55,793 nucleotides of DNA from Acidobacteriota bacterium (lineage in GTDB: Bacteria; Acidobacteriota; Polarisedimenticolia; J045), in NCBI GenBank assembly GCA_025456425.1, contig JALOKP010000003.1:1-55793 (forward strand), read 5' to 3'. A program made the position numbers and the translations under genes. The notes beneath the pieces were generated by a model. The model saw nothing but the letters and a program-made list of their open reading frames with translations, was not told the origin of the DNA and did no database searches. Within the stretch, counting starts at the first letter, position 1. Each line of letters starts with the position of its first letter. Positions 1-55,793 of this stretch are shown piece by piece.

Positions 1-1559
1 TGACCGGCACCGCCGAGACCGAGGCCAGCGAGTTCGCCGAGATCTACAAGCTCGACGTGATGGTGATCCCGACCAACCAGCCGATGGTCCGCGACGACTA
101 CGCCGACGCGATCTTCCGCACCGAGGACGCCAAGCAGCGCGCGGTCGTCGAGGAGATCAAGGAACTGCACGAGAAGCGCCAGCCGGTGCTGGTCGGGACG
201 ACCTCGATCGAGAAGTCGGAGAAGATCTCGGAGCTGCTGCGCAGGAAGGGGGTCCCGCACGAGGTGCTGAACGCCCGGCACCACGCGCGCGAGGCCGAGA
301 TCGTGGCCCAGGCCGGCCGGCTCGGCGCGGTCACGATCGCGACCAACATGGCCGGCCGCGGAACCGACATCCTGCTGGGCGGCAATGCGGAGTACCTGGC
401 CCGCTCGCTGGCGCTGGAGGCGACCGGCCGGCCGTGGGCCGAAAACACGCCGGAGGAGCAGCAGCAGGCGCTGGCGAGCGCGAGGGAGCGAACAGCGCGC
501 GACCACGAGGAGGTCGTGCGGCTGGGCGGCCTGCACATCATCGGGACCGAGCGGCACGAGGCCCGCCGGATCGACAACCAGCTCCGGGGCCGCGCCGGGC
601 GCCAGGGCGACCCCGGCGCCTCGCGCTTCTACCTCTCGCTCGAAGACGAGCTGATGAAGCGCTTCGCCTCGTGGCTGATGGAGAAGGCCCTGACCGAGGC
701 CGACGACGTCCCGATCGAGTCGGGGATGGTGAGCAAGGCGATCGAGCGGGCCCAGAAACAGGTCGAGGCCCAGAACTTCTCGATCCGGAAGCAGCTGCTC
801 GAATACGACGACGTCCAGAACAAGCAGCGGCGAGAGGTCTACGCCCTGCGGCGCGAGATCCTCGACGGCGGCGACCAGCGGGAGTTCGTGATGACCAAGG
901 CGCGCGAGCTGCTCGCGGAGCTGGTCGACGAGCACATCCCGGCCGACCCGGACGTCGAGACCCGGCCGGAGGAACTGGCGGCCCAGATCCTGCACTTCTA
1001 CGGCTTCGAGCCGTCGAAGGAGGGGATCGAGATCGAGCAGCTCGGGCGCGACGAGCTGACCCGTACGCTGTGGTCGACGATCGAGCGGCGCTACGAGACC
1101 AAGGAGCGGCACGTCGGCCTCGAGCGGATGCGCGATTTCGAGCGCTACGTGATCCTGCAGCTGATCGACCACCAGTGGAAGGATCACCTGCTGGCGCTCG
1201 ATCACCTCAAGGAGGGGATCCACCTGCGGGCCTACGCGCAGAAGGACCCCAAGATCGAGTACAAGCGCGAGTCCTTCGAGCTCTTCGGCGAGATGAAGCA
1301 GCGGATCGAGGACGAGCTGGTCCGCTACCTGATGATCGTCCAGATCATGAGCCAGGAGGAGCAGGAGCGGGAGGAGGAGCGCCGCCGCCGCGAGCAGGAG
1401 GCGATCTTCCAGGCCGCGTCGCGCTCGCGGGCCGGCGAGGAGGCGAAGCAGGCCCAGACAGTGCCACGGGGCGGTGGCCTAGCCCGGCGGGGACCCGCGG
1501 GCCCCGCTACGCTGCCTCGCGCGCCAGCGCCTCGATCGGGTCGAGCCGGGCGGCCTTGA
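1..1559 (+). CDS. secA: Preprotein translocase ATPase SecA, C-terminal part
   Basis: The frame is already open at base 1 (reading MTGTAETEASEF from the window edge), so the 5' half lies outside. SecA is the cytoplasmic ATPase that drives secretory proteins through SecYEG. Visible parts are nucleotide-binding domain 2 (TTSIEKSEK, TNMAGRGTDI, and the helicase-like QLRGRAGRQGD) followed by the helical scaffold/wing region (DHQWKDHLLALDHLKEG) and an acidic Glu/Arg-rich linker. The usual C-terminal zinc-binding SEC-C motif is absent. After EEAKQAQ (about base 1459) the frame runs into low-complexity sequence that overlaps the convergent permease gene by 53 bases. A remnant reading QCHGAVA-stop sits in another frame at 1459-1482, suggesting a frame-breaking deletion or an assembly error. 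Identity is certain; the true C-terminus is not. Confidence 0.95.
   Translation, partial: TGTAETEASEFAEIYKLDVMVIPTNQPMVRDDYADAIFRTEDAKQRAVVEEIKELHEKRQPVLVGTTSIEKSEKISELLRRKGVPHEVLNARHHAREAEIVAQAGRLGAVTIATNMAGRGTDILLGGNAEYLARSLALEATGRPWAENTPEEQQQALASARERTARDHEEVVRLGGLHIIGTERHEARRIDNQLRGRAGRQGDPGASRFYLSLEDELMKRFASWLMEKALTEADDVPIESGMVSKAIERAQKQVEAQNFSIRKQLLEYDDVQNKQRREVYALRREILDGGDQREFVMTKARELLAELVDEHIPADPDVETRPEELAAQILHFYGFEPSKEGIEIEQLGRDELTRTLWSTIERRYETKERHVGLERMRDFERYVILQLIDHQWKDHLLALDHLKEGIHLRAYAQKDPKIEYKRESFELFGEMKQRIEDELVRYLMIVQIMSQEEQEREEERRRREQEAIFQAASRSRAGEEAKQAQTVPRGGGLARRGPAGPATLPRAPAPRSGRAGRP
1488..1506. terminator. GC hairpin between convergent secA and permease genes
   Basis: CGGGG at 1488-1492 pairs with CCCCG at 1502-1506, with further CCC/GGG pairing inside. 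It lies just after the remnant secA stop (1480-1482) and just before the permease stop codon (1507). The position fits a shared terminator, but neither side has a T-tract, so this is weak. Confidence 0.3.
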
Positions 1560-2748
1560 TCGCCGGGTAGATCCCGGAGGCGAGTCCAACCAGTCCGCAG
1601 ACTGCCAGGGCGAGCAGCGCCGAGACCGGGGACCAGGCGACCTCCCAGCCCGACGCCCAGCTGATCAGCGCCGCCAGGCTCACGCCCGCCGCCACGCCGG
1701 CCAGCCCCCCCAGCGCGGTGATCGTCAGCGCCTCGACCAGGAACTGGTCCCGGATGTCGCGCCGCCGTGCCCCGACCGCGCGCCGGATCCCGATCTCGCG
1801 CGTCCGCTCCAGGACGTTGGCGAGCATGATGTTCATGATCCCGATCCCGCCGACGAGCAGCGAGATCCCGGCGATCGAGGCCATCACGAGGTTGAAGATC
1901 CGCTGGGTACGGCGGTGCTGCTCGAGCAGCGCCTCGGGGACTACCAGCGCGAAGTCGTCGACCCCGCGGTGCCGCGTCTCGAGCAGCCGGGAGAGCGAGA
2001 GCGCGGCGTCGCGCGGCGCGACGCCCGGGGCGATCTCGACCTGGAACTGGTCGAGCTCGTCCTCCAGCGGCTTGAAGCGGAAGCGCTTGAGGGCGGTCCT
2101 GACCGGGGTGTAGATGTCGTTCTGCGCGCCGCTCAGGCGGACCCCCTGGAATTCCTCCCGGCTCAGCCGGCGGTCGGCCAGCACCCCGACGACCGTGAAC
2201 CAGAGGTGGTTGACCTTGACCGCGCGCCCCACCGGGTCCTCGTGGCCGAACAGGTCGTAGGCGGCGCGCGGGCCCAGCACCGCGACCTGGGCGTAGGTCT
2301 CGTCGTCGTAGGGCGCCAGCAGGCGTCCCGAGCGGACCGCAAGGTGCGTCAGCGCGAAGTAGGCGGGGGAGACGCCGACCACGCGGGCGTCGGACTGTCC
2401 CCGCTCGCTGAACAAAGAGTAGATGGCGACTTCCTTGACCGCGGCGTGGCGGGCCAGGAAGGGGAGCGTGTCGCGCGCCGCCTCGAGGTCGCGCAGCGTC
2501 AGCCCCAGCGACCGTTCGCGCGACTCCCGCCGCTTCTCGTCGGGCTGCTCTTTCGACTCGGCGATGATCGTGGAAAGGCCCATCGTCTCGATCAGGCGCA
2601 GCGCCTCCCGCTCGGCTCCCGCGCCGACCGAGAGCATCGAAACCACCGCGCCCACCCCGAACACCATCCCCAGCAGCGTGAGCAGGGTCCGGAGCTTGCG
2701 GACCCGCAGCTCGGCGAGCGCCTGGCGGATGGCGGCGGCAAGGTCCAT
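1507..2748 (-). CDS. MacB-type ABC transporter permease
   Basis: A 413-residue inner-membrane protein with the MacB/FtsX layout. There is one N-terminal transmembrane helix (about 20-42), a large periplasmic domain (about 45-280), and three C-terminal helices (about 284-310, 341-362, 375-395). The motif NVLERTREIGIRRAVGA after the second helix and the ending AIKAARLDPIEAL are typical of the family. Such permeases couple cytoplasmic ATP hydrolysis to mechanical work on periplasmic substrates or adaptors rather than carrying substrate across the inner membrane. It is the last gene of a five-gene operon, 7 bases after the adaptor gene at 2756-3946, and would pair with the ATPase at 6394-7083. 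No TolC-like gene is in the operon. Substrate unknown. Confidence 0.93.
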   Translation of the reverse strand: MDLAAAIRQALAELRVRKLRTLLTLLGMVFGVGAVVSMLSVGAGAEREALRLIETMGLSTIIAESKEQPDEKRRESRERSLGLTLRDLEAARDTLPFLARHAAVKEVAIYSLFSERGQSDARVVGVSPAYFALTHLAVRSGRLLAPYDDETYAQVAVLGPRAAYDLFGHEDPVGRAVKVNHLWFTVVGVLADRRLSREEFQGVRLSGAQNDIYTPVRTALKRFRFKPLEDELDQFQVEIAPGVAPRDAALSLSRLLETRHRGVDDFALVVPEALLEQHRRTQRIFNLVMASIAGISLLVGGIGIMNIMLANVLERTREIGIRRAVGARRRDIRDQFLVEALTITALGGLAGVAAGVSLAALISWASGWEVAWSPVSALLALAVCGLVGLASGIYPAIKAARLDPIEALAREAA

Positions 2749-2755
2749 CGGCGCC

Positions 2756-3946
2756 TCAGGCCCCGGGCTCGGCGAGCGCGACGCGCTCGCCCGCGGCGAG
2801 CCCCTCGACCACGACCGTGCGGGTCAGGCCGCGCGCCCCGAGCCGGACGGCGCGCCGGTCGAACCCGCTCCCGCCGGCGACGAAGACCCAGTTCTCGCCG
2901 CCGCGGCGGAACAGCGCCTGATTGGGGACCGAGACCGTCCCGTCGCTGCGCTCGACCACGATCCGCGCCGTCACTTCGCGCCCCGGCCGCATCACGGCGG
3001 CGTCGGTCGCGTCGAGCGCGAGCACGACCTGGAAGTACTTCACCGGGCTCCCGGCGTCGAGCGCCTGGGCCACCGCCTCCACGGTCTTGACCCTGGCCCC
3101 GAAGCGGCGGCCGGGCGCGGCGTCGATCTCGACCCGCGCCGCCTGCTCGGGGGCCAGTCCCGTCGCCTCCGACTCGAGCACGTGGACCTTCGCCTCCATC
3201 GCCGCCAGGTCGGGAAGCTCCCCGATCTTCATCCCGCCCCAGGCCGGCATCCCGATCCGGAAGCGCTCGCCGCGCCAGTTGCGGCCGTGCAGGAAGAATC
3301 CGTCGTGCGGGGCGGAGACCTCGAGGCTGCTCTTCGCGCGCGCCAGCTGGGCGATCCGCGTCTCCACCGTCCGCCGCTTCAACTCCAGCAGCTGCATGTC
3401 GGCGCGCTGCTTGTCCGCCTGGCGCGCCTGCCGCTCGGCCAGGATCCGCCGTTTCTCGGCCAGCCCCTCGACGCTCAACTGGGCGTCGATGATCTCGAAG
3501 CGCGAGAAGACCTCGGCATCGCGCGGCTGGAAGGCGCGGGCCTGTTCCATCTCCTGGTCGAGCCGCGCCAGTTCCCGCGCGGCCTGGCCCCGCTCCCGCG
3601 TGTGCTGCTCGCCGAGCGCCCGGATGTCGAGGTCGAGCTTGGCCGCCTCGCGCTCCGCATCCGCGAGTTGGCGCCGCAGCCCCTCGTCGTCGAACCGCGC
3701 GACGACCGCTGCGGCGGCGACCTTCTCGCCGTCGGGGGCGAGCCACGCGATCGAAAGCGAGGCCGGGACCTCGGGCACGGTGACCGGCGTGGCGCGGGCA
3801 GCCGCGAGCTGTCCGCGTGCGGGGACCTCGACCTGGAAGGTCGAGCGTTCGACCGCAGCGGTCGGCACGGTCGCGCCGCGCGGCCCGCACGCCACGGAGG
3901 CCAGTGCCAACGCGCCGAGGAACGCGCTGCGATGGCGGCCGGTCAC
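2756..3946 (-). CDS. Periplasmic adaptor (HlyD/MacA-like), third of three
   Basis: A 396-residue protein starting at GTG (3946), whose first bases form a GTGA overlap with the stop of the previous gene. The N-terminus is a signal sequence ending in a possible lipobox (SVAC, Cys20), so it may be a lipoprotein. The middle (about 100-190) is a charged coiled-coil hairpin, flanked by barrel/lipoyl-like segments (VSAPHDGFFLHGRNW and a GARVKTVEAV region), then the membrane-proximal segment with TVSVPNQALF. Membrane-fusion proteins of this type link an inner-membrane transporter to an outer-membrane channel. It lies between the second adaptor and the permease. The fold family is clear; partner specificity is inferred. 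Confidence 0.88.
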   Translation of the reverse strand: MTGRHRSAFLGALALASVACGPRGATVPTAAVERSTFQVEVPARGQLAAARATPVTVPEVPASLSIAWLAPDGEKVAAAAVVARFDDEGLRRQLADAEREAAKLDLDIRALGEQHTRERGQAARELARLDQEMEQARAFQPRDAEVFSRFEIIDAQLSVEGLAEKRRILAERQARQADKQRADMQLLELKRRTVETRIAQLARAKSSLEVSAPHDGFFLHGRNWRGERFRIGMPAWGGMKIGELPDLAAMEAKVHVLESEATGLAPEQAARVEIDAAPGRRFGARVKTVEAVAQALDAGSPVKYFQVVLALDATDAAVMRPGREVTARIVVERSDGTVSVPNQALFRRGGENWVFVAGGSGFDRRAVRLGARGLTRTVVVEGLAAGERVALAEPGA

Positions 3947-5166
3947 GGCGCCTCCTCGCCGTCCGGCAGCAGGACCGCGTCCCCGGCCTGCACGCCGGCC
4001 AGGACCTCGATCAGCGGCGGGGCCCGGCGCCCGAGCGTCACCGCCACCTCCTCGGCACCGCCGTCGCGCTGCAGCCGCAGCGCGGCCCCCCCGGCGCGGC
4101 CGCGCCGGACCGCGCGCTCGGGGACGACCGGCCGCGGCTCGGTCGCCGCCGCCAGGACGATCACCTCGGCCGCCATTCCCGGGCGCATGATCTCGGGGTC
4201 GGGGTTGTCGATCGCAATCCGCGCGTCGAACACGGTGCTCGGCTTCTCGGCGCTCTTGGTCCGGAAGACCCGCCCGAGCGACTCGATCCGGCCGCGGAAG
4301 AGCCGGTCCGGGTTGGCGTCGAGCCGCACCTCGACCGTCTGCCCGACCTTCACCAGCGCGGCGTCGGGCTCCGGGATCACGGCGTCGACCCGCATCCGCG
4401 AGAGGTCGGCGATCTCGACCAGCGGCATCCCGAACCAGACGTTGTCGCCGATCGCGACCTTCTTGCCTTCCCAGTTCGGGGTGTAGACCACGAAGCCCGC
4501 GCGCGGGGCGGTCACGGTGAGGCGGGCGACGGCCTGCTCCAGTTCCGCGACCACGCGCCGCTGTTCTTCCGTACGGCTGCGGGTCTGGCGCACGCTGGCC
4601 GCGAGGTTGTCCTGCTGGACTGCGATCTGTTCGCCGACCAGCCGCAGCTCCTCGGCCGCCAGCTGGTGGTCGAGCCGCTGGGTCGCCAGCTCGAGGCGCG
4701 CCACGATCTCCTCCGGGACCTCGAGCTTCTGCCGCGCGCGCGCCTCCTGCATCTCCAGGTCGGCCCGTTGCAGCTGCAGCCCGTCCAGCCGCTCCTGCTC
4801 CTCGAGCGAGACCTTCTCCAGCTCCTTCTCCGACTCGGCGAGCCGGGCGCGCGCGACGTCGAGCTGCTCGATCAGTTGGCGCGGGTCGAAACCGACGAGC
4901 GGCTGGCCGGCGGCGATCGGCTTCCCCTCCGGCGCCAGGCTGGTGACGGTGAAGTCCCACTGCCGGCTGACGATCGGCGGTCCGACCGAGAGGCTGTCGG
5001 AAGAGGCGAGTTGGCCCGAGGCCTTGACCCGGAACTCGAGCGCGCGCACTTCGACCGGAACGCTCCGGCCGGCGCCCCCGCCGCGGACGGCGCGCGCCCC
5101 GAAGGCCGCTGCCAGGCTCAGTACGCCCAGCGCCGCCAGCGCGGCGAGGCTACGCCGGCGGGACAT
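3943..5166 (-). CDS. Periplasmic adaptor (HlyD/MacA-like), second of three
   Basis: A 407-residue adaptor. The ATG at 5166 was chosen because it gives an Arg-rich N-terminus followed by a hydrophobic segment (residues about 5-24); a longer open frame upstream would only read through the preceding gene. No lipobox Cys is seen, so it is probably anchored by an N-terminal helix, unlike its two neighbours. A long helical hairpin (about 100-210, rich in Glu, Gln, Arg and Leu) is followed by a beta-barrel segment (GFVVYTPNWEGKKV, VDAVIPEPDAALVKVG) and a C-terminal domain with VVPERAVRR. It overlaps the previous gene by 17 bases and the next by 4, indicating co-translation. Confidence 0.88.
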   Translation of the reverse strand: MSRRRSLAALAALGVLSLAAAFGARAVRGGGAGRSVPVEVRALEFRVKASGQLASSDSLSVGPPIVSRQWDFTVTSLAPEGKPIAAGQPLVGFDPRQLIEQLDVARARLAESEKELEKVSLEEQERLDGLQLQRADLEMQEARARQKLEVPEEIVARLELATQRLDHQLAAEELRLVGEQIAVQQDNLAASVRQTRSRTEEQRRVVAELEQAVARLTVTAPRAGFVVYTPNWEGKKVAIGDNVWFGMPLVEIADLSRMRVDAVIPEPDAALVKVGQTVEVRLDANPDRLFRGRIESLGRVFRTKSAEKPSTVFDARIAIDNPDPEIMRPGMAAEVIVLAAATEPRPVVPERAVRRGRAGGAALRLQRDGGAEEVAVTLGRRAPPLIEVLAGVQAGDAVLLPDGEEAP

Positions 5167-6397
5167 CGTCGAGCCCGCCGAGCAGGACCATCCCCTCGGC
5201 CAGCGTGCCGTCGTCGGGGACGGCGAGGAACCGCGCATCGGCCCCGGAGGGCCGGACCTCGCGCTCGGCGGGGCCGCCGGCGGGCCGAGCCGGGGCTACG
5301 AGATAACGCCCGTCCCGGACCCGCACCGCGTCGATCGGCACCAGCAGCACGCCGGGTTGTGACGCGCCAAGAACCTCGGCCCGGACGCTCATCCCGGGCC
5401 GCGCGACGGCGGGATCGGGCGCGTCGATCGCGAGCACCACCCGGAACCAGCGCGAGCGGCCCCAGGTCTCGCGCTCCTCGCCGGCCGGGCTGACGCTGGT
5501 CACGCGACCCGGGAAGGCCCGCTCCGGGTAGGCGTCGAGCCGCAACTCGGCCGACAGGCCGGGCTCGATCCGGTGCGCGTCGGCCTCGTTGGTCCAGGCC
5601 TCGACCACCAGCGACGACGGGTCGGGGATCTCGGCGATCGTCTGCGACGGGGTCACCGTGTCTCCGGCCCGCACCTTGCGGTCGTACCAGGGGTGGTTGC
5701 CGTAGAGGACGCTTCCCGCCGTATCGGCGCGCAGCGTCATCGCTTCCAGGCTCGACTCGCTGCGCGCGAGCGACTCCTCGAGCGCCCGGATCTCCAGCTC
5801 GAGCCGGGCCAGCCGGGCCTGCTGCGCCCGTTCCTGGGTCGCGAGCCCGAGCAGCGCCTGATCCCGCCCGCGCACCGCGTCGTCGCGCTCGAGCTGGCGC
5901 TGGCGGTAGTCCTTGGAGCCGACCATCGTCTCCGGGACCTGGGCCTGCAGCTCGGCCTTCTCGAGCGCGATCGTCGCCCGGCGCAGTGCCAGCTCGGCCT
6001 CGATCCGGTCGCGGCGGCCGCTGGCAACCAGGACCTCGCGCTCCTGGCGCTTCCCTTCGAGGCTGAGCTGCAGGCTCTCGAGCTCGGCGCCGAGCGTCGC
6101 CGGATCGAGCCGGGCGATCGCGTCGCCGGGCCGAACCGGGGTCCCCTCGTCGATCAGCCACTTGAGGGTCATCCGCCAGCTGTTGGTGAACGGCGCCCGA
6201 TAGCGCGCGCCGCGCTGGGCGACCAGCGCGCCCGTGAGGAGCAGCCGCGGTTCGAGCGTCCCGCGACGGACGATCAGCGGGGCGTCCGGCCCGGCCTCGG
6301 CCGCGGGGGCGCCGTCGGCCGGGCGCGCCGGCCCGCCGCAGCCGGTCGCCAGCGCCAGCGCGGCCGCGAGGCCGACGGAGCGCAGCGCGCGCTTCAC
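5150..6397 (-). CDS. Periplasmic adaptor lipoprotein (HlyD/MacA-like), first of three
   Basis: A 415-residue protein with a lipoprotein signal peptide (ATGC, Cys20) followed by a Pro/Ala-rich stretch. The core has a biotinyl-lipoyl-like half motif ([16 protein letters not shown]), a coiled-coil hairpin (about 110-225), a second half ([20 protein letters not shown]), then a barrel with [13 protein letters not shown] and a membrane-proximal segment with [10 protein letters not shown]. It overlaps the ATPase gene by 4 bases (ATGA) and the second adaptor by 17. The shared phrase pattern (aromatic-rich loop, then GD or G-x-P, then an acidic strand) in all three adaptors suggests old duplication, but they are strongly diverged. 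Confidence 0.88.
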
Positions 6398-7083
6398 GGG
6401 CGGACGACCTCGTCGTCCAGGATCCGGCCGTCGCGGACGTGGATCACCCGCCGGGCGCGCGCCGCGACCTCGGGATCGTGCGTGACCAGCATCAGCGTCC
6501 GGCCGCGCGCGTTGAGCTGGGTGAGCAGCTCGAGGATCTCCGCCGCGGTGCGGCTGTCGAGGTTGCCGGTCGGCTCGTCGGCCAGCACCAGCGCGGGCTC
6601 GTTCACCAGCGCGCGCGCGATCGCCACCCGCTGGCGCTGCCCGCCCGACAACTCGTGCGGGCGGTGCCCGGTCCGGTCCGCCAGGCCGACCTCGGCCAGC
6701 ACCTGCTCGGCGCGGGTCGCGCGCGCCGGCGGCACGGGCCCGCCCGAGCGGGCGTAGCTCAACGGCAGCGCGACGTTCTCGAGCGCGGTCAGGCGCGGCA
6801 GCAGGTTGAAGCTCTGGAAGACGAACCCGATCTCCCGGTTGCGGATCGCCGAGAGCGCGTCGTCGTCGAGCGCGCCGACCTCCTGGCCGCGGAGCCGGTA
6901 GCTCCCCGAGGTCGGCCGGTCGAGGCAGCCGAGGAGGTTCATCAGGGTCGACTTGCCGGACCCGGAGGGACCCATGATCGAGACGAATTCTCCCTCGCCG
7001 ACGGCGAGGTCGACGCCGTCCAGGGCGCGGACCTCGCTGGATCCCATCCGGTAGGTCCTGGTCAGCGACTCGACCGCGATCAT
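6394..7083 (-). CDS. MacB/LolD-type ABC transporter ATPase
   Basis: A 229-residue cytoplasmic ATP-binding subunit. Walker A GPSGSGKS is at 38-45, the Q-loop FVFQSF around Gln90, the signature LSGGQ at 145-149, Walker B LVLADE at 165-170 followed by the family motif PTGNLDS, and the switch His at 202 (VTHD). This is the MacB/LolD/FtsE class, which works with four-helix permeases such as the one at 1507-2748. The ATG at 7083 gives the normal family length; the open frame extends far upstream only by chance. It heads the five-gene operon, with a TAGAAT -10 box 28 bases upstream. Confidence 0.95.
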
Positions 7084-7111
7084 CGGGGCCACCCCCCGGT
7101 GGAGAGGCGCC

Positions 7112-7117
7112 ATTCTA
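7112..7117 (-). promoter_or_regulatory. Candidate -10 box of the ABC/adaptor operon
   Basis: TAGAAT on the minus strand, 28 bases before the ATPase start. The same hexamer is found before guaB and mgtE. No convincing -35 is seen 16-18 bases upstream. Confidence 0.45.
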
Positions 7118-7239
7118 GTCGCGGCCTGCCGGCGGCGCCCGCCGCTTGCCGGCGGGGCGCGGCGGCACCAAGTTCGCCCCGTGCTCCGCCCGGGGCCGGG
7201 CCCGGCCCGGCGCTGCCGGGGGCGAAGCCGGGAGGCCGC

Positions 7240-8220
7240 ATGCCCCTGACCCTCGAAGTCATCGAATGGCGCCAGGACGACGGGACCGAGATCGTGCACC
7301 GCTTCGAGCCGGGCGGCGAGATCAAGCTCGGCGCGCAGCTCACCGTCACCGAGAACCAGTGGGCCGTCTTCTTCCGCGACGGCCGGGCGTACGACGCCTT
7401 CGAGGCCGGCCGGCACGTGCTCAGCACGGCCAACATCCCGCTGCTGGTCGAGCTGCTCAAGCTCCCCTACGGCGGGCGGACCCCATTCCGGGCCGATGTC
7501 TACTTCGTGGCCCGCAAGCTGTTCGCGGACCAGAAGTGGGGGACGCGCGAGCCGGTCGTCTTCCGCGACCCGCAGTTCGGGATGCTTCGGCTGCGCGCCC
7601 ACGGCCGCTACGCGATCCACGTCGTCGACCCGCGGCTGTTCGTCAACGTCCTGGTCGGCACCCTCGGCCGCTACACGACGGCCGAGCTCGAGGACTACCT
7701 GCGCGAGGTGATCGTCGCGCGGCTGAACGACGCGCTGGGCGAACTGGCGATCCCGCTGCTCGACCTGCCGCGCCAGTACGACGAGCTGGCCGAGGAGATT
7801 CAGCGCCGGGTGGCGCCGGACGTGGCGCGGCTCGGGTTGGCGCTGGCGGGCTTCTACATCGGCGCGATCGTCCCGCCCGAGGAGGTCGCCCGGGTGATCG
7901 ACGAGCGGAGCTCGATGGCCGCGGTCGGGCTGGAAGGCGACTACCTGCGCTTCAAGGCCGCGCGGGCGCTCGGCGACGCCGCCGCGGGCAGCGGGGGTGC
8001 GGCCGGCGAGGCGGCGGCGGGCGGGGCGGCGGCCGGAATGGGGCTCGGCGTCGGCGCCGGGCTCGGGATGGCGCTGCCGGGGATGCTGCGCGAACTGGCC
8101 GGGCCCGCTCCGGGAGCGACGGCAAGCGCCGTGGCCGCGCCGGCGTGCGCGCGCTGCCGCGGGGTGCTGCCGGCCGGCGCGCGGTTCTGTCCGCAGTGCG
8201 GAGCGCCGCAGGGCGGCTGA
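7240..8220 (+). CDS. SPFH-domain protein with C-terminal zinc ribbon (YdjI/virion-core-like)
   Basis: A 326-residue protein starting at ATG 7240, with GGAGG 4 bases upstream. Residues about 1-230 form an SPFH/band-7-like domain of the class annotated as virion core protein or YdjI. A Gly/Ala-rich low-complexity linker (about 245-290) leads to a C-terminal zinc ribbon with two CxxC knuckles (CARC and CPQC). The N-terminus has no signal peptide or clear membrane helix, so a peripheral cytoplasmic scaffold is likely. In other bacteria this family sits near PspA-type envelope-stress genes; here it stands alone between a divergent exporter operon and guaB. Function not known. Confidence 0.8.
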
Positions 8221-8240
8221 TCGCGGCGCCGCCCGCCGGG

Positions 8241-9767
<1,527 letters not shown>

Positions 9768-9862
9768 GCCGGTCCCCGGCCCGCGCGCGCCGGGACCCGC
9801 CGGCTCCGTCCCCTCCGGCCGGCCCCGTCCCGTCACGCCCCCCGCGTTCGCGGTTCCCCGCC

Positions 9863-9880
9863 GGGAGGGTAGAATCTCCC
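9863..9880 (+). promoter_or_regulatory. Candidate -10 of mgtE inside an inverted repeat
   Basis: TAGAAT at 9870-9875, 27 bases before the mgtE ATG, is flanked by GGGAG (9863-9867) and CTCCC (9876-9880), which can pair. The -35 is unclear (TTCGCG at 9847-9852 would give a 17-base spacer). Confidence 0.4.
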
Positions 9881-9902
9881 AGTTTGGGCGGAGCCACGCG
9901 GA

Positions 9903-11300
9903 ATGATCGAACGGCGCCAGGTGATCGTGCTCGAGTCGGTGCGGCGCTTTCTGCGCCGCTCGGCCCACACGCACCTGGTCAACCTGCTCGCCAAGGTCCG
10001 CCCCCCCGACTTCGGCCCGATCTACGAGAAGCTCTCCGAGCGCGAGCGGGTCGCCCTGTTCCGGCTGCTCGCGACGCGCGATCCCGAGCTGGGGGCCGGC
10101 TTCCTGGTCGAGCTGCCGCACGAGTCGGGCCCGGACCTGCTGCGCCTGCTCGGCCCCGAGGCCGCGGCGCACCTGCTCGAGAAGTGCGCCGAGGACGACG
10201 CGGCCGACCTGCTGGCCCGGCTGGACGAGGACGAGTCCCGCCAGGTCCTGGACGGGATGCGGCCCGAGGAGAAGGCCGGGGTCGAGAAACTGCTGATCTA
10301 CGCCGACGAGACCGCCGGCCGGATCATGACCCCCGACGTCTTCAGCCTGCACGAGGAGACGACGATCGAGAAGGCGACGGCCGCGCTGCGCGCGCGGGAG
10401 AGCGTCGAGATCGCGTTCTACCTCTACGTCGTCGACGACCGCAAGCACCTGGTCGGCGTGATCTCGCTGCGCGAGCTGCTGCTCAACCCGGCCGACACCA
10501 AGCTCAAGGAGATCATGAACGCCGACCTGATCACGGTCCGCACCGACGCGGACCAGGAGGAGGTCGCGCGGATCGCCTCGAAGTACGACCTGCTCGCGAT
10601 CCCGGTCGTGGACGAGCAGGGGCGGCTGGCCGGCGCGGTCTCGATCGACGACGTGATCGACGTGCTGCGCGAGGAGGCGACGGAGGACATCCTTCGCATG
10701 GCCGGCACCTCCGAGGAAGAGCGGATCCAGCCCTCGATCGGCAAGTCGGTCAGGACCCGGGCCCCGTGGCTGGCCGCGACCTTCCTCGGCGGGTTGGCGG
10801 CGGCGGTGATCATCTACCGGCTGTCGGGAATCCTGGCCGGGTTCGTCGGGCTGGCCGCTTTCTTCCCGATCATCCTCGGCACCTCCGGCTCGGCCGGGAA
10901 CCAGTCGGCGACCGTGATCATGCGCGGCCTGGCCACGGGGCGGATCCGCGAAGGGATGTACCTTTCGACCCTGGCGCGTGAGGCCGGGGTGGGGGCGCTG
11001 CTCGGCCTGGCCTATGGCGTGCTGCTGGTCCTGGGCTCGTCGCTGATCGTCGGATTCGAAGGGATCTCGACCCAGGGAGCGGGGGGGGTGGTCCGCGTCG
11101 CGGTCGTGATCGGGCTCTCGCTCGCGCTGTCGATCGCCTTCGCCACCGTGCTCGGCTCGGTCGTGCCGCTCGTCCTGCAGCGCCTGAAGCTCGACCCGGC
11201 GACCTCGACCAGCCCGCTCGTCACCTCGGCCGTCGACGTGATGGCGTCGCTGATCTTCCTCGGCCTCGCCAGCCTGGCCCTCGCCCGGTTCGTCCCATGA
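9903..11300 (+). CDS. mgtE: Magnesium transporter MgtE
   Basis: A 465-residue MgtE-type magnesium channel. The N-terminal acidic helical domain (about 30-130) contains DAADLLARLDEDESR and precedes a CBS pair (about 135-255, with TAGRIMTPDVFSL and IPVVDEQGRLAGAVSIDD). A connecting helix (PSIGKSVRTRAPWL) leads to about five transmembrane helices (about 280-465) with the conserved segment PIILGTSGSAGNQSATV. In the family the cytoplasmic domains sense magnesium and close the pore. It is the first gene of an overlapping cluster: its stop overlaps the recO start (ATGA). Confidence 0.96.
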   Translation: MIERRQVIVLESVRRFLRRSAHTHLVNLLAKVRPPDFGPIYEKLSERERVALFRLLATRDPELGAGFLVELPHESGPDLLRLLGPEAAAHLLEKCAEDDAADLLARLDEDESRQVLDGMRPEEKAGVEKLLIYADETAGRIMTPDVFSLHEETTIEKATAALRARESVEIAFYLYVVDDRKHLVGVISLRELLLNPADTKLKEIMNADLITVRTDADQEEVARIASKYDLLAIPVVDEQGRLAGAVSIDDVIDVLREEATEDILRMAGTSEEERIQPSIGKSVRTRAPWLAATFLGGLAAAVIIYRLSGILAGFVGLAAFFPIILGTSGSAGNQSATVIMRGLATGRIREGMYLSTLAREAGVGALLGLAYGVLLVLGSSLIVGFEGISTQGAGGVVRVAVVIGLSLALSIAFATVLGSVVPLVLQRLKLDPATSTSPLVTSAVDVMASLIFLGLASLALARFVP

Positions 11301-12091
11301 GCCGACACGCGGAGTCCGAGGCGATCGTGCTCGACGCGCGGCTGGCGGGCGAGGCCGACCGGCGGGTCGTGCTGCTCTGCGCCTCGGGCGAGCTGGTGCG
11401 CGGGGTCGCCCACTCGGCCGCGCGCTCGCGCAAGCGCTTCGGCGGCGCGTTGCAGCCGGGGGCCCGCGTGCGGGCCCGCTGGAGCGTGCGCCGCGAGGGG
11501 GCCGAGGCGGTGCTGGAGGAGGCCCAGCTCGTCGCCTCGCCGCCGCCGGGCGATCCGCTCGAGCGGCTCTACCTGGCGGCCCACCTGCTCGAGCTGGCCG
11601 GCGCCTTCGCCCGCGAGGGGGCGGAAGATCCGCGCCTGTACCGGCTGCTCGGCGCCTGCCTCGACGCCCTTACGGGCGGCGCCGCCGCCGACCCGCTGGC
11701 ACGCTACGCCGAGGCCTGGACGCTGCGCCTGGCCGGGCTGCTGGGCGATCTCGCCGCGTGCGACGAGTGCGGCGCCCCGCTCGCCGGCCGGCGCGCGCAG
11801 CTCGCGCCGGAGAGCGGCGCGTTCTGCGCGGCGCACGGCGTTCCCGGGGCGCGAACGCTCGGTCCCGGGGCGACCCGCTGGCTGGCCGCCACGGTGCGCT
11901 GCGGCCCGGGCGCGGTGCCGGAGCTCCCGCCCCCGGTTGCGCGCGAGCTCGCCGCCGCGCTGCCGGCGCTCGTCGTCGCTTTCACCGGCCGGCCGCTCGT
12001 GGCCTGGCCGGCCCTCGCCGCGCTCCGCGCGGTGCGTCCGCGCGCGGCCCGGCCGGTTTCCGCCGCGCTCGCCGGGAAGGACAGCGCGTGA
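11297..12091 (+). CDS. recO: DNA repair protein RecO
   Basis: A 264-residue protein with an N-terminal OB-fold (SEAIVLDARLAGEADRRVVLL) and a helical C-terminal half. The zinc-type motif CDEC at 155-158 is matched by Cys177 and His180 (CAAH), where many RecO proteins carry four Cys. RecO works with RecR to load RecA at single-strand gaps and to anneal strands. It overlaps mgtE by 4 bases and glyQ by 4 bases. A recO-glyQ-glyS-ppdK order is found in several Gram-negative phyla, which supports the assignment given the low sequence conservation of RecO. Confidence 0.88.
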   Translation: MSRHAESEAIVLDARLAGEADRRVVLLCASGELVRGVAHSAARSRKRFGGALQPGARVRARWSVRREGAEAVLEEAQLVASPPPGDPLERLYLAAHLLELAGAFAREGAEDPRLYRLLGACLDALTGGAAADPLARYAEAWTLRLAGLLGDLAACDECGAPLAGRRAQLAPESGAFCAAHGVPGARTLGPGATRWLAATVRCGPGAVPELPPPVARELAAALPALVVAFTGRPLVAWPALAALRAVRPRAARPVSAALAGKDSA

Positions 12092-13011
12092 ACCCGACCT
12101 TCAGGATGACGATGCAGGACATGGTCCTGGCGCTCTCCCGCTTCTGGGCCGACCGCGGCTGCGTCATTCACCAGCCGTTCGACAAGGAGGTCGGCGCGGG
12201 GACGATGCACATCGAGACCTTCTTCCGCAGCCTCGGCCCCGCGCCCTGGCGGGTCGCCTACTGCCAGCCCTCGCGGCGCCCCGCCGACGGGCGCTACGGG
12301 CTCAACCCGATGCGGGTCTACGAACACTTCCAGTACCAGGTGATCCTCAAGCCCTCGCCAGCCGACGTGCAGGACCTCTACCTGGCGTCGCTCCGGGCGC
12401 TGGGCGTCGACCCGGCGGTCCACGACATCCGCTTCGAGGAGGACAACTGGGAGTCGCCGACGCTCGGCGCGGCCGGGGTCGGCTGGCAGGTCACGATGGA
12501 CGGGATGGAGATCTCGCAGTTCACCTACTTCCAGGTGATGGGCGGGGCGGAACTGGCCCCGGTGCCGGTCGAGCTGACCTACGGCCTCGAGCGGATCTGC
12601 ATGTTCGTCAACGACATCCGCGACATCTTCGACATCCCGTGGGCGCTCGCGCCGTGGGCCCCGGAGGGGGTGGTCCGCTACCGCGCGCTGCGCGAGCGGG
12701 CCGAGCGCGAACTGTCGGCGTACTCGTTCGAGGAGGCCGACGTCGACGGCCACCGCCGGGCCTTCGACGAGGCCGAGCGCGAGGCCCAGCGCCTGCTGGC
12801 GCGGACCCAGGCCGGCCCCGACGGGGACGCCGCCGCGCCGCTGCTCGTCCCGGCTTACGAGCGCGTGCTCGAGGCCTCGCACCTCTTCAACGTCCTGGGG
12901 GCCCGCGGCGCGCTTTCGGTCACCGAGCGGCAGGCGATGATCCAGCGGATCCGCCGGCTGGCCGTGCAGTGCGCGAAGACCTGGCTCGCCGCGGGGGAGG
13001 CCGCTCGATGA
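12088..13011 (+). CDS. glyQ: Glycine-tRNA ligase alpha subunit
   Basis: A 307-residue class II aminoacyl-tRNA synthetase subunit carrying the active site of the alpha2beta2 bacterial enzyme. Family signatures are CVIHQPFDKEVGAGTMH, YCQPSRRPADGRYG, QVILKPSP, HDIRFEEDNWESPTLGA and ELTYGLERI. The GTG at 12088 forms GTGA with the recO stop. An in-frame ATG at 12106 is the main alternative start and would also keep all conserved residues. The following glyS overlaps by 4 bases, which would give balanced subunit synthesis. Confidence 0.96.
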   Translation: MNPTFRMTMQDMVLALSRFWADRGCVIHQPFDKEVGAGTMHIETFFRSLGPAPWRVAYCQPSRRPADGRYGLNPMRVYEHFQYQVILKPSPADVQDLYLASLRALGVDPAVHDIRFEEDNWESPTLGAAGVGWQVTMDGMEISQFTYFQVMGGAELAPVPVELTYGLERICMFVNDIRDIFDIPWALAPWAPEGVVRYRALRERAERELSAYSFEEADVDGHRRAFDEAEREAQRLLARTQAGPDGDAAAPLLVPAYERVLEASHLFNVLGARGALSVTERQAMIQRIRRLAVQCAKTWLAAGEAAR

Positions 13012-15137
13012 AGACCGCCGACCTGCTGATCGAGCTGGGAACCGAGGAGATCCCGGCGCGGATGCTGCCGGGCGCCGCGGCCGACCTCGAGGCGCTCGTG
13101 CTGGAGCTGCTGGACCGGGCCGGGCTGCCCCACGGCCCGGCCCGCCGCTTCTGGACGCCGCGGCGCCTCGCGCTGCGCGTCGACGCCGTCGCCGGGGCGA
13201 CCCCGGCGCGGCAGGAGCTCCTGCTCGGTCCGCCGGCGGCAGCGGCCTGGGATGCCGCCGGGCAGCCGACGAAGGCGCTCGAAGGGTTCGCGCGCAAGAC
13301 CGGGCGCGACGCCGCCGCGTTCGCGCGCGTCGAGACGCCGAAGGGGGTCTACGCCGGCGCGACCGTGGCGGCCGGGGGCGAGCCGCTGGCCGCGGTGCTG
13401 TCCGCCGGGTTCGCGCCGGCGGTCGGCCGCATGACCTTCGCCAAGATGATGCGCTGGGGCGACGGCGTGGCGCGATTCGTCCGCCCGGTGCACTGGATCG
13501 TGGCCCTGTTCGGCGACGAGATCGTGCCGCTCGAACTGTTCGGCGTGGTCTCCGGGCGCGCCTCGCGCGGCCACCGCGTGCTGGGCCCCGGCCCGTTCGA
13601 GGTGCCCGACGCCGCGTCCTGGGAGCCGACGCTCGAGCGCCACGGCGTGGTTGTCGACGCCGCCGCGCGGCGCGCGCGGCTGGCGGCCCAGCTCGTGGCG
13701 CTGTCGGCGGCGCAGGGCGGGGCGCTGGTCGAGGACGAGGGGCTGCTCGACGAGTCGGCCGACATCGTCGAGTTCCCGGGGGCGCAGGTCGGGCGATTCG
13801 AGCCGCACTTCGTGAAGGACCTGCCGGCCGAAGTGCTCGGCTCGTGCCTGAAGACGCACCAGAAGGGGTTCTGCGTCCGCGGAACCGACGGGCTGTTGCC
13901 GCTGTTCGCGGTCGCGGTCAACCGCCCCGACGACCCCGAGGGGCACGTCCGTCGCGGCCACGAGTGGGTCGTGTCGGGCCGGCTCGAGGACGCCCTCTTC
14001 TTCTGGAAGGAAGATCGGCGGCAGCCGCTCGCCGCCCGCGGCGCCCGGCTGGAGGGGATCGTCTTCCAGCGCGAGCTCGGGACCTACGCCGCCAAGACGC
14101 GCCGCGTCGCGCGGCTCGCCGCCGCGCTCGCCGGGGCCGCGGGTCTCGAAGCGGACGCCGCCGCCGCGGTCGAGCGTGCGGCCGTGCTCTCGCGGTGCGA
14201 CCTGCCGACCGGCCTGGTCGGCGAGTTCCCGGAACTGCAGGGGATCTGCGGCGGCCTGCTCGCCCGCGCCGACGGCGAGCCGGAAGAGGTCGCCCGCGCG
14301 ATCTACGACTTGTACCTCCCGTCCGGGCCGGACGACCCGCTGCCCGCGACACGGGCTGGCCGGCTGCTGGGCCTGGCCGACCGGCTCGACACGTTGGCCG
14401 GCGGATTCGCGGCGGGCCTGGCGCCGACCGGCAGCTCCGACCCGTTCGCGCTGCGCCGGACCGGGATGGGCGCGATCCGGCTGGCGCTGTCCGAGCCCTC
14501 GATCGACCTCGCGGCGGCGGTGCGCGAGGCGGCGGCGGGCTACCGCGGCGGCGAGACCGGGCCCGACCTGACGGAACGCGCCGGGCAGACGACGCCGGCG
14601 CTCCTGGGCTTTCTGGTCGAACGCTTCGGCGTGCTGGCCGAGCGCGACGGGGCGCGCTACGACGAGATCGCCGCCGCGGCCGCGCTGGTCGGCGGCGTGG
14701 CGGGAGCGCCCTTCCGCCCGGCCGACCTCTGGCAGCGCCTCGCGGCGTTGCGGGCCTTCCGCGAGAGCGACGACTTCCTCGCCCTCGCCGCCGCGGCCAA
14801 GCGGGTGCGCAACATCCTGGCCCAGGCCGACGAGCGCGGCGACGGCTACGCCGCCGGCGAGGGCGAGGCGGCGCTGCGCGAGCCGGAGGAGGTCCGTCTG
14901 GCGGCCGCGATCGGCGTCGCCGAGCGCGAGCTGACGGCGGCCGCAGCGGCCGGAGACTACGAGCGGGCACTGGCCCACGTCGCGCGGCTGCGGCCCGACG
15001 TCGACCTGTTCTTCGACAGGATCCTGGTGATGGACAAGGACCCCGCGCTGCGCCGCGCGCGGCTCTCGCTGCTTCACCGGGTGGCCCGCGCGACGCACGG
15101 GGTGGTGGACATGGCGGAGCTGGTGGTCGCGGGGTGA
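13008..15137 (+). CDS. glyS: Glycine-tRNA ligase beta subunit
   Basis: A 709-residue beta subunit, which binds tRNA-Gly. It begins with the family signature LLIELGTEEIPARML, contains MRWGDGVARFVRPVHWIVAL and ELGTYAAKTRR, an HD-type segment (LSRCDLPTGLVGEFPELQG), the conserved DPFALRRTGMG region, and a C-terminal anticodon-binding domain ending with the typical FFDRILVMDKDP. ATG 13008 overlaps the glyQ stop. Length agrees with the family (about 690-710). Confidence 0.97.
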   Translation: MKTADLLIELGTEEIPARMLPGAAADLEALVLELLDRAGLPHGPARRFWTPRRLALRVDAVAGATPARQELLLGPPAAAAWDAAGQPTKALEGFARKTGRDAAAFARVETPKGVYAGATVAAGGEPLAAVLSAGFAPAVGRMTFAKMMRWGDGVARFVRPVHWIVALFGDEIVPLELFGVVSGRASRGHRVLGPGPFEVPDAASWEPTLERHGVVVDAAARRARLAAQLVALSAAQGGALVEDEGLLDESADIVEFPGAQVGRFEPHFVKDLPAEVLGSCLKTHQKGFCVRGTDGLLPLFAVAVNRPDDPEGHVRRGHEWVVSGRLEDALFFWKEDRRQPLAARGARLEGIVFQRELGTYAAKTRRVARLAAALAGAAGLEADAAAAVERAAVLSRCDLPTGLVGEFPELQGICGGLLARADGEPEEVARAIYDLYLPSGPDDPLPATRAGRLLGLADRLDTLAGGFAAGLAPTGSSDPFALRRTGMGAIRLALSEPSIDLAAAVREAAAGYRGGETGPDLTERAGQTTPALLGFLVERFGVLAERDGARYDEIAAAAALVGGVAGAPFRPADLWQRLAALRAFRESDDFLALAAAAKRVRNILAQADERGDGYAAGEGEAALREPEEVRLAAAIGVAERELTAAAAAGDYERALAHVARLRPDVDLFFDRILVMDKDPALRRARLSLLHRVARATHGVVDMAELVVAG

Positions 15138-15175
15138 GCCCGCGGCAACGGCGCCGCAGACGACGATAACGGATC

Positions 15176-15195
15176 GCCCGCGGCGACCCGCGGGC
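15176..15195 (+). repeat. Perfect 8-base hairpin in the glyS-ppdK gap
   Basis: GCCCGCGG (15176-15183) and CCGCGGGC (15188-15195) flank the loop CGAC in the 85-base gap before ppdK. With no T-tract it may be a mRNA stabiliser or a weak terminator. A Shine-Dalgarno-like AAGGAGA follows, just before the ppdK ATG. Confidence 0.4.
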
Positions 15196-15222
15196 CCGAA
15201 CGACGACGCTGAAGGAGACGGC

Positions 15223-17937
15223 ATGAGCAGCAAGTGGGTCTACCGCTTCGGGGGAGGGACGGCCGAGGGCAAGGCGACGATGAAGGAGCTGCTGGGCGGC
15301 AAGGGGGCGAACCTGGCCGAGATGGCCAGCCTGGGTCTCCCGGTCCCTCCCGGCTTCACGATCACGACCGAGCTCTGCACCTGGTACTACGACCACGCCA
15401 AGAGCTACCCGGCGGACCTCGACGCCCAGGTCCGGGCCGCCCTGGCCGAGGTCGAGCGCGAGACCGGGATGGGCTTCGGCGACCCGGCGCGCCCGCTGCT
15501 GCTGTCGGTCCGCTCCGGGGCCCGCAGCTCGATGCCGGGGATGATGGAGACGGTCCTGAACATCGGGCTGACCTCGAAGACGATCCCGGGCCTGGCCGCG
15601 AAGACCGGCAACGAGCGCTTCGTGCTCGACGCCTACCGCCGGCTGATCATGATGTACTCCGACGTCGTGATGGAGAAGGCGGCCGGGGTCGAGCCGGCGG
15701 AAGGCCGAGGGATCCGGGTCCAGCTGGACCAGATGCTGTCGGCGCGGAAGAAGGAGAAGGGCTACGCCTCGGACGCCGACCTGACGGTCGAGGACCTGCG
15801 CGACCTGGTCGCGCGCTTCAAGGTGCGCGTGAAGGAGGTCCTGGGCCGGGAGTTCCCCGACGACGCGATGGAGCAGCTCTGGGGCGGGATCGGCGCGGTC
15901 TTCTCGTCGTGGAACGGCAAGCGGGCGGTGTCGTATCGCCGGATCGAGGGGATTCCAGACGCCTGGGGCACCGCAGTCAACGTCCAGGCGATGGTTTTCG
16001 GCAACATGGGCGAGTCGTCGGCCACCGGCGTGGCCTTCACCCGCAACCCGGCGACGGGTGAAAACCGGTTCTACGGCGAGTGGCTGGTGAACGCCCAGGG
16101 GGAGGACGTCGTGGCAGGGATCCGCACGCCGAACCCGCTCAACGAGTCGACCAAGAGCGACCACAACCGCCACCTGGCTTCGCTCGAGACCGCGATGGCC
16201 GAAACCTATCGGCAGCTGAACGAGATCCGCAACGGGCTCGAGCGCCACTTCGCGGACATGCAGGACATCGAGTTCACGATCCAGGACGGCAAGCTCTACA
16301 TGCTGCAGTGCCGGTCGGGCAAGCGGACCGGGACCGCCGCCCTGAACATCGCAATGGACATGCTGGAGGAGGGGCTGATCGACGAGAAGGAGGCGGTCCG
16401 CCGCGTCTCGCCGGCCCAGCTCGACGAGCTGCTGCACCCGGTGGTCGACCCGGCGGCCGAGAAGGCCGCGAAGCCGCTGGCCGGCGGGCTGCCCGCCGGT
16501 CCGGGCGGGGCGGCGGGGCAGGTCGTCTTCACCGCCGACGATGCCGTGGCCTGGGCCAAGCAGGGGAAGGCCGTGATCCTGGTCCGCGAGGAGACCAACC
16601 CCGAGGACGTCGAAGGGATGCGCGCTGCCGAGGGGATCCTGACCGCCCGCGGCGGAATGACGAGCCACGCCGCGCTGGTCGCGCGCGGCTGGGGCAAGTG
16701 CTGCGTCGTGGGCTGCAGCGCGCTGCACGTCGACAGCCACGCGAAGAAGGTGGCGGTCGGCGGCCGGACGCTGAAGGAAGGGGACTGGGTGACGCTGAAC
16801 GGGACCCGGGGCCTGGTCTACGACGGGAAGCTGGGGATGATCAGCGCGGCCGAGAACCCGCGCTTCGTCGAGTTCATGAAGATCGTGGACCGGTACCGGA
16901 CGCTCGGCGTGCGGACCAACGCCGACACTCCGGAGGACGCGCTGAAGGCCCGCAGCTTCGGCGCCGAGGGGATCGGGCTGTTCCGCACCGAGCACATGTT
17001 CTACGGCAAGCACTCGGAGAAGCCGCTGTTCGCGCTGCGCAAGATGATCGTCTCGCGCACCGAGGCCGAGCGCCGGGCCGCGCTGGACGAGCTGTTTCCG
17101 TTCGTCAAGCAGGACATCAAGGACACGCTGGCGGTGATGGACGGCCTGCCGGTCACGATCCGCCTGCTCGACCCGCCGCTGCACGAGTTCGTGCCGCAGC
17201 GGTCCGAGGAACGCGCGCGGCTGGCCGAGGCGCTGGGGATCACGAAGGACGAGCTGGACCGCCGGGCCGACGCGCTGCACGAGACCAACCCGATGATGGG
17301 GCACCGCGGCGTCCGGCTGGGGGTGACCTTCCCCGAGATCTCGGAGATGCAGGTCCGCGCGATCCTCGAAGCTGCGGTCGAACTGCGGCAGGAGGGGAAG
17401 GCGGCCCACCCCGAGATCATGGTGCCGGTGGTCGGGATGCAGGCCGAGCTGGACCACCAGAAGGCGCTCGTCGACCGCATCCACCGCGAGGTGGCCGCCC
17501 GCTACGGCCTCGAGTCGATCGACTTCCTCTACGGGACGATGATCGAGGTCCCCCGCGCGGCGTTGACGGCCGACCGGATCGCAGCGACGGCCGAGTTCTT
17601 CTCGTTCGGCACCAACGACCTGACGCAGATGACATTCGCCTTTTCGCGCGACGACATCGGCGGCTTCGTCCCGGACTACATCGAGCGCCGGATCCTGCCG
17701 GCCGACCCGTTCCAGATCCTCGATCGCGACGGGGTCGGGCAGCTGGTCACGATCGCGATCGAGAGGGGACGCGCGGCGCGGCCGGCGCTCAAGATCGGAA
17801 TCTGCGGCGAGCACGGCGGCGAGCCCTCGTCCGTCCACTTCTGCCACCACGCGGGCATGAACTACGTCTCGTGCTCGCCCTACCGCGTCCCGATTGCACG
17901 CCTCGCCGCCGCCCAGGCGGCGCTCGGCGCGCGCTGA
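15223..17937 (+). CDS. ppdK: Pyruvate, phosphate dikinase
   Basis: A 904-residue cytoplasmic enzyme interconverting pyruvate, ATP and phosphate with PEP, AMP and pyrophosphate. The ATP-grasp domain covers about 1-350, with KGANLAEM near the start. The phosphohistidine swivel domain follows, with GGMTSHAAL carrying the phosphorylated His at 482. The PEP/pyruvate barrel has GLFRTEHMF, MGHRGVRLG, SFGTNDLTQ and the catalytic Cys861 (GICGEHGG). All key residues are present. Together with the pyruvate:ferredoxin oxidoreductase start at the window end it suggests reversible, pyrophosphate-linked pyruvate metabolism. Confidence 0.98.
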   Translation: MSSKWVYRFGGGTAEGKATMKELLGGKGANLAEMASLGLPVPPGFTITTELCTWYYDHAKSYPADLDAQVRAALAEVERETGMGFGDPARPLLLSVRSGARSSMPGMMETVLNIGLTSKTIPGLAAKTGNERFVLDAYRRLIMMYSDVVMEKAAGVEPAEGRGIRVQLDQMLSARKKEKGYASDADLTVEDLRDLVARFKVRVKEVLGREFPDDAMEQLWGGIGAVFSSWNGKRAVSYRRIEGIPDAWGTAVNVQAMVFGNMGESSATGVAFTRNPATGENRFYGEWLVNAQGEDVVAGIRTPNPLNESTKSDHNRHLASLETAMAETYRQLNEIRNGLERHFADMQDIEFTIQDGKLYMLQCRSGKRTGTAALNIAMDMLEEGLIDEKEAVRRVSPAQLDELLHPVVDPAAEKAAKPLAGGLPAGPGGAAGQVVFTADDAVAWAKQGKAVILVREETNPEDVEGMRAAEGILTARGGMTSHAALVARGWGKCCVVGCSALHVDSHAKKVAVGGRTLKEGDWVTLNGTRGLVYDGKLGMISAAENPRFVEFMKIVDRYRTLGVRTNADTPEDALKARSFGAEGIGLFRTEHMFYGKHSEKPLFALRKMIVSRTEAERRAALDELFPFVKQDIKDTLAVMDGLPVTIRLLDPPLHEFVPQRSEERARLAEALGITKDELDRRADALHETNPMMGHRGVRLGVTFPEISEMQVRAILEAAVELRQEGKAAHPEIMVPVVGMQAELDHQKALVDRIHREVAARYGLESIDFLYGTMIEVPRAALTADRIAATAEFFSFGTNDLTQMTFAFSRDDIGGFVPDYIERRILPADPFQILDRDGVGQLVTIAIERGRAARPALKIGICGEHGGEPSSVHFCHHAGMNYVSCSPYRVPIARLAAAQAALGAR

Positions 17938-17959
17938 CGGCGAGCAGACGAGCGCCCCG

Positions 17960-19279
17960 ATGAAGAAGACCTTCGTCCTCGACACGAATGTCCTGCTGCA
18001 CGATCCGAACAGCCCGTTCTCCTTCGCGGACAACGACGTCGTGATCCCGATCGCAGTGATCGAGGAGATCGACCGCTTCAAGAAGGAGATGACCGAGGTC
18101 GGCCGGAACGCGCGCGCGGTCAGCCGCGCGCTCGACCGGCTGCGCGAGCAGGGTCACCTGACGGACGGGGTCCCGACCTCCGGCGGCGGGACGCTGCGGA
18201 TCCACCTCGGCGTCCCGATCCCGCGCGACTTTCCGTTCATGGACGGTCGCGAGGGGGCCGACATGCGGATCCTGGCGCTGGCCTGGGAGCTGTCCCGCAG
18301 CCACCCGCCGGTCCAGTTCATCACCAAGGACACCAACCTGCGGCTCAAGGCCGACGCGGTCGGGGTCCACGCCGAGGACTACGTCGAGCGCAGCATCGTG
18401 CCCGACCCGGAGTGGCTGGGCTGGCGCGAGGCGGCCGTCCCGCGCGAGGTCCTCGACCGACTGTTCTCCGACAAGGCGCTCGCCGTCGCCGAGCTCGGGA
18501 TCGACGACCCGGGCCCCAACGTCGGGCTGCTGCTGCGCGACCTGGGCGATCCGCAGCACACCGCGCTCGCCCGGCGCCGGCCGGTCCAGCCGATCGTGGC
18601 GCCGATCGTCCTCCCCAAGTCGGTCTCGGGGATCAAGCCGCGCAACGTCGAGCAGAAGTTCGCGCTCGACCTGCTGCTCGACCGCGAGGTCTCGCTGGTC
18701 ACGCTGGTCGGCAAGGCCGGGACCGGCAAGACCCTGCTGGCCCTGGCCGCGGGGCTGATGCAGACGGTCGAAAAGCCGCTCTACCGCCGGCTGGTCGTGG
18801 CCCGCCCGATCTTCCCGATGGGGCGCGATCTGGGCTACCTGCCGGGTGACCTCGACGAGAAGCTCCGGCCCTGGATGCAGCCGATCTGGGACAACCTCCA
18901 GTTCCTGCTGGGCGAGTTCGACGCCGCGAGCGGCCCGGACGGCCACCCGATCGAGCAGCTCATCGACCGCGGCACGCTCGAGATCGAGGCCCTCACCTAC
19001 ATCCGCGGCCGCTCCCTGCCGCGCCAGCTGATGATCGTCGACGAGGCCCAGAACCTGACGCCGCACGAGGTCAAGACGGTCATCACGCGGGTCGGCGAGG
19101 AGGCCAAGATCGTCCTCACCGGCGACCCCGACCAGATCGACAACCCCTACGTCGACGCCTCCAGCAACGGCCTCTCGTACGCTTCCCAGCGGCTCCGCGG
19201 CGAGCCGCTCGCGGGGACGGTCGTGCTGACCCGCGGCGAGCGCTCGAAGCTGGCCGAAATGGCCGCCGACCGCCTGTGA
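17960..19279 (+). CDS. PIN-PhoH fusion ATPase (PhoH2 type)
   Basis: A 439-residue cytoplasmic protein. The N-terminal PIN nuclease domain (about 1-150) has acidic residues in FVLDTNVLLHD (Asp8), IEEIDRFKKE and FITKDTNL. The C-terminal PhoH domain has Walker A GKAGTGKT at 251-258, VARPIFPMGRDLGYLPG, Walker B LMIVDEAQN with Asp361, and GDPDQIDNPYVD. Characterised PhoH2 proteins unwind and cleave RNA. It starts 22 bases after the ppdK stop; a longer frame with an upstream start inside ppdK was rejected because MKKTFVLDTN is the family N-terminus. Confidence 0.94.
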   Translation: MKKTFVLDTNVLLHDPNSPFSFADNDVVIPIAVIEEIDRFKKEMTEVGRNARAVSRALDRLREQGHLTDGVPTSGGGTLRIHLGVPIPRDFPFMDGREGADMRILALAWELSRSHPPVQFITKDTNLRLKADAVGVHAEDYVERSIVPDPEWLGWREAAVPREVLDRLFSDKALAVAELGIDDPGPNVGLLLRDLGDPQHTALARRRPVQPIVAPIVLPKSVSGIKPRNVEQKFALDLLLDREVSLVTLVGKAGTGKTLLALAAGLMQTVEKPLYRRLVVARPIFPMGRDLGYLPGDLDEKLRPWMQPIWDNLQFLLGEFDAASGPDGHPIEQLIDRGTLEIEALTYIRGRSLPRQLMIVDEAQNLTPHEVKTVITRVGEEAKIVLTGDPDQIDNPYVDASSNGLSYASQRLRGEPLAGTVVLTRGERSKLAEMAADRL

Positions 19280-19298
19280 GCCGACGGCCGCGGCGGAG

Positions 19299-19327
19299 TT
19301 GACGCCCCCCGGGGGCGCTGTTACCTT
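19299..19327 (+). promoter_or_regulatory. Candidate promoter of the DksA-type gene
   Basis: TTGACG (19299-19304), a 17-base spacer and TACCTT (19322-19327). A GC palindrome, CGCCCCC-C-GGGGGCG (19303-19317), overlaps the -35 end and the spacer; it uses the same half-site as the inverted repeat in the guaB promoter. Confidence 0.6.
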
Positions 19328-19388
19328 ACCGAGCCTTTTTCCGGCCACGACCCGCTGCACGCGGCGGGCCAGGGGTTGGGGGAGACGC

Positions 19389-19784
19389 ATGAGGAAGCGC
19401 GAGCGCGAACGGTTCCTGAAGCTGCTCGAAACGCGCCGGCAGACGCTTCTCGCCCGCTCGGCGCGCACCGCCGAGGAAGGCCGCGAGGTCGTGCCCGAGG
19501 GGGGCGAGGACTACGTCGACGACGCGGTGACCCACTACACGCGGGAATTCCTGCTGTCGCTCTCCGACCTCGAGCGCCGCCAGGTGCTTCAGGTCGAGGA
19601 AGCGATCGTCCGGGTCAAGGAAGGGACCTTCGGCGAGTGCATGTCGTGCGGCGACGAGATCGAGCCCAGGCGGCTCGAAGCCGTCCCCTGGGCCCGCTAC
19701 TGCGTGTCGTGCCAGGAGATCGCCGAGAAGGAAGAGCTGGCCGAGCGCTACCACGTCCGCGACATCTCCGAGGAAGAAGAGTAG
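19389..19784 (+). CDS. DksA/TraR-family zinc-finger transcription regulator
   Basis: A 131-residue protein with a charged N-terminal helix pair and a C4 zinc finger (Cys84, Cys87, Cys105, Cys108). Proteins of this family enter the secondary channel of RNA polymerase and, with ppGpp, adjust transcription of rRNA and amino-acid genes. The coiled-coil tip carries acidic residues (EDYVDDA, 40-46) comparable to the DxxDxA motif of DksA. The tail is very acidic (ISEEEE). It has its own promoter and a GGGGGAGA ribosome site just before ATG 19389. It could be DksA proper or a paralogue. Confidence 0.88.
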   Translation: MRKRERERFLKLLETRRQTLLARSARTAEEGREVVPEGGEDYVDDAVTHYTREFLLSLSDLERRQVLQVEEAIVRVKEGTFGECMSCGDEIEPRRLEAVPWARYCVSCQEIAEKEELAERYHVRDISEEEE

Positions 19785-19792
19785 CCGCGGCC

Positions 19793-20986
19793 ATGTCCGG
19801 CCCCGGCACGGCGGTCGTCAGCGGCCGGGGCGCCCGCCGGGCCCGACGAGGCCACCCCTGGATCCACCGCGAGGAGCTGCGCTCGGTCGAGGCCGAGGCC
19901 GGAGCGATCGTCCGCGTGGTCGACGCCGCGGGCGCGCCGTGCGGCTGGGCCGCCTACTCGCCCGGCTCGCGGATCGTGCTGAGGATGGTGCAGCGCGGCG
20001 GCGCGGCGGACGAGCCGGCCCCGGCCGCGGAGTTCTGGGCGGCGCGGCTGGAGCGGGCCCTCGCGACGCGCGGCGCGGCGGCGGCGGCCGGGCCGGGCTG
20101 CGCGCGGCTGTTCCACGCCGACGCCGACGGTTTCCCGGGGCTGACCGTCGACCGCTACGGTGCGCACCTCGTGGCCCAGCGCACGACCGCCTGGGCCGAA
20201 CGCCACGGCGCGGCGCTGCTCGAGCGGCTCGCGGCGCGGGTCGGAGCCGAGTCGGTCCTGGCCCGCGACGACGCGCCGGGCCGCGAGGCCGAGGGGCTGC
20301 CGCGCGCGGTGGTCCAGTTGGTCGGCACGACCCCGGCGCAGCTCGAGGTCGAGTCCGGGGGCGCTCTCCGCCGGGTCGACCCGTGGCACGGTCACAAGAC
20401 GGGGCTCTACCTCGACCAGCAGGACAACCAGCGCCGCGCCCCGGGCTGGTTTGCGGCAGGGCCGGTGCTCGACGCCTTCTGCGGCGAGGGGGGGTTCGCC
20501 CTCCCGCTCGCGGCCGCCGGCCTCGAGGTGATGGCGATCGACCAGTCCCGTCCCGGGCTCGAAAGGGCAGTGGCCGCGGCCGAGGCGGCCGGCCTTGAGG
20601 GGCGGATCGAGTTCGTGCACGGCAACGTCTTCGATCTCCTGGCCGAGGCGGAGGCCGAGGGCCGGCGCTGGCCCGGAATCGTGCTCGACCCGCCCCCCTT
20701 CGCGCGCCGGCGCAGCGCCGCCGCCGGGGCGGCCCGCGGCTACCGCGACCTGCACCGGAGGGCGCTGCGGTGCCTCGCTCCCGGCGGCAGAATGGCGACG
20801 TTCTGCTGCACCGCGACCGTCGGGGCGGAGGAGTTCGAGGCGATGGTGAGGGAGGGGGCGGAGGAGGCCGCGGCGGCGCTGACGGTGCTGGCCCGGCTCG
20901 GGCCCGCCGCGGATCACCCGGAGCGGCTGGAGCTGCCCGAGAGCCGCTACCTGAAAGGGCTCCTGCTGCAGCGGGACGCCGGCTGA
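19793..20986 (+). CDS. Class I rRNA methyltransferase, RlmI/RlmK-L-like
   Basis: A 397-residue protein with an N-terminal PUA-like domain (about 5-75; GHPWIHREEL is the typical opening) and a Rossmann methyltransferase domain. SAM-binding motif I reads VLDAFCGEGGFAL, followed by an acidic strand (VMAIDQS) and the catalytic-type motif LDPPPFARRR. WHGHKTGLYLDQQDNQR matches the conserved segment before motif I in RlmI. It probably methylates a cytosine of 23S rRNA, but the exact base cannot be assigned. It follows the DksA gene by 8 bases and may be co-transcribed. Confidence 0.88.
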   Translation: MSGPGTAVVSGRGARRARRGHPWIHREELRSVEAEAGAIVRVVDAAGAPCGWAAYSPGSRIVLRMVQRGGAADEPAPAAEFWAARLERALATRGAAAAAGPGCARLFHADADGFPGLTVDRYGAHLVAQRTTAWAERHGAALLERLAARVGAESVLARDDAPGREAEGLPRAVVQLVGTTPAQLEVESGGALRRVDPWHGHKTGLYLDQQDNQRRAPGWFAAGPVLDAFCGEGGFALPLAAAGLEVMAIDQSRPGLERAVAAAEAAGLEGRIEFVHGNVFDLLAEAEAEGRRWPGIVLDPPPFARRRSAAAGAARGYRDLHRRALRCLAPGGRMATFCCTATVGAEEFEAMVREGAEEAAAALTVLARLGPAADHPERLELPESRYLKGLLLQRDAG

Positions 20987-20992
20987 GGCCGC

Positions 20993-23900
20993 GTGCGACG
21001 GATCCTCCACGCCCTGGCGATCGTGCTCGCGGTCTTCGCCGCGATCTTCCTCGTGGCGTGGATCGTCGTCTCGTCGTCCTGGACCGAGAACCGCGCCCGG
21101 CTGCTGCTGGTCGAGCAGTTGCGGAAGGAACTCGGCGGCGAGGTCGAGATCGAGGACCTGTCGCTGAGGCTGGTGCGGGCCGAGGCCCGGGTCCAGGGGC
21201 TGGCGCTGCGTGGTGGCTCCGGGCTGGTCGGCGAGCTGGCGCTGCGCGAGGGGACGGTGCGCCTCTCGCGGCGCGCGCTGCTGGGCGGGCTGGTCCGGCC
21301 GGTGCGGATCGAGGCCGACGGCCTTGCCGTGACGCTCGCCGAGACGCCGCCCGACGACGCGCCCGACGAGCCGCTCGACCTGTCGATCTTCTCGCGGCTG
21401 CGGCGCCTGCGGGTCGCCGACGGGAGCTTCCGCTTCCGCGGCCGCGAGCAGCGCTTCGCGGTCGACGTGGACGGGATCGGCCTCGACGGGCAGCCGGAGC
21501 GCGGCGGCTCGCGCGGCACCCTGACGGCGGGACCCGCGCGCTTCGAGCGGCCCGGTGCGGCGCCGCTGCTCCTCGACCGCCTGCGGGGCGAGTTCGCCTG
21601 GCACTCGCCGCGGCTGACGCTCGAGAACGTCACGCTCGAGGCGCCGGGCGCAAGCCTGTCCGGCTCCGGCAGCCTCGCGTTCCTGCCCACCGGGCTGGCG
21701 GCCCGGGCCGATGCGCGGGGCTCGGCGGCGCTGGAGGACTGGCTGGGCGCGGAGGTACCGGACCTCTCCGGGCGGATCGCGTTCGAGGGCGGCTTCCGCC
21801 TCGACGAGGACGGGAGCTGGACGGGGCAGGGCAGGCTGTCGAACGACGGCGCCGTGCGGTTCCGCCGCGCCGAGATCGTCCGGCTCGAGGCCTCGTTGGT
21901 GGCCGGCCCGGACGGCGTCCGCGTGGTCGACGGCCGTGCCGCCTCCGCCGCCGGTACGACGGTCGACCGCCTCGCCGTCGCCATCCGCGGCGGCGCGATC
22001 GAGGCCGAGGCGGGCGGGCGGCTGGTCGCGACGGACGTCTTCCCCAACCTCGGGCTGGAGCCCGACCTGGTCGCCGCGAGCGGCGCCTACCGGGCGCGGC
22101 TCTGGCGCACCCGCGAGGGGGAGCCGCTGCGCTGGAGCGTCGAGGCCGAGCCGGTGCCGGACCCGGCCCGGCCGAACGGTCTCGACGGGCGCTTCACCGG
22201 GGAAGGAGGCGGCGGGCGGATCGCGCTCGACTTTGGCGGCGCGTGGGGCGGGTCGAAGCTGACCTTCCGGCTGCGCGGTGACGACGCGGTGGTGCGCGAC
22301 GGCCTGACGATCGAGGCCGGGCTCGACGCGCCCGGCGCCGCCGCGGCGCGCGCCGCCTTCGCCCACCTGCTCGAGCAGGGGCGGCGGATCGACCTCGAGC
22401 TGCCGCTCGAGACCACGCCGGTCCCCGACGGCCCGATGCGCGTCGCCGCCACCGTGCGCCTCGTCGACGGCAAGCTGACCGGCCTCGCGGCGACGGTCGA
22501 CGTCGACGGCCTGTACCTCGGCCGCTCGCGCTTCGAGTCCTACCATGGGCAGTTCGACGAGACGGCGCGCGATCGCTGGGAGCTGGCGATGCACGCCACC
22601 GACGCGACCGGGGGCCGCGTCGAGGCCACGCTCGAGATCCCGCCGGGGCCCGGGTTCACCCTGGACGCCCGCGCCACCGAGGCCGACTACGACGCGGTGT
22701 CGGAGGTCGTGCGCGCGCTCGGGATCGAGCTCGAGCTGCCGGAGGGGCGGGGGCTCGTGAGCGGCACGATCGCGGGGGACTGGTCCGCGGCGGCGGCCCG
22801 GCTCGAGTTCGACGCCGCGACCGAGCTGACGCTCGGCGACGCGACGCCCGTCACCGCCGCGGCCCGCGGCACGCTGACGAACGACGCGGTCCGGCTCGAC
22901 GACGGGACGCTCCGCCTGCCCGGGCTCGAGGCGGCCTTCTCGGGGGATGTCGCGCTGCCGGACGGTCCGCGGCCGCTGCAGGCGCGGCTGCGCTCCCGCG
23001 TCCGCGCCGAACTGGCCCCGCTCTTCGGCTGGCTGGAACTCGGCGAGGCCTCCGGCATCGTGGAGGGGGACCTCGCCGGGACCTTCGAGAGCTTCGACCG
23101 GCCGCTGCCGCTCGAAGGGACGGTGTCCTGGCGGGAACTCGCGGTCTCCGGGCTCCGCATCCCGGCGGGGGCGGCGGCGGTGACCGCGGAGGACGACGGC
23201 TTCCGGTTGGACTCGACCGCCGGCAGGCTGGAGCACCGGCTCGCGATCTCCGGACCGATCGGAAACCCCTCGTTCGAGCTGACGACCCACTCCGACGGCA
23301 TGCCCGTGCAGGACCTGGCGGCGAGCGAGCTGGGCGCCGGCTCGGCGGTCCAGGCCGAGGGGCGCGGCACGCTCCACGCCGCGGGCGTGCTGCGCGAGCA
23401 GCCGACCTGGCACGGCCGCCTCGATCTCGAGGGGCTGTCGCTCACCGCGGCGACGATCGAAGCGCATCTGGCGAGGCCGGCTCGGATCGACCTGGAGCCC
23501 GGCGGGCGGCTGACCCTCGTGACCCCCGTCGAACTGGTGACCGCGCGAGACAGCCGGATGAAGATCGAGGGGGAATACGGGCTCTGGGGCCGGGCCGAAG
23601 GGCAGCTCGGGCTGGTCGTGACCGGCTCGCTCGACCTCGCCGTGCTCGAGCTGTACGCCAGCGACGTGATCTCCTCGGGCACGGTCAGCGCGACGCTCAA
23701 GGTGAGCGGGACGCTCGAACACCCCGAGCTGTTCGGGGCGATGCAGATCACCGGGGGCCGCGTCCTCTACGTGCCGTTCGCCCAGGTGATCGACGGGATC
23801 GAGGGGGAGGTCCTCTACGACGGGGAGGAGGCGACGATCCGCAGCCTCACCGGCCACAGCGGCGGAGGGACGATTGCGCTCGAGGGGCGGGCTGCGCTGT

Positions 23901-26900
23901 CGGGGCTGGCGGTCGAGCGGATCGACCTGCGGGCCACGGTCGACAACGTCGCGGTCGCCTACCCGCGGGGTTTTCTCGGCCGCTACGACGCCGACGCGAC
24001 GGTCACCGGGACGCTGGAGGGGGCGCAGGTCAGGGGGATCGTCACCGTCCTCTCGGGGCGCTACGCCCAGGACTTCCAGCTGGTCGGCGGAGCGCTCGGC
24101 CGCTCGCGCAAGGTCCAGCCGAAGGCCTCGGCCGCCAGCTGGATGCAACGGATCGGGCTCTCGCTCGACGTCGTCGCCGAGGACTCGCTGTCGGTCCGCA
24201 ACGAGCTGGCGCGCGTCGACGCCTCGGCCCGGTTGGTGGTCAGGGGGACCCTGGCCGGCCCGCTCCTGGTCGGCAACGTGACGCTGCTCGAGGGGGGCGA
24301 GATCACCTTCCGCGACGTCGACTACGACCTGCTCTCGGGCCAGGTCACGATGGACGACGTGCGCGCCGCCCCGGTCCGGGTGCGCGCCGTGGCCGAGACG
24401 GAGGTCAGCGGCTACCAGGTCCGGATCGACCTCGACGCGACGACGGAGACAGTCGAGTACACGCTGACCTCGACCCCTGCACTGTCGCGGGCCGACATCC
24501 TGTCACTGCTGTTGACCGGCCGGACCAACCGCGAGTCGGGCGGCGCCAGCTCGGCCTCGCTGGAGTCGCAGGGGGCGGCCTACTTCGGCACCGCGCTCAG
24601 CGAGATGCTGCTGTCGGGCACGGCGAAGAAGTACCTCGGCCTGAATCGCTTCTCGATCAGCCCGGTCGAGGCCTCGCCCGGCTCCGAGCCGACGGCGCGG
24701 CTCACGGTCGGCAAGCGCCTGGACGAGAAGACCAACGTGCTCTACTCGCGCGACCTCGCCGGCGAGACGAGCGACGTCTACTCGATTGAGCGCGAGATCG
24801 CGCCGCGGACCAAGATCGTCGCCGGGCAGAACGACAAGGGGGGAGTCGGCGCCAGCGTGCGCTGGACCTACCGCTTCGGCGCGAGCGACGACGGGCGCGG
24901 TGCGCTCCAGGCTCCCGACCGGTTGGGCGACGTCGAGATCACCGGGCTGCCGGAGGGGATGAATGTCTCGCGCCGGAAGATCGGGGTCTCGCGCGGCACG
25001 CCGCTGAGCCGCTCGACTCTGATCCAGGCCGCGGAGGGGCTGAAGCTCGCCTTGGTCGAGCGCGGCTACCTGCAGGCCACCGTCGTGCCGCGGACGGTCA
25101 AGGCCCCGGGGGCCGCGCGCGCGTCGATCCAGCTGGAAGCCACCCCGGGCCCGCTCTGGGAGGTGCGGATCAAGGGCGCCGGGGGATCGGAGCGGACCGT
25201 CCGCCGCGCGCTCGACGAGTTCTGGGCCCTCGTCGACTTCCGGTCCGGACTGCACCGCCAGACCGAGAGCCTGGTGCGCGAGCGGCTGGCCGAGGAGGGG
25301 TACGCGGCGGCCACGGTCTCGATTACGGACGGCGCCGGGGACCCGCCCTGGGTGGCGGTCTCGGTCGACCCGGGGGCGAGGGTCCGCGTCGCGGAGGTCA
25401 AGGTCGCCGGCAACCAGGCCCTGCCGGACGCCGAGGTGCTGAAGCAGATCCTCTCGCGGCCGGGCTGGCGACCGGGCGACAAGCCGACCTACCGCCCGCG
25501 CGAGGTCGAGGAGGACGCGGAGGCGATCCGCACCCTCTACGCGACCGAGGGCTACCTCGACGCCGTGGTCGCGCCGCGCGTGCGGTTCCGGACGGATGGC
25601 GAGGAGGTCCTGGTCACCTACCGGATTGAGGAGGGGCAGCGGGCCCGGATCGGGGCGGTGCGGATCGACGGCGACTGGCCCGCGGCGCTCGGCCGCGCCA
25701 GCGACCGCATCCCGTTCCGGACCGGCGACAACTTCAAGCCGCAGAAGGTCGAGCAGACCGAGCGCACGCTGCGCGCAGCGCTCGACGACGCCGGCTACTA
25801 CGACTCGGCGGTCTCGATGCTGCTGCAGTCGGGCGACGGGAAGGTCGACGTGACCTACCGCGTCCAGGCGGGCCGGCCCTACACGATCGCCTCGGTCGCC
25901 TTCTCGGGGCTGGAGAAGACGCGCGAGAAGGTCGTCCGGCAGGCGGTGACGCTGCAGGCCGGCCAGCCGCTGACCCGTGCCGCGGTCCAGGAGACCGAGC
26001 GCAACCTGTTCGCGCTGGGACTGTTCCGCGAGATCGAGGTCAGGACCACGCCGGTCCCGGACCAGCCGGAGCGGCAGGCGGTGGTGATCGAGCTCAAGGA
26101 AGCGCCGACCACCTCGCTCACGCTCTCGGGGGGATGGGACACCGAGACCCAGTTCGCGGCCGCGGTCGGGCTCTCGCACGACAACCTGTGGGGGATCGGC
26201 CGGACCGGCGGGATCCAGGCCTACTACTCGTCGATCCTGAGCGGGGTGCGGGCCACGCTCGAGGACCGCCGCCTGCGCCGCGGCACGCTCGAAGGGCTGG
26301 TCACGGCCGGCTGGGAGGAGGAGGTCTACCCGGGCTTCACTTCGGACACCACGAGCGCGGCGGTCCAGCTCGCGGTGCCGGAGCTGCGGAACAAGCGCTG
26401 GCTGGTGCGCTACCAGCTGGAGGACACGCGGATCGTCGAGAGCGCGCTCTCGACCAATGAGTCCTTCAACGCGCTGCTCGACGAGCAGATCCAGCCCGTG
26501 CGGCTGGGTTCGCTCGGCTTCGCCGGGCAGTACGACCGGCGCGACGACCCGTTCCTGCCGACCCGCGGCTGGGTGGTGCGGGGCGACGTCGGGCTGTTCT
26601 CGACCTGGCTCGCCTCGCAGGAGGAGTTCTGGCGCGTCCAGGGCCAGATCGGGGGCTACTGGCCGGTCGGCAACCGGTTGACCTTCGCCTCCGCGGTCCG
26701 GGTCGGGTTCGCTCCGCCGTACGGCGAGACGGCCTGCGTCCCGCTGCAGAAGCGCTTCTTCACCGGCGGCTTCGACAGCGTCCGAGGGTTCCCCCGCGAC
26801 GGTCTCAACCCGGTCGTCGAGAACGAGGCGTCGGTCCAGTGCTGGACCGACGACGCCGGCACGATCGTGATCCCGGTCGGCAGTCCGCTCGAGGTCGGCG

Positions 26901-27160
26901 GCGAATCGATGTTCGTGTTCAACCTCGAGGCACGCTACCGCGTCTGGGGCGAGGCCGAGGTGGTGCTCTTCACCGACCGCGGCAACGTCTGGCTGACGAT
27001 CCCCGAGTGGGACCCTTTCGACACGCGCAACACGCTCGGCCTGGGGTTCCGCTACCGCACGCCGATCGGCGCGCTGCGCGCCGAGTACGGCTGGAAGCTC
27101 GACCGCCAGCCGGGCGAGTCGGGCGGCCAGTTCTACTTTGCGATCGGCGACGTCTTCTGA
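20993..27160 (+). CDS. TamB-Omp85 (TamA/BamA-like) fusion, single-chain translocation and assembly module
   Basis: One uninterrupted 2055-residue frame. A hydrophobic N-terminal helix (about 3-28) without a clear cleavage site should anchor it in the inner membrane. Residues about 40-1150 are repetitive short beta strands as in the TamB/AsmA family. About 1160-1296 is the TamB C-terminal (DUF490) domain, with LSRADILSLLLTGR, KKYLGLNRFSIS and VGKRLDEKTNVLYSRD. About 1311-1709 contains roughly five POTRA-like repeats, including FSGLEKTREKVVRQAV and ALGLFREIEV. About 1708-2055 is an Omp85 beta-barrel with VRGF at 1930-1933 and a terminal Phe. In known systems TamA and TamB are separate outer- and inner-membrane proteins. 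The GTG at 20993 follows the methyltransferase by 6 bases; ruvX follows by 13. Domain identity is firm, the joint function inferred. Confidence 0.93.
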   Translation: MRRILHALAIVLAVFAAIFLVAWIVVSSSWTENRARLLLVEQLRKELGGEVEIEDLSLRLVRAEARVQGLALRGGSGLVGELALREGTVRLSRRALLGGLVRPVRIEADGLAVTLAETPPDDAPDEPLDLSIFSRLRRLRVADGSFRFRGREQRFAVDVDGIGLDGQPERGGSRGTLTAGPARFERPGAAPLLLDRLRGEFAWHSPRLTLENVTLEAPGASLSGSGSLAFLPTGLAARADARGSAALEDWLGAEVPDLSGRIAFEGGFRLDEDGSWTGQGRLSNDGAVRFRRAEIVRLEASLVAGPDGVRVVDGRAASAAGTTVDRLAVAIRGGAIEAEAGGRLVATDVFPNLGLEPDLVAASGAYRARLWRTREGEPLRWSVEAEPVPDPARPNGLDGRFTGEGGGGRIALDFGGAWGGSKLTFRLRGDDAVVRDGLTIEAGLDAPGAAAARAAFAHLLEQGRRIDLELPLETTPVPDGPMRVAATVRLVDGKLTGLAATVDVDGLYLGRSRFESYHGQFDETARDRWELAMHATDATGGRVEATLEIPPGPGFTLDARATEADYDAVSEVVRALGIELELPEGRGLVSGTIAGDWSAAAARLEFDAATELTLGDATPVTAAARGTLTNDAVRLDDGTLRLPGLEAAFSGDVALPDGPRPLQARLRSRVRAELAPLFGWLELGEASGIVEGDLAGTFESFDRPLPLEGTVSWRELAVSGLRIPAGAAAVTAEDDGFRLDSTAGRLEHRLAISGPIGNPSFELTTHSDGMPVQDLAASELGAGSAVQAEGRGTLHAAGVLREQPTWHGRLDLEGLSLTAATIEAHLARPARIDLEPGGRLTLVTPVELVTARDSRMKIEGEYGLWGRAEGQLGLVVTGSLDLAVLELYASDVISSGTVSATLKVSGTLEHPELFGAMQITGGRVLYVPFAQVIDGIEGEVLYDGEEATIRSLTGHSGGGTIALEGRAALSGLAVERIDLRATVDNVAVAYPRGFLGRYDADATVTGTLEGAQVRGIVTVLSGRYAQDFQLVGGALGRSRKVQPKASAASWMQRIGLSLDVVAEDSLSVRNELARVDASARLVVRGTLAGPLLVGNVTLLEGGEITFRDVDYDLLSGQVTMDDVRAAPVRVRAVAETEVSGYQVRIDLDATTETVEYTLTSTPALSRADILSLLLTGRTNRESGGASSASLESQGAAYFGTALSEMLLSGTAKKYLGLNRFSISPVEASPGSEPTARLTVGKRLDEKTNVLYSRDLAGETSDVYSIEREIAPRTKIVAGQNDKGGVGASVRWTYRFGASDDGRGALQAPDRLGDVEITGLPEGMNVSRRKIGVSRGTPLSRSTLIQAAEGLKLALVERGYLQATVVPRTVKAPGAARASIQLEATPGPLWEVRIKGAGGSERTVRRALDEFWALVDFRSGLHRQTESLVRERLAEEGYAAATVSITDGAGDPPWVAVSVDPGARVRVAEVKVAGNQALPDAEVLKQILSRPGWRPGDKPTYRPREVEEDAEAIRTLYATEGYLDAVVAPRVRFRTDGEEVLVTYRIEEGQRARIGAVRIDGDWPAALGRASDRIPFRTGDNFKPQKVEQTERTLRAALDDAGYYDSAVSMLLQSGDGKVDVTYRVQAGRPYTIASVAFSGLEKTREKVVRQAVTLQAGQPLTRAAVQETERNLFALGLFREIEVRTTPVPDQPERQAVVIELKEAPTTSLTLSGGWDTETQFAAAVGLSHDNLWGIGRTGGIQAYYSSILSGVRATLEDRRLRRGTLEGLVTAGWEEEVYPGFTSDTTSAAVQLAVPELRNKRWLVRYQLEDTRIVESALSTNESFNALLDEQIQPVRLGSLGFAGQYDRRDDPFLPTRGWVVRGDVGLFSTWLASQEEFWRVQGQIGGYWPVGNRLTFASAVRVGFAPPYGETACVPLQKRFFTGGFDSVRGFPRDGLNPVVENEASVQCWTDDAGTIVIPVGSPLEVGGESMFVFNLEARYRVWGEAEVVLFTDRGNVWLTIPEWDPFDTRNTLGLGFRYRTPIGALRAEYGWKLDRQPGESGGQFYFAIGDVF

Positions 27161-27173
27161 CGCGGGGGGCGGC

Positions 27174-27608
27174 GTGAGCCAGGTGCTGGGGGTCGACGTC
27201 GGGACCAGGACGCTGGGGCTGGCGGTCAGCGACGACGCGCGCCGGGTCGCGATGCCGCTGACGGTGATCCGCCGCGCCGGGATGGCGCGCGACCTGGCCG
27301 CGCTGCGCACGATCGTCGAGGAGCGCGGGATCACCGAGGCGGTCGTGGGGCTCCCGCTCAACCTCGACGGCTCGCCCGGCGCGATGACCGCGGAGGCCGA
27401 CCGGATCGTGGCGGCGCTGGAAGGGCTGGGGGTAACGGTGCACCGCGAGGACGAGCGGCTGACGACGGTCGACGCCGAGCGGATGCTGATCGAGGCCGAC
27501 CTCTCGCGCCGGCGGCGCCGGCAGGTCGTCGACAAGATCGCCGCGACCTACATCCTGCAGGACTGGCTCGACCGCACCGCCGCGCCCGGCCGCGGGAACG
27601 ACGCGTGA
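27174..27608 (+). CDS. ruvX: Holliday junction resolvase-like RuvX (YqgF)
   Basis: A 144-residue RNase H-fold protein starting at GTG 27174, with a G-rich ribosome site just upstream. Motifs are GVDVGTRTLGLAVSD near the N-terminus, VVGLPLNLDGSPG, EDERLTTVDAERML and VDKIAATYILQDWL at the end. Family members have been linked to pre-16S rRNA 5'-end processing and to Holliday junction resolution. It overlaps mltG by 4 bases; a yqgF-mltG pair is found in many bacteria. Confidence 0.95.
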   Translation: MSQVLGVDVGTRTLGLAVSDDARRVAMPLTVIRRAGMARDLAALRTIVEERGITEAVVGLPLNLDGSPGAMTAEADRIVAALEGLGVTVHREDERLTTVDAERMLIEADLSRRRRRQVVDKIAATYILQDWLDRTAAPGRGNDA

Positions 27609-28639
27609 GCGGGCGCCGCGCGCTGACGCTGGCGGCGGCGCTCGCCCTCGCGGCCGCGGGCCTGACCGGGGCCGCGGCCTGGGCCACCTGGCGCGGCTTC
27701 CTCGACACGGCGGTCGCACCCTCGGGCGGCCGCCCGGTGACGGTCCCCGTCCGCACCGGCGCGACCGCCCGCGAGGTGTCTCAGCAACTGGCGCGCGAGG
27801 GGGTGGTCTCCTCGGCCCGGCTCTTCGAGTGGTTCCTGCGCTTCGAAGGGGCCGAGGCCGCCGTACAGGCGGGCGAGCACCGCTTCGAACGCGCGCTGCG
27901 CCCGGCCGAGGTGCTCGAGGAACTGCGCGTCGCGCAGGCGTCGGACCTGGAGGTGACCCTGCTCGAGGGCTGGACCCGGATGCAGGTCGTGGCCGCGCTC
28001 GCCGCGGCCGGGGTGGCGGACGGGGCCGCGCTCGACGCGGCCTTCGCCGACCCGGCGCCGGTGCGCGACTTCGACCCCGCGGCGCGCGACCTGGAGGGGT
28101 ACCTCTTCCCGGACACCTACCGCTTTCGGCCCGGGACCGCGCCGCGCGAGGTCGCAGCGCTGCTGGTCGCGAACTTCCGCCGGCGCTTCGCGGAACCCTA
28201 CGCGGCGGCGGTGCGGGGATCGGGACGGCCGCTGCACGAGGTCGTCACCCTGGCCTCGATCGTCGAGCGCGAGACCGGCGGCGCGAGCGAGCGGCCGCAG
28301 GTCGCCGGCGTCTTCCTCGACCGGCTGGCGCGCGGGATGCCGCTGCAGTCCGACCCGACCGTGATCTACGCGCGCGAGCGGGCCGGCACCTGGGACGGGA
28401 ACCTGACGCGGGCGGACCTCGAGCGGGACGACCCCTACAACACCTACACGCGCGGCGGCCTGCCGCCGGGCCCGATCGGCTCACCCGGCCTGGCGGCGCT
28501 GCGCGCGGTGCTCGAGCCCGAGCGCACGGGCGCGCTCTACTTCGTCTCGCGCGGCGACGGGACGCACCAGTTCAGCCGGACGCTGGCGGAGCACAACCGC
28601 GCGGTGCGGCGCTACCAGCTGCGGGGCCGGGCGCGGTAG
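27605..28639 (+). CDS. mltG: Endolytic transglycosylase MltG
   Basis: A 344-residue cell-wall enzyme (YceG family). An N-terminal transmembrane helix (about 5-27) anchors it facing the periplasm, followed by a LysM-like part (about 45-115) and the catalytic domain. LEGYLFPDTYRF, ASIVERETGG (Glu221/Glu223 region), MPLQSDPTVIY, YNTYTRGGLPPGPI and the ending YFVSRGDGTHQFS are signatures. It cuts nascent glycan strands and is proposed to end peptidoglycan polymerisation. GTG 27605 forms GTGA with the ruvX stop. Confidence 0.96.
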   Translation: MSGRRALTLAAALALAAAGLTGAAAWATWRGFLDTAVAPSGGRPVTVPVRTGATAREVSQQLAREGVVSSARLFEWFLRFEGAEAAVQAGEHRFERALRPAEVLEELRVAQASDLEVTLLEGWTRMQVVAALAAAGVADGAALDAAFADPAPVRDFDPAARDLEGYLFPDTYRFRPGTAPREVAALLVANFRRRFAEPYAAAVRGSGRPLHEVVTLASIVERETGGASERPQVAGVFLDRLARGMPLQSDPTVIYARERAGTWDGNLTRADLERDDPYNTYTRGGLPPGPIGSPGLAALRAVLEPERTGALYFVSRGDGTHQFSRTLAEHNRAVRRYQLRGRAR

Positions 28640-28648
28640 CGGCGGGCG

Positions 28649-28879
28649 CTACTCGAGGACGTAGTCGGCCGGCTGCTCGCGGATCCCGTGCCGGTTGATC
28701 GCACGCCGACGGTCCTGGTCCGAGAGCAGTTCGTTGATCTGGCCGTTGGGCAGCAGTTCGCCGCGCAGGTAGGCCTCGTAGTGGAAGCGGCACAGGCCGT
28801 GCTCGTAGGGCGCGTCCTGGCAGTAGAGGACGCCGCCCACGCTGGTCCGGAAGCGGCAGTGGTCCTTGAAGGTCTTCAT
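28649..28879 (-). CDS. Small Cys-containing hypothetical protein
   Basis: A 76-residue protein that I do not recognise. It starts at ATG 28879 after a good GGGAGG ribosome site, and its codon use matches the neighbours. Cys8, Cys20, Cys30 and His33 (CRFR, YCQD, LCRFHYEAY) could form a single zinc or metal site. The C-terminal half is charged and helical (NELLSDQDRRRAINRH). No signal peptide. It is convergent with mltG (9-base gap) and divergent from the DciA-like gene. Likely real because its residues are not those of a shadow frame. Confidence 0.65.
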   Translation of the reverse strand: MKTFKDHCRFRTSVGGVLYCQDAPYEHGLCRFHYEAYLRGELLPNGQINELLSDQDRRRAINRHGIREQPADYVLE

Positions 28880-28942
28880 CGCGAGCGCCTCCCGCGGGCG
28901 GCGGCGAAGATATCACGGCCGCGCCGGGGCCGCGGGAAGGCG

Positions 28943-28948
28943 GATAAT
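28943..28948 (+). promoter_or_regulatory. -10 box abutting the DciA-like start (leaderless candidate)
   Basis: GATAAT ends 6 bases before ATG 28955, so transcription would begin at or next to the A of the start codon. No Shine-Dalgarno sequence lies in the gap. No clear -35 is seen. Confidence 0.45.
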
Positions 28949-28954
28949 CGAGCG

Positions 28955-29443
28955 ATGAGCGAGCGGACGGAGCGCTGGGGCGGGATGCGTCACGCGACGG
29001 TGGCGGGGGTGCCGCACGGCGGTCCCGCGCGGCTGCGGCAGGCCGCGCGACTGGCGGCGGTGCGCGACGCGCTCGGCCAGGCCTTGGGGCCGCACCTCGC
29101 CGGCCTGAGCGAGGGGCCGGACGGGGTCGTCCTGCGGCTCGCCGGCGACGGCTGGGAGCGCGGGCTGGCGACGCAGCTCGAAGCCCTCGCGGGCCCGGTC
29201 GCGCGCGCCCTCGCGGCGCCGCTTCGCCCGGTCACGGTCGAGTCGGTGCCGGGCGCTGCCGGCCCGGGGCGTCCCCCGGGCCCGGCTCCCCGGGCGCCGG
29301 ACGGCGCTCCGAGCGAGCCGCTGGACCCGGGGGAGCGGCGGCGGCGGCTCGCGGCGGCGGCCGAGCGCCTGCTGGCCCGTCCGGGCGGCGGGACTGGGCG
29401 AGGGGAGAGGAGTTCCGTTGACAGGGGCCCGGGGGGGCAGTAG
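28955..29443 (+). CDS. DciA-like protein (DUF721)
   Basis: A 162-residue protein. Residues about 25-95 fit the DUF721/DciA domain: an amphipathic helix (RLAAVRDALGQALGPHLAG), strands (GVVLRLAGDGWERGLATQL), and a closing helix and strand (PLRPVTVESV). DciA loads the replicative helicase in bacteria that lack DnaC. The rest is a Pro/Ala/Arg-rich disordered tail, as is common in the family. The domain is weakly conserved, so the call is moderate. The last codons overlap the strong promoter of the next operon. Confidence 0.6.
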   Translation: MSERTERWGGMRHATVAGVPHGGPARLRQAARLAAVRDALGQALGPHLAGLSEGPDGVVLRLAGDGWERGLATQLEALAGPVARALAAPLRPVTVESVPGAAGPGRPPGPAPRAPDGAPSEPLDPGERRRRLAAAAERLLARPGGGTGRGERSSVDRGPGGQ

Positions 29444-29446
29444 ATA
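29418..29446 (+). promoter_or_regulatory. Strong sigma70-type promoter of the Gld-type ABC operon
   Basis: TTGACA (29418-29423), exactly 17 bases, and TAGATA (29441-29446). This is one of the two consensus -35 boxes in the window. It lies in the last codons and stop of the DciA-like gene, and the start codon at 29501 follows 54 bases later. Confidence 0.75.
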
Positions 29447-29500
29447 GACAGGTCGGTCGTGGGGAGATCACGGGGCGCACGGGCCACGGAAGGGCATTCG

Positions 29501-30487
29501 ATGGGTGAGGGGACGGCACCGGGAGGTCCGGGCGGGGCGGAGACTGCGTCCGTGCGGGCCCCGATGATCGAGATCGAGAACCTCCGCAAGCTCTACGGGC
29601 AGCACGAGGCGGTGAAGGGGATCACCTTCACCGTCCGGGCGGGGGAGATCCTCGGCTTTCTCGGCCCCAACGGGGCGGGGAAGTCGACCACCATGAAGGT
29701 CATGACCTGCCTCACCCCGCCGACCTCCGGCTCGGTGCGGATCGCTTCCCACGACGTGCTGCTCGAGCCGCTCGAAGTCCGGCGGGCGATCGGCTTCCTG
29801 CCCGAGACCCCTCCTCTCTACCCGGAGATGGTGGTCGAGGACTACCTGTCGTTTGCGGCCGAGATCCGGCGCGTGCGCCGCGCGCAGCGCCGGGCCGCGA
29901 TCGACGCGGCGCTCGAGCGCTGCGGCCTCGTCGAGGTCCGGCGGCGGCTCGTCGGCAACCTGTCGAAGGGCTACCGCCAGCGCGTCGGCCTGGCCCAGGC
30001 GGTGATCCACGAGCCGCGGATCCTGATCCTCGACGAGCCGACGGTCGGGCTCGACCCGACCCAGGTGATCGAGATCCGCACGATCATCCGCGACATCGGG
30101 CAGGACCGCACCGTGATCCTCTCGAGCCACATCCTTCCCGAGGTCCAGGCCACCTGCCAGCGGGTCGTGATCATCAACCGCGGCCAGATCGTGGCCGAGG
30201 GGCCGATGGAGGAGCTGCTCCACCGCCACGGCGGCGGGTCGTGGCACTTCACGCTGCGCCGGCCGCCGGCCGACGACGGCGCGCTGGCCGCGCTGCCGGG
30301 GCTGGACCGGTTGTTCGCGCTGGGGGGCGGCCGCTACCGGGCCGCGCTCGTGCCGGGGGACGACGCGCGCGAGAGCGCCGTCCGCGCGCTGGCCGCAGGC
30401 CCCTGGGGGCTGGTCGAGTTCGCGCCCGAGACGACGACGCTGGAAGAGGTCTTCCGCGAGGTCGTCCTGCAGGAGGCCCGCGCATGA
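29501..30487 (+). CDS. ABC transporter ATPase, GldA-type
   Basis: A 328-residue ATP-binding subunit of an ABC-2 type system. Walker A GPNGAGKS is at 55-62, the signature is the variant LSKGY at 154-158, and Walker B is LILDEP followed by TVGLDP. LSKGYRQRVGLAQA and the extra C-terminal domain (about 240-328) are typical of the GldA/NosF-like class. ATG 29501 was chosen for the GGAAGG ribosome site 7 bases upstream; a GTG at 29459 and an ATG at 29564 are alternatives. It overlaps the permease gene by 4 bases (ATGA). In Bacteroidetes GldA-GldF-GldG is linked to gliding; here only an envelope export role can be inferred. Confidence 0.9.
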   Translation: MGEGTAPGGPGGAETASVRAPMIEIENLRKLYGQHEAVKGITFTVRAGEILGFLGPNGAGKSTTMKVMTCLTPPTSGSVRIASHDVLLEPLEVRRAIGFLPETPPLYPEMVVEDYLSFAAEIRRVRRAQRRAAIDAALERCGLVEVRRRLVGNLSKGYRQRVGLAQAVIHEPRILILDEPTVGLDPTQVIEIRTIIRDIGQDRTVILSSHILPEVQATCQRVVIINRGQIVAEGPMEELLHRHGGGSWHFTLRRPPADDGALAALPGLDRLFALGGGRYRAALVPGDDARESAVRALAAGPWGLVEFAPETTTLEEVFREVVLQEARA

Positions 30488-31242
30488 GCCAGGTCTGGGC
30501 CGTCTTCAAGCGCGAGCTGAAGTCCTACTTCGTCTCGCCGCTCGCCTACACCGCGATCGCCAGCTTCCTGTTCGTGATGAACGTGCTGTTCGTCTTCTCG
30601 CTCAATGCCTACGAGACGACGCGCCGCGCCGCCGCGCAGCAGCTGCAGCAGGTTCCGGGCGCGGAGGCGCTGGTACGCGACATCTTCGGCGGCAATGTGA
30701 TGTGGGCGCTGGTCTTCATCGTGCCGCTGGTGACGATGCGGCTGCTCGCGGAAGAGCGCCGCCAGCACACCGCCGAGCTCCTGCTCACGGCCCCGATGAC
30801 GACGCGCCAGCTCGTCCTCGGCAAGTTCCTGGGCGCGGTCTTCATCCTGGCCGTGATGCTGGCCCTGATCGGCTGGCAGCCGCTGCTGCTGCGGATGTGG
30901 GGCGACGCCGACCCGGCGCCGGTCTGGACCGGGTTCCTGGCCGCGCTGCTCTACGGCAGCTTTCTGCTGTCGATCGGCCTGCTGGCCTCGAGCCTGACCG
31001 AGAGCACTTTCGTCGCCGCGATCATCGCGCTGGGCCTGCTGGCGCTGGTCAACTGGGGCGGGGTCGCGGTCGGGCAGATCCCGATCATCGGGCCGGGGCT
31101 CGAGCAGTTCACGCCGGTCGAGAACCTCAAGGCGCTGGTCCGGGGCACGATCGAGACCCGGGCGGTGGTCTACTTCCTGACGATGACGCTGTTCGTGGTC
31201 GACCTGACCGCGCGGGTCGTCGACAGCCAGCGCTGGAGGTGA
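30484..31242 (+). CDS. ABC-2 type permease, GldF-like
   Basis: A 252-residue inner-membrane protein with about six transmembrane helices (about 20-40, 70-90, 108-128, 143-165, 175-195 and 228-245). The N-terminus VFKRELKSYFVSPLAY and the cytoplasmic EERRQHTAELLLTAPMT are signatures of the GldF/NosY-like ABC-2 family. It is preceded by the ATPase with a 4-base overlap and followed after 4 bases by the GldG-like gene, so the three form one export complex by context. Confidence 0.9.
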   Translation: MSQVWAVFKRELKSYFVSPLAYTAIASFLFVMNVLFVFSLNAYETTRRAAAQQLQQVPGAEALVRDIFGGNVMWALVFIVPLVTMRLLAEERRQHTAELLLTAPMTTRQLVLGKFLGAVFILAVMLALIGWQPLLLRMWGDADPAPVWTGFLAALLYGSFLLSIGLLASSLTESTFVAAIIALGLLALVNWGGVAVGQIPIIGPGLEQFTPVENLKALVRGTIETRAVVYFLTMTLFVVDLTARVVDSQRWR

Positions 31243-31246
31243 GCCG

Positions 31247-32848
31247 ATGAAGAAGCTCGCCCACCTCGCCGGACCGATCGGCCTCGCGCTGCTGGTAATC
31301 GGATCGGGCTGGGCCGCGCTGGTGCCGGCCTCGATCCCGTGGCTCTACCAGTCGCTGCTGGTCGCCGGGGCGCTGCTGGCCACGATCGGCCTGTGGACCC
31401 ACCGCTCCGACCTGCTGGCGCCGGCCGGCACGCGCCGCGCCCGCCAGGGGGCGGGCGCGCTGGCCTCGGTCGCGGTGGCCATCGGAATCGTGCTGCTCGT
31501 CAACTTCCTCGCCGCACGCTACAACGAGCGCTACGACTTCACGCGCGCCCGCTCGTTCTCGCTCCACCCCGCGACGGAACGCGTGCTGAAGGCGCTGCCG
31601 GAGGGGGTCGAAGTGGTCGGCTTCTTCCCGCAGGCCGACCGCAACACTTTCCGCTCGGTCCGGATCCTGTTCGAGACCTTCGCGGCGTCGCAGCCGAGGC
31701 TCAAGCTGACCGTCGCCGACCCGAACCAGCAGCCCGACCTGTACGAGCGGCTCGGGCGCCCCGGCTCGCGCGTCACGGTGGTCCATCGCGGCGAGCGGCG
31801 CGTCGTCCTTCCGGGGTTCGAGGAAGGGGACCTCGCCGCCGCGCTGCTGGAGGTGGGGCGGGAGCAGTCGCGCGTCGTCTACTGGGTCATCGGCCACGAC
31901 GAGCGCCCGGTCGACGCGCGGGGCGCGCTGGGCTACCAGCGGCTGCAGTCCGACCTGATCAAGGACTACTACGAGATCCGCACGCTCTCGCTCGGGGCCG
32001 GCGAGAAGGTCCCCGCCGACGCGGCGCTGGTGGTGATCGCCGATCCGCGCCGGCCGGTCCCGCCGGCGGAGGTCGCGGCCTACGACGCCTACCTGCGCCG
32101 CGGCGGCCGCCTGCTGGCGCTGGTCGACGTCGACCCCGGGCAGGGCGAGACCCAGGCCAACCCGCTGGCCGAGCTGCTCGAGCGCTGGGGCCTGTTTGCG
32201 CGCCGCGGACTGATCCTCGACCCGCGCGAGCGGACCGGCGACCGCGACCCGCGGAAGGTCGTCGGCGACCGCTTCCCGCACAACTCGGTCAACGCGCTCG
32301 AGGGCCAGCTGACGCTCTTCCCGCAGGCCCGGCCGGTCGAGTTCGGCCCCGTGATGGACGACCAGCAGGTGTTCCACTACAAGCTGGTCGAGCTGGCGGC
32401 CGGCCCGCCGGGGCAGGGGAAGGACCCGTTCGTCTCGGCCGACCTGTCGCTGGCCCTGCGGCCGGCGGAAGAGCTGGCCGGCCTGTCCCGGCCGGGTCAG
32501 CCGCCGGAGCCGATCGCCGTGGCGATCGGCGCATTCCGGAAGTTCACGCCGCGGGCGGGCGATACGCGCGTCGGCCGGGAGGCGCGCGCCGCGCTGATCG
32601 GCGACGCCGACTTCCTGAACGACGCCCACTTCGACCAGGTGGCGAACCGCGAACTGGCGCTGAACGTCGTGCGCTGGCTGACCGGCGAGGAGCTGCTGAT
32701 CCGGCGCGAGGGGGAACGCCGCCAGGCGCGCGAGGCGATGATGGTCTCGCCGGCCCAGATGAACCTGGTGATCGCGCTCGCGCTCGGGGCGCCGATCGTC
32801 GTCTTCCTCGTCGGCTGGATCGTCTGGCTGACCCGGAGGAGCAGGTGA
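31247..32848 (+). CDS. GldG-like ABC auxiliary protein
   Basis: A 533-residue protein with two N-terminal transmembrane helices (about 8-28 and 33-50), a third hydrophobic segment (about 68-88), then a long extracytoplasmic domain and a C-terminal helix (about 508-528) followed by Arg residues. The domain has YDFTRARSFSLHPATERVL, a common opening of the GldG/IFT52-like family (ABC_transp_aux). The family has no enzymatic activity known to me and accompanies GldA/GldF. It overlaps the following gene by 4 bases (GTGA). Confidence 0.85.
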   Translation: MKKLAHLAGPIGLALLVIGSGWAALVPASIPWLYQSLLVAGALLATIGLWTHRSDLLAPAGTRRARQGAGALASVAVAIGIVLLVNFLAARYNERYDFTRARSFSLHPATERVLKALPEGVEVVGFFPQADRNTFRSVRILFETFAASQPRLKLTVADPNQQPDLYERLGRPGSRVTVVHRGERRVVLPGFEEGDLAAALLEVGREQSRVVYWVIGHDERPVDARGALGYQRLQSDLIKDYYEIRTLSLGAGEKVPADAALVVIADPRRPVPPAEVAAYDAYLRRGGRLLALVDVDPGQGETQANPLAELLERWGLFARRGLILDPRERTGDRDPRKVVGDRFPHNSVNALEGQLTLFPQARPVEFGPVMDDQQVFHYKLVELAAGPPGQGKDPFVSADLSLALRPAEELAGLSRPGQPPEPIAVAIGAFRKFTPRAGDTRVGREARAALIGDADFLNDAHFDQVANRELALNVVRWLTGEELLIRREGERRQAREAMMVSPAQMNLVIALALGAPIVVFLVGWIVWLTRRSR

Positions 32849-33471
32849 AGCGGGGCGGGCTCGTCGCCGGCGTCGCGCTGCTCGCCGCGCTGCTCGGACT
32901 CGTCTGGTACGAGTTGCGCCGCGACGAGCAGGCCGGTGTGATGCAGCCGGGCACGATCGCCTTCCCCTACAACCCGGGGCGGGTGCAGGAGTTCACGGTC
33001 ACGGTGGGGGAGCGCTCGGCGACGCTGCGCCGCGGCCCCGGGGGGAGCTTCGAGACCGCGTCGTCCTCGGGCCCCGTCGTGGTCGAGCGGGCGGCGGATT
33101 TCCTCGCCGCGGTCGGCCGGCTGCGCTTTCTCGACGAGGTACAGGAGTCGGCCACGGACGAGGAACTGGCGAAGTTCGGGCTGGGACCACCGCCGCTCGC
33201 GTCCGTGAAGCTCGTGCTGCGTCCCCCCGCGCGCGAGGGCGAAACGGTCCCCGCGGTCCCCCCCCTGCTCGAGCTCGGCGGCGCCTCGCCCGTCCTGCCG
33301 GGCTACTACGCGCGCGTCAACGGCTTTCCGCGGATCGTCCTGGTCGGGGCCGAGGCGGCCGACCTGGCCGAGGGGGTCGGGCTCGAGCTGTTCGGCGAAG
33401 CCTCGCTGATCCCCGAGCCGGAGCGCGAGTCGGGTCTCAAGGAGCTCCCGGACCCGCCGAAGCGGCGCTGA
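32845..33471 (+). CDS. DUF4340-like membrane-anchored protein
   Basis: A 208-residue protein starting at GTG 32845 after a GGAGG site. It has one N-terminal helix (about 5-22) and an extracytoplasmic domain with short strand pairs such as VQEFTVTVGERSATLRRG. Proteins with DUF4340 regularly follow GldG-like genes, and size, anchor and position agree; sequence similarity alone would be weak. The C-terminus overlaps the convergent GWxTD gene by 35 bases. Function unknown; probably part of the ABC complex on the periplasmic side. Confidence 0.65.
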   Translation: MKRGGLVAGVALLAALLGLVWYELRRDEQAGVMQPGTIAFPYNPGRVQEFTVTVGERSATLRRGPGGSFETASSSGPVVVERAADFLAAVGRLRFLDEVQESATDEELAKFGLGPPPLASVKLVLRPPAREGETVPAVPPLLELGGASPVLPGYYARVNGFPRIVLVGAEAADLAEGVGLELFGEASLIPEPERESGLKELPDPPKRR

Positions 33472-34975
33472 CCTCGAAGGCCGTCTCGCGCTCGAGCGGG
33501 GCCCCCCCGGCGGCGGAGGCCGTCACGACGAGCCGGTAGCTCCCGGGCGCGAGCCGCCCGGCGGGGATCTCGAGCCGCCAGGGCCCGCGCGCGTCGTCGC
33601 TGGCACCGTCCAGTCCCGTCGGCTCGCCCCCGGCGCCCAGCACGCGCCAGGCGAGCGTCACCGGGCCGTCCCCGCCGGGCGGCGGCTCGACCCGCGCGAA
33701 GAACCGCGCCGGCGCCTCGGCGGCGACGCGTTCGCGCGGGGTGGGCAGCACGCGCAGCGGGCCGGCGCGGAACGGGAAGGTGGCGTCGCCGCCGGCCTCG
33801 GCCCCCGCGGCCGGCTCGTCCGTCCCCAGCAGCGGGCCGTAGAGGCGCGGCGCGCCGCGCGGCGCGAAGTCGGGGATGGTCAGGTCGATCGCCGTCGAAC
33901 CCGCGCCGCCGCCGCTCCGATCGTAGATCACGGCCGAGAGCTGCCACGCGCCGGGCGGCACCGGTCGGACCGCCTGGAAGCGGAGCCACGGGTCGCCCGC
34001 GGCCGGGGCGGGCTCGGGCACGAAGGCGTCCTCAGGGATCGTCAGCGGCACCGCCCCCGGCGCGCCGCGCGGCCGCAGCTCGGCGGCGACGGCAAAGCGC
34101 TGCGCGAGCCCGACCGCGCTGCCGTCCCAGGCCGGGACGAGGCGCGCGCGCGGCAGCGCGACGGTGATCGCCAGCAGCGTCTCACCCCCCGGCCCCGACA
34201 GCAGGTGCAGCGCGCCGGAGGCCTCGTAGGAGCCCAGGAACTGCTCGGACTTCACGATCGCCTCGAGCAGCTCGCGCTCGCTCGGGATCTCCTGCAGCCG
34301 GGCCAGGTCCATCGCCGTCCCGAGGTTCCCGTTGGCCCACGGCACCTGGTCGATCAGCCGATCGACCGCGCCGGGCAGCGCCTGGTCGGCAGGCTGCAGC
34401 ATCGTGAAGGAGGGGCTGGCGAAGCGCGCGCTGTCGGAGAGCAGCCAGTCCTCGTCGGCGGTGCGGATGAAGGGGATCACGGTCACCACGCGGTTCGAGG
34501 CGCTGGCGAGGCCGTAGTAGATCCAGCGCATCATCCCCCGGGCGCCGGCGTGGGCCCCGGTGTCGTAGTTCTCGTCCCTCTCGATGTCGTCGGGGGGCCC
34601 GAGCAGGATGTAGATCTTGCCCCGGTCGGTCTTCCAGCCCGGCTTGCCCGAGCCGGTGAACTGCCCGTTCGCCTCGGCCACGCGCTGCCAGAACCCCAGG
34701 CGCGCCTCGTTCTGCGGGGTCCGGGGGTCGGGGTCGCGCCGCTCCCAGAAGTTCCGGATGAAGGCGATCCGCTCCGGCGCGGTCTCCTGCGAGCGGAAGA
34801 GGCGCGCCTCGCTGCGGGTCATCAGGTAGCGGACCGGCCCCTCATCCCAGTCGCGGGTGGCGTCCTCGGTGCCGCCCTTCGCCGCCCACGCGAGCCCCGC
34901 GGCGCCCAGCGTCGCGAAAAAGAGCAGCGCCGCGCAACAGAATCGGCAGCGGCGGTTTGACCCCCTGTGCGCCAT
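33437..34975 (-). CDS. GWxTD-domain secreted protein
   Basis: A 512-residue protein with an N-terminal signal sequence (hydrophobic about 13-28, ending LAWA). The GWxTD domain (about 45-160) has RNFWERRDPDPRTPQNE and the name-giving GWKTD at 113-117, followed by RGKIYILLGPPD. The C-terminal half is Pro/Gly-rich with beta-sandwich-like stretches. GWxTD proteins occur mainly in Acidobacteriota, Bacteroidota and relatives; their role is not known. ATG 34975 was preferred to an upstream ATG (35053) because it directly precedes the signal sequence and the -10 box lies between them. Confidence 0.85.
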   Translation of the reverse strand: MAHRGSNRRCRFCCAALLFFATLGAAGLAWAAKGGTEDATRDWDEGPVRYLMTRSEARLFRSQETAPERIAFIRNFWERRDPDPRTPQNEARLGFWQRVAEANGQFTGSGKPGWKTDRGKIYILLGPPDDIERDENYDTGAHAGARGMMRWIYYGLASASNRVVTVIPFIRTADEDWLLSDSARFASPSFTMLQPADQALPGAVDRLIDQVPWANGNLGTAMDLARLQEIPSERELLEAIVKSEQFLGSYEASGALHLLSGPGGETLLAITVALPRARLVPAWDGSAVGLAQRFAVAAELRPRGAPGAVPLTIPEDAFVPEPAPAAGDPWLRFQAVRPVPPGAWQLSAVIYDRSGGGAGSTAIDLTIPDFAPRGAPRLYGPLLGTDEPAAGAEAGGDATFPFRAGPLRVLPTPRERVAAEAPARFFARVEPPPGGDGPVTLAWRVLGAGGEPTGLDGASDDARGPWRLEIPAGRLAPGSYRLVVTASAAGGAPLERETAFEVSAASAGPGAP

Positions 34976-34981
34976 CCGCCT

Positions 34982-34987
34982 AAGATA
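34982..34987 (-). promoter_or_regulatory. -10 box abutting the GWxTD gene start (leaderless candidate)
   Basis: TATCTT on the minus strand ends 6 bases before the ATG at 34975, the same geometry as at 28943-28955. The overlapping TAAGAT (34981-34986) on the plus strand could serve the divergent HEAT-repeat gene. Confidence 0.4.
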
Positions 34988-35028
34988 TCTCTGGTCTGCG
35001 GTTACCGCAGGGCAGGAGGTTCGTCTCG

Positions 35029-36123
35029 ATGCACCCGGGCCGTCGCCCGCCAATCCTCGTCGCCGCGGTTCTCGCCGCAGCGATCCTGGCCGTGCTTGCC
35101 GCCGCGCCCGGCTGCGGCCCGGGCGGCCTCAAGGGCCGCACCCCCGACGAGCGGTCGGTCGCGGCCGCGGAACTGGGCGTCAACGGAGCCGATCAGAACG
35201 TGCCGATTCTGGTCGAGGCGATCGAGACGGAGCCGGACGTCGTACAGGCCGGCGCGATCACCGCGCTCGGCCGGATCGGCACCCCCGCCGCCGTCGCCGC
35301 GCTCGCGAAGTTCGCTCACAGCGAGGTCACGCTGACGCGGCGCGCCGTCTGCCAGGCGCTTCAGGACGTGATGCCGGCGGCCTACCCCGACGCCGCGCGC
35401 GTGCTGGTCGAGATCGGGCAGAGCACGCTGCCCAAGGGTCCCGGGGACGACCCCAACATGGAGGTTCGGCGCGCCGCCGTGACCTCGCTGGCGGTGATCC
35501 AGTCGCCCCTCTCGGCCGAGTTCCTGATCGACCGCGCGCTGAACGACCCCGAGGAAGGGGTCCGCAACGCCAGCGTCAAGACGCTCGGCCGGCTCAAGGA
35601 GCCGCGCGCGGTCGATGCGCTGGAGAAGATCTACGAGGTCGACGACGAGAAGAACCGCGCCTGGGCGATCGAGGCGCTCGGCGAGATCGGCGACCCGCGC
35701 GCGGTGCCGACCGTGACGAAGGCGCTTGCCGACTACCACGGCGTGACCCGCGGCAAGGCGGCGTGGTCGCTCTGGCAGCTGCAGCAGGCCGGCTGCGTGC
35801 CGGCCGTGCAGCAGGCGCTCGCCGCGGAGCAGGACGACCTCCCGGCGATCGTGATGGCCCACGTGCTCGTGCTCGCCGGGCAGCCCCAGGCGATCGAGTA
35901 TCTCGAGGACCAGCTGATCCGCGGGCGCACGAACATGGCCCGGGCCGAGGCTGCGCGCGCGCTGGGCGAGGTCGGCCGCAAGGAGTCGGTGATCGCGCTC
36001 GACCGCGCCTTCCGCGAGGATCGCGACGGCCTCGTGCTGCGCGAGTCCAGCCTGGCGATCCAGAAGCTGTTCGAGAAGTATCCCGGGAGCGAATCCCTCG
36101 TCACGCCGCCGCCCGGCGGCTGA
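35029..36123 (+). CDS. HEAT-repeat protein, probably exported
   Basis: A 364-residue protein with a hydrophobic N-terminal segment (about 8-27) ending in PGC, a possible though atypical lipobox (Cys29). The rest is a series of about eight to ten HEAT-type helical repeats; examples are QAGAITALGRIGTPAAV, NASVKTLGRLKEPRAVDAL and WAIEALGEIGDPRAVP. Such solenoids serve as protein-protein scaffolds. A strong AGGAGGT ribosome site lies 8 bases before ATG 35029. It is divergent from the GWxTD gene and 26 bases upstream of the bactofilin gene, so probably the head of a three-gene operon. Confidence 0.82.
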   Translation: MHPGRRPPILVAAVLAAAILAVLAAAPGCGPGGLKGRTPDERSVAAAELGVNGADQNVPILVEAIETEPDVVQAGAITALGRIGTPAAVAALAKFAHSEVTLTRRAVCQALQDVMPAAYPDAARVLVEIGQSTLPKGPGDDPNMEVRRAAVTSLAVIQSPLSAEFLIDRALNDPEEGVRNASVKTLGRLKEPRAVDALEKIYEVDDEKNRAWAIEALGEIGDPRAVPTVTKALADYHGVTRGKAAWSLWQLQQAGCVPAVQQALAAEQDDLPAIVMAHVLVLAGQPQAIEYLEDQLIRGRTNMARAEAARALGEVGRKESVIALDRAFREDRDGLVLRESSLAIQKLFEKYPGSESLVTPPPGG

Positions 36124-36149
36124 CGCCGCATCGCGCCGAGGAGGGCCCG

Positions 36150-36734
36150 ATGGCACTTTGGGGAAAGAAGGAGCCGGAGGCGGACAGACCGCCGTCGCCG
36201 GCCGCAACGATCGAACCTGCAGCCCGGCCGGCGACGCCCGCCGCCGTCCCGGCCGCACAGGTACCAGCTCCCGTCGCCCCGCCGGCGGGGTCGCCCAGAG
36301 GAGGCACGCACATGGAGGGTCGCAGCGCGACGATCGGACCGTCGATCCACGTCAAGGGTGAGTTGATGGGCAACGAGGACCTCGTGATCGAGGGCCGCAT
36401 CGAGGGGATCGTCCGCCTGCGCGATCACCACCTGACCGTCGGCAAGTCGGCCACCATCCTGGCCACGCTCGAGGCCAAGTCGATCCGCGTCGAGGGGAAC
36501 GTCCAGGGCGACGTCCAGGCCTCCGAGCGCGTCGAGCTGGCGGCCGGAAGCTCCGTCGTCGGCGATGTGACGGCACCGCGGGTTTCGATCGCCGACGGCG
36601 CCCGGTTCAAGGGGAGCGTCGACATGGACAAGGGCGGCCCGCGCCCGGCCAGCTCCGCGTCCCCCGCGTCGCCCGCGTCCACGCCCGCCGCCGTCCCGGC
36701 CGGGGCAGGGAAAGCCTCCGGCAGCACCCCCTGA
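36150..36734 (+). CDS. Bactofilin family cytoskeletal protein
   Basis: A 194-residue protein. A Pro/Ala-rich disordered N-terminus (about 10-60) leads to the bactofilin core (about 62-160) of regular right-handed beta-helix turns: TIGPSIHVKGELMGNEDLVIEGRIEG, cut here into its repeats around VKGEL, VIEGRIEG, VEGNVQGDV and VVGDVTAP. A second Pro/Ala-rich tail follows. Bactofilins polymerise without nucleotide and position envelope enzymes. Ribosome site GAGGAGG precedes ATG 36150. It lies 4 bases before the methyltransferase-like gene. Confidence 0.93.
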   Translation: MALWGKKEPEADRPPSPAATIEPAARPATPAAVPAAQVPAPVAPPAGSPRGGTHMEGRSATIGPSIHVKGELMGNEDLVIEGRIEGIVRLRDHHLTVGKSATILATLEAKSIRVEGNVQGDVQASERVELAAGSSVVGDVTAPRVSIADGARFKGSVDMDKGGPRPASSASPASPASTPAAVPAGAGKASGSTP

Positions 36735-36738
36735 GGCC

Positions 36739-37404
36739 GTGAGCCTCTTCGGTATCGGAAAGCGCCCGGCGCCGCCGCCGCCCGCCCCGGAAGCTCCGGG
36801 GCGCGCGCGGCCGCCCGGGGCGCCCGCCCCGGCGGCGGGCGCTTCGACCCGCCCGCCGGCGCCGGAACCCCCTGCCGGCGACCCGGCCCGCTCGCCGTCG
36901 CGGGCGATGCAGCAGCTGCTCGAAAGCGCCGCCCGGCGGAGCGCCGAGGGGCGCCCCCCGCGCGTGCTGCTGGCCGGACCGGTCGCCCAGGTCACGATGG
37001 ACGCGATCACCGGCCCCGGCTGCCGGCTGACGGTCGAGGGCGAGTTCTTTCCCGAGCTGCCGCTGGCCTACCCCGACGGACGGTTCGACCTGATCCTGGG
37101 GCTCGACGTGCTCGACCTGCTGGCCGACGGCGGGGCCCGGGCCCAGGCCGCGGAGTGGGCGCGCGTGCTGGCCCCGGGCGGCACCCTCTACCTGGTGGCC
37201 CGTCGCGAGGCCTCCCAGGTCCCGCCGCTGGTGCGGATCGACGTCCACCCCGACGGGGCGCTCGCGATCCACCCCCTCGGCCCCCGCCACCCCCTGGTCC
37301 AGCCCCGCCAGAACCGCGAGTTCGAAGTGCTGGTCCGCCCCCTCGTCGTGCACGAGATTTCCCTGCGGCGAGACGGCCTGCGCGAGATCCTCTGCCGCAA
37401 GTAG
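36739..37404 (+). CDS. Methyltransferase-like protein of unknown function
   Basis: A 221-residue protein starting at GTG 36739, with a Pro/Ala-rich N-terminal third (about 9-55). The rest resembles a class I methyltransferase fold: a strand at VLLAGPVAQ in the motif I position (the usual GxGxG is missing), FDLILGLDVLDLL like motif II/IV, and LAPGGTLYLVARR like motif V. The C-terminal part is not recognised. The missing glycine motif suggests a non-catalytic or divergent member. It is probably translated with the bactofilin, whose N-terminus is similarly disordered. Confidence 0.55.
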   Translation: MSLFGIGKRPAPPPPAPEAPGRARPPGAPAPAAGASTRPPAPEPPAGDPARSPSRAMQQLLESAARRSAEGRPPRVLLAGPVAQVTMDAITGPGCRLTVEGEFFPELPLAYPDGRFDLILGLDVLDLLADGGARAQAAEWARVLAPGGTLYLVARREASQVPPLVRIDVHPDGALAIHPLGPRHPLVQPRQNREFEVLVRPLVVHEISLRRDGLREILCRK

Positions 37405-37438
37405 GGGATCGGTCCGCGGGCCCGCCCGGGAGATCCGG

Positions 37439-40057
37439 ATGAACCGCGGTCGCACCCCCCTGCTGGTCCTGGTCCTCTTGGCGCTGACGGCGCCCGTCGC
37501 GCTGGCGGCCTCCCCCGCCGAGGGGGTCGTGCTTCGGCTCCATGACGGGCCGTGGACCGCGCCAGCCCGGACGCCGATGGAACTGGCTCCCTCCGCCCCG
37601 GGTGCGCCGGAACGCTTCGCGCTCTGGTTCCCTGGGCGCGCGGTGGACGCCGCGGAGCTGGAGCGGCTGGGGGGGTCCGGGATCCGCGTCGTCGAGCCCT
37701 GGGACGGGACGGCGTTCGTGGTGGCGCTCGACGCCCGCGCCGCGCAGTTCGCGTCCGTCCCCCAGGGCGGCTCGCTGGTCGAGCTGCCGCCCGCCGCGCG
37801 GCGCGTGATCGGGGCCGTCGCGCGCGCGGAGGACCGGCCGCAGCGCGTCGAGTTGCGCCTCTTCCCGGGCGCCGATCCGGAGGCCGTCCGGCGCGGCGCG
37901 GCCGCGCTGGGCGTGCGGCTCGAGCCGCTGCCGGCCGGGGCGGGCTTTGCGGCGACGGCCGGGCCCGGGGGGGCGGCCGCCCTGGCCGGGCTCGACGGCG
38001 TGGCCTGGGTCGCTCCGGCGCGCGGCCGGCGGGTGCCGCTCAACGAGGCCAGCCGCGCGGCCATCGGCGCCGGCGTGCTGCAGGCGCCCCCCTGGTCGCT
38101 CGAGGGGACGGGCGAGGTCGCCGGGGTGTGGGACGGCGGGCCGCCGAACCCGGATCACCCGGACCTCGCCGGACGCCTCGTCTACGCCGACACCACCGGC
38201 AGCGCGCACTGCCCGGACTGCGCCCACGCGACCCACGTCGCCTGCACGGTCGCGGGCAGCGGCGCCGCCAGCCTCGACGCGGGCGGCGCGGCGCGGCAGT
38301 GGCGCGGGATGGCTCCCGCCGCGGCCGTCATCGCGTACGACTTCTTCGGCGACGTCGCCGCCGAATACCGCGCAGCCTGGCGCGAGCGCGGTGTGCGGGC
38401 CTCGAACAACTCGTGGGGCTACTGCGTCGACCCGGCCTACCCCGACTGCGAGCCCTGCTCCGCGTTCTCGAGCTACCACGCCGACAGCCGCGACTTCGAC
38501 GCGCTGGTGGCCGGCGAGGCGCCCTCGCTGCTCCTGGTCTTCGCTGCCGGAAACTCGCGTAACGATGGAATCTGCGGCCAGGCGACCGCACCGCCGTACC
38601 TCAACTACCGCACGCTGGTCCCGCCCTCCACCGCGAAGAACGGGATCACCGTCGGCGCCACCGACGCGGCCGGCGCGATGAGCGCGTTCTCGTCCTGGGG
38701 CCCGGCAGCCGACGGGCGGATCAAGCCGGACGTCGTCGCCGACGGCGTCAGCGTGCTCTCGTGCGCCGATCCGGGGACCGGCTACCGGGCGCTCTCGGGC
38801 ACCTCGATGGCGACTCCGGCCGTCACCGGCGCCGCTCTCCTGGTGCGCGAGCTGCTCGTGCGCCATGGGCTGGCCGAGCCTCCGGCCGCCGCGCTGAAGG
38901 CGCTGCTGGTGCACGGCGCGCGCGACCTGGTCGCCGGCCCGGGCTACGCGCCGGGGCCCGACGCCGCAAGCGGCTGGGGCCTGGTCGATGCCGAGGCCTC
39001 GGCCCGCGCGGCGGACGAGGGAGCGCTGGCGCTGCTGGCCGCGGGGCAGGACGAGGTCTTGTCGTGGGAGCTCGAGGTCCCCGCGGGAAGCGAGTCGCTG
39101 CGCGCCACGCTGGCCTGGAGCGATCCCGCGCCGTCGCTTGCCGCTGCGGCGCAGCTAGTGCACGACCTCGACCTGGTCGCGATCGATCCGGCGGGGGTCG
39201 AACACCGGCCGTGGGCGCTCGACGCGGCGGCTCCCGCCGCCGCCGCGCGGCGCGACGGGCCGAACCGGCGCGACAACCTCGAGCGGATCGACATCGAGGA
39301 GCCGGTCCCCGGCCGCTGGGAGGTGCGCGTGCGCGGGGCCTCCGTCGCGTTCGGCCGGCAGGCCGCGGCGCTGGTCACGAGCCTTCCTGCCGAAGCCCGC
39401 GACGACTTCGAGCCGCTCTCGCCGGAGAACGGTGCGGCGGTCTCTCCCGACGGCCGGCCGATCCCGTTCGCCTGGCGCGCCGGCGAGTACGGGTCGTTCC
39501 AGCTGGCGTTCTTCTCGCGCGGCGGGATGCGCCCGTTCCTGGTGCTGCCGCGGCGCGCCACCGCGGCGACGGCACTGACGCCCGACGCGGCGGCCTGGCG
39601 GCAGCTCATGCTGCGGATGGCGCGCGGCCCGATCGAGTGGGGTGTGCGGACGCAGGACCGGGAGGGACGGATCGTCGACTCGGCCCGCCACCGCCTGGGC
39701 CTCGCCCTGACGCGTCCGCCCGTGATCGAGTGTCCCGCCCAAGGCGCCCGGTTCAGCGCCGACGGGATCGCGCTCGAGGGGGGCTGTGAGGGGCCCGGGC
39801 CGTGGCTGCGCTGGGATGGTGCGGGGTCGACGGCGTTCCAGGTGCGCTGGTCGACCCGCCCCGACCTCCGCAACGCGACCCTGGCCGGCGCCGGCTACCG
39901 CCTCGGCGCAGGCGGCTTCACGCCCACCGGGGCGCAGTGGCGCGACCTGGCGGCGCGGGCGCGGGCCAACGGCGGGACGATCTTCCTGCAGGTCCAGGGA
40001 AAAGACGCGGCCCAGCGCCGCACCGACGGCCCGCCGCTGCGGCTGGTCGTCGAGTAG
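37439..40057 (+). CDS. Secreted subtilisin-like serine protease (S8)
   Basis: An 872-residue protease with a signal peptide (about 1-24, ending ALAA). The region about 25-210 is a pro-domain-like part. The catalytic triad is Asp232 (GVWDGG), His263 (CAHATHVAC) and Ser456 (SGTSMATP), with the oxyanion Asn372 (AAGNS). A C-terminal beta-sandwich/P-domain-like region (about 540-650) contains DLDLVAIDP. The end (about 660-872) is another unassigned beta-rich module. Cysteines cluster around the active-site His (HCPDC) and in YCVDPAYPDCEPC, suggesting disulfides in the mature exported form. It is similar in layout to KP-43-type subtilisins. Confidence 0.92.
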   Translation: MNRGRTPLLVLVLLALTAPVALAASPAEGVVLRLHDGPWTAPARTPMELAPSAPGAPERFALWFPGRAVDAAELERLGGSGIRVVEPWDGTAFVVALDARAAQFASVPQGGSLVELPPAARRVIGAVARAEDRPQRVELRLFPGADPEAVRRGAAALGVRLEPLPAGAGFAATAGPGGAAALAGLDGVAWVAPARGRRVPLNEASRAAIGAGVLQAPPWSLEGTGEVAGVWDGGPPNPDHPDLAGRLVYADTTGSAHCPDCAHATHVACTVAGSGAASLDAGGAARQWRGMAPAAAVIAYDFFGDVAAEYRAAWRERGVRASNNSWGYCVDPAYPDCEPCSAFSSYHADSRDFDALVAGEAPSLLLVFAAGNSRNDGICGQATAPPYLNYRTLVPPSTAKNGITVGATDAAGAMSAFSSWGPAADGRIKPDVVADGVSVLSCADPGTGYRALSGTSMATPAVTGAALLVRELLVRHGLAEPPAAALKALLVHGARDLVAGPGYAPGPDAASGWGLVDAEASARAADEGALALLAAGQDEVLSWELEVPAGSESLRATLAWSDPAPSLAAAAQLVHDLDLVAIDPAGVEHRPWALDAAAPAAAARRDGPNRRDNLERIDIEEPVPGRWEVRVRGASVAFGRQAAALVTSLPAEARDDFEPLSPENGAAVSPDGRPIPFAWRAGEYGSFQLAFFSRGGMRPFLVLPRRATAATALTPDAAAWRQLMLRMARGPIEWGVRTQDREGRIVDSARHRLGLALTRPPVIECPAQGARFSADGIALEGGCEGPGPWLRWDGAGSTAFQVRWSTRPDLRNATLAGAGYRLGAGGFTPTGAQWRDLAARARANGGTIFLQVQGKDAAQRRTDGPPLRLVVE

Positions 40058-40109
40058 GGCCACCCGGGCCCGCCCGGATGGTCGGGGAGGGGCCCGGGAC
40101 CTAGCTTCT

Positions 40110-40135
40110 GCTCCGGGCCGCTCGAGGCCCGGAGC
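40110..40135 (+). repeat. 10-base hairpin over the ribosome site of the DUF4388 gene
   Basis: GCTCCGGGCC (40110-40119) pairs perfectly with GGCCCGGAGC (40126-40135) around a GCTCGA loop. The only Shine-Dalgarno candidate, GGAG at 40131-40134, is in the 3' arm, 6 bases before ATG 40141. No T-tract follows, so a terminator is less likely than control of translation start. Confidence 0.55.
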
Positions 40136-40140
40136 GCGCG

Positions 40141-40683
40141 ATGTCCCCCGGATCCGGTTCCGCCCTGGTCTTCGCCGGCCGCCTCGAGGCGATCCCGCTG
40201 GCCGACCTGCTGCAGGTCATCGCCGCCGGACGCAACAGCGGCGTGCTGTGGGTTCAGGACGAGGCCTCGGGCGCGACCGGCGAGATCGAGCTGCGCGACG
40301 GCCGCGTCGTCGGGGCGCGGGTCTCGGCAGCGGAGACGCTGGGCGCGATCCTCGTGCGGCGGAGTGCGGTCCGACCCGAGCGCGTCGGCGAGGCCCTACG
40401 GCACCAATCCGCGGCCGCGCGCTGGAAGCCGCTCGGTCAGCTGCTGATCGAGATGGGGGAACTGGAGCCGGCGGCGCTGCGGCGCGGGCTCTCGGAGCAG
40501 ATCGCGCAGAACACCGCGACGATCATGGGCTGGCCGCGCGGCGTGTTCCGCTTCCGGGTCCACGAGGACGAACCACCCGCTGCACGCGCCGCGGCGCACA
40601 CGGTGGCGCTGGAACTGCACGCGCTGGTCCTGGAAGCGGCGCGGCTGGCCGACGAAGCGGCCGCGCCGGCGGGAGTCCACTGA
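40141..40683 (+). CDS. DUF4388 domain protein (PatA N-terminal-like)
   Basis: A 180-residue cytoplasmic protein. The N-terminal domain (about 8-105) has AGRLEAIPLADLLQVIAAGRNSG, the typical start of DUF4388, followed by strands (VLWVQDEASG, GEIELRDGRVVGA). The C-terminal part (about 95-150) repeats a helical motif (KPLGQLLIEMGEL, LSEQIAQNTATIMGWPRG) found in type IV pilus assembly or gliding-associated regulators. No receiver or kinase domain is fused. Function is unknown; family members act in two-component or Mgl-type signalling. It lies upstream of and convergent with the tRNA gene. Confidence 0.8.
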   Translation: MSPGSGSALVFAGRLEAIPLADLLQVIAAGRNSGVLWVQDEASGATGEIELRDGRVVGARVSAAETLGAILVRRSAVRPERVGEALRHQSAAARWKPLGQLLIEMGELEPAALRRGLSEQIAQNTATIMGWPRGVFRFRVHEDEPPAARAAAHTVALELHALVLEAARLADEAAAPAGVH

Positions 40684-40696
40684 CGGGTCCTGCTAC

Positions 40697-40783
40697 TGGT
40701 GCCGAAGGGGAGACTCGAACTCCCACGCCCCGGAGGGCACATGGACCTGAACCATGCGCGTCTGCCAATTCCGCCACTTCGGC
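40697..40783 (-). tRNA. tRNA-Leu (CAG)
   Basis: An 87-base class II tRNA on the minus strand. Acceptor stem GCCGAAG pairs with CTTCGGC, then the discriminator A and an encoded CCA. The anticodon loop TTCAGGT between CATGG and CCATG gives anticodon CAG (plus-strand 40747-40749), decoding CUG, the main Leu codon of this GC-rich genome. The long variable arm and the GGTTC-type T arm (GTTCGAGTC) are present. Confidence 0.97.
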
Positions 40784-40829
40784 ACGCGACCGAAGACGGG
40801 CGGGAGCCCGCCGCCGGAAGCGACGGAGG

Positions 40830-40858
40830 AGTCTAGGAGAGGGCGGGGCGGGCGTCAA
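40830..40858 (-). promoter_or_regulatory. tRNA-Leu promoter
   Basis: TTGACG (40858-40853 on the minus strand), a 17-base spacer and TAGACT (40835-40830), about 47 bases before the tRNA 5' end. It fits the pattern of the other strong promoters in the window. Confidence 0.7.
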
Positions 40859-40908
40859 CCCGGGCGTTTCCGCGGTTGCTCGCCGCGGACCCTCACGAGT
40901 GATCCGGG

Positions 40909-43632
40909 CTATCGCGGCTCGACTCCGCCCCGGGCGAAGGCCGCGCGGGCTTCGGCCTCGCGCCCGCGCGCGGCCAGGCGCCGGCCCAGCGCGATCCAGG
41001 ACTGGGAGCCCCCCTCGCCCGACTCGGCCCGCGCGGCGAACCGCGCGAGGTGCCCGTCGGAGATCCCCGCGCCCCACAGGTAGAAGAGGTTCCCCGGCGC
41101 CGCCGCGGCGGCCTGCAGCGAGAGCCGCACCCCCTGTTCGGCGCGGCCCGCCTCGTGCGCGAAGGCCCCCTGCAGGTAGAACCCCAGGGCGCTGCGCGCG
41201 GCGTCGAACTCCGCTTCGAAGCCGGGCGGCAGGGGGGCCGACACCAGCGCCGCCAGCGGGAGCGGGCGCTGCACGAGCGGGTCGAGGTTCGGCAGGCCGG
41301 GGCGGCGGCCGTAGCGCGCGAAGTACTCGACGAGCGGGCGGTCGTCGGTCACCACCGGGGCGTCGCCCGCGAAGCGCAGCAGCCCGGCGCGGTCGAGGAT
41401 CGCCGGGGCGAGGAGCGAGCCCGGCCCCTCGAAGCCGATGGCCGCCAGCGAGGCCCGCACGCCCGGCTCGGCGGCGCGGCGCGCGAGCCGCGCCGGATCG
41501 AGCGCCAGCGAATCGCGCGAGCCGAGCAGGAGCAGGTCGCGCTCGACCGGCAGGAACCCCAGCGCGTGCGGAAAGGCCTCGGCGAAGGTGCGGACCAGCA
41601 TCTTCACCTCGGCCTCGGACTGCGAGTGGAGCGGGATCCACTGCGCGACGACCCCGCCGGGCGCGAGCCGCGCGAGCGCCAGCTCGTAGAAGTCGCGGGT
41701 GTAGAGCGAGACGACGCCGGAGTCGCGCGGCGGCGGCGGCTCGAGCGTGACGAGGTCCCACGGCTCGCGTCCGGCCAGCAGCACGTGGCGCCCGTCGTCG
41801 ACGATCATCCGGACCCGCGGGTCGGCCAGCACGTCGCCATTGTCGGCGCGGAACAGCGGGGCGACGGCGACCACCTCGGGCGAGATCTCGGCGACGTCGA
41901 TCCGCTCGATCCCGGCGTGGGCCGCGATCGCGCCCGTCGTCATCCCGGTGCCGAAGGCGATCACCAGCGCCCGCTTCGGCTCGCGCGCCCAGAGCACCGG
42001 CAGGTGCCCCAGCAGCCGCATGTAGCGCCGGGCGTAGAGGTGCGTCCCGGTCAGGCTGGTCTGGTTGGTGACCAGGCGCAGGAAGTCGAGCTGCTGGTCG
42101 TTGCTCTCGGAGACGACCGCGATCGTCTGGACCGGCCCCTCGTCGTAGGCCAGCACCGGCAGGCGGGCGAAGCGCGTGAGCAGCGCGTGGCGGGCCGGAT
42201 CGGCCCCGAGCCCGGCCGCGATCCCCAGCGCGCCGAGCACCGCCACCGCCGCGAGCGCCCGCGTCCGCTCGCGCCCGGCGAGGGCCAGCGCCGCGACGGC
42301 GACGCCGCCCAGCGCGGCCAGCGCGGCGAGCAGCGTCATCGCGCGGGCGCTGCCCAGCGCCGGCAGGAGCGCCAGCCCGGTGACCGACGCTCCCAGCACC
42401 GCGCCCAGCGTGTTCAGCGCGTAGGCCCCGCCGAAGCGCGCCCCGGCCCCCTCCGGCACCGCGGCCGTAACGCGCGCGACGAGCGGGATCACGATCCCGA
42501 GCGCGAGCGTCGTCGGCAGCAGGACGACGAGGCAGCCGCCCAGTTCGAGGCTGTACGCCCAGCCCGAGAGGCCGGGCAGCGCGGCGGCGACCTTCCCCGC
42601 GGCCAGCCAGGCTCCGGCGTCGAGCAGCCGCAGCGTGACGCCGGCACCGAGCGCGAGCACCGCCAGCGCCAGCGCGAGCGCGCGGCCGGGATCGCGGGCG
42701 CGGTCGGCGAGGCGGGACCCGAGCGCCGAGCCGCCGGCGATCCCGAGCAGGTAGGCCGCGAGCATGGTGGCGAAGGCGTAGGCCGACGAGCCGGCCAGCA
42801 CCGCGAGCACGCGGTGGAACGCGACCTCGGTCCCGAGGCCGACCAGCCCGCTGACCAGGGCGGCCAGTCCGGCCGCTGCGACGAGCGGGTGGCGCCAGGA
42901 GGCCGCGCCCGCGGCCGGCACCTTCGGCGCGGCGGGCGCGGAGCGAGCGGCCCTTTCCGCCGGGCGCGCGGCCAGCGCGGCGTAGCGCCCGGCGATCCAC
43001 CAGGCCGCCGCCGCCACCGCGAATTCGGCCGCGGCGGCGACGAGGGCGGTCCGCACCAGGCCCAGCCGCTCGATCAGCACGAAGCCGGCGGCGAGCGTCC
43101 CGGCCGCGCCGCCGAGCGTGTTGAGCGTGTAGAGCGAGCCGATCCCGCGCCCCGGCGCAGCTCCGGCCGCGACGATCCAGCGCGCGAGAATCGGCAGCGT
43201 CGCCCCCATCAGGACCGTCGGCGGCAGCAGCGCCAGCGCGGCGAGGCCGACGCGCAGCGCCCCGGGCAGAGTGTCCGAGCCGGTGCCGCGGGCCAGCGCC
43301 GCTGCGCCGGCCGGAAGCCAGTCCGCGAGCAGCGGGATCGCGAGCAGCCCCCAGGCGCCGACCAAGGCCTCGGCCAGCGCGAAGAGCCGGATCCCCCGCG
43401 CGGGATCGCGGTCGCCGAACCGCCCGCCCAACGCCGAGCCGATCCCGAGCCCGGCCATGAAGGTCGCGAGCACGATCACCGCCGCCAGGTTGGACGAGCC
43501 CAGCCCGAGCGCCAGCCAGCGCGTCCAGACCAGTTCGTCGACCAGCCCCGCCGCCCCGGTGACGAAGAGCAGCGCGCCGAGCAGCCCGAGCAGCGCGGTG
43601 GGTGAGGGGGGGGCGGGCTGGCGGGCCATCAC
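40909..43632 (-). CDS. Fused MFS-like / spermidine-synthase-like membrane protein
   Basis: A 907-residue protein. The first about 510 residues form two sets of transmembrane helices (at least twelve in all) separated by a cytoplasmic Ala/Pro-rich stretch near 225-245. Residues about 530-745 are a SpeE-type methyltransferase-fold domain: FGTGMTTG for the nucleotide site, IDVAEISPEV, VDDGRHVL and LAPGGVVAQWIPLHS. At the catalytic place (DxxxD in true synthases) it reads WDLVTLEPPPPRDSG, with Glu instead of Asp, so spermidine synthesis is unlikely. The C-terminal about 120 residues look like helical TPR-type repeats. ATG 43629 is an equally possible start. Function unknown. Confidence 0.8.
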   Translation of the reverse strand: MMARQPAPPSPTALLGLLGALLFVTGAAGLVDELVWTRWLALGLGSSNLAAVIVLATFMAGLGIGSALGGRFGDRDPARGIRLFALAEALVGAWGLLAIPLLADWLPAGAAALARGTGSDTLPGALRVGLAALALLPPTVLMGATLPILARWIVAAGAAPGRGIGSLYTLNTLGGAAGTLAAGFVLIERLGLVRTALVAAAAEFAVAAAAWWIAGRYAALAARPAERAARSAPAAPKVPAAGAASWRHPLVAAAGLAALVSGLVGLGTEVAFHRVLAVLAGSSAYAFATMLAAYLLGIAGGSALGSRLADRARDPGRALALALAVLALGAGVTLRLLDAGAWLAAGKVAAALPGLSGWAYSLELGGCLVVLLPTTLALGIVIPLVARVTAAVPEGAGARFGGAYALNTLGAVLGASVTGLALLPALGSARAMTLLAALAALGGVAVAALALAGRERTRALAAVAVLGALGIAAGLGADPARHALLTRFARLPVLAYDEGPVQTIAVVSESNDQQLDFLRLVTNQTSLTGTHLYARRYMRLLGHLPVLWAREPKRALVIAFGTGMTTGAIAAHAGIERIDVAEISPEVVAVAPLFRADNGDVLADPRVRMIVDDGRHVLLAGREPWDLVTLEPPPPRDSGVVSLYTRDFYELALARLAPGGVVAQWIPLHSQSEAEVKMLVRTFAEAFPHALGFLPVERDLLLLGSRDSLALDPARLARRAAEPGVRASLAAIGFEGPGSLLAPAILDRAGLLRFAGDAPVVTDDRPLVEYFARYGRRPGLPNLDPLVQRPLPLAALVSAPLPPGFEAEFDAARSALGFYLQGAFAHEAGRAEQGVRLSLQAAAAAPGNLFYLWGAGISDGHLARFAARAESGEGGSQSWIALGRRLAARGREAEARAAFARGGVEPR

Positions 43633-43688
43633 GGTTCGCTCCGGGGAGAAAGGGTGGAAGAATACCCCCGCGCCCGCGAGGAAACGCC

Positions 43689-45937
<2,249 letters not shown>

Positions 45938-45941
<4 letters not shown>

Positions 45942-46369
45942 CCTCGGGGCGCGTGTCGTACCGGCTGCTGCCGCACACGGCCGACGCCGCGTTCGAGGTC
46001 GAGGCGCCCGACCTGCCGCGCCTGTTCGAGGCGGCGGCCGCGGTGGTCTTCGACCTGGTGGTCGACGTCGAGCGCGTCGCCCCGGGCCCGCTCGAGGCGA
46101 CGGTCGTGGCCGAGGCGCTGGAGCGCGAGACGCTGCTGGTGGCCTGGCTCTCGGCGCTGCTCGGCGAGGCAATGGCGCGGCAGGCGGTCTTCGGCGCGTT
46201 CGCGGTCGACGCGCTGGAGCCCACGCGCGTCGCGGGACGGGCCTGGGGCGAGCCGCTCGATCCGGCGCGGCACGGCTTCAAGACCGAGGTCAAGGCCGTC
46301 ACCTACCACGACCTGGCACTGACCGAGGTCCCGGGCGGGCTCCGCGCGCACGTGGTGGTCGACATCTGA
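45938..46369 (+). CDS. Archease (RtcB activator)
   Basis: A 143-residue protein of the archease family: LLPHTADAAFEVEA near the N-terminus (His13, Asp16), LLVAWLSALL in the middle, HGFKTEVKAVTYHDLALTE, and an Asp just before the C-terminal Ile (VVVDI), which belongs to the metal site. Archease speeds guanylation and multiple turnover of the RNA ligase RtcB. It lies between rnr (4-base overlap) and rtcB (11-base gap), which supports the assignment strongly. Confidence 0.95.
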
Positions 46370-46380
46370 AGGGGGGAACG

Positions 46381-47820
46381 ATGCAGCCCGGCCTCGAGCG
46401 GATCGACGACTTCCGCTGGCGGGTCCCGAAACGCGGGCGGATGCGCGTGCCCGGACTGATCTACGCCGAGGAGGCGCTGATTCCGTCGATCGTCGAGGAC
46501 AAGGCGGTCGAGCAGGTGGCGAACGTGGCGTGCCTTCCGGGGATCGTCGGGCACTCGATCGCGATGCCCGACATCCACTGGGGCTACGGCTTCCCGATCG
46601 GCGGGGTTGCGGCCTTCGATCCCGACGAGGGGGTCGTTTCGCCCGGAGGCGTGGGCTACGACATCAACTGCGGCGTGCGGATGCTCTCCTCGGCACTGAC
46701 GAAGGAGGGGCTGGCGCCGCGGCTAGCGGCGCTGGCCGACGCCCTGTTCGCGAACATCCCCTCGGGGGTCGGAAGCCAGCGCCGCGACCTGCGCCTGACG
46801 GCGCGCGAGCTGGACGGCGTCCTGGCGGGCGGGGCGGGATGGGCCGTCGGTCGCGGCTTCGGCGAGCGCGACGAGCTGGAGCTGCTGGAGGAGCGCGGGG
46901 CGATCCCGTGGGCCGAGCCGCGCGCCGTCTCGGAGCGCGCGAAGGAGCGGGGCCGGCCGCAGCTCGGGACGCTCGGCTCCGGAAACCACTTCGTCGAGGT
47001 CCAGTGGGTGGACGAGATCTACGACGCCCCGGCCGCCGCGCGGCTGGGCCTGGCCGTCGGGTCGGTGGCCTTCCTGATCCACTCCGGCTCGCGCGGCCTC
47101 GGCTACCAGGTCTGCGACGACTTCCTCCAGGTGATGCTCCGGGCCGCCAGCCGGCACGGGATCGACCTGCCCGACCGCCAGCTCTGCTGCGCGCCGCTGA
47201 AGTCCGACGAAGGCCGGCGCTACCTCGGTGCGATGGGCGCCGCGGCGAACTTCGCCTTCGCCAACCGCCACCTGATGGCGCACGCCGTGCGTGAGTCGCT
47301 CGAGCAGGGGCTGGGGCTCGCCCCGCGCGAGCACCGGCTGCGCACCGTGTACGACGTCTGCCACAACATCGCCAAGCTCGAGCAGCACCAGACGCCGCAG
47401 GGGAGGCGCGAGCTGTGCGTCCACCGCAAGGGGGCGACGCGCGCCTTCGGGCCCGGCCACCCGGCGCTGCCCGCGGCCTACCGCGACCTGGGCCAGCCGG
47501 TGCTGATCCCGGGCGACATGGGGCGCTACTCGTTCGTGATGCTCGGCGCCGAGGGCTCGGACGAGGCCTTCGGCTCGGCCTGCCACGGTGCCGGCCGCCG
47601 GATGTCGCGCTCGGCGGCGAAGAAGTTCGCGGCCGGGCGTCCGGTGGTGCGCGAGCTGGCCGAGCAGGGGATCGAGGTCCGCGCCGCGGGGATGGGGACC
47701 GTGCTCGAGGAGATCCCGGAGGCCTACAAGGACGTCGCCGAGGTCGTGGGCGCGGTCGACGGAGCGGGGCTGGCGCGCCGGCTCGCGCGCCTGCGGCCGC
47801 TGGCCGTGATCAAGGGGTAG
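46381..47820 (+). CDS. rtcB: tRNA-splicing/RNA-repair ligase RtcB
   Basis: A 479-residue RNA ligase joining 2',3'-cyclic phosphate or 3'-phosphate ends to 5'-OH ends with GTP and Mn. Its length and motifs are those of the archaeal-type enzyme. Metal ligands include Cys97 (YDINCGVRML) and His residues in GSGNHFVEV and HSGSRGLG. The guanylated His is 402 (CHGAGRRMSR). YDVCHNIAKLE is a small variation of the usual DVSHN. With rnr and archease it forms an RNA-end processing operon. Downstream is the rpsT terminator, which lies in the opposite direction. Confidence 0.97.
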   Translation: MQPGLERIDDFRWRVPKRGRMRVPGLIYAEEALIPSIVEDKAVEQVANVACLPGIVGHSIAMPDIHWGYGFPIGGVAAFDPDEGVVSPGGVGYDINCGVRMLSSALTKEGLAPRLAALADALFANIPSGVGSQRRDLRLTARELDGVLAGGAGWAVGRGFGERDELELLEERGAIPWAEPRAVSERAKERGRPQLGTLGSGNHFVEVQWVDEIYDAPAAARLGLAVGSVAFLIHSGSRGLGYQVCDDFLQVMLRAASRHGIDLPDRQLCCAPLKSDEGRRYLGAMGAAANFAFANRHLMAHAVRESLEQGLGLAPREHRLRTVYDVCHNIAKLEQHQTPQGRRELCVHRKGATRAFGPGHPALPAAYRDLGQPVLIPGDMGRYSFVMLGAEGSDEAFGSACHGAGRRMSRSAAKKFAAGRPVVRELAEQGIEVRAAGMGTVLEEIPEAYKDVAEVVGAVDGAGLARRLARLRPLAVIKG

Positions 47821-47851
47821 GGGCCGGCCCCGTGCCGGCCCGCGCGGCCCC

Positions 47852-47882
47852 GGAAACGAAAAAGGCGGGGTCGCCCCCGCCT
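47852..47882 (-). terminator. Rho-independent terminator of rpsT
   Basis: On the minus strand an 8-base perfect stem, AGGCGGGG (47882-47875) and CCCCGCCT (47870-47863) with loop GCGA, is followed by TTTTCGTTT. It lies 26 bases after the rpsT stop. The hairpin could also weakly end rtcB transcription, but there is no T-tract on that strand. Confidence 0.85.
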
Positions 47883-47907
47883 GGTCCTTGGCTCAACGAC
47901 TCGCCGG

Positions 47908-48177
47908 TCAGGCGGTGGCGAGCCGGTTCACCGCCTTGGTCAGGCGCGACTTGTAGCGCGACGCGGTGTTCGTCTTGATGATTCCGGCCTTCGCCGTGCG
48001 GTCGATCAGGCCCAGCGTCTGCGGCAGCAGTGCGGCCGCCTCGGCCTGCTTGCCCGCCTCGAGCAGGGACCGGAAGGTCTTGATCTCGGAGCGCATCCGG
48101 GTGCGCCACGAGCGGTTCCGTTCGTTCCTCTTCTCGTCGGCCCGCGCCTTCTTGGCGGCGGACTTGTGATTCGCCAT
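47908..48177 (-). CDS. rpsT: 30S ribosomal protein S20
   Basis: An 89-residue basic helical protein with the family N-terminus MANHKSAAKKARADEKR and the C-terminal GIIKTNTASRYKSRLTKAVN. It binds 16S rRNA early in 30S assembly. ATG 48177 follows GGAAAGG-type ribosome-binding sequence; an upstream start in the same frame (48237) would only add leader-derived residues. It is a monocistronic unit with a strong promoter, an about 86-base leader and a rho-independent terminator. Confidence 0.97.
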   Translation of the reverse strand: MANHKSAAKKARADEKRNERNRSWRTRMRSEIKTFRSLLEAGKQAEAAALLPQTLGLIDRTAKAGIIKTNTASRYKSRLTKAVNRLATA

Positions 48178-48269
48178 CGTGCTGCCTTTCCGTGTGATCC
48201 GGGAGCGGACCGGCCCCGTCGACCCCGGGGCAGACACACCCCCGCCGACGACCCGGCAAAAACCGGGGG

Positions 48270-48298
48270 ATTCTGCGGGAGAGGGAGGGGGCTGTCAA
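48270..48298 (-). promoter_or_regulatory. rpsT promoter
   Basis: TTGACA (48298-48293 on the minus strand), 17 bases, and CAGAAT (48275-48270). The transcript leader of about 86 bases contains a CCCGG-TTTTTG-CCGGG hairpin near its start, a possible autoregulatory element as in other S20 genes. The -35 box lies within a GC hairpin after cpoB. Confidence 0.75.
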
Positions 48299-48325
48299 GG
48301 CGGCGCCCCGGCGGGGCGGGCGGGC

Positions 48326-49177
48326 TCAGGCCGGCAGGGCTCCCCTGCGGCGCAGGTGCTCGCGGGCGATCCGGGCCTCGTCGGAGCTGGGGTACTCCCG
48401 GATCAGGGTCTGCAGCGTGGCGACGGCGGCGGCGTTGTCCTTGGCCTCGAACTGGGCGAGACCCTTCTTCAGGAGCGCGGCCGGCGTCTTCTCCCCCTTC
48501 GGGAAGGTCTCGATCAGGGTGTCGTAGGCTCCGACCGCGTCGGGGTAGCGGCCCATCGCGTAGAGCGTCTCGCCGGTCCAGTAGAGGGCGTCGTCGGCCA
48601 TCGGCCCGGTCGGATCGGCCTGGTGGGCGGCCTGGAACCCGGCCAACGCCAGCTCGTAGTGCCGGCGGGAGTAGTCGGAATAGGCGGCGTTGAAGAGGTC
48701 GGTCGGCGAACCGGTGCCGGTCGCCGGACCGGGCCGGGCGCCGGCCGCGGGTGCGGCGGCCGGCGCGGTCGCCCCCGCGGCCCCGGGCGCCGGTTTCGCC
48801 TCGCCTTCCGCGGGCCGGTTGGGGTTCAGCACCGGGGCCGCCCCGGGCCGCAGCCCGCGGACCTCCGCCAGCAGCTCGTCCAGCCGGCGCTGCGTCGCGA
48901 GCAACTGCTCCTCGACGACGCGCATCGTGCGCTCCAGCGTCTCGGTCCGCGCGGCGGCCTCGGCGCAGGCGGTGGTCGGGTCGGTGGACTTCTTCTGAAG
49001 CGCCTCGAGCTGCTCGAGGACGCGGGCCGAGTCCTTCTGGAGCTTGAAGAGCTGCTCCTGGACGTCCGGCGGCAGCGGGGCGGTCGAGGCCGGCTCGGTG
49101 CCGGGGAAGCCGGCGCAGCCAGCCGCCAGCGCGAGGGCGAGCCCCAGCGCGAGCGACGCCGGCCGGCGCGCCGTCAC
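48326..49177 (-). CDS. cpoB: Tol-Pal system protein CpoB/YbgF
   Basis: A 283-residue envelope protein. It begins with a lipoprotein-like signal (AAGC, Cys21), whereas the well-studied CpoB is soluble in the periplasm. A coiled-coil region (about 38-110) is followed by a Pro/Ala linker and TPR repeats (about 157-275), with FNAAYSDYSRRHYELALAGF, PMADDALYWTGETLYAMGRY and FPKGEKTPAALLKKGLA typical of YbgF. In model bacteria CpoB coordinates cell-wall synthesis and outer-membrane constriction at the septum. GTG 49177 overlaps the pal stop (GTGA). Last gene of the Tol-Pal operon. Confidence 0.92.
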   Translation of the reverse strand: MTARRPASLALGLALALAAGCAGFPGTEPASTAPLPPDVQEQLFKLQKDSARVLEQLEALQKKSTDPTTACAEAAARTETLERTMRVVEEQLLATQRRLDELLAEVRGLRPGAAPVLNPNRPAEGEAKPAPGAAGATAPAAAPAAGARPGPATGTGSPTDLFNAAYSDYSRRHYELALAGFQAAHQADPTGPMADDALYWTGETLYAMGRYPDAVGAYDTLIETFPKGEKTPAALLKKGLAQFEAKDNAAAVATLQTLIREYPSSDEARIAREHLRRRGALPA

Positions 49178-49761
49178 CGCGCCTCCGTGAAGTCGCAGCG
49201 GCGGTTCTGGGCCCAGGCCGCTTCGTCGTGTCCGGCGTCGGCCGGCTGGTCCTCGCCGAAGCTGATCGTCTCCAGCTGCGCCGCCGGGATGCCGAGCCGG
49301 ATCAGCTGGTTCCGGACGGCGTTCGCGCGCCGCGCCCCCAGCGAGAGGTTGTATTCGAGCGTCCCGCGCTCGTCGGTGTTTCCTTCGATCAGGACCCGCG
49401 TGCCGGCGTTGGCCCGCATCCAGGCCGCGTTGCGCTCGAGGACGGCCATCGCGGCGGACGACAGCTCGTCGCTGTCGTATTCGAAGTAGACCGTCTCGAG
49501 CGGAAGCGCTCCGGCCCGGCCCGCCCCCGCGGCGTCCGCCCCGCTCCCCTCCGACAGCGGCTCCTCCGCGAACGGCTCCTGCTGCGGCGGCATCTCCTCG
49601 ATCGGCCTCGTCGCGCCGGCGCCGCCGGCAGCCGATCCCGTCCCGGACCCGTCCTCCGCCGTGACGGATTCCTCGATCGGCGTGGTCTGCTTCTTCGGGC
49701 AGCCCGCCGCGAAGATCGCGACCAGGCCGATGATCGTGAGACAGAACAGGGTGCGTCGCAT
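49174..49761 (-). CDS. pal: Peptidoglycan-associated lipoprotein Pal
   Basis: A 195-residue outer-membrane lipoprotein: lipobox AAGC with Cys21, a flexible acidic and Pro-rich linker (about 25-85), and the OmpA-like peptidoglycan-binding domain (about 88-195) with VYFEYDSDEL, IEGNTDERGTLEYNLSLGARRA and a typical SFGEDQPAD. It binds TolB or peptidoglycan and draws the outer membrane inward during division. The gene sits between tolB and cpoB. A TATACT (49800-49795) just upstream, overlapping the tolB end, could be a weak internal promoter. Confidence 0.96.
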   Translation of the reverse strand: MRRTLFCLTIIGLVAIFAAGCPKKQTTPIEESVTAEDGSGTGSAAGGAGATRPIEEMPPQQEPFAEEPLSEGSGADAAGAGRAGALPLETVYFEYDSDELSSAAMAVLERNAAWMRANAGTRVLIEGNTDERGTLEYNLSLGARRANAVRNQLIRLGIPAAQLETISFGEDQPADAGHDEAAWAQNRRCDFTEAR

Positions 49762-49805
49762 GGCGTGTCCTCGAGCGGGGAACCGGGCCCCGCGAGTATA
49801 GGCGC

Positions 49806-51119
49806 TCAGCGCCGGATCGGGCTCCAGTCGGGCGTGAAGGCCGGCTCGCCGGTCGTCAGCTTCTTGAGGTCGGTGCCGTCGTCGCGGATCACCCAGATCG
49901 CGTAGTTGCCGTCGCGGTTGCTGGCGAAGACGATGTGGCGGCCGTCGGGGGCCCAGCGCGGGTTCTCCTTGTTGCCGCGGCCGCTGGTCAGGATCGTCTC
50001 CTTGCCGGTGGCCAGCTCGTGCAGCACGAGCTGGAAGCTGCCGTCGATCCGGCTGACGTAGACGATCCGCCCGCCGTCGGGGGACCAGGCTGCCGACTCG
50101 TTGTAGCGCCCCTCGTTCGAGAGCCGGCGCACGTTCGAGCCGGTCGACGACATGACGTAGATCTGCGGCGAGCCGGCGCGGTCGGAGGTGAAGGCGATCT
50201 CGGTCCCGGTCGGCGACCAGACCGGGGCGGTGTCGATCGCGGGGTGGTTGGTCAGCCGCGCCTCGCGCCCGGTCGTCACGTCGAAGGTGTAGATCTCGCT
50301 GTTGCGGTCGCGGTCGGAGGAGAAGGCGATCGTCCGTCCGTCGGGCGCGTAGTCGGGCGCGGCATTGAGCTCGCCCCCCTTCGGCGCCAGCGTGATGATC
50401 TTGCCGTTCTCGTCGAGCAGGTAGATCGAGGGCTTCCGCCCCTTGAACGACAGGAAGGTCAGCTGGCGCGCGTCGGGCGACCAGGCGGGCGAGAGGTTGA
50501 TCGTGCCGGTCGAGGTCAGGCGGCGCACGCGGGCGCCGTCGTAGTCCATCAGGTAGACCTCCTTCACCCGGTTCTGCCCCGAGACGAAGGCGATGCGGGT
50601 CTGCGCGATCCCCGGCCGGCCCGTGAGCTGCAGCACGATCTCGTCGGCCGCGATGTGGGCCAGCCGGCGCAGGTCGGACGGCAGCTTGCCGCCCCAGGTC
50701 CGGTCGAGCAGGACGGTCCCCTTGCCGGTCTCGAGCACCTTCACGTTGAAGAGGCCGCGCTCCTTCTCGACCGAGAGCTTGGCGAGCACGAGCTGGGCCG
50801 CCCCGGCCTCGCGCCACGCCGCCGGGTCCTGCAGCCGGTCGGGCGGGATCCGCCCCTCGCCGGCCGGGTCGAGCAGTGCGAACCAGCCGGAGAACGCGAG
50901 GTCGTCGTGCAGCACCTTGCCGATCTCGGCCGCTTCGGCCGGCTGGGCGCCGGGGCCAACGACCGTCGGCGGCAGGGCCAGCGCGATCCGGGAGGCGGCC
51001 TTGTCGCGGATCACGCCCTGGAGGTCCCCCGCCTTCGGGGAGGGGTCCTGCGCCGCGGCGGCGGGGCCGGCCGCGAGCAGCAGGGAGAGCAGCGGGAACA
51101 GGGGCAGGGCAGGTCGCAT
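49806..51119 (-). CDS. tolB: Tol-Pal system beta-propeller protein TolB
   Basis: A 437-residue periplasmic protein with a signal peptide (about 1-23, ending AAAA). The N-terminal domain (about 30-170) has LHDDLAFSGWFALLDP. The six-bladed WD40-like propeller (about 190-437) shows repeated blade motifs SPAWSPDARQLTF, APDYAPDGRTIAF, APVWSPTGTEIAF, SAAWSPDGGRIVYV and NPRWAPDGRHIVF. TolB binds Pal and receives energy through TolA. ATG 51119 was chosen for the signal peptide and lies 14 bases after the tolA-position gene. Confidence 0.96.
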   Translation of the reverse strand: MRPALPLFPLLSLLLAAGPAAAAQDPSPKAGDLQGVIRDKAASRIALALPPTVVGPGAQPAEAAEIGKVLHDDLAFSGWFALLDPAGEGRIPPDRLQDPAAWREAGAAQLVLAKLSVEKERGLFNVKVLETGKGTVLLDRTWGGKLPSDLRRLAHIAADEIVLQLTGRPGIAQTRIAFVSGQNRVKEVYLMDYDGARVRRLTSTGTINLSPAWSPDARQLTFLSFKGRKPSIYLLDENGKIITLAPKGGELNAAPDYAPDGRTIAFSSDRDRNSEIYTFDVTTGREARLTNHPAIDTAPVWSPTGTEIAFTSDRAGSPQIYVMSSTGSNVRRLSNEGRYNESAAWSPDGGRIVYVSRIDGSFQLVLHELATGKETILTSGRGNKENPRWAPDGRHIVFASNRDGNYAIWVIRDDGTDLKKLTTGEPAFTPDWSPIRR

Positions 51120-51133
51120 CGGGGAGCCTCTTC

Positions 51134-51919
51134 TCACATGTCCGGGGGCAGCAGCTCGAAGATGAAGCGAGCCGTCAGCCGGTCCTTCTCGTAGGCGCGG
51201 GGGAGGGGCGGCAACTGGCCGAGCGACAGCACCGCCCGGTAGGCCGACTGGTCGAGCGGCGTGTAGCCGCTGGGCGTCTCGACCTCGACGCCGGTGACGC
51301 GGCCGTCGTCTTCGATCACGAAAGCGACCACCACGCGCACGGTATCGCTCCCGGCGGGGAGGATCGGGCGGTTCTGCCACGCTTCCTGCAGCCGAGTGAC
51401 GACGAGGTTGGTGTAGTAGTCGTAGGTGAACGGCTCGTCCGATCCGAGCCCCGCGACGCCGCCGGCGATCGGGCCGTCGGGCCCGGTGGCCCCGGGAGTA
51501 CCGGCCGTGCCGGGGGTCCCGGGCTGGTCCTTCTGCGGGGCCTGCGGCTCGAGGGGGCGCATCTTCTCCGGCTGCGCGGTCAGCCCCTTCGGCGGCGGCA
51601 CGACCTTCGGCGGGTCGGTGGCGCGCAGCCGGTTGGTCGGCGTCAGCTTCTCGTCGATCGGTGCCGGCGGCCGCTCGGGAACGAACTTCTCGGCCGGCTT
51701 CTCGACGCCGCGCGCCCCGCCGCCCGGCGGGGCCTTGACCCCGGCCGCGAGGCGGACGGTCATCGTCGGGCCCAGCTTCCCGGTGCGCGCCGCGCCGTCG
51801 GAGGTGAAGATCACGATCGCCACCAGCGCCGCGAGGTGCAGCGCCAGCGACGCCATCCCGCCGCCGACCTCCTCCGGGTGGGGAACGACGATCCGGACGC
51901 GGACCGATCGGGCCGGCAC
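51134..51919 (-). CDS. TolA-position TonB-family energy transducer
   Basis: A 261-residue protein with a cytoplasmic N-terminus, one transmembrane helix (about 23-40), a Pro-rich periplasmic stretch (about 60-150) and a TonB/TolA-type C-terminal domain (about 165-261) with RLQEAWQNRP, VVVAFVIEDDGRVTGVEVETPSG and SAYRAVLSL. It occupies the tolA place between tolR and tolB, so it should link TolQR to TolB-Pal. It lacks the long Ala/Lys helix of classical TolA; instead it has a Gly-Pro-Thr stretch (GTPGTAGTPGATGPDGP). GTG 51919 lies 4 bases after the tolR stop. Confidence 0.85.
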   Translation of the reverse strand: MPARSVRVRIVVPHPEEVGGGMASLALHLAALVAIVIFTSDGAARTGKLGPTMTVRLAAGVKAPPGGGARGVEKPAEKFVPERPPAPIDEKLTPTNRLRATDPPKVVPPPKGLTAQPEKMRPLEPQAPQKDQPGTPGTAGTPGATGPDGPIAGGVAGLGSDEPFTYDYYTNLVVTRLQEAWQNRPILPAGSDTVRVVVAFVIEDDGRVTGVEVETPSGYTPLDQSAYRAVLSLGQLPPLPRAYEKDRLTARFIFELLPPDM

Positions 51920-51923
51920 CCGC

Positions 51924-52358
<435 letters not shown>

Positions 52359-52360
52359 CG

Positions 52361-53077
52361 TCAGGCCGGCCGCCGGCGCCGCTTCTGGAGCAGGTGGATG
52401 AAGTCGTACTCGAACTCCTCCATCTCGATGCTCATGATCCGGACCTGGCGCAGGAAGTAGTTGTAGGCGACCGCGGCCGGGACCGCCGCGGCCAGGCCGG
52501 CGGCCGTGGCGATCAGCGCTTCGGCGATCCCGGGGGCGTAGGCCTGGATGTTCGCCGCGCCGGACAGCCCGATCCGGTGGAAGGCGTCCATGATCCCCCA
52601 GACCGTGCCGAACAGGCCGATGAACGGGGCGGTGGCTGCGGTCGTGGCGAGGAAGGTCAGCGAGCGCTCGATGTCGCGCAGGTTGGTGGCGGCAGCCCGC
52701 GAGATCATCCGCGTCACGTCCTGGACCGCGTCGTCGTCGAGCGTGCGCCCCGTGCCCGTGCCGTCCATCGCGAGCTGGCTCACCTCGTGGAACGCCGCCT
52801 TGAACAGGCCGACCACCGGGGACCGGGTCCACTTCTGGGCCTGATCGCGCAGGTCCGAGAGCCGGGACCCGGAGTGGAACTTGGCGAGGAAGGCCTGGGT
52901 CTCGCGCCGGGCCCGGCGAAAGGTCCGGGCCCGCTCGAGGATGATCCCCCAGCTGACGATCGAGGCGACGAGCAGGATGAGCAGGGTCGCCTTGCCGACC
53001 GGACCGGCCTGCATCACGAGGTCGATCACGCTCGGGTTGGCAGGGGTCGTCGCGACCAGGGGAACGGCGAACGGCAA
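52361..53077 (-). CDS. tolQ: Tol-Pal system protein TolQ (ExbB/MotA family)
   Basis: About 238 residues with three transmembrane helices (about 30-50, 135-160 and 175-200). TAATAPFIGLFGTVWGIMDAF is the family core motif (seen as its parts APFIGLFGTVWG and AEALIATAAGLAAAVPA). TolQ with TolR forms the proton-driven motor of the Tol system. The start is uncertain: the frame is open upstream, but no ATG or GTG fits, and TTG at 53077 with GAGGTG just upstream gives the normal N-terminus. First gene of the operon; TAGTTT at 53117-53112 is a weak -10 candidate. Confidence 0.93.
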   Translation of the reverse strand: MPFAVPLVATTPANPSVIDLVMQAGPVGKATLLILLVASIVSWGIILERARTFRRARRETQAFLAKFHSGSRLSDLRDQAQKWTRSPVVGLFKAAFHEVSQLAMDGTGTGRTLDDDAVQDVTRMISRAAATNLRDIERSLTFLATTAATAPFIGLFGTVWGIMDAFHRIGLSGAANIQAYAPGIAEALIATAAGLAAAVPAAVAYNYFLRQVRIMSIEMEEFEYDFIHLLQKRRRRPA

Positions 53078-53145
53078 GGAACACCTCGCGAAAGAACGCG
53101 GAAACAGGCGGAAACTACCACGCGGCGCGGGAGCGGGCCAGCCGG

Positions 53146-53613
53146 CTAGGCCCCTCGCGCAACGACGATCGACCATTCCTCCGGCCGGACCGGAGTCACC
53201 GAGAGGCGGTTCCCGCGGCGCAGCACGACCATCGCCTCGAGCCCAGGGGTCGCGCGCAGCTCGTCGAGGGTGACGGGTTTCGCGAAAATCCCCTCGAGCT
53301 CGATTTCGACGCCGTACCAGCGCGGGGACTGCGGGTCCGCGGCCGGGTCGTGGTGGGGCGAGCGCCGGTCGAACTGCGTCGGGTCGGGCGCCGCCGTCCC
53401 GACCACGACGGCGGTCCCGGCGACCGCTGGCCGCGCGATCCCGGAGTGGTAGACGAGCACGCCGTCGCCGGGGCGGATCTCGTCGCGGATCAGGTTCCGG
53501 GCCTGGTAGTTGCGGACCCCGTCCCAGAACGCGCGGCGGCCGGGCCGCCGGGCGAGGTCGTCGATCGAGAAGGTCCCGGGCTCGGTCTTCATCAGCCAGT
53601 AGCGGCGCGCCAT
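53146..53613 (-). CDS. EVE-domain protein
   Basis: A 155-residue cytoplasmic protein of the EVE family, which has a PUA-like fold and is thought to bind modified bases. Signatures are YWLMKTEPGTFSIDDL at the N-terminus, FWDGVRNYQARNLIRDEIRPGD, VLVYHSG, and the ending NRLSVTPVRPEEW. A GGGAG ribosome site precedes ATG 53613, with a TACAAT -10 box 20 bases upstream. It is divergent from the short-chain dehydrogenase gene. Confidence 0.93.
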   Translation of the reverse strand: MARRYWLMKTEPGTFSIDDLARRPGRRAFWDGVRNYQARNLIRDEIRPGDGVLVYHSGIARPAVAGTAVVVGTAAPDPTQFDRRSPHHDPAADPQSPRWYGVEIELEGIFAKPVTLDELRATPGLEAMVVLRRGNRLSVTPVRPEEWSIVVARGA

Positions 53614-53632
53614 CGGTCGGCTCCCGTCGCCG

Positions 53633-53638
53633 ATTGTA
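53633..53638 (-). promoter_or_regulatory. -10 box of the EVE gene
   Basis: TACAAT on the minus strand, 19 bases before ATG 53613. It is 14 bases from the oppositely directed TAGACT box at 53653, forming a compact divergent promoter pair. Confidence 0.5.
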
Positions 53639-53652
53639 GGACGGCGCCGCGG

Positions 53653-53658
53653 TAGACT
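53653..53658 (+). promoter_or_regulatory. -10 box of the short-chain dehydrogenase gene
   Basis: TAGACT, identical to the tRNA-Leu -10 box, 40 bases before ATG 53699. No clear -35. Confidence 0.45.
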
Positions 53659-53698
53659 CGGAGACGTTCGCGCCCCGCGCCGGAGACTGCACCGACCG

Positions 53699-54511
53699 AT
53701 GCCGCTCGCCCCCGCCCGCTACGATCACTGCCTCGTCACCGGCGCCTCGGCCGGAATCGGCTGGGCCTTCGCGCTGGAACTCGCGGCCCGCGGGGCCCGG
53801 CGCCTGACCGTCGTCGCGCGCCGCGAGGAGCGCCTTGTGGAGTTGGCCGCGCGTCTCGGCGCCGGCCGCGCGTCGCCGTCCCCGGAGGTGCGCCCCGTCG
53901 TCGTCGACCTCGCCGAGCCGGACGGGCCGGGCCGGCTGGTCGAGGCGCTCCGGAGGGAGGGCGCGCCGCCGGTCGACCTGCTGGTCAGCAACGCCGGCTT
54001 CGGACGCTACGGGGCTTTCATCTTGCGCCCCTGGGACGACCACCGGAGGATGTACCAGCTCAACATGCTGACCCCGGCGGAGCTGGTCCACGCGCTGTGG
54101 GACGAGCTGACAGCGGTGCCGGGACGCGGGGTGATCCACGTCGCCAGCACCGCGGCCTTCCAGCCGATTCCGTACTTCGCCTCCTACGCCGCGACCAAGG
54201 CCTTCCTGCGCAGCCTCTCGGACGGGCTCTGGGGCGAGGCGCGGCCCGCGGGGGCGCGGGTGCTGGCACTCTGCCCCGGGCCGGTGCCGACCGAGTTCGG
54301 CCAGGTCGCGGGGACGAGCTTCCGGGTGCGCAAGGTCTCGACCGGGGCCGATCGGGTCGTGCGCGAGGCGCTCGACGCCTACGAGCGGGGGCGGGCCGAG
54401 GTGATCCCGGGATTCACGAACCGGGTGATGCGGTGCGCCGTGCGGCTGGTGCCGCTGCGGCTGGTGCTCTGGGGGGCGACGAAGGTCGCGGGGGTCCAGC
54501 GGCCCGGGTGA
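53699..54511 (+). CDS. Short-chain dehydrogenase/reductase
   Basis: A 270-residue classical SDR. The nucleotide-binding motif TGASAGIG is at 14-21, the NAG motif in LVSNAGFGRYG, and the catalytic Ser150, Tyr163 and Lys167 (STAAF, SYAATK) are intact. PGPVPTEF follows, as in acyl-CoA or ketoacyl-like SDRs. Arg residues after motif I (VVARREERL) suggest NADP preference. The substrate cannot be assigned. The stop is only 2 bases from the end of the convergent SRAP gene. Confidence 0.92.
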   Translation: MPLAPARYDHCLVTGASAGIGWAFALELAARGARRLTVVARREERLVELAARLGAGRASPSPEVRPVVVDLAEPDGPGRLVEALRREGAPPVDLLVSNAGFGRYGAFILRPWDDHRRMYQLNMLTPAELVHALWDELTAVPGRGVIHVASTAAFQPIPYFASYAATKAFLRSLSDGLWGEARPAGARVLALCPGPVPTEFGQVAGTSFRVRKVSTGADRVVREALDAYERGRAEVIPGFTNRVMRCAVRLVPLRLVLWGATKVAGVQRPG

Positions 54512-54513
54512 AC

Positions 54514-55173
54514 TCAGGCCGGCTCCACGCAGCCCGGTCCCTCGTTCCGCGCGCTGTGGACCGTCGGCCCGACCGCCCGCTCCCGCATCGCCTCGGCCGG
54601 GTAGCTATCGATCAGCGCCGACACGCGGGCCGGGTCGCGCAGCTCGGGGTCGAGCCAGGCCGCGATCCGCTCGCGCGGCAGGATCGCCGGCATCCGGTCG
54701 TGGTAGCGGGCGAGCAGCGCGTTCGGCGCGGTGGTGAGGATCGCGCACGACTCCAGCTCGGAGCCATCGGGGCTCAGCCAGCGGTCCCACAGCCCGGCCA
54801 GCGCGAACGGGGCGCCGTCGGCCAGCGTGAAGTAGATCGCGCGCCGCGCCTTGGGGGCCCCGGTCCACTCGTAGAATCCGTCGGCCGGTACGACGCAGCG
54901 GCGGCTCCGGAGCGGGGCCCGGAACGAGGGCTTCTCCGCGGCCGTCTCGGCCCGCGCGTTGATCAGCAGCGGCAGCCTGGCGAGGTCCTTCGTCCAGCCC
55001 GGCACGAGCCCCCAGCGGGTGAGCGCAACCTCCGGAACCGGCGCCCCGCGCACGATCGCCACCGCCTGCGTCGGTGCGATGTTGTAGCGGGGCGGGAGGG
55101 CGGGGAAGTCGGGCAGCCCGAGGGCCGCCGCGACGGCCTGGGCGGGGGAGGCCAGCGTGAAGCGTCCGCACAT
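54514..55173 (-). CDS. SOS response-associated peptidase (SRAP/YedK family)
   Basis: A 219-residue protein with the SRAP catalytic residues: Cys2 directly after the initiator Met (MCGRF), Asn in LINARAET, Glu in DGFYEW and His in YHDRMP. Family members (YedK, HMCES) form a stable thiazolidine link to abasic sites in single-stranded DNA and so shield them. RYNIAPTQ and RWGLVPGW are further signatures. The -10 box TACAAT lies 9 bases before the ATG, giving a very short or missing leader. Confidence 0.96.
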   Translation of the reverse strand: MCGRFTLASPAQAVAAALGLPDFPALPPRYNIAPTQAVAIVRGAPVPEVALTRWGLVPGWTKDLARLPLLINARAETAAEKPSFRAPLRSRRCVVPADGFYEWTGAPKARRAIYFTLADGAPFALAGLWDRWLSPDGSELESCAILTTAPNALLARYHDRMPAILPRERIAAWLDPELRDPARVSALIDSYPAEAMRERAVGPTVHSARNEGPGCVEPA

Positions 55174-55181
55174 CGCCCCGG

Positions 55182-55191
55182 CATTGTAGAC
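55182..55191. promoter_or_regulatory. Overlapping divergent -10 boxes
   Basis: TACAAT on the minus strand (55187-55182, for the SRAP gene) and TAGACT on the plus strand (55186-55191, for the coiled-coil gene) share two bases, so the two polymerases should exclude each other. Confidence 0.5.
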
Positions 55192-55209
55192 TCCGGCCCG
55201 GGAGACCCC

Positions 55210-55506
55210 ATGGGCGACGAGCTGAAGTCGGCCTACGAGCTGGCCATGGAGCGGCTGCGCTCGCGGGACCGCGACGAGCGGGCGCCGCTCGGCGCGGAAC
55301 AGCGGCGCCGGATCGTCGAATTGAAGGCCGAGTTCCAGGCCCGGCGGGCCGAGGCCTCGATCATGGCCGACGCACGCAAGGCAGCGGCGATCGCGGCCGG
55401 AGACGACGTCCGGCTCGAGCAGGTCGAGAACGAGTACCGCCGCGAGGTCGCCCGCCTCGCCGCCGAGGAAGAGTCCCGGCTCGAGGTCCTGCGCCGGGGG
55501 GAGTGA
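55210..55506 (+). CDS. Small charged coiled-coil protein, hypothetical
   Basis: A 98-residue cytoplasmic protein that I do not recognise as a named family. It is rich in Arg, Glu and Ala throughout, with heptad-like helices (LKSAYELAMERLRSRDRDE, VENEYRREVARLAAEEE). No Cys or His. ATG 55210 follows a GGGAG ribosome site and a TAGACT -10 box. Divergent from the SRAP gene. Confidence 0.7.
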   Translation: MGDELKSAYELAMERLRSRDRDERAPLGAEQRRRIVELKAEFQARRAEASIMADARKAAAIAAGDDVRLEQVENEYRREVARLAAEEESRLEVLRRGE

Positions 55507-55580
55507 GCGCCGAAGGGCGGCTTAGCCGAATGGTCGCAGGGGTCAGTCGGTGTTTCGGTGCGTGGGGCGAACAGGGGCCG

Positions 55581-55609
55581 TTGACGCTGGACGCAGTCTC
55601 GTTTACCGT
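55581..55609 (+). promoter_or_regulatory. Candidate promoter of the nifJ-type gene
   Basis: TTGACG (55581-55586), 17 bases, then TACCGT (55604-55609), like the dksA promoter (TTGACG-17-TACCTT). Three GTTTA repeats (55601-55605, 55608-55612, 55613-55617) cover the -10, in an AT-rich patch that stands out from the GC-rich surroundings. Confidence 0.5.
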
Positions 55610-55631
55610 TTAGTTTATCGCGCGTAAAGAT

Positions 55632-55650
55632 ACCGACCCTTCGAGTCGGT
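55632..55650 (+). promoter_or_regulatory. Leader hairpin before the nifJ-type gene
   Basis: ACCGAC (55632-55637) and GTCGGT (55645-55650) form a 6-base stem with loop CCTTCGA, followed by TATTTCCC. It would lie in the 5' leader, about 39 bases before the start codon; it may be an attenuator or an mRNA stabiliser. Confidence 0.4.
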
Positions 55651-55688
55651 TATTTCCCTTACGCCTACCCGACATGGGAGGTTTCGTC

Positions 55689-55793
55689 ATGACCCGCCGG
55701 ATGGTGACAGTCGACGGCAACGAAGCGGCGGCCAGCGTCGCGCACCGCACGAGCGAGGTGATCGCGATCTACCCGATCACCCCCTCTTCGCCG
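55689..55793 (+). CDS. nifJ: Pyruvate:ferredoxin (flavodoxin) oxidoreductase, N-terminal fragment
   Basis: Only the first 35 codons are in the window. VTVDGNEAAASVAHRTSEVIA and IYPITPSSP match the start of the NifJ-type enzyme, in which YPITPS is part of the pyruvate/thiamine-diphosphate pocket. The enzyme splits pyruvate to acetyl-CoA and CO2 with reduction of ferredoxin. GGGAGG lies 7 bases before ATG 55689; ATG 55701 is an alternative. Single-chain NifJ is more likely than a separate alpha subunit, but this cannot be decided here. Confidence 0.85.
   Translation, partial: MTRRMVTVDGNEAAASVAHRTSEVIAIYPITPSSP

Follow-up and report, generated by a model that had tools for sequence, protein, structure and literature searches.

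In E. coli and other Proteobacteria, the TAM consists of two proteins, and their genes stand in the order tamA then tamB. The locus described here raises the question of whether both partners can reside in a single chain that joins the inner and the outer membrane. It lies in a window of 55,793 nucleotides (the whole stretch of DNA that was analysed, contig JALOKP010000003.1 of an Acidobacteriota genome). The source assembly is a draft in 252 contigs and is 84.9% complete. Here one chain is encoded, with TamB first: the frame is open on the forward strand from the GTG at 20993 to the stop codon at 27158-27160 and translates into 2055 amino acids, none of them unknown (Table 1). The original prediction, made from the letters alone, of one uninterrupted 2055-codon frame with a covalent TamB-POTRA junction is upheld by this translation, since both parts lie in the same frame. 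Processing aside, the encoded chain departs from the TAM heterodimer, which is made of two polypeptides.

Table 1. Features of the fused gene and its surroundings (positions in the window)
Feature	Residues	Position	Strand	Basis or remark
Upstream PUA/SAM methyltransferase frame		19376..20986	+	six bases before fusion start
TamB-linker-5xPOTRA-Omp85 barrel gene	1-2055	20993..27160	+	single frame, domains, homologues; 2055 aa
N-terminal hydrophobic helix, presumed inner-membrane signal anchor	2-27	20996..21073	+	sequence, model helix
TamB-type beta-strand body	50-1216	21140..24640	+	
TamB domain PF04357	952-1295	23846..24877	+	Pfam profile
TamB C-terminal six strands, ending ...RWTYRF	1219-1295	24647..24877	+	model strands
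14-residue polar linker, low model confidence	1296-1309	24878..24919	+	model, junction alignment
POTRA 1, predicted	1310-1384	24920..25144	+	model secondary structure
POTRA 2, predicted	1390-1459	25160..25369	+	model secondary structure
POTRA 3	1465-1546	25385..25630	+	Pfam, model secondary structure
POTRA 4	1552-1625	25646..25867	+	model secondary structure
POTRA 5	1631-1703	25883..26101	+	model secondary structure
Omp85 barrel, 16 predicted strands	1707-2055	26111..27157	+	
VRGF motif	1930-1933	26780..26791	+	sequence, alignment
Downstream RuvX and YceG frames		27138..28639	+	context

Among the neighbouring genes, a counterpart of the PUA/SAM methyltransferase was present in 6 of 27 loci compared (two of the six being one contig), and RuvX and YceG were each present in four of the 27. 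The longest RuvX frame begins within the end of the fusion gene.

The first half of the chain has most of the features expected of TamB. It carries the C-terminal DUF490/PF04357 domain, with a best Pfam stretch at 952-1295 that scores 122.4 bits against a cut-off of 22.4, and an AlphaFold2 model of residues 1-1200 (pLDDT 82.3, pTM 0.49) predicts a helix at residues 2-27 followed by a body of beta-strands in the groove or taco fold of this family. The claimed N-terminal membrane anchor stands as far as the hydrophobic helix is concerned, and its role as an anchor is presumed. The strands of the TamB body are amphipathic to a height reached by none of 2000 shuffles, a property that is not special to the groove; those of the TamB tail are no more amphipathic than shuffles. 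In TamB, OMP-like strands stand at the very end of the protein; here six C-terminal strands are kept, but they are internal and are followed by the linker and the POTRA domains. Its ...RWTYRF end was matched by eye to the ...LLYQFEF end of E. coli TamB, as the profile alignment between the two reaches only E. coli residue 1203.

The second half was predicted to hold about five POTRA repeats, more than the three of TamA (PMC4104836), and an Omp85 barrel. Pfam recognises POTRA PF07244 in four stretches and Omp85 PF01103 at 1731-2055 (140.9 bits). The AlphaFold2 model of residues 860-2055 (mean pLDDT 83.1, pTM 0.73) shows six strands (1219-1295), then, according to our reading of its strand list, five beta-alpha-alpha-beta-beta POTRA units at 1310-1703, and finally 16 barrel strands. 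Pfam matches and models thus agree with the foreseen order of TamB, POTRA and barrel, and the models with each of its parts, from the helix and the TamB strands to the five POTRA units and the barrel. Both the VRGF motif at residues 1930-1933 and the final phenylalanine are present in the translation, and the arginine of the motif is invariant across 45 aligned sequences. The predicted 16-strand barrel with VRGF fits TamA, the Omp85 partner of TamB; the five modelled POTRA units are at variance with a three-POTRA TamA. In a structure comparison, rows 23 and 44 (VIA) start inside the TamB tail (model residues 361-362), at best a hint in the model that this tail lies near barrel strand 1.

This architecture is conserved and is not unique to the genome at hand. 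A search for homologues with the same domain order found TamB, POTRA and Omp85 in one chain in 102 of the best 120 among 271 homologues, the query included. For the window's own class, 41 genomes were considered, 35 of which were classified; outside the count are G005, matched at residues 11-908 only, G017 without a match, and G013, G032, G038 and G040 with weaker matches. TamB runs to the barrel in one unbroken frame in 30 of the 35. In three more the frame carries on from TamB into POTRA and is lost further on: the contig of G035 runs out, G028 changes frame, and G010 has ten Ns within POTRA 1. Two contigs end ahead of the junction. TamB and POTRA hence share a frame in 33 of the 35 genomes, which excludes that relatives all encode two proteins at this junction, and no clean two-gene pair was found among the 35. 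A true two-gene arrangement in G010 was considered and rejected, as its frame passes the junction before the ten Ns. One homologue, P0005 (1863 aa), has no Omp85 match; its alignment to the query stops at P0005 residue 1401, after which the letters differ, and from its sequence this end may be read as a frame break.

Outside the class, 68 genomes of the phylum were chosen by us from 97 with a TamB match, those left out being mainly members of genera or families already represented, or weak and incomplete matches. The arrangements among the 68 overlap: 20 carry the fused gene, 36 have TamB with an Omp85 directly downstream and six have both fused and tandem genes. Two contain TamB and POTRA in frame without a barrel, in three an Omp85 lies 1.4-1.8 kb downstream of TamB, in three it lies upstream, and in 14 TamB stands alone in the stretch. 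Tandem here means an Omp85 frame within 600 bases downstream of TamB, and this group takes in six pairs whose Omp85 falls in the TamA-side clade of the 57-row tree described below. All six named fused loci belong to Acidobacteria or Acidobacteriota, including CP070706 (G002) from the window's family and Acidobacteria bacterium Mor1 CP011806 (G020) from its class. A scan of genome contigs with the single protein found no relatives; an alignment scan gave 276 loci, and seven Verrucomicrobiota pairs among the 80 kept all consist of two genes.

What distinguishes fused from tandem genes is the stretch between the last TamB strand and the first POTRA. Across 45 aligned rows this linker has a median of 16 residues (range 4-211); eight rows have some 200 residues at this position, which look like two more POTRAs. 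No signal peptide was seen at the junction of fused chains. The maximal hydrophobicity of a 12-residue stretch before POTRA stays below 2.0 in 57 of 57 frames holding TamB and POTRA (60 residues scanned). Among separate Omp85 frames next to a TamB (up to 90 residues scanned), 51 of 67 reach at least 2.0. A few contigs are duplicated in both sets, four of the 67 rows come from the broken genes of G010 and G028, and the 67 also contain rows whose Omp85 is not downstream of TamB. In tandem relatives, TamB ends right after the same last strand (e.g., ...RKRF or ...WQRRY), and a hydrophobic signal usually precedes POTRA in the Omp85 frame. Because the hydrophobic stretch is missing before POTRA, an Omp85 made alone from the fused gene would seem to have no export signal; the fused gene therefore appears to lack the separate chain with its own signal peptide that is typical of TamA.

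In order to place the Omp85 half, we rely on a careful tree of 57 rows, which was rooted on BamA by choice. The fused and tandem Omp85s cluster with E. coli TamA (support 98/91), and the genome's separate BamA clusters with E. coli BamA (96/93). By clade, the Omp85 half groups with the TamA type despite its BamA-like number of POTRAs. Contrary to this, the NCBIfam BamA equivalog scores 305.5 bits on the fused half, just over the BamA cut-off. Identity with canonical BamA was rejected, as the fused half falls with TamA, apart from the genome's own BamA in the tree. Judged by its sequence, the protein is best described as a single-chain TAM with a BamA-like number of POTRAs. A search of the genome turned up that canonical BamA on contig C172, with five POTRA stretches and 429 bits, and matches to LptD and MlaD are also present. 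Neither a second TamB nor a match to AsmA PF05170 was found in this 84.9% complete assembly, which is why the fused protein may be the genome's main TamB-type bridge.

The same trees bear on how the fusion arose. The fused label changes at least five times in a tree of 117 rows that was built quickly and has several long branches; left out of it were loci listed as duplicates or as broken, most unlinked Omp85 rows, and rows that had a barrel score below 140 or were shorter than 520 residues. The same label requires four changes in the 57-row tree, most rows of which were hand-picked from the larger one, and three of these changes are forced by starred branches. That all 18 fused rows form one clade is rejected there (p-AU 2e-7), which indicates that the fused or tandem state has changed more than once. 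As the change counts do not separate gain from loss, there may have been repeated fusion, or fission, or both. The ancestor would have been a tandem gene pair.

We consider it probable that the protein acts as a fixed single-chain TAM, with an inner-membrane anchor and a predicted outer-membrane barrel, that moves phospholipids outward along its groove. Membrane spanning, docking geometry, lipid transport and the absence of cleavage are steps that we infer, as follows. The N-terminal helix would hold the chain in the inner membrane, and the chain would already be tethered there when the separate BamA inserts the barrel. As proposed for TamAB, phospholipids would enter near the anchor, travel along the hydrophobic groove and exit at the barrel or its side gate. 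The TamB tail would dock on the POTRA arm or the barrel, which would enforce a 1:1 ratio. Cryo-EM of E. coli TamAB, which has been linked to both phospholipid transport and OMP insertion, shows the last TamB strand paired with TamA strand 1, with other strands of the tail lying within the barrel (PMC12800296). In the fused chain, POTRA 1 should be far from the barrel if the arm is extended. With the last TamB strand tied to POTRA 1 by 14 residues, either the arm would fold back, or the tail would dock on the POTRAs, or it would dock in trans. On balance, we also think that the chain stays uncleaved and joins both membranes as a covalent lipid bridge, formed repeatedly from tandem tamB-Omp85 genes in Acidobacteriota.

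Other readings differ in what becomes of the chain and in what it does. In a draft assembly of 252 contigs, two adjacent genes might merely look fused, and the frame does break in the POTRA region of two class genomes (at the ten Ns of G010 and in G028). Both of these frames still cross the TamB-POTRA junction, however, and the occurrence of TamB and barrel in one frame in 30 class and 20 other phylum genomes makes such an assembly or frame artefact very unlikely. The chain might also be severed at the polar linker once exported and yield an ordinary two-protein TAM in a fixed 1:1 ratio. Some autotransporters are cleaved after export; the linker is short, differs in sequence between chains and is modelled with low confidence, and the two-gene state occurs in many relatives of the phylum. 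Given a junction without a hydrophobic signal and the retention of the fused frame across the class, we regard cleavage as improbable.

The remaining two readings concern the partner and the cargo. In one, the docking partner of the TamB tail is not its own barrel but either the separate BamA or another copy of the protein, and the result would be a swapped dimer or a BAM-linked tether. The linker ahead of POTRA 1 is short, a separate BamA is present, and DUF490 of Borreliella TamB binds POTRA2 and 3 of BamA (PMC11361582); all of this points in that direction, which we nevertheless hold to be unlikely. In the other, the protein is mainly a device for OMP assembly or tethering, where TamB is a scaffold, the TamA-type barrel a specialised insertase and lipid transport minor. 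TAM catalyses OMP assembly in vitro (PMC11341756), and the barrel and POTRAs resemble those of BamA and TamA; the TamB body, however, is kept and amphipathic, and TamB-type proteins have been linked to phospholipid transport (PMC8593681; PMC8912898), so that we rate this role as rather doubtful.

Among known systems, the closest in the phylum is the second BamA of Acidobacteria, which branches with TamA (Heinz et al., 2015; PMC4494059), in agreement with the place of the fused Omp85 in the TamA clade. It stands in an operon with TamB and has extra POTRAs in some cases, but the two are described as separate proteins, in a main text that does not speak of a fusion or of a single protein. The order given there is BamA-TamB, whereas TamB precedes Omp85 in 36 of our 68 genomes and follows it in three. 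TamL-TamB of Bacteroidota, a TAM variant outside Proteobacteria reported as essential in Flavobacterium johnsoniae, uses a separate lipoprotein, TamL (PMC12045153). In Borreliella burgdorferi, TamB DUF490 binds the POTRAs of a five-POTRA Omp85, but the proteins are separate, the contact is non-covalent and the partner is BamA (PMC11361582). The nearest one-chain analogue, with unrelated domains, is the elongated MlaD of Veillonella parvula, a single polypeptide proposed to bridge the envelope for phospholipids, from its inner-membrane end to a barrel in the outer membrane (PMC10665443). That protein has an MCE domain, a ten-strand barrel and a proposed retrograde transport; the fusion protein gave no match to MCE domain PF02470 at E up to 1.

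A literature search outside subscription journals and preprints, exact fusion phrases included, found no published description of a TamB-Omp85 fusion, nor did term look-ups reveal one in PMC4104836, PMC4827864, PMC11361582, PMC12800296, PMC11014939, PMC12045153, PMC11341756, PMC10665443 and PMC4494059.

Altogether, the protein likely works like TAM: most features of the family are present in both halves, and it departs from the definition by two polypeptides and three POTRAs. In chloroplasts, the TamB-type protein TIC236 contacts the POTRAs of the Omp85 protein TOC75 across two membranes, as two proteins and in protein import. To our knowledge, whether TamB delivers lipid to, or through, its Omp85 partner is an open question in the field, and a single-protein system opens groove, POTRA arm and barrel to joint testing. 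The retention of TamB and Omp85 in one chain across the class, and their apparently repeated joining, provide natural evidence that the two form one 1:1 unit. If this is true, stoichiometry and membrane spacing would be fixed by the chain. It would also pose a puzzle of biogenesis, in that the barrel would have to reach the outer membrane with the N-terminus held in the inner membrane. The finding is also relevant to the way in which inner and outer membrane are linked in Acidobacteriota.

TamB followed by Omp85 was the prevailing gene order among the genomes of the phylum fetched here, which differs from the BamA-TamB order given for Acidobacteria by Heinz et al. (2015; PMC4494059). Among the fused chains, the length of the POTRA arm seems to differ. 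Eight fused relatives (P0016, P0017, P0019, P0020, P0022, P0024, P0028, and P0030) carry approximately 200 additional residues separating TamB from the aligned POTRA 1, and this insert looks like two further POTRA domains. The N-termini of two fused relatives, P0012 and P0013, resemble cleavable or lipobox signals and not an anchor.

Two further proteins of the genome carrying the window touch on the Omp85 family (see table). The patatin-like protein gave a weak Omp85 barrel match, which fell under the cut-off. The C-terminal stretch of the peptidase-MA protein is Omp85-like. Downstream of the fused gene lie ABC transporter frames, which resemble a gliding-type ABC transporter.

Locations and assignments of features in the window and elsewhere in its genome
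Feature	Location	Strand	Assignment
ABC transporter frames	window 29459-32848		ABC ATPase, ABC-2 permease, ABC_transp_aux (family assignments)
769-aa protein	contig C129, L009:5587-7896	+	patatin-like phospholipase, PlpD-like
1270-aa protein	contig C35, L008:4660-8472	+	peptidase-MA domain, TolB-like propeller

Several genomes hold more than one TamB/Omp85 arrangement. Genome G009, from the family of the window's genome, encodes at locus L221 a pair in the E. coli order (a TamA-clade Omp85 of 633 aa, then a TamB of 1532 aa) in addition to its fused gene. In G002, a 934-aa frame with a TamB tail, POTRAs, and a barrel (L214) lies downstream of a run of N, and may represent another fused gene in this genome. 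Six genomes, G048 (L136/L141), G066 (L168/L129), G138, G125, G064, and G141, combine a fused copy with a tandem one, the latter consisting of a separate TamB gene with an Omp85 frame downstream; the two copies within one genome may reflect a division of roles.
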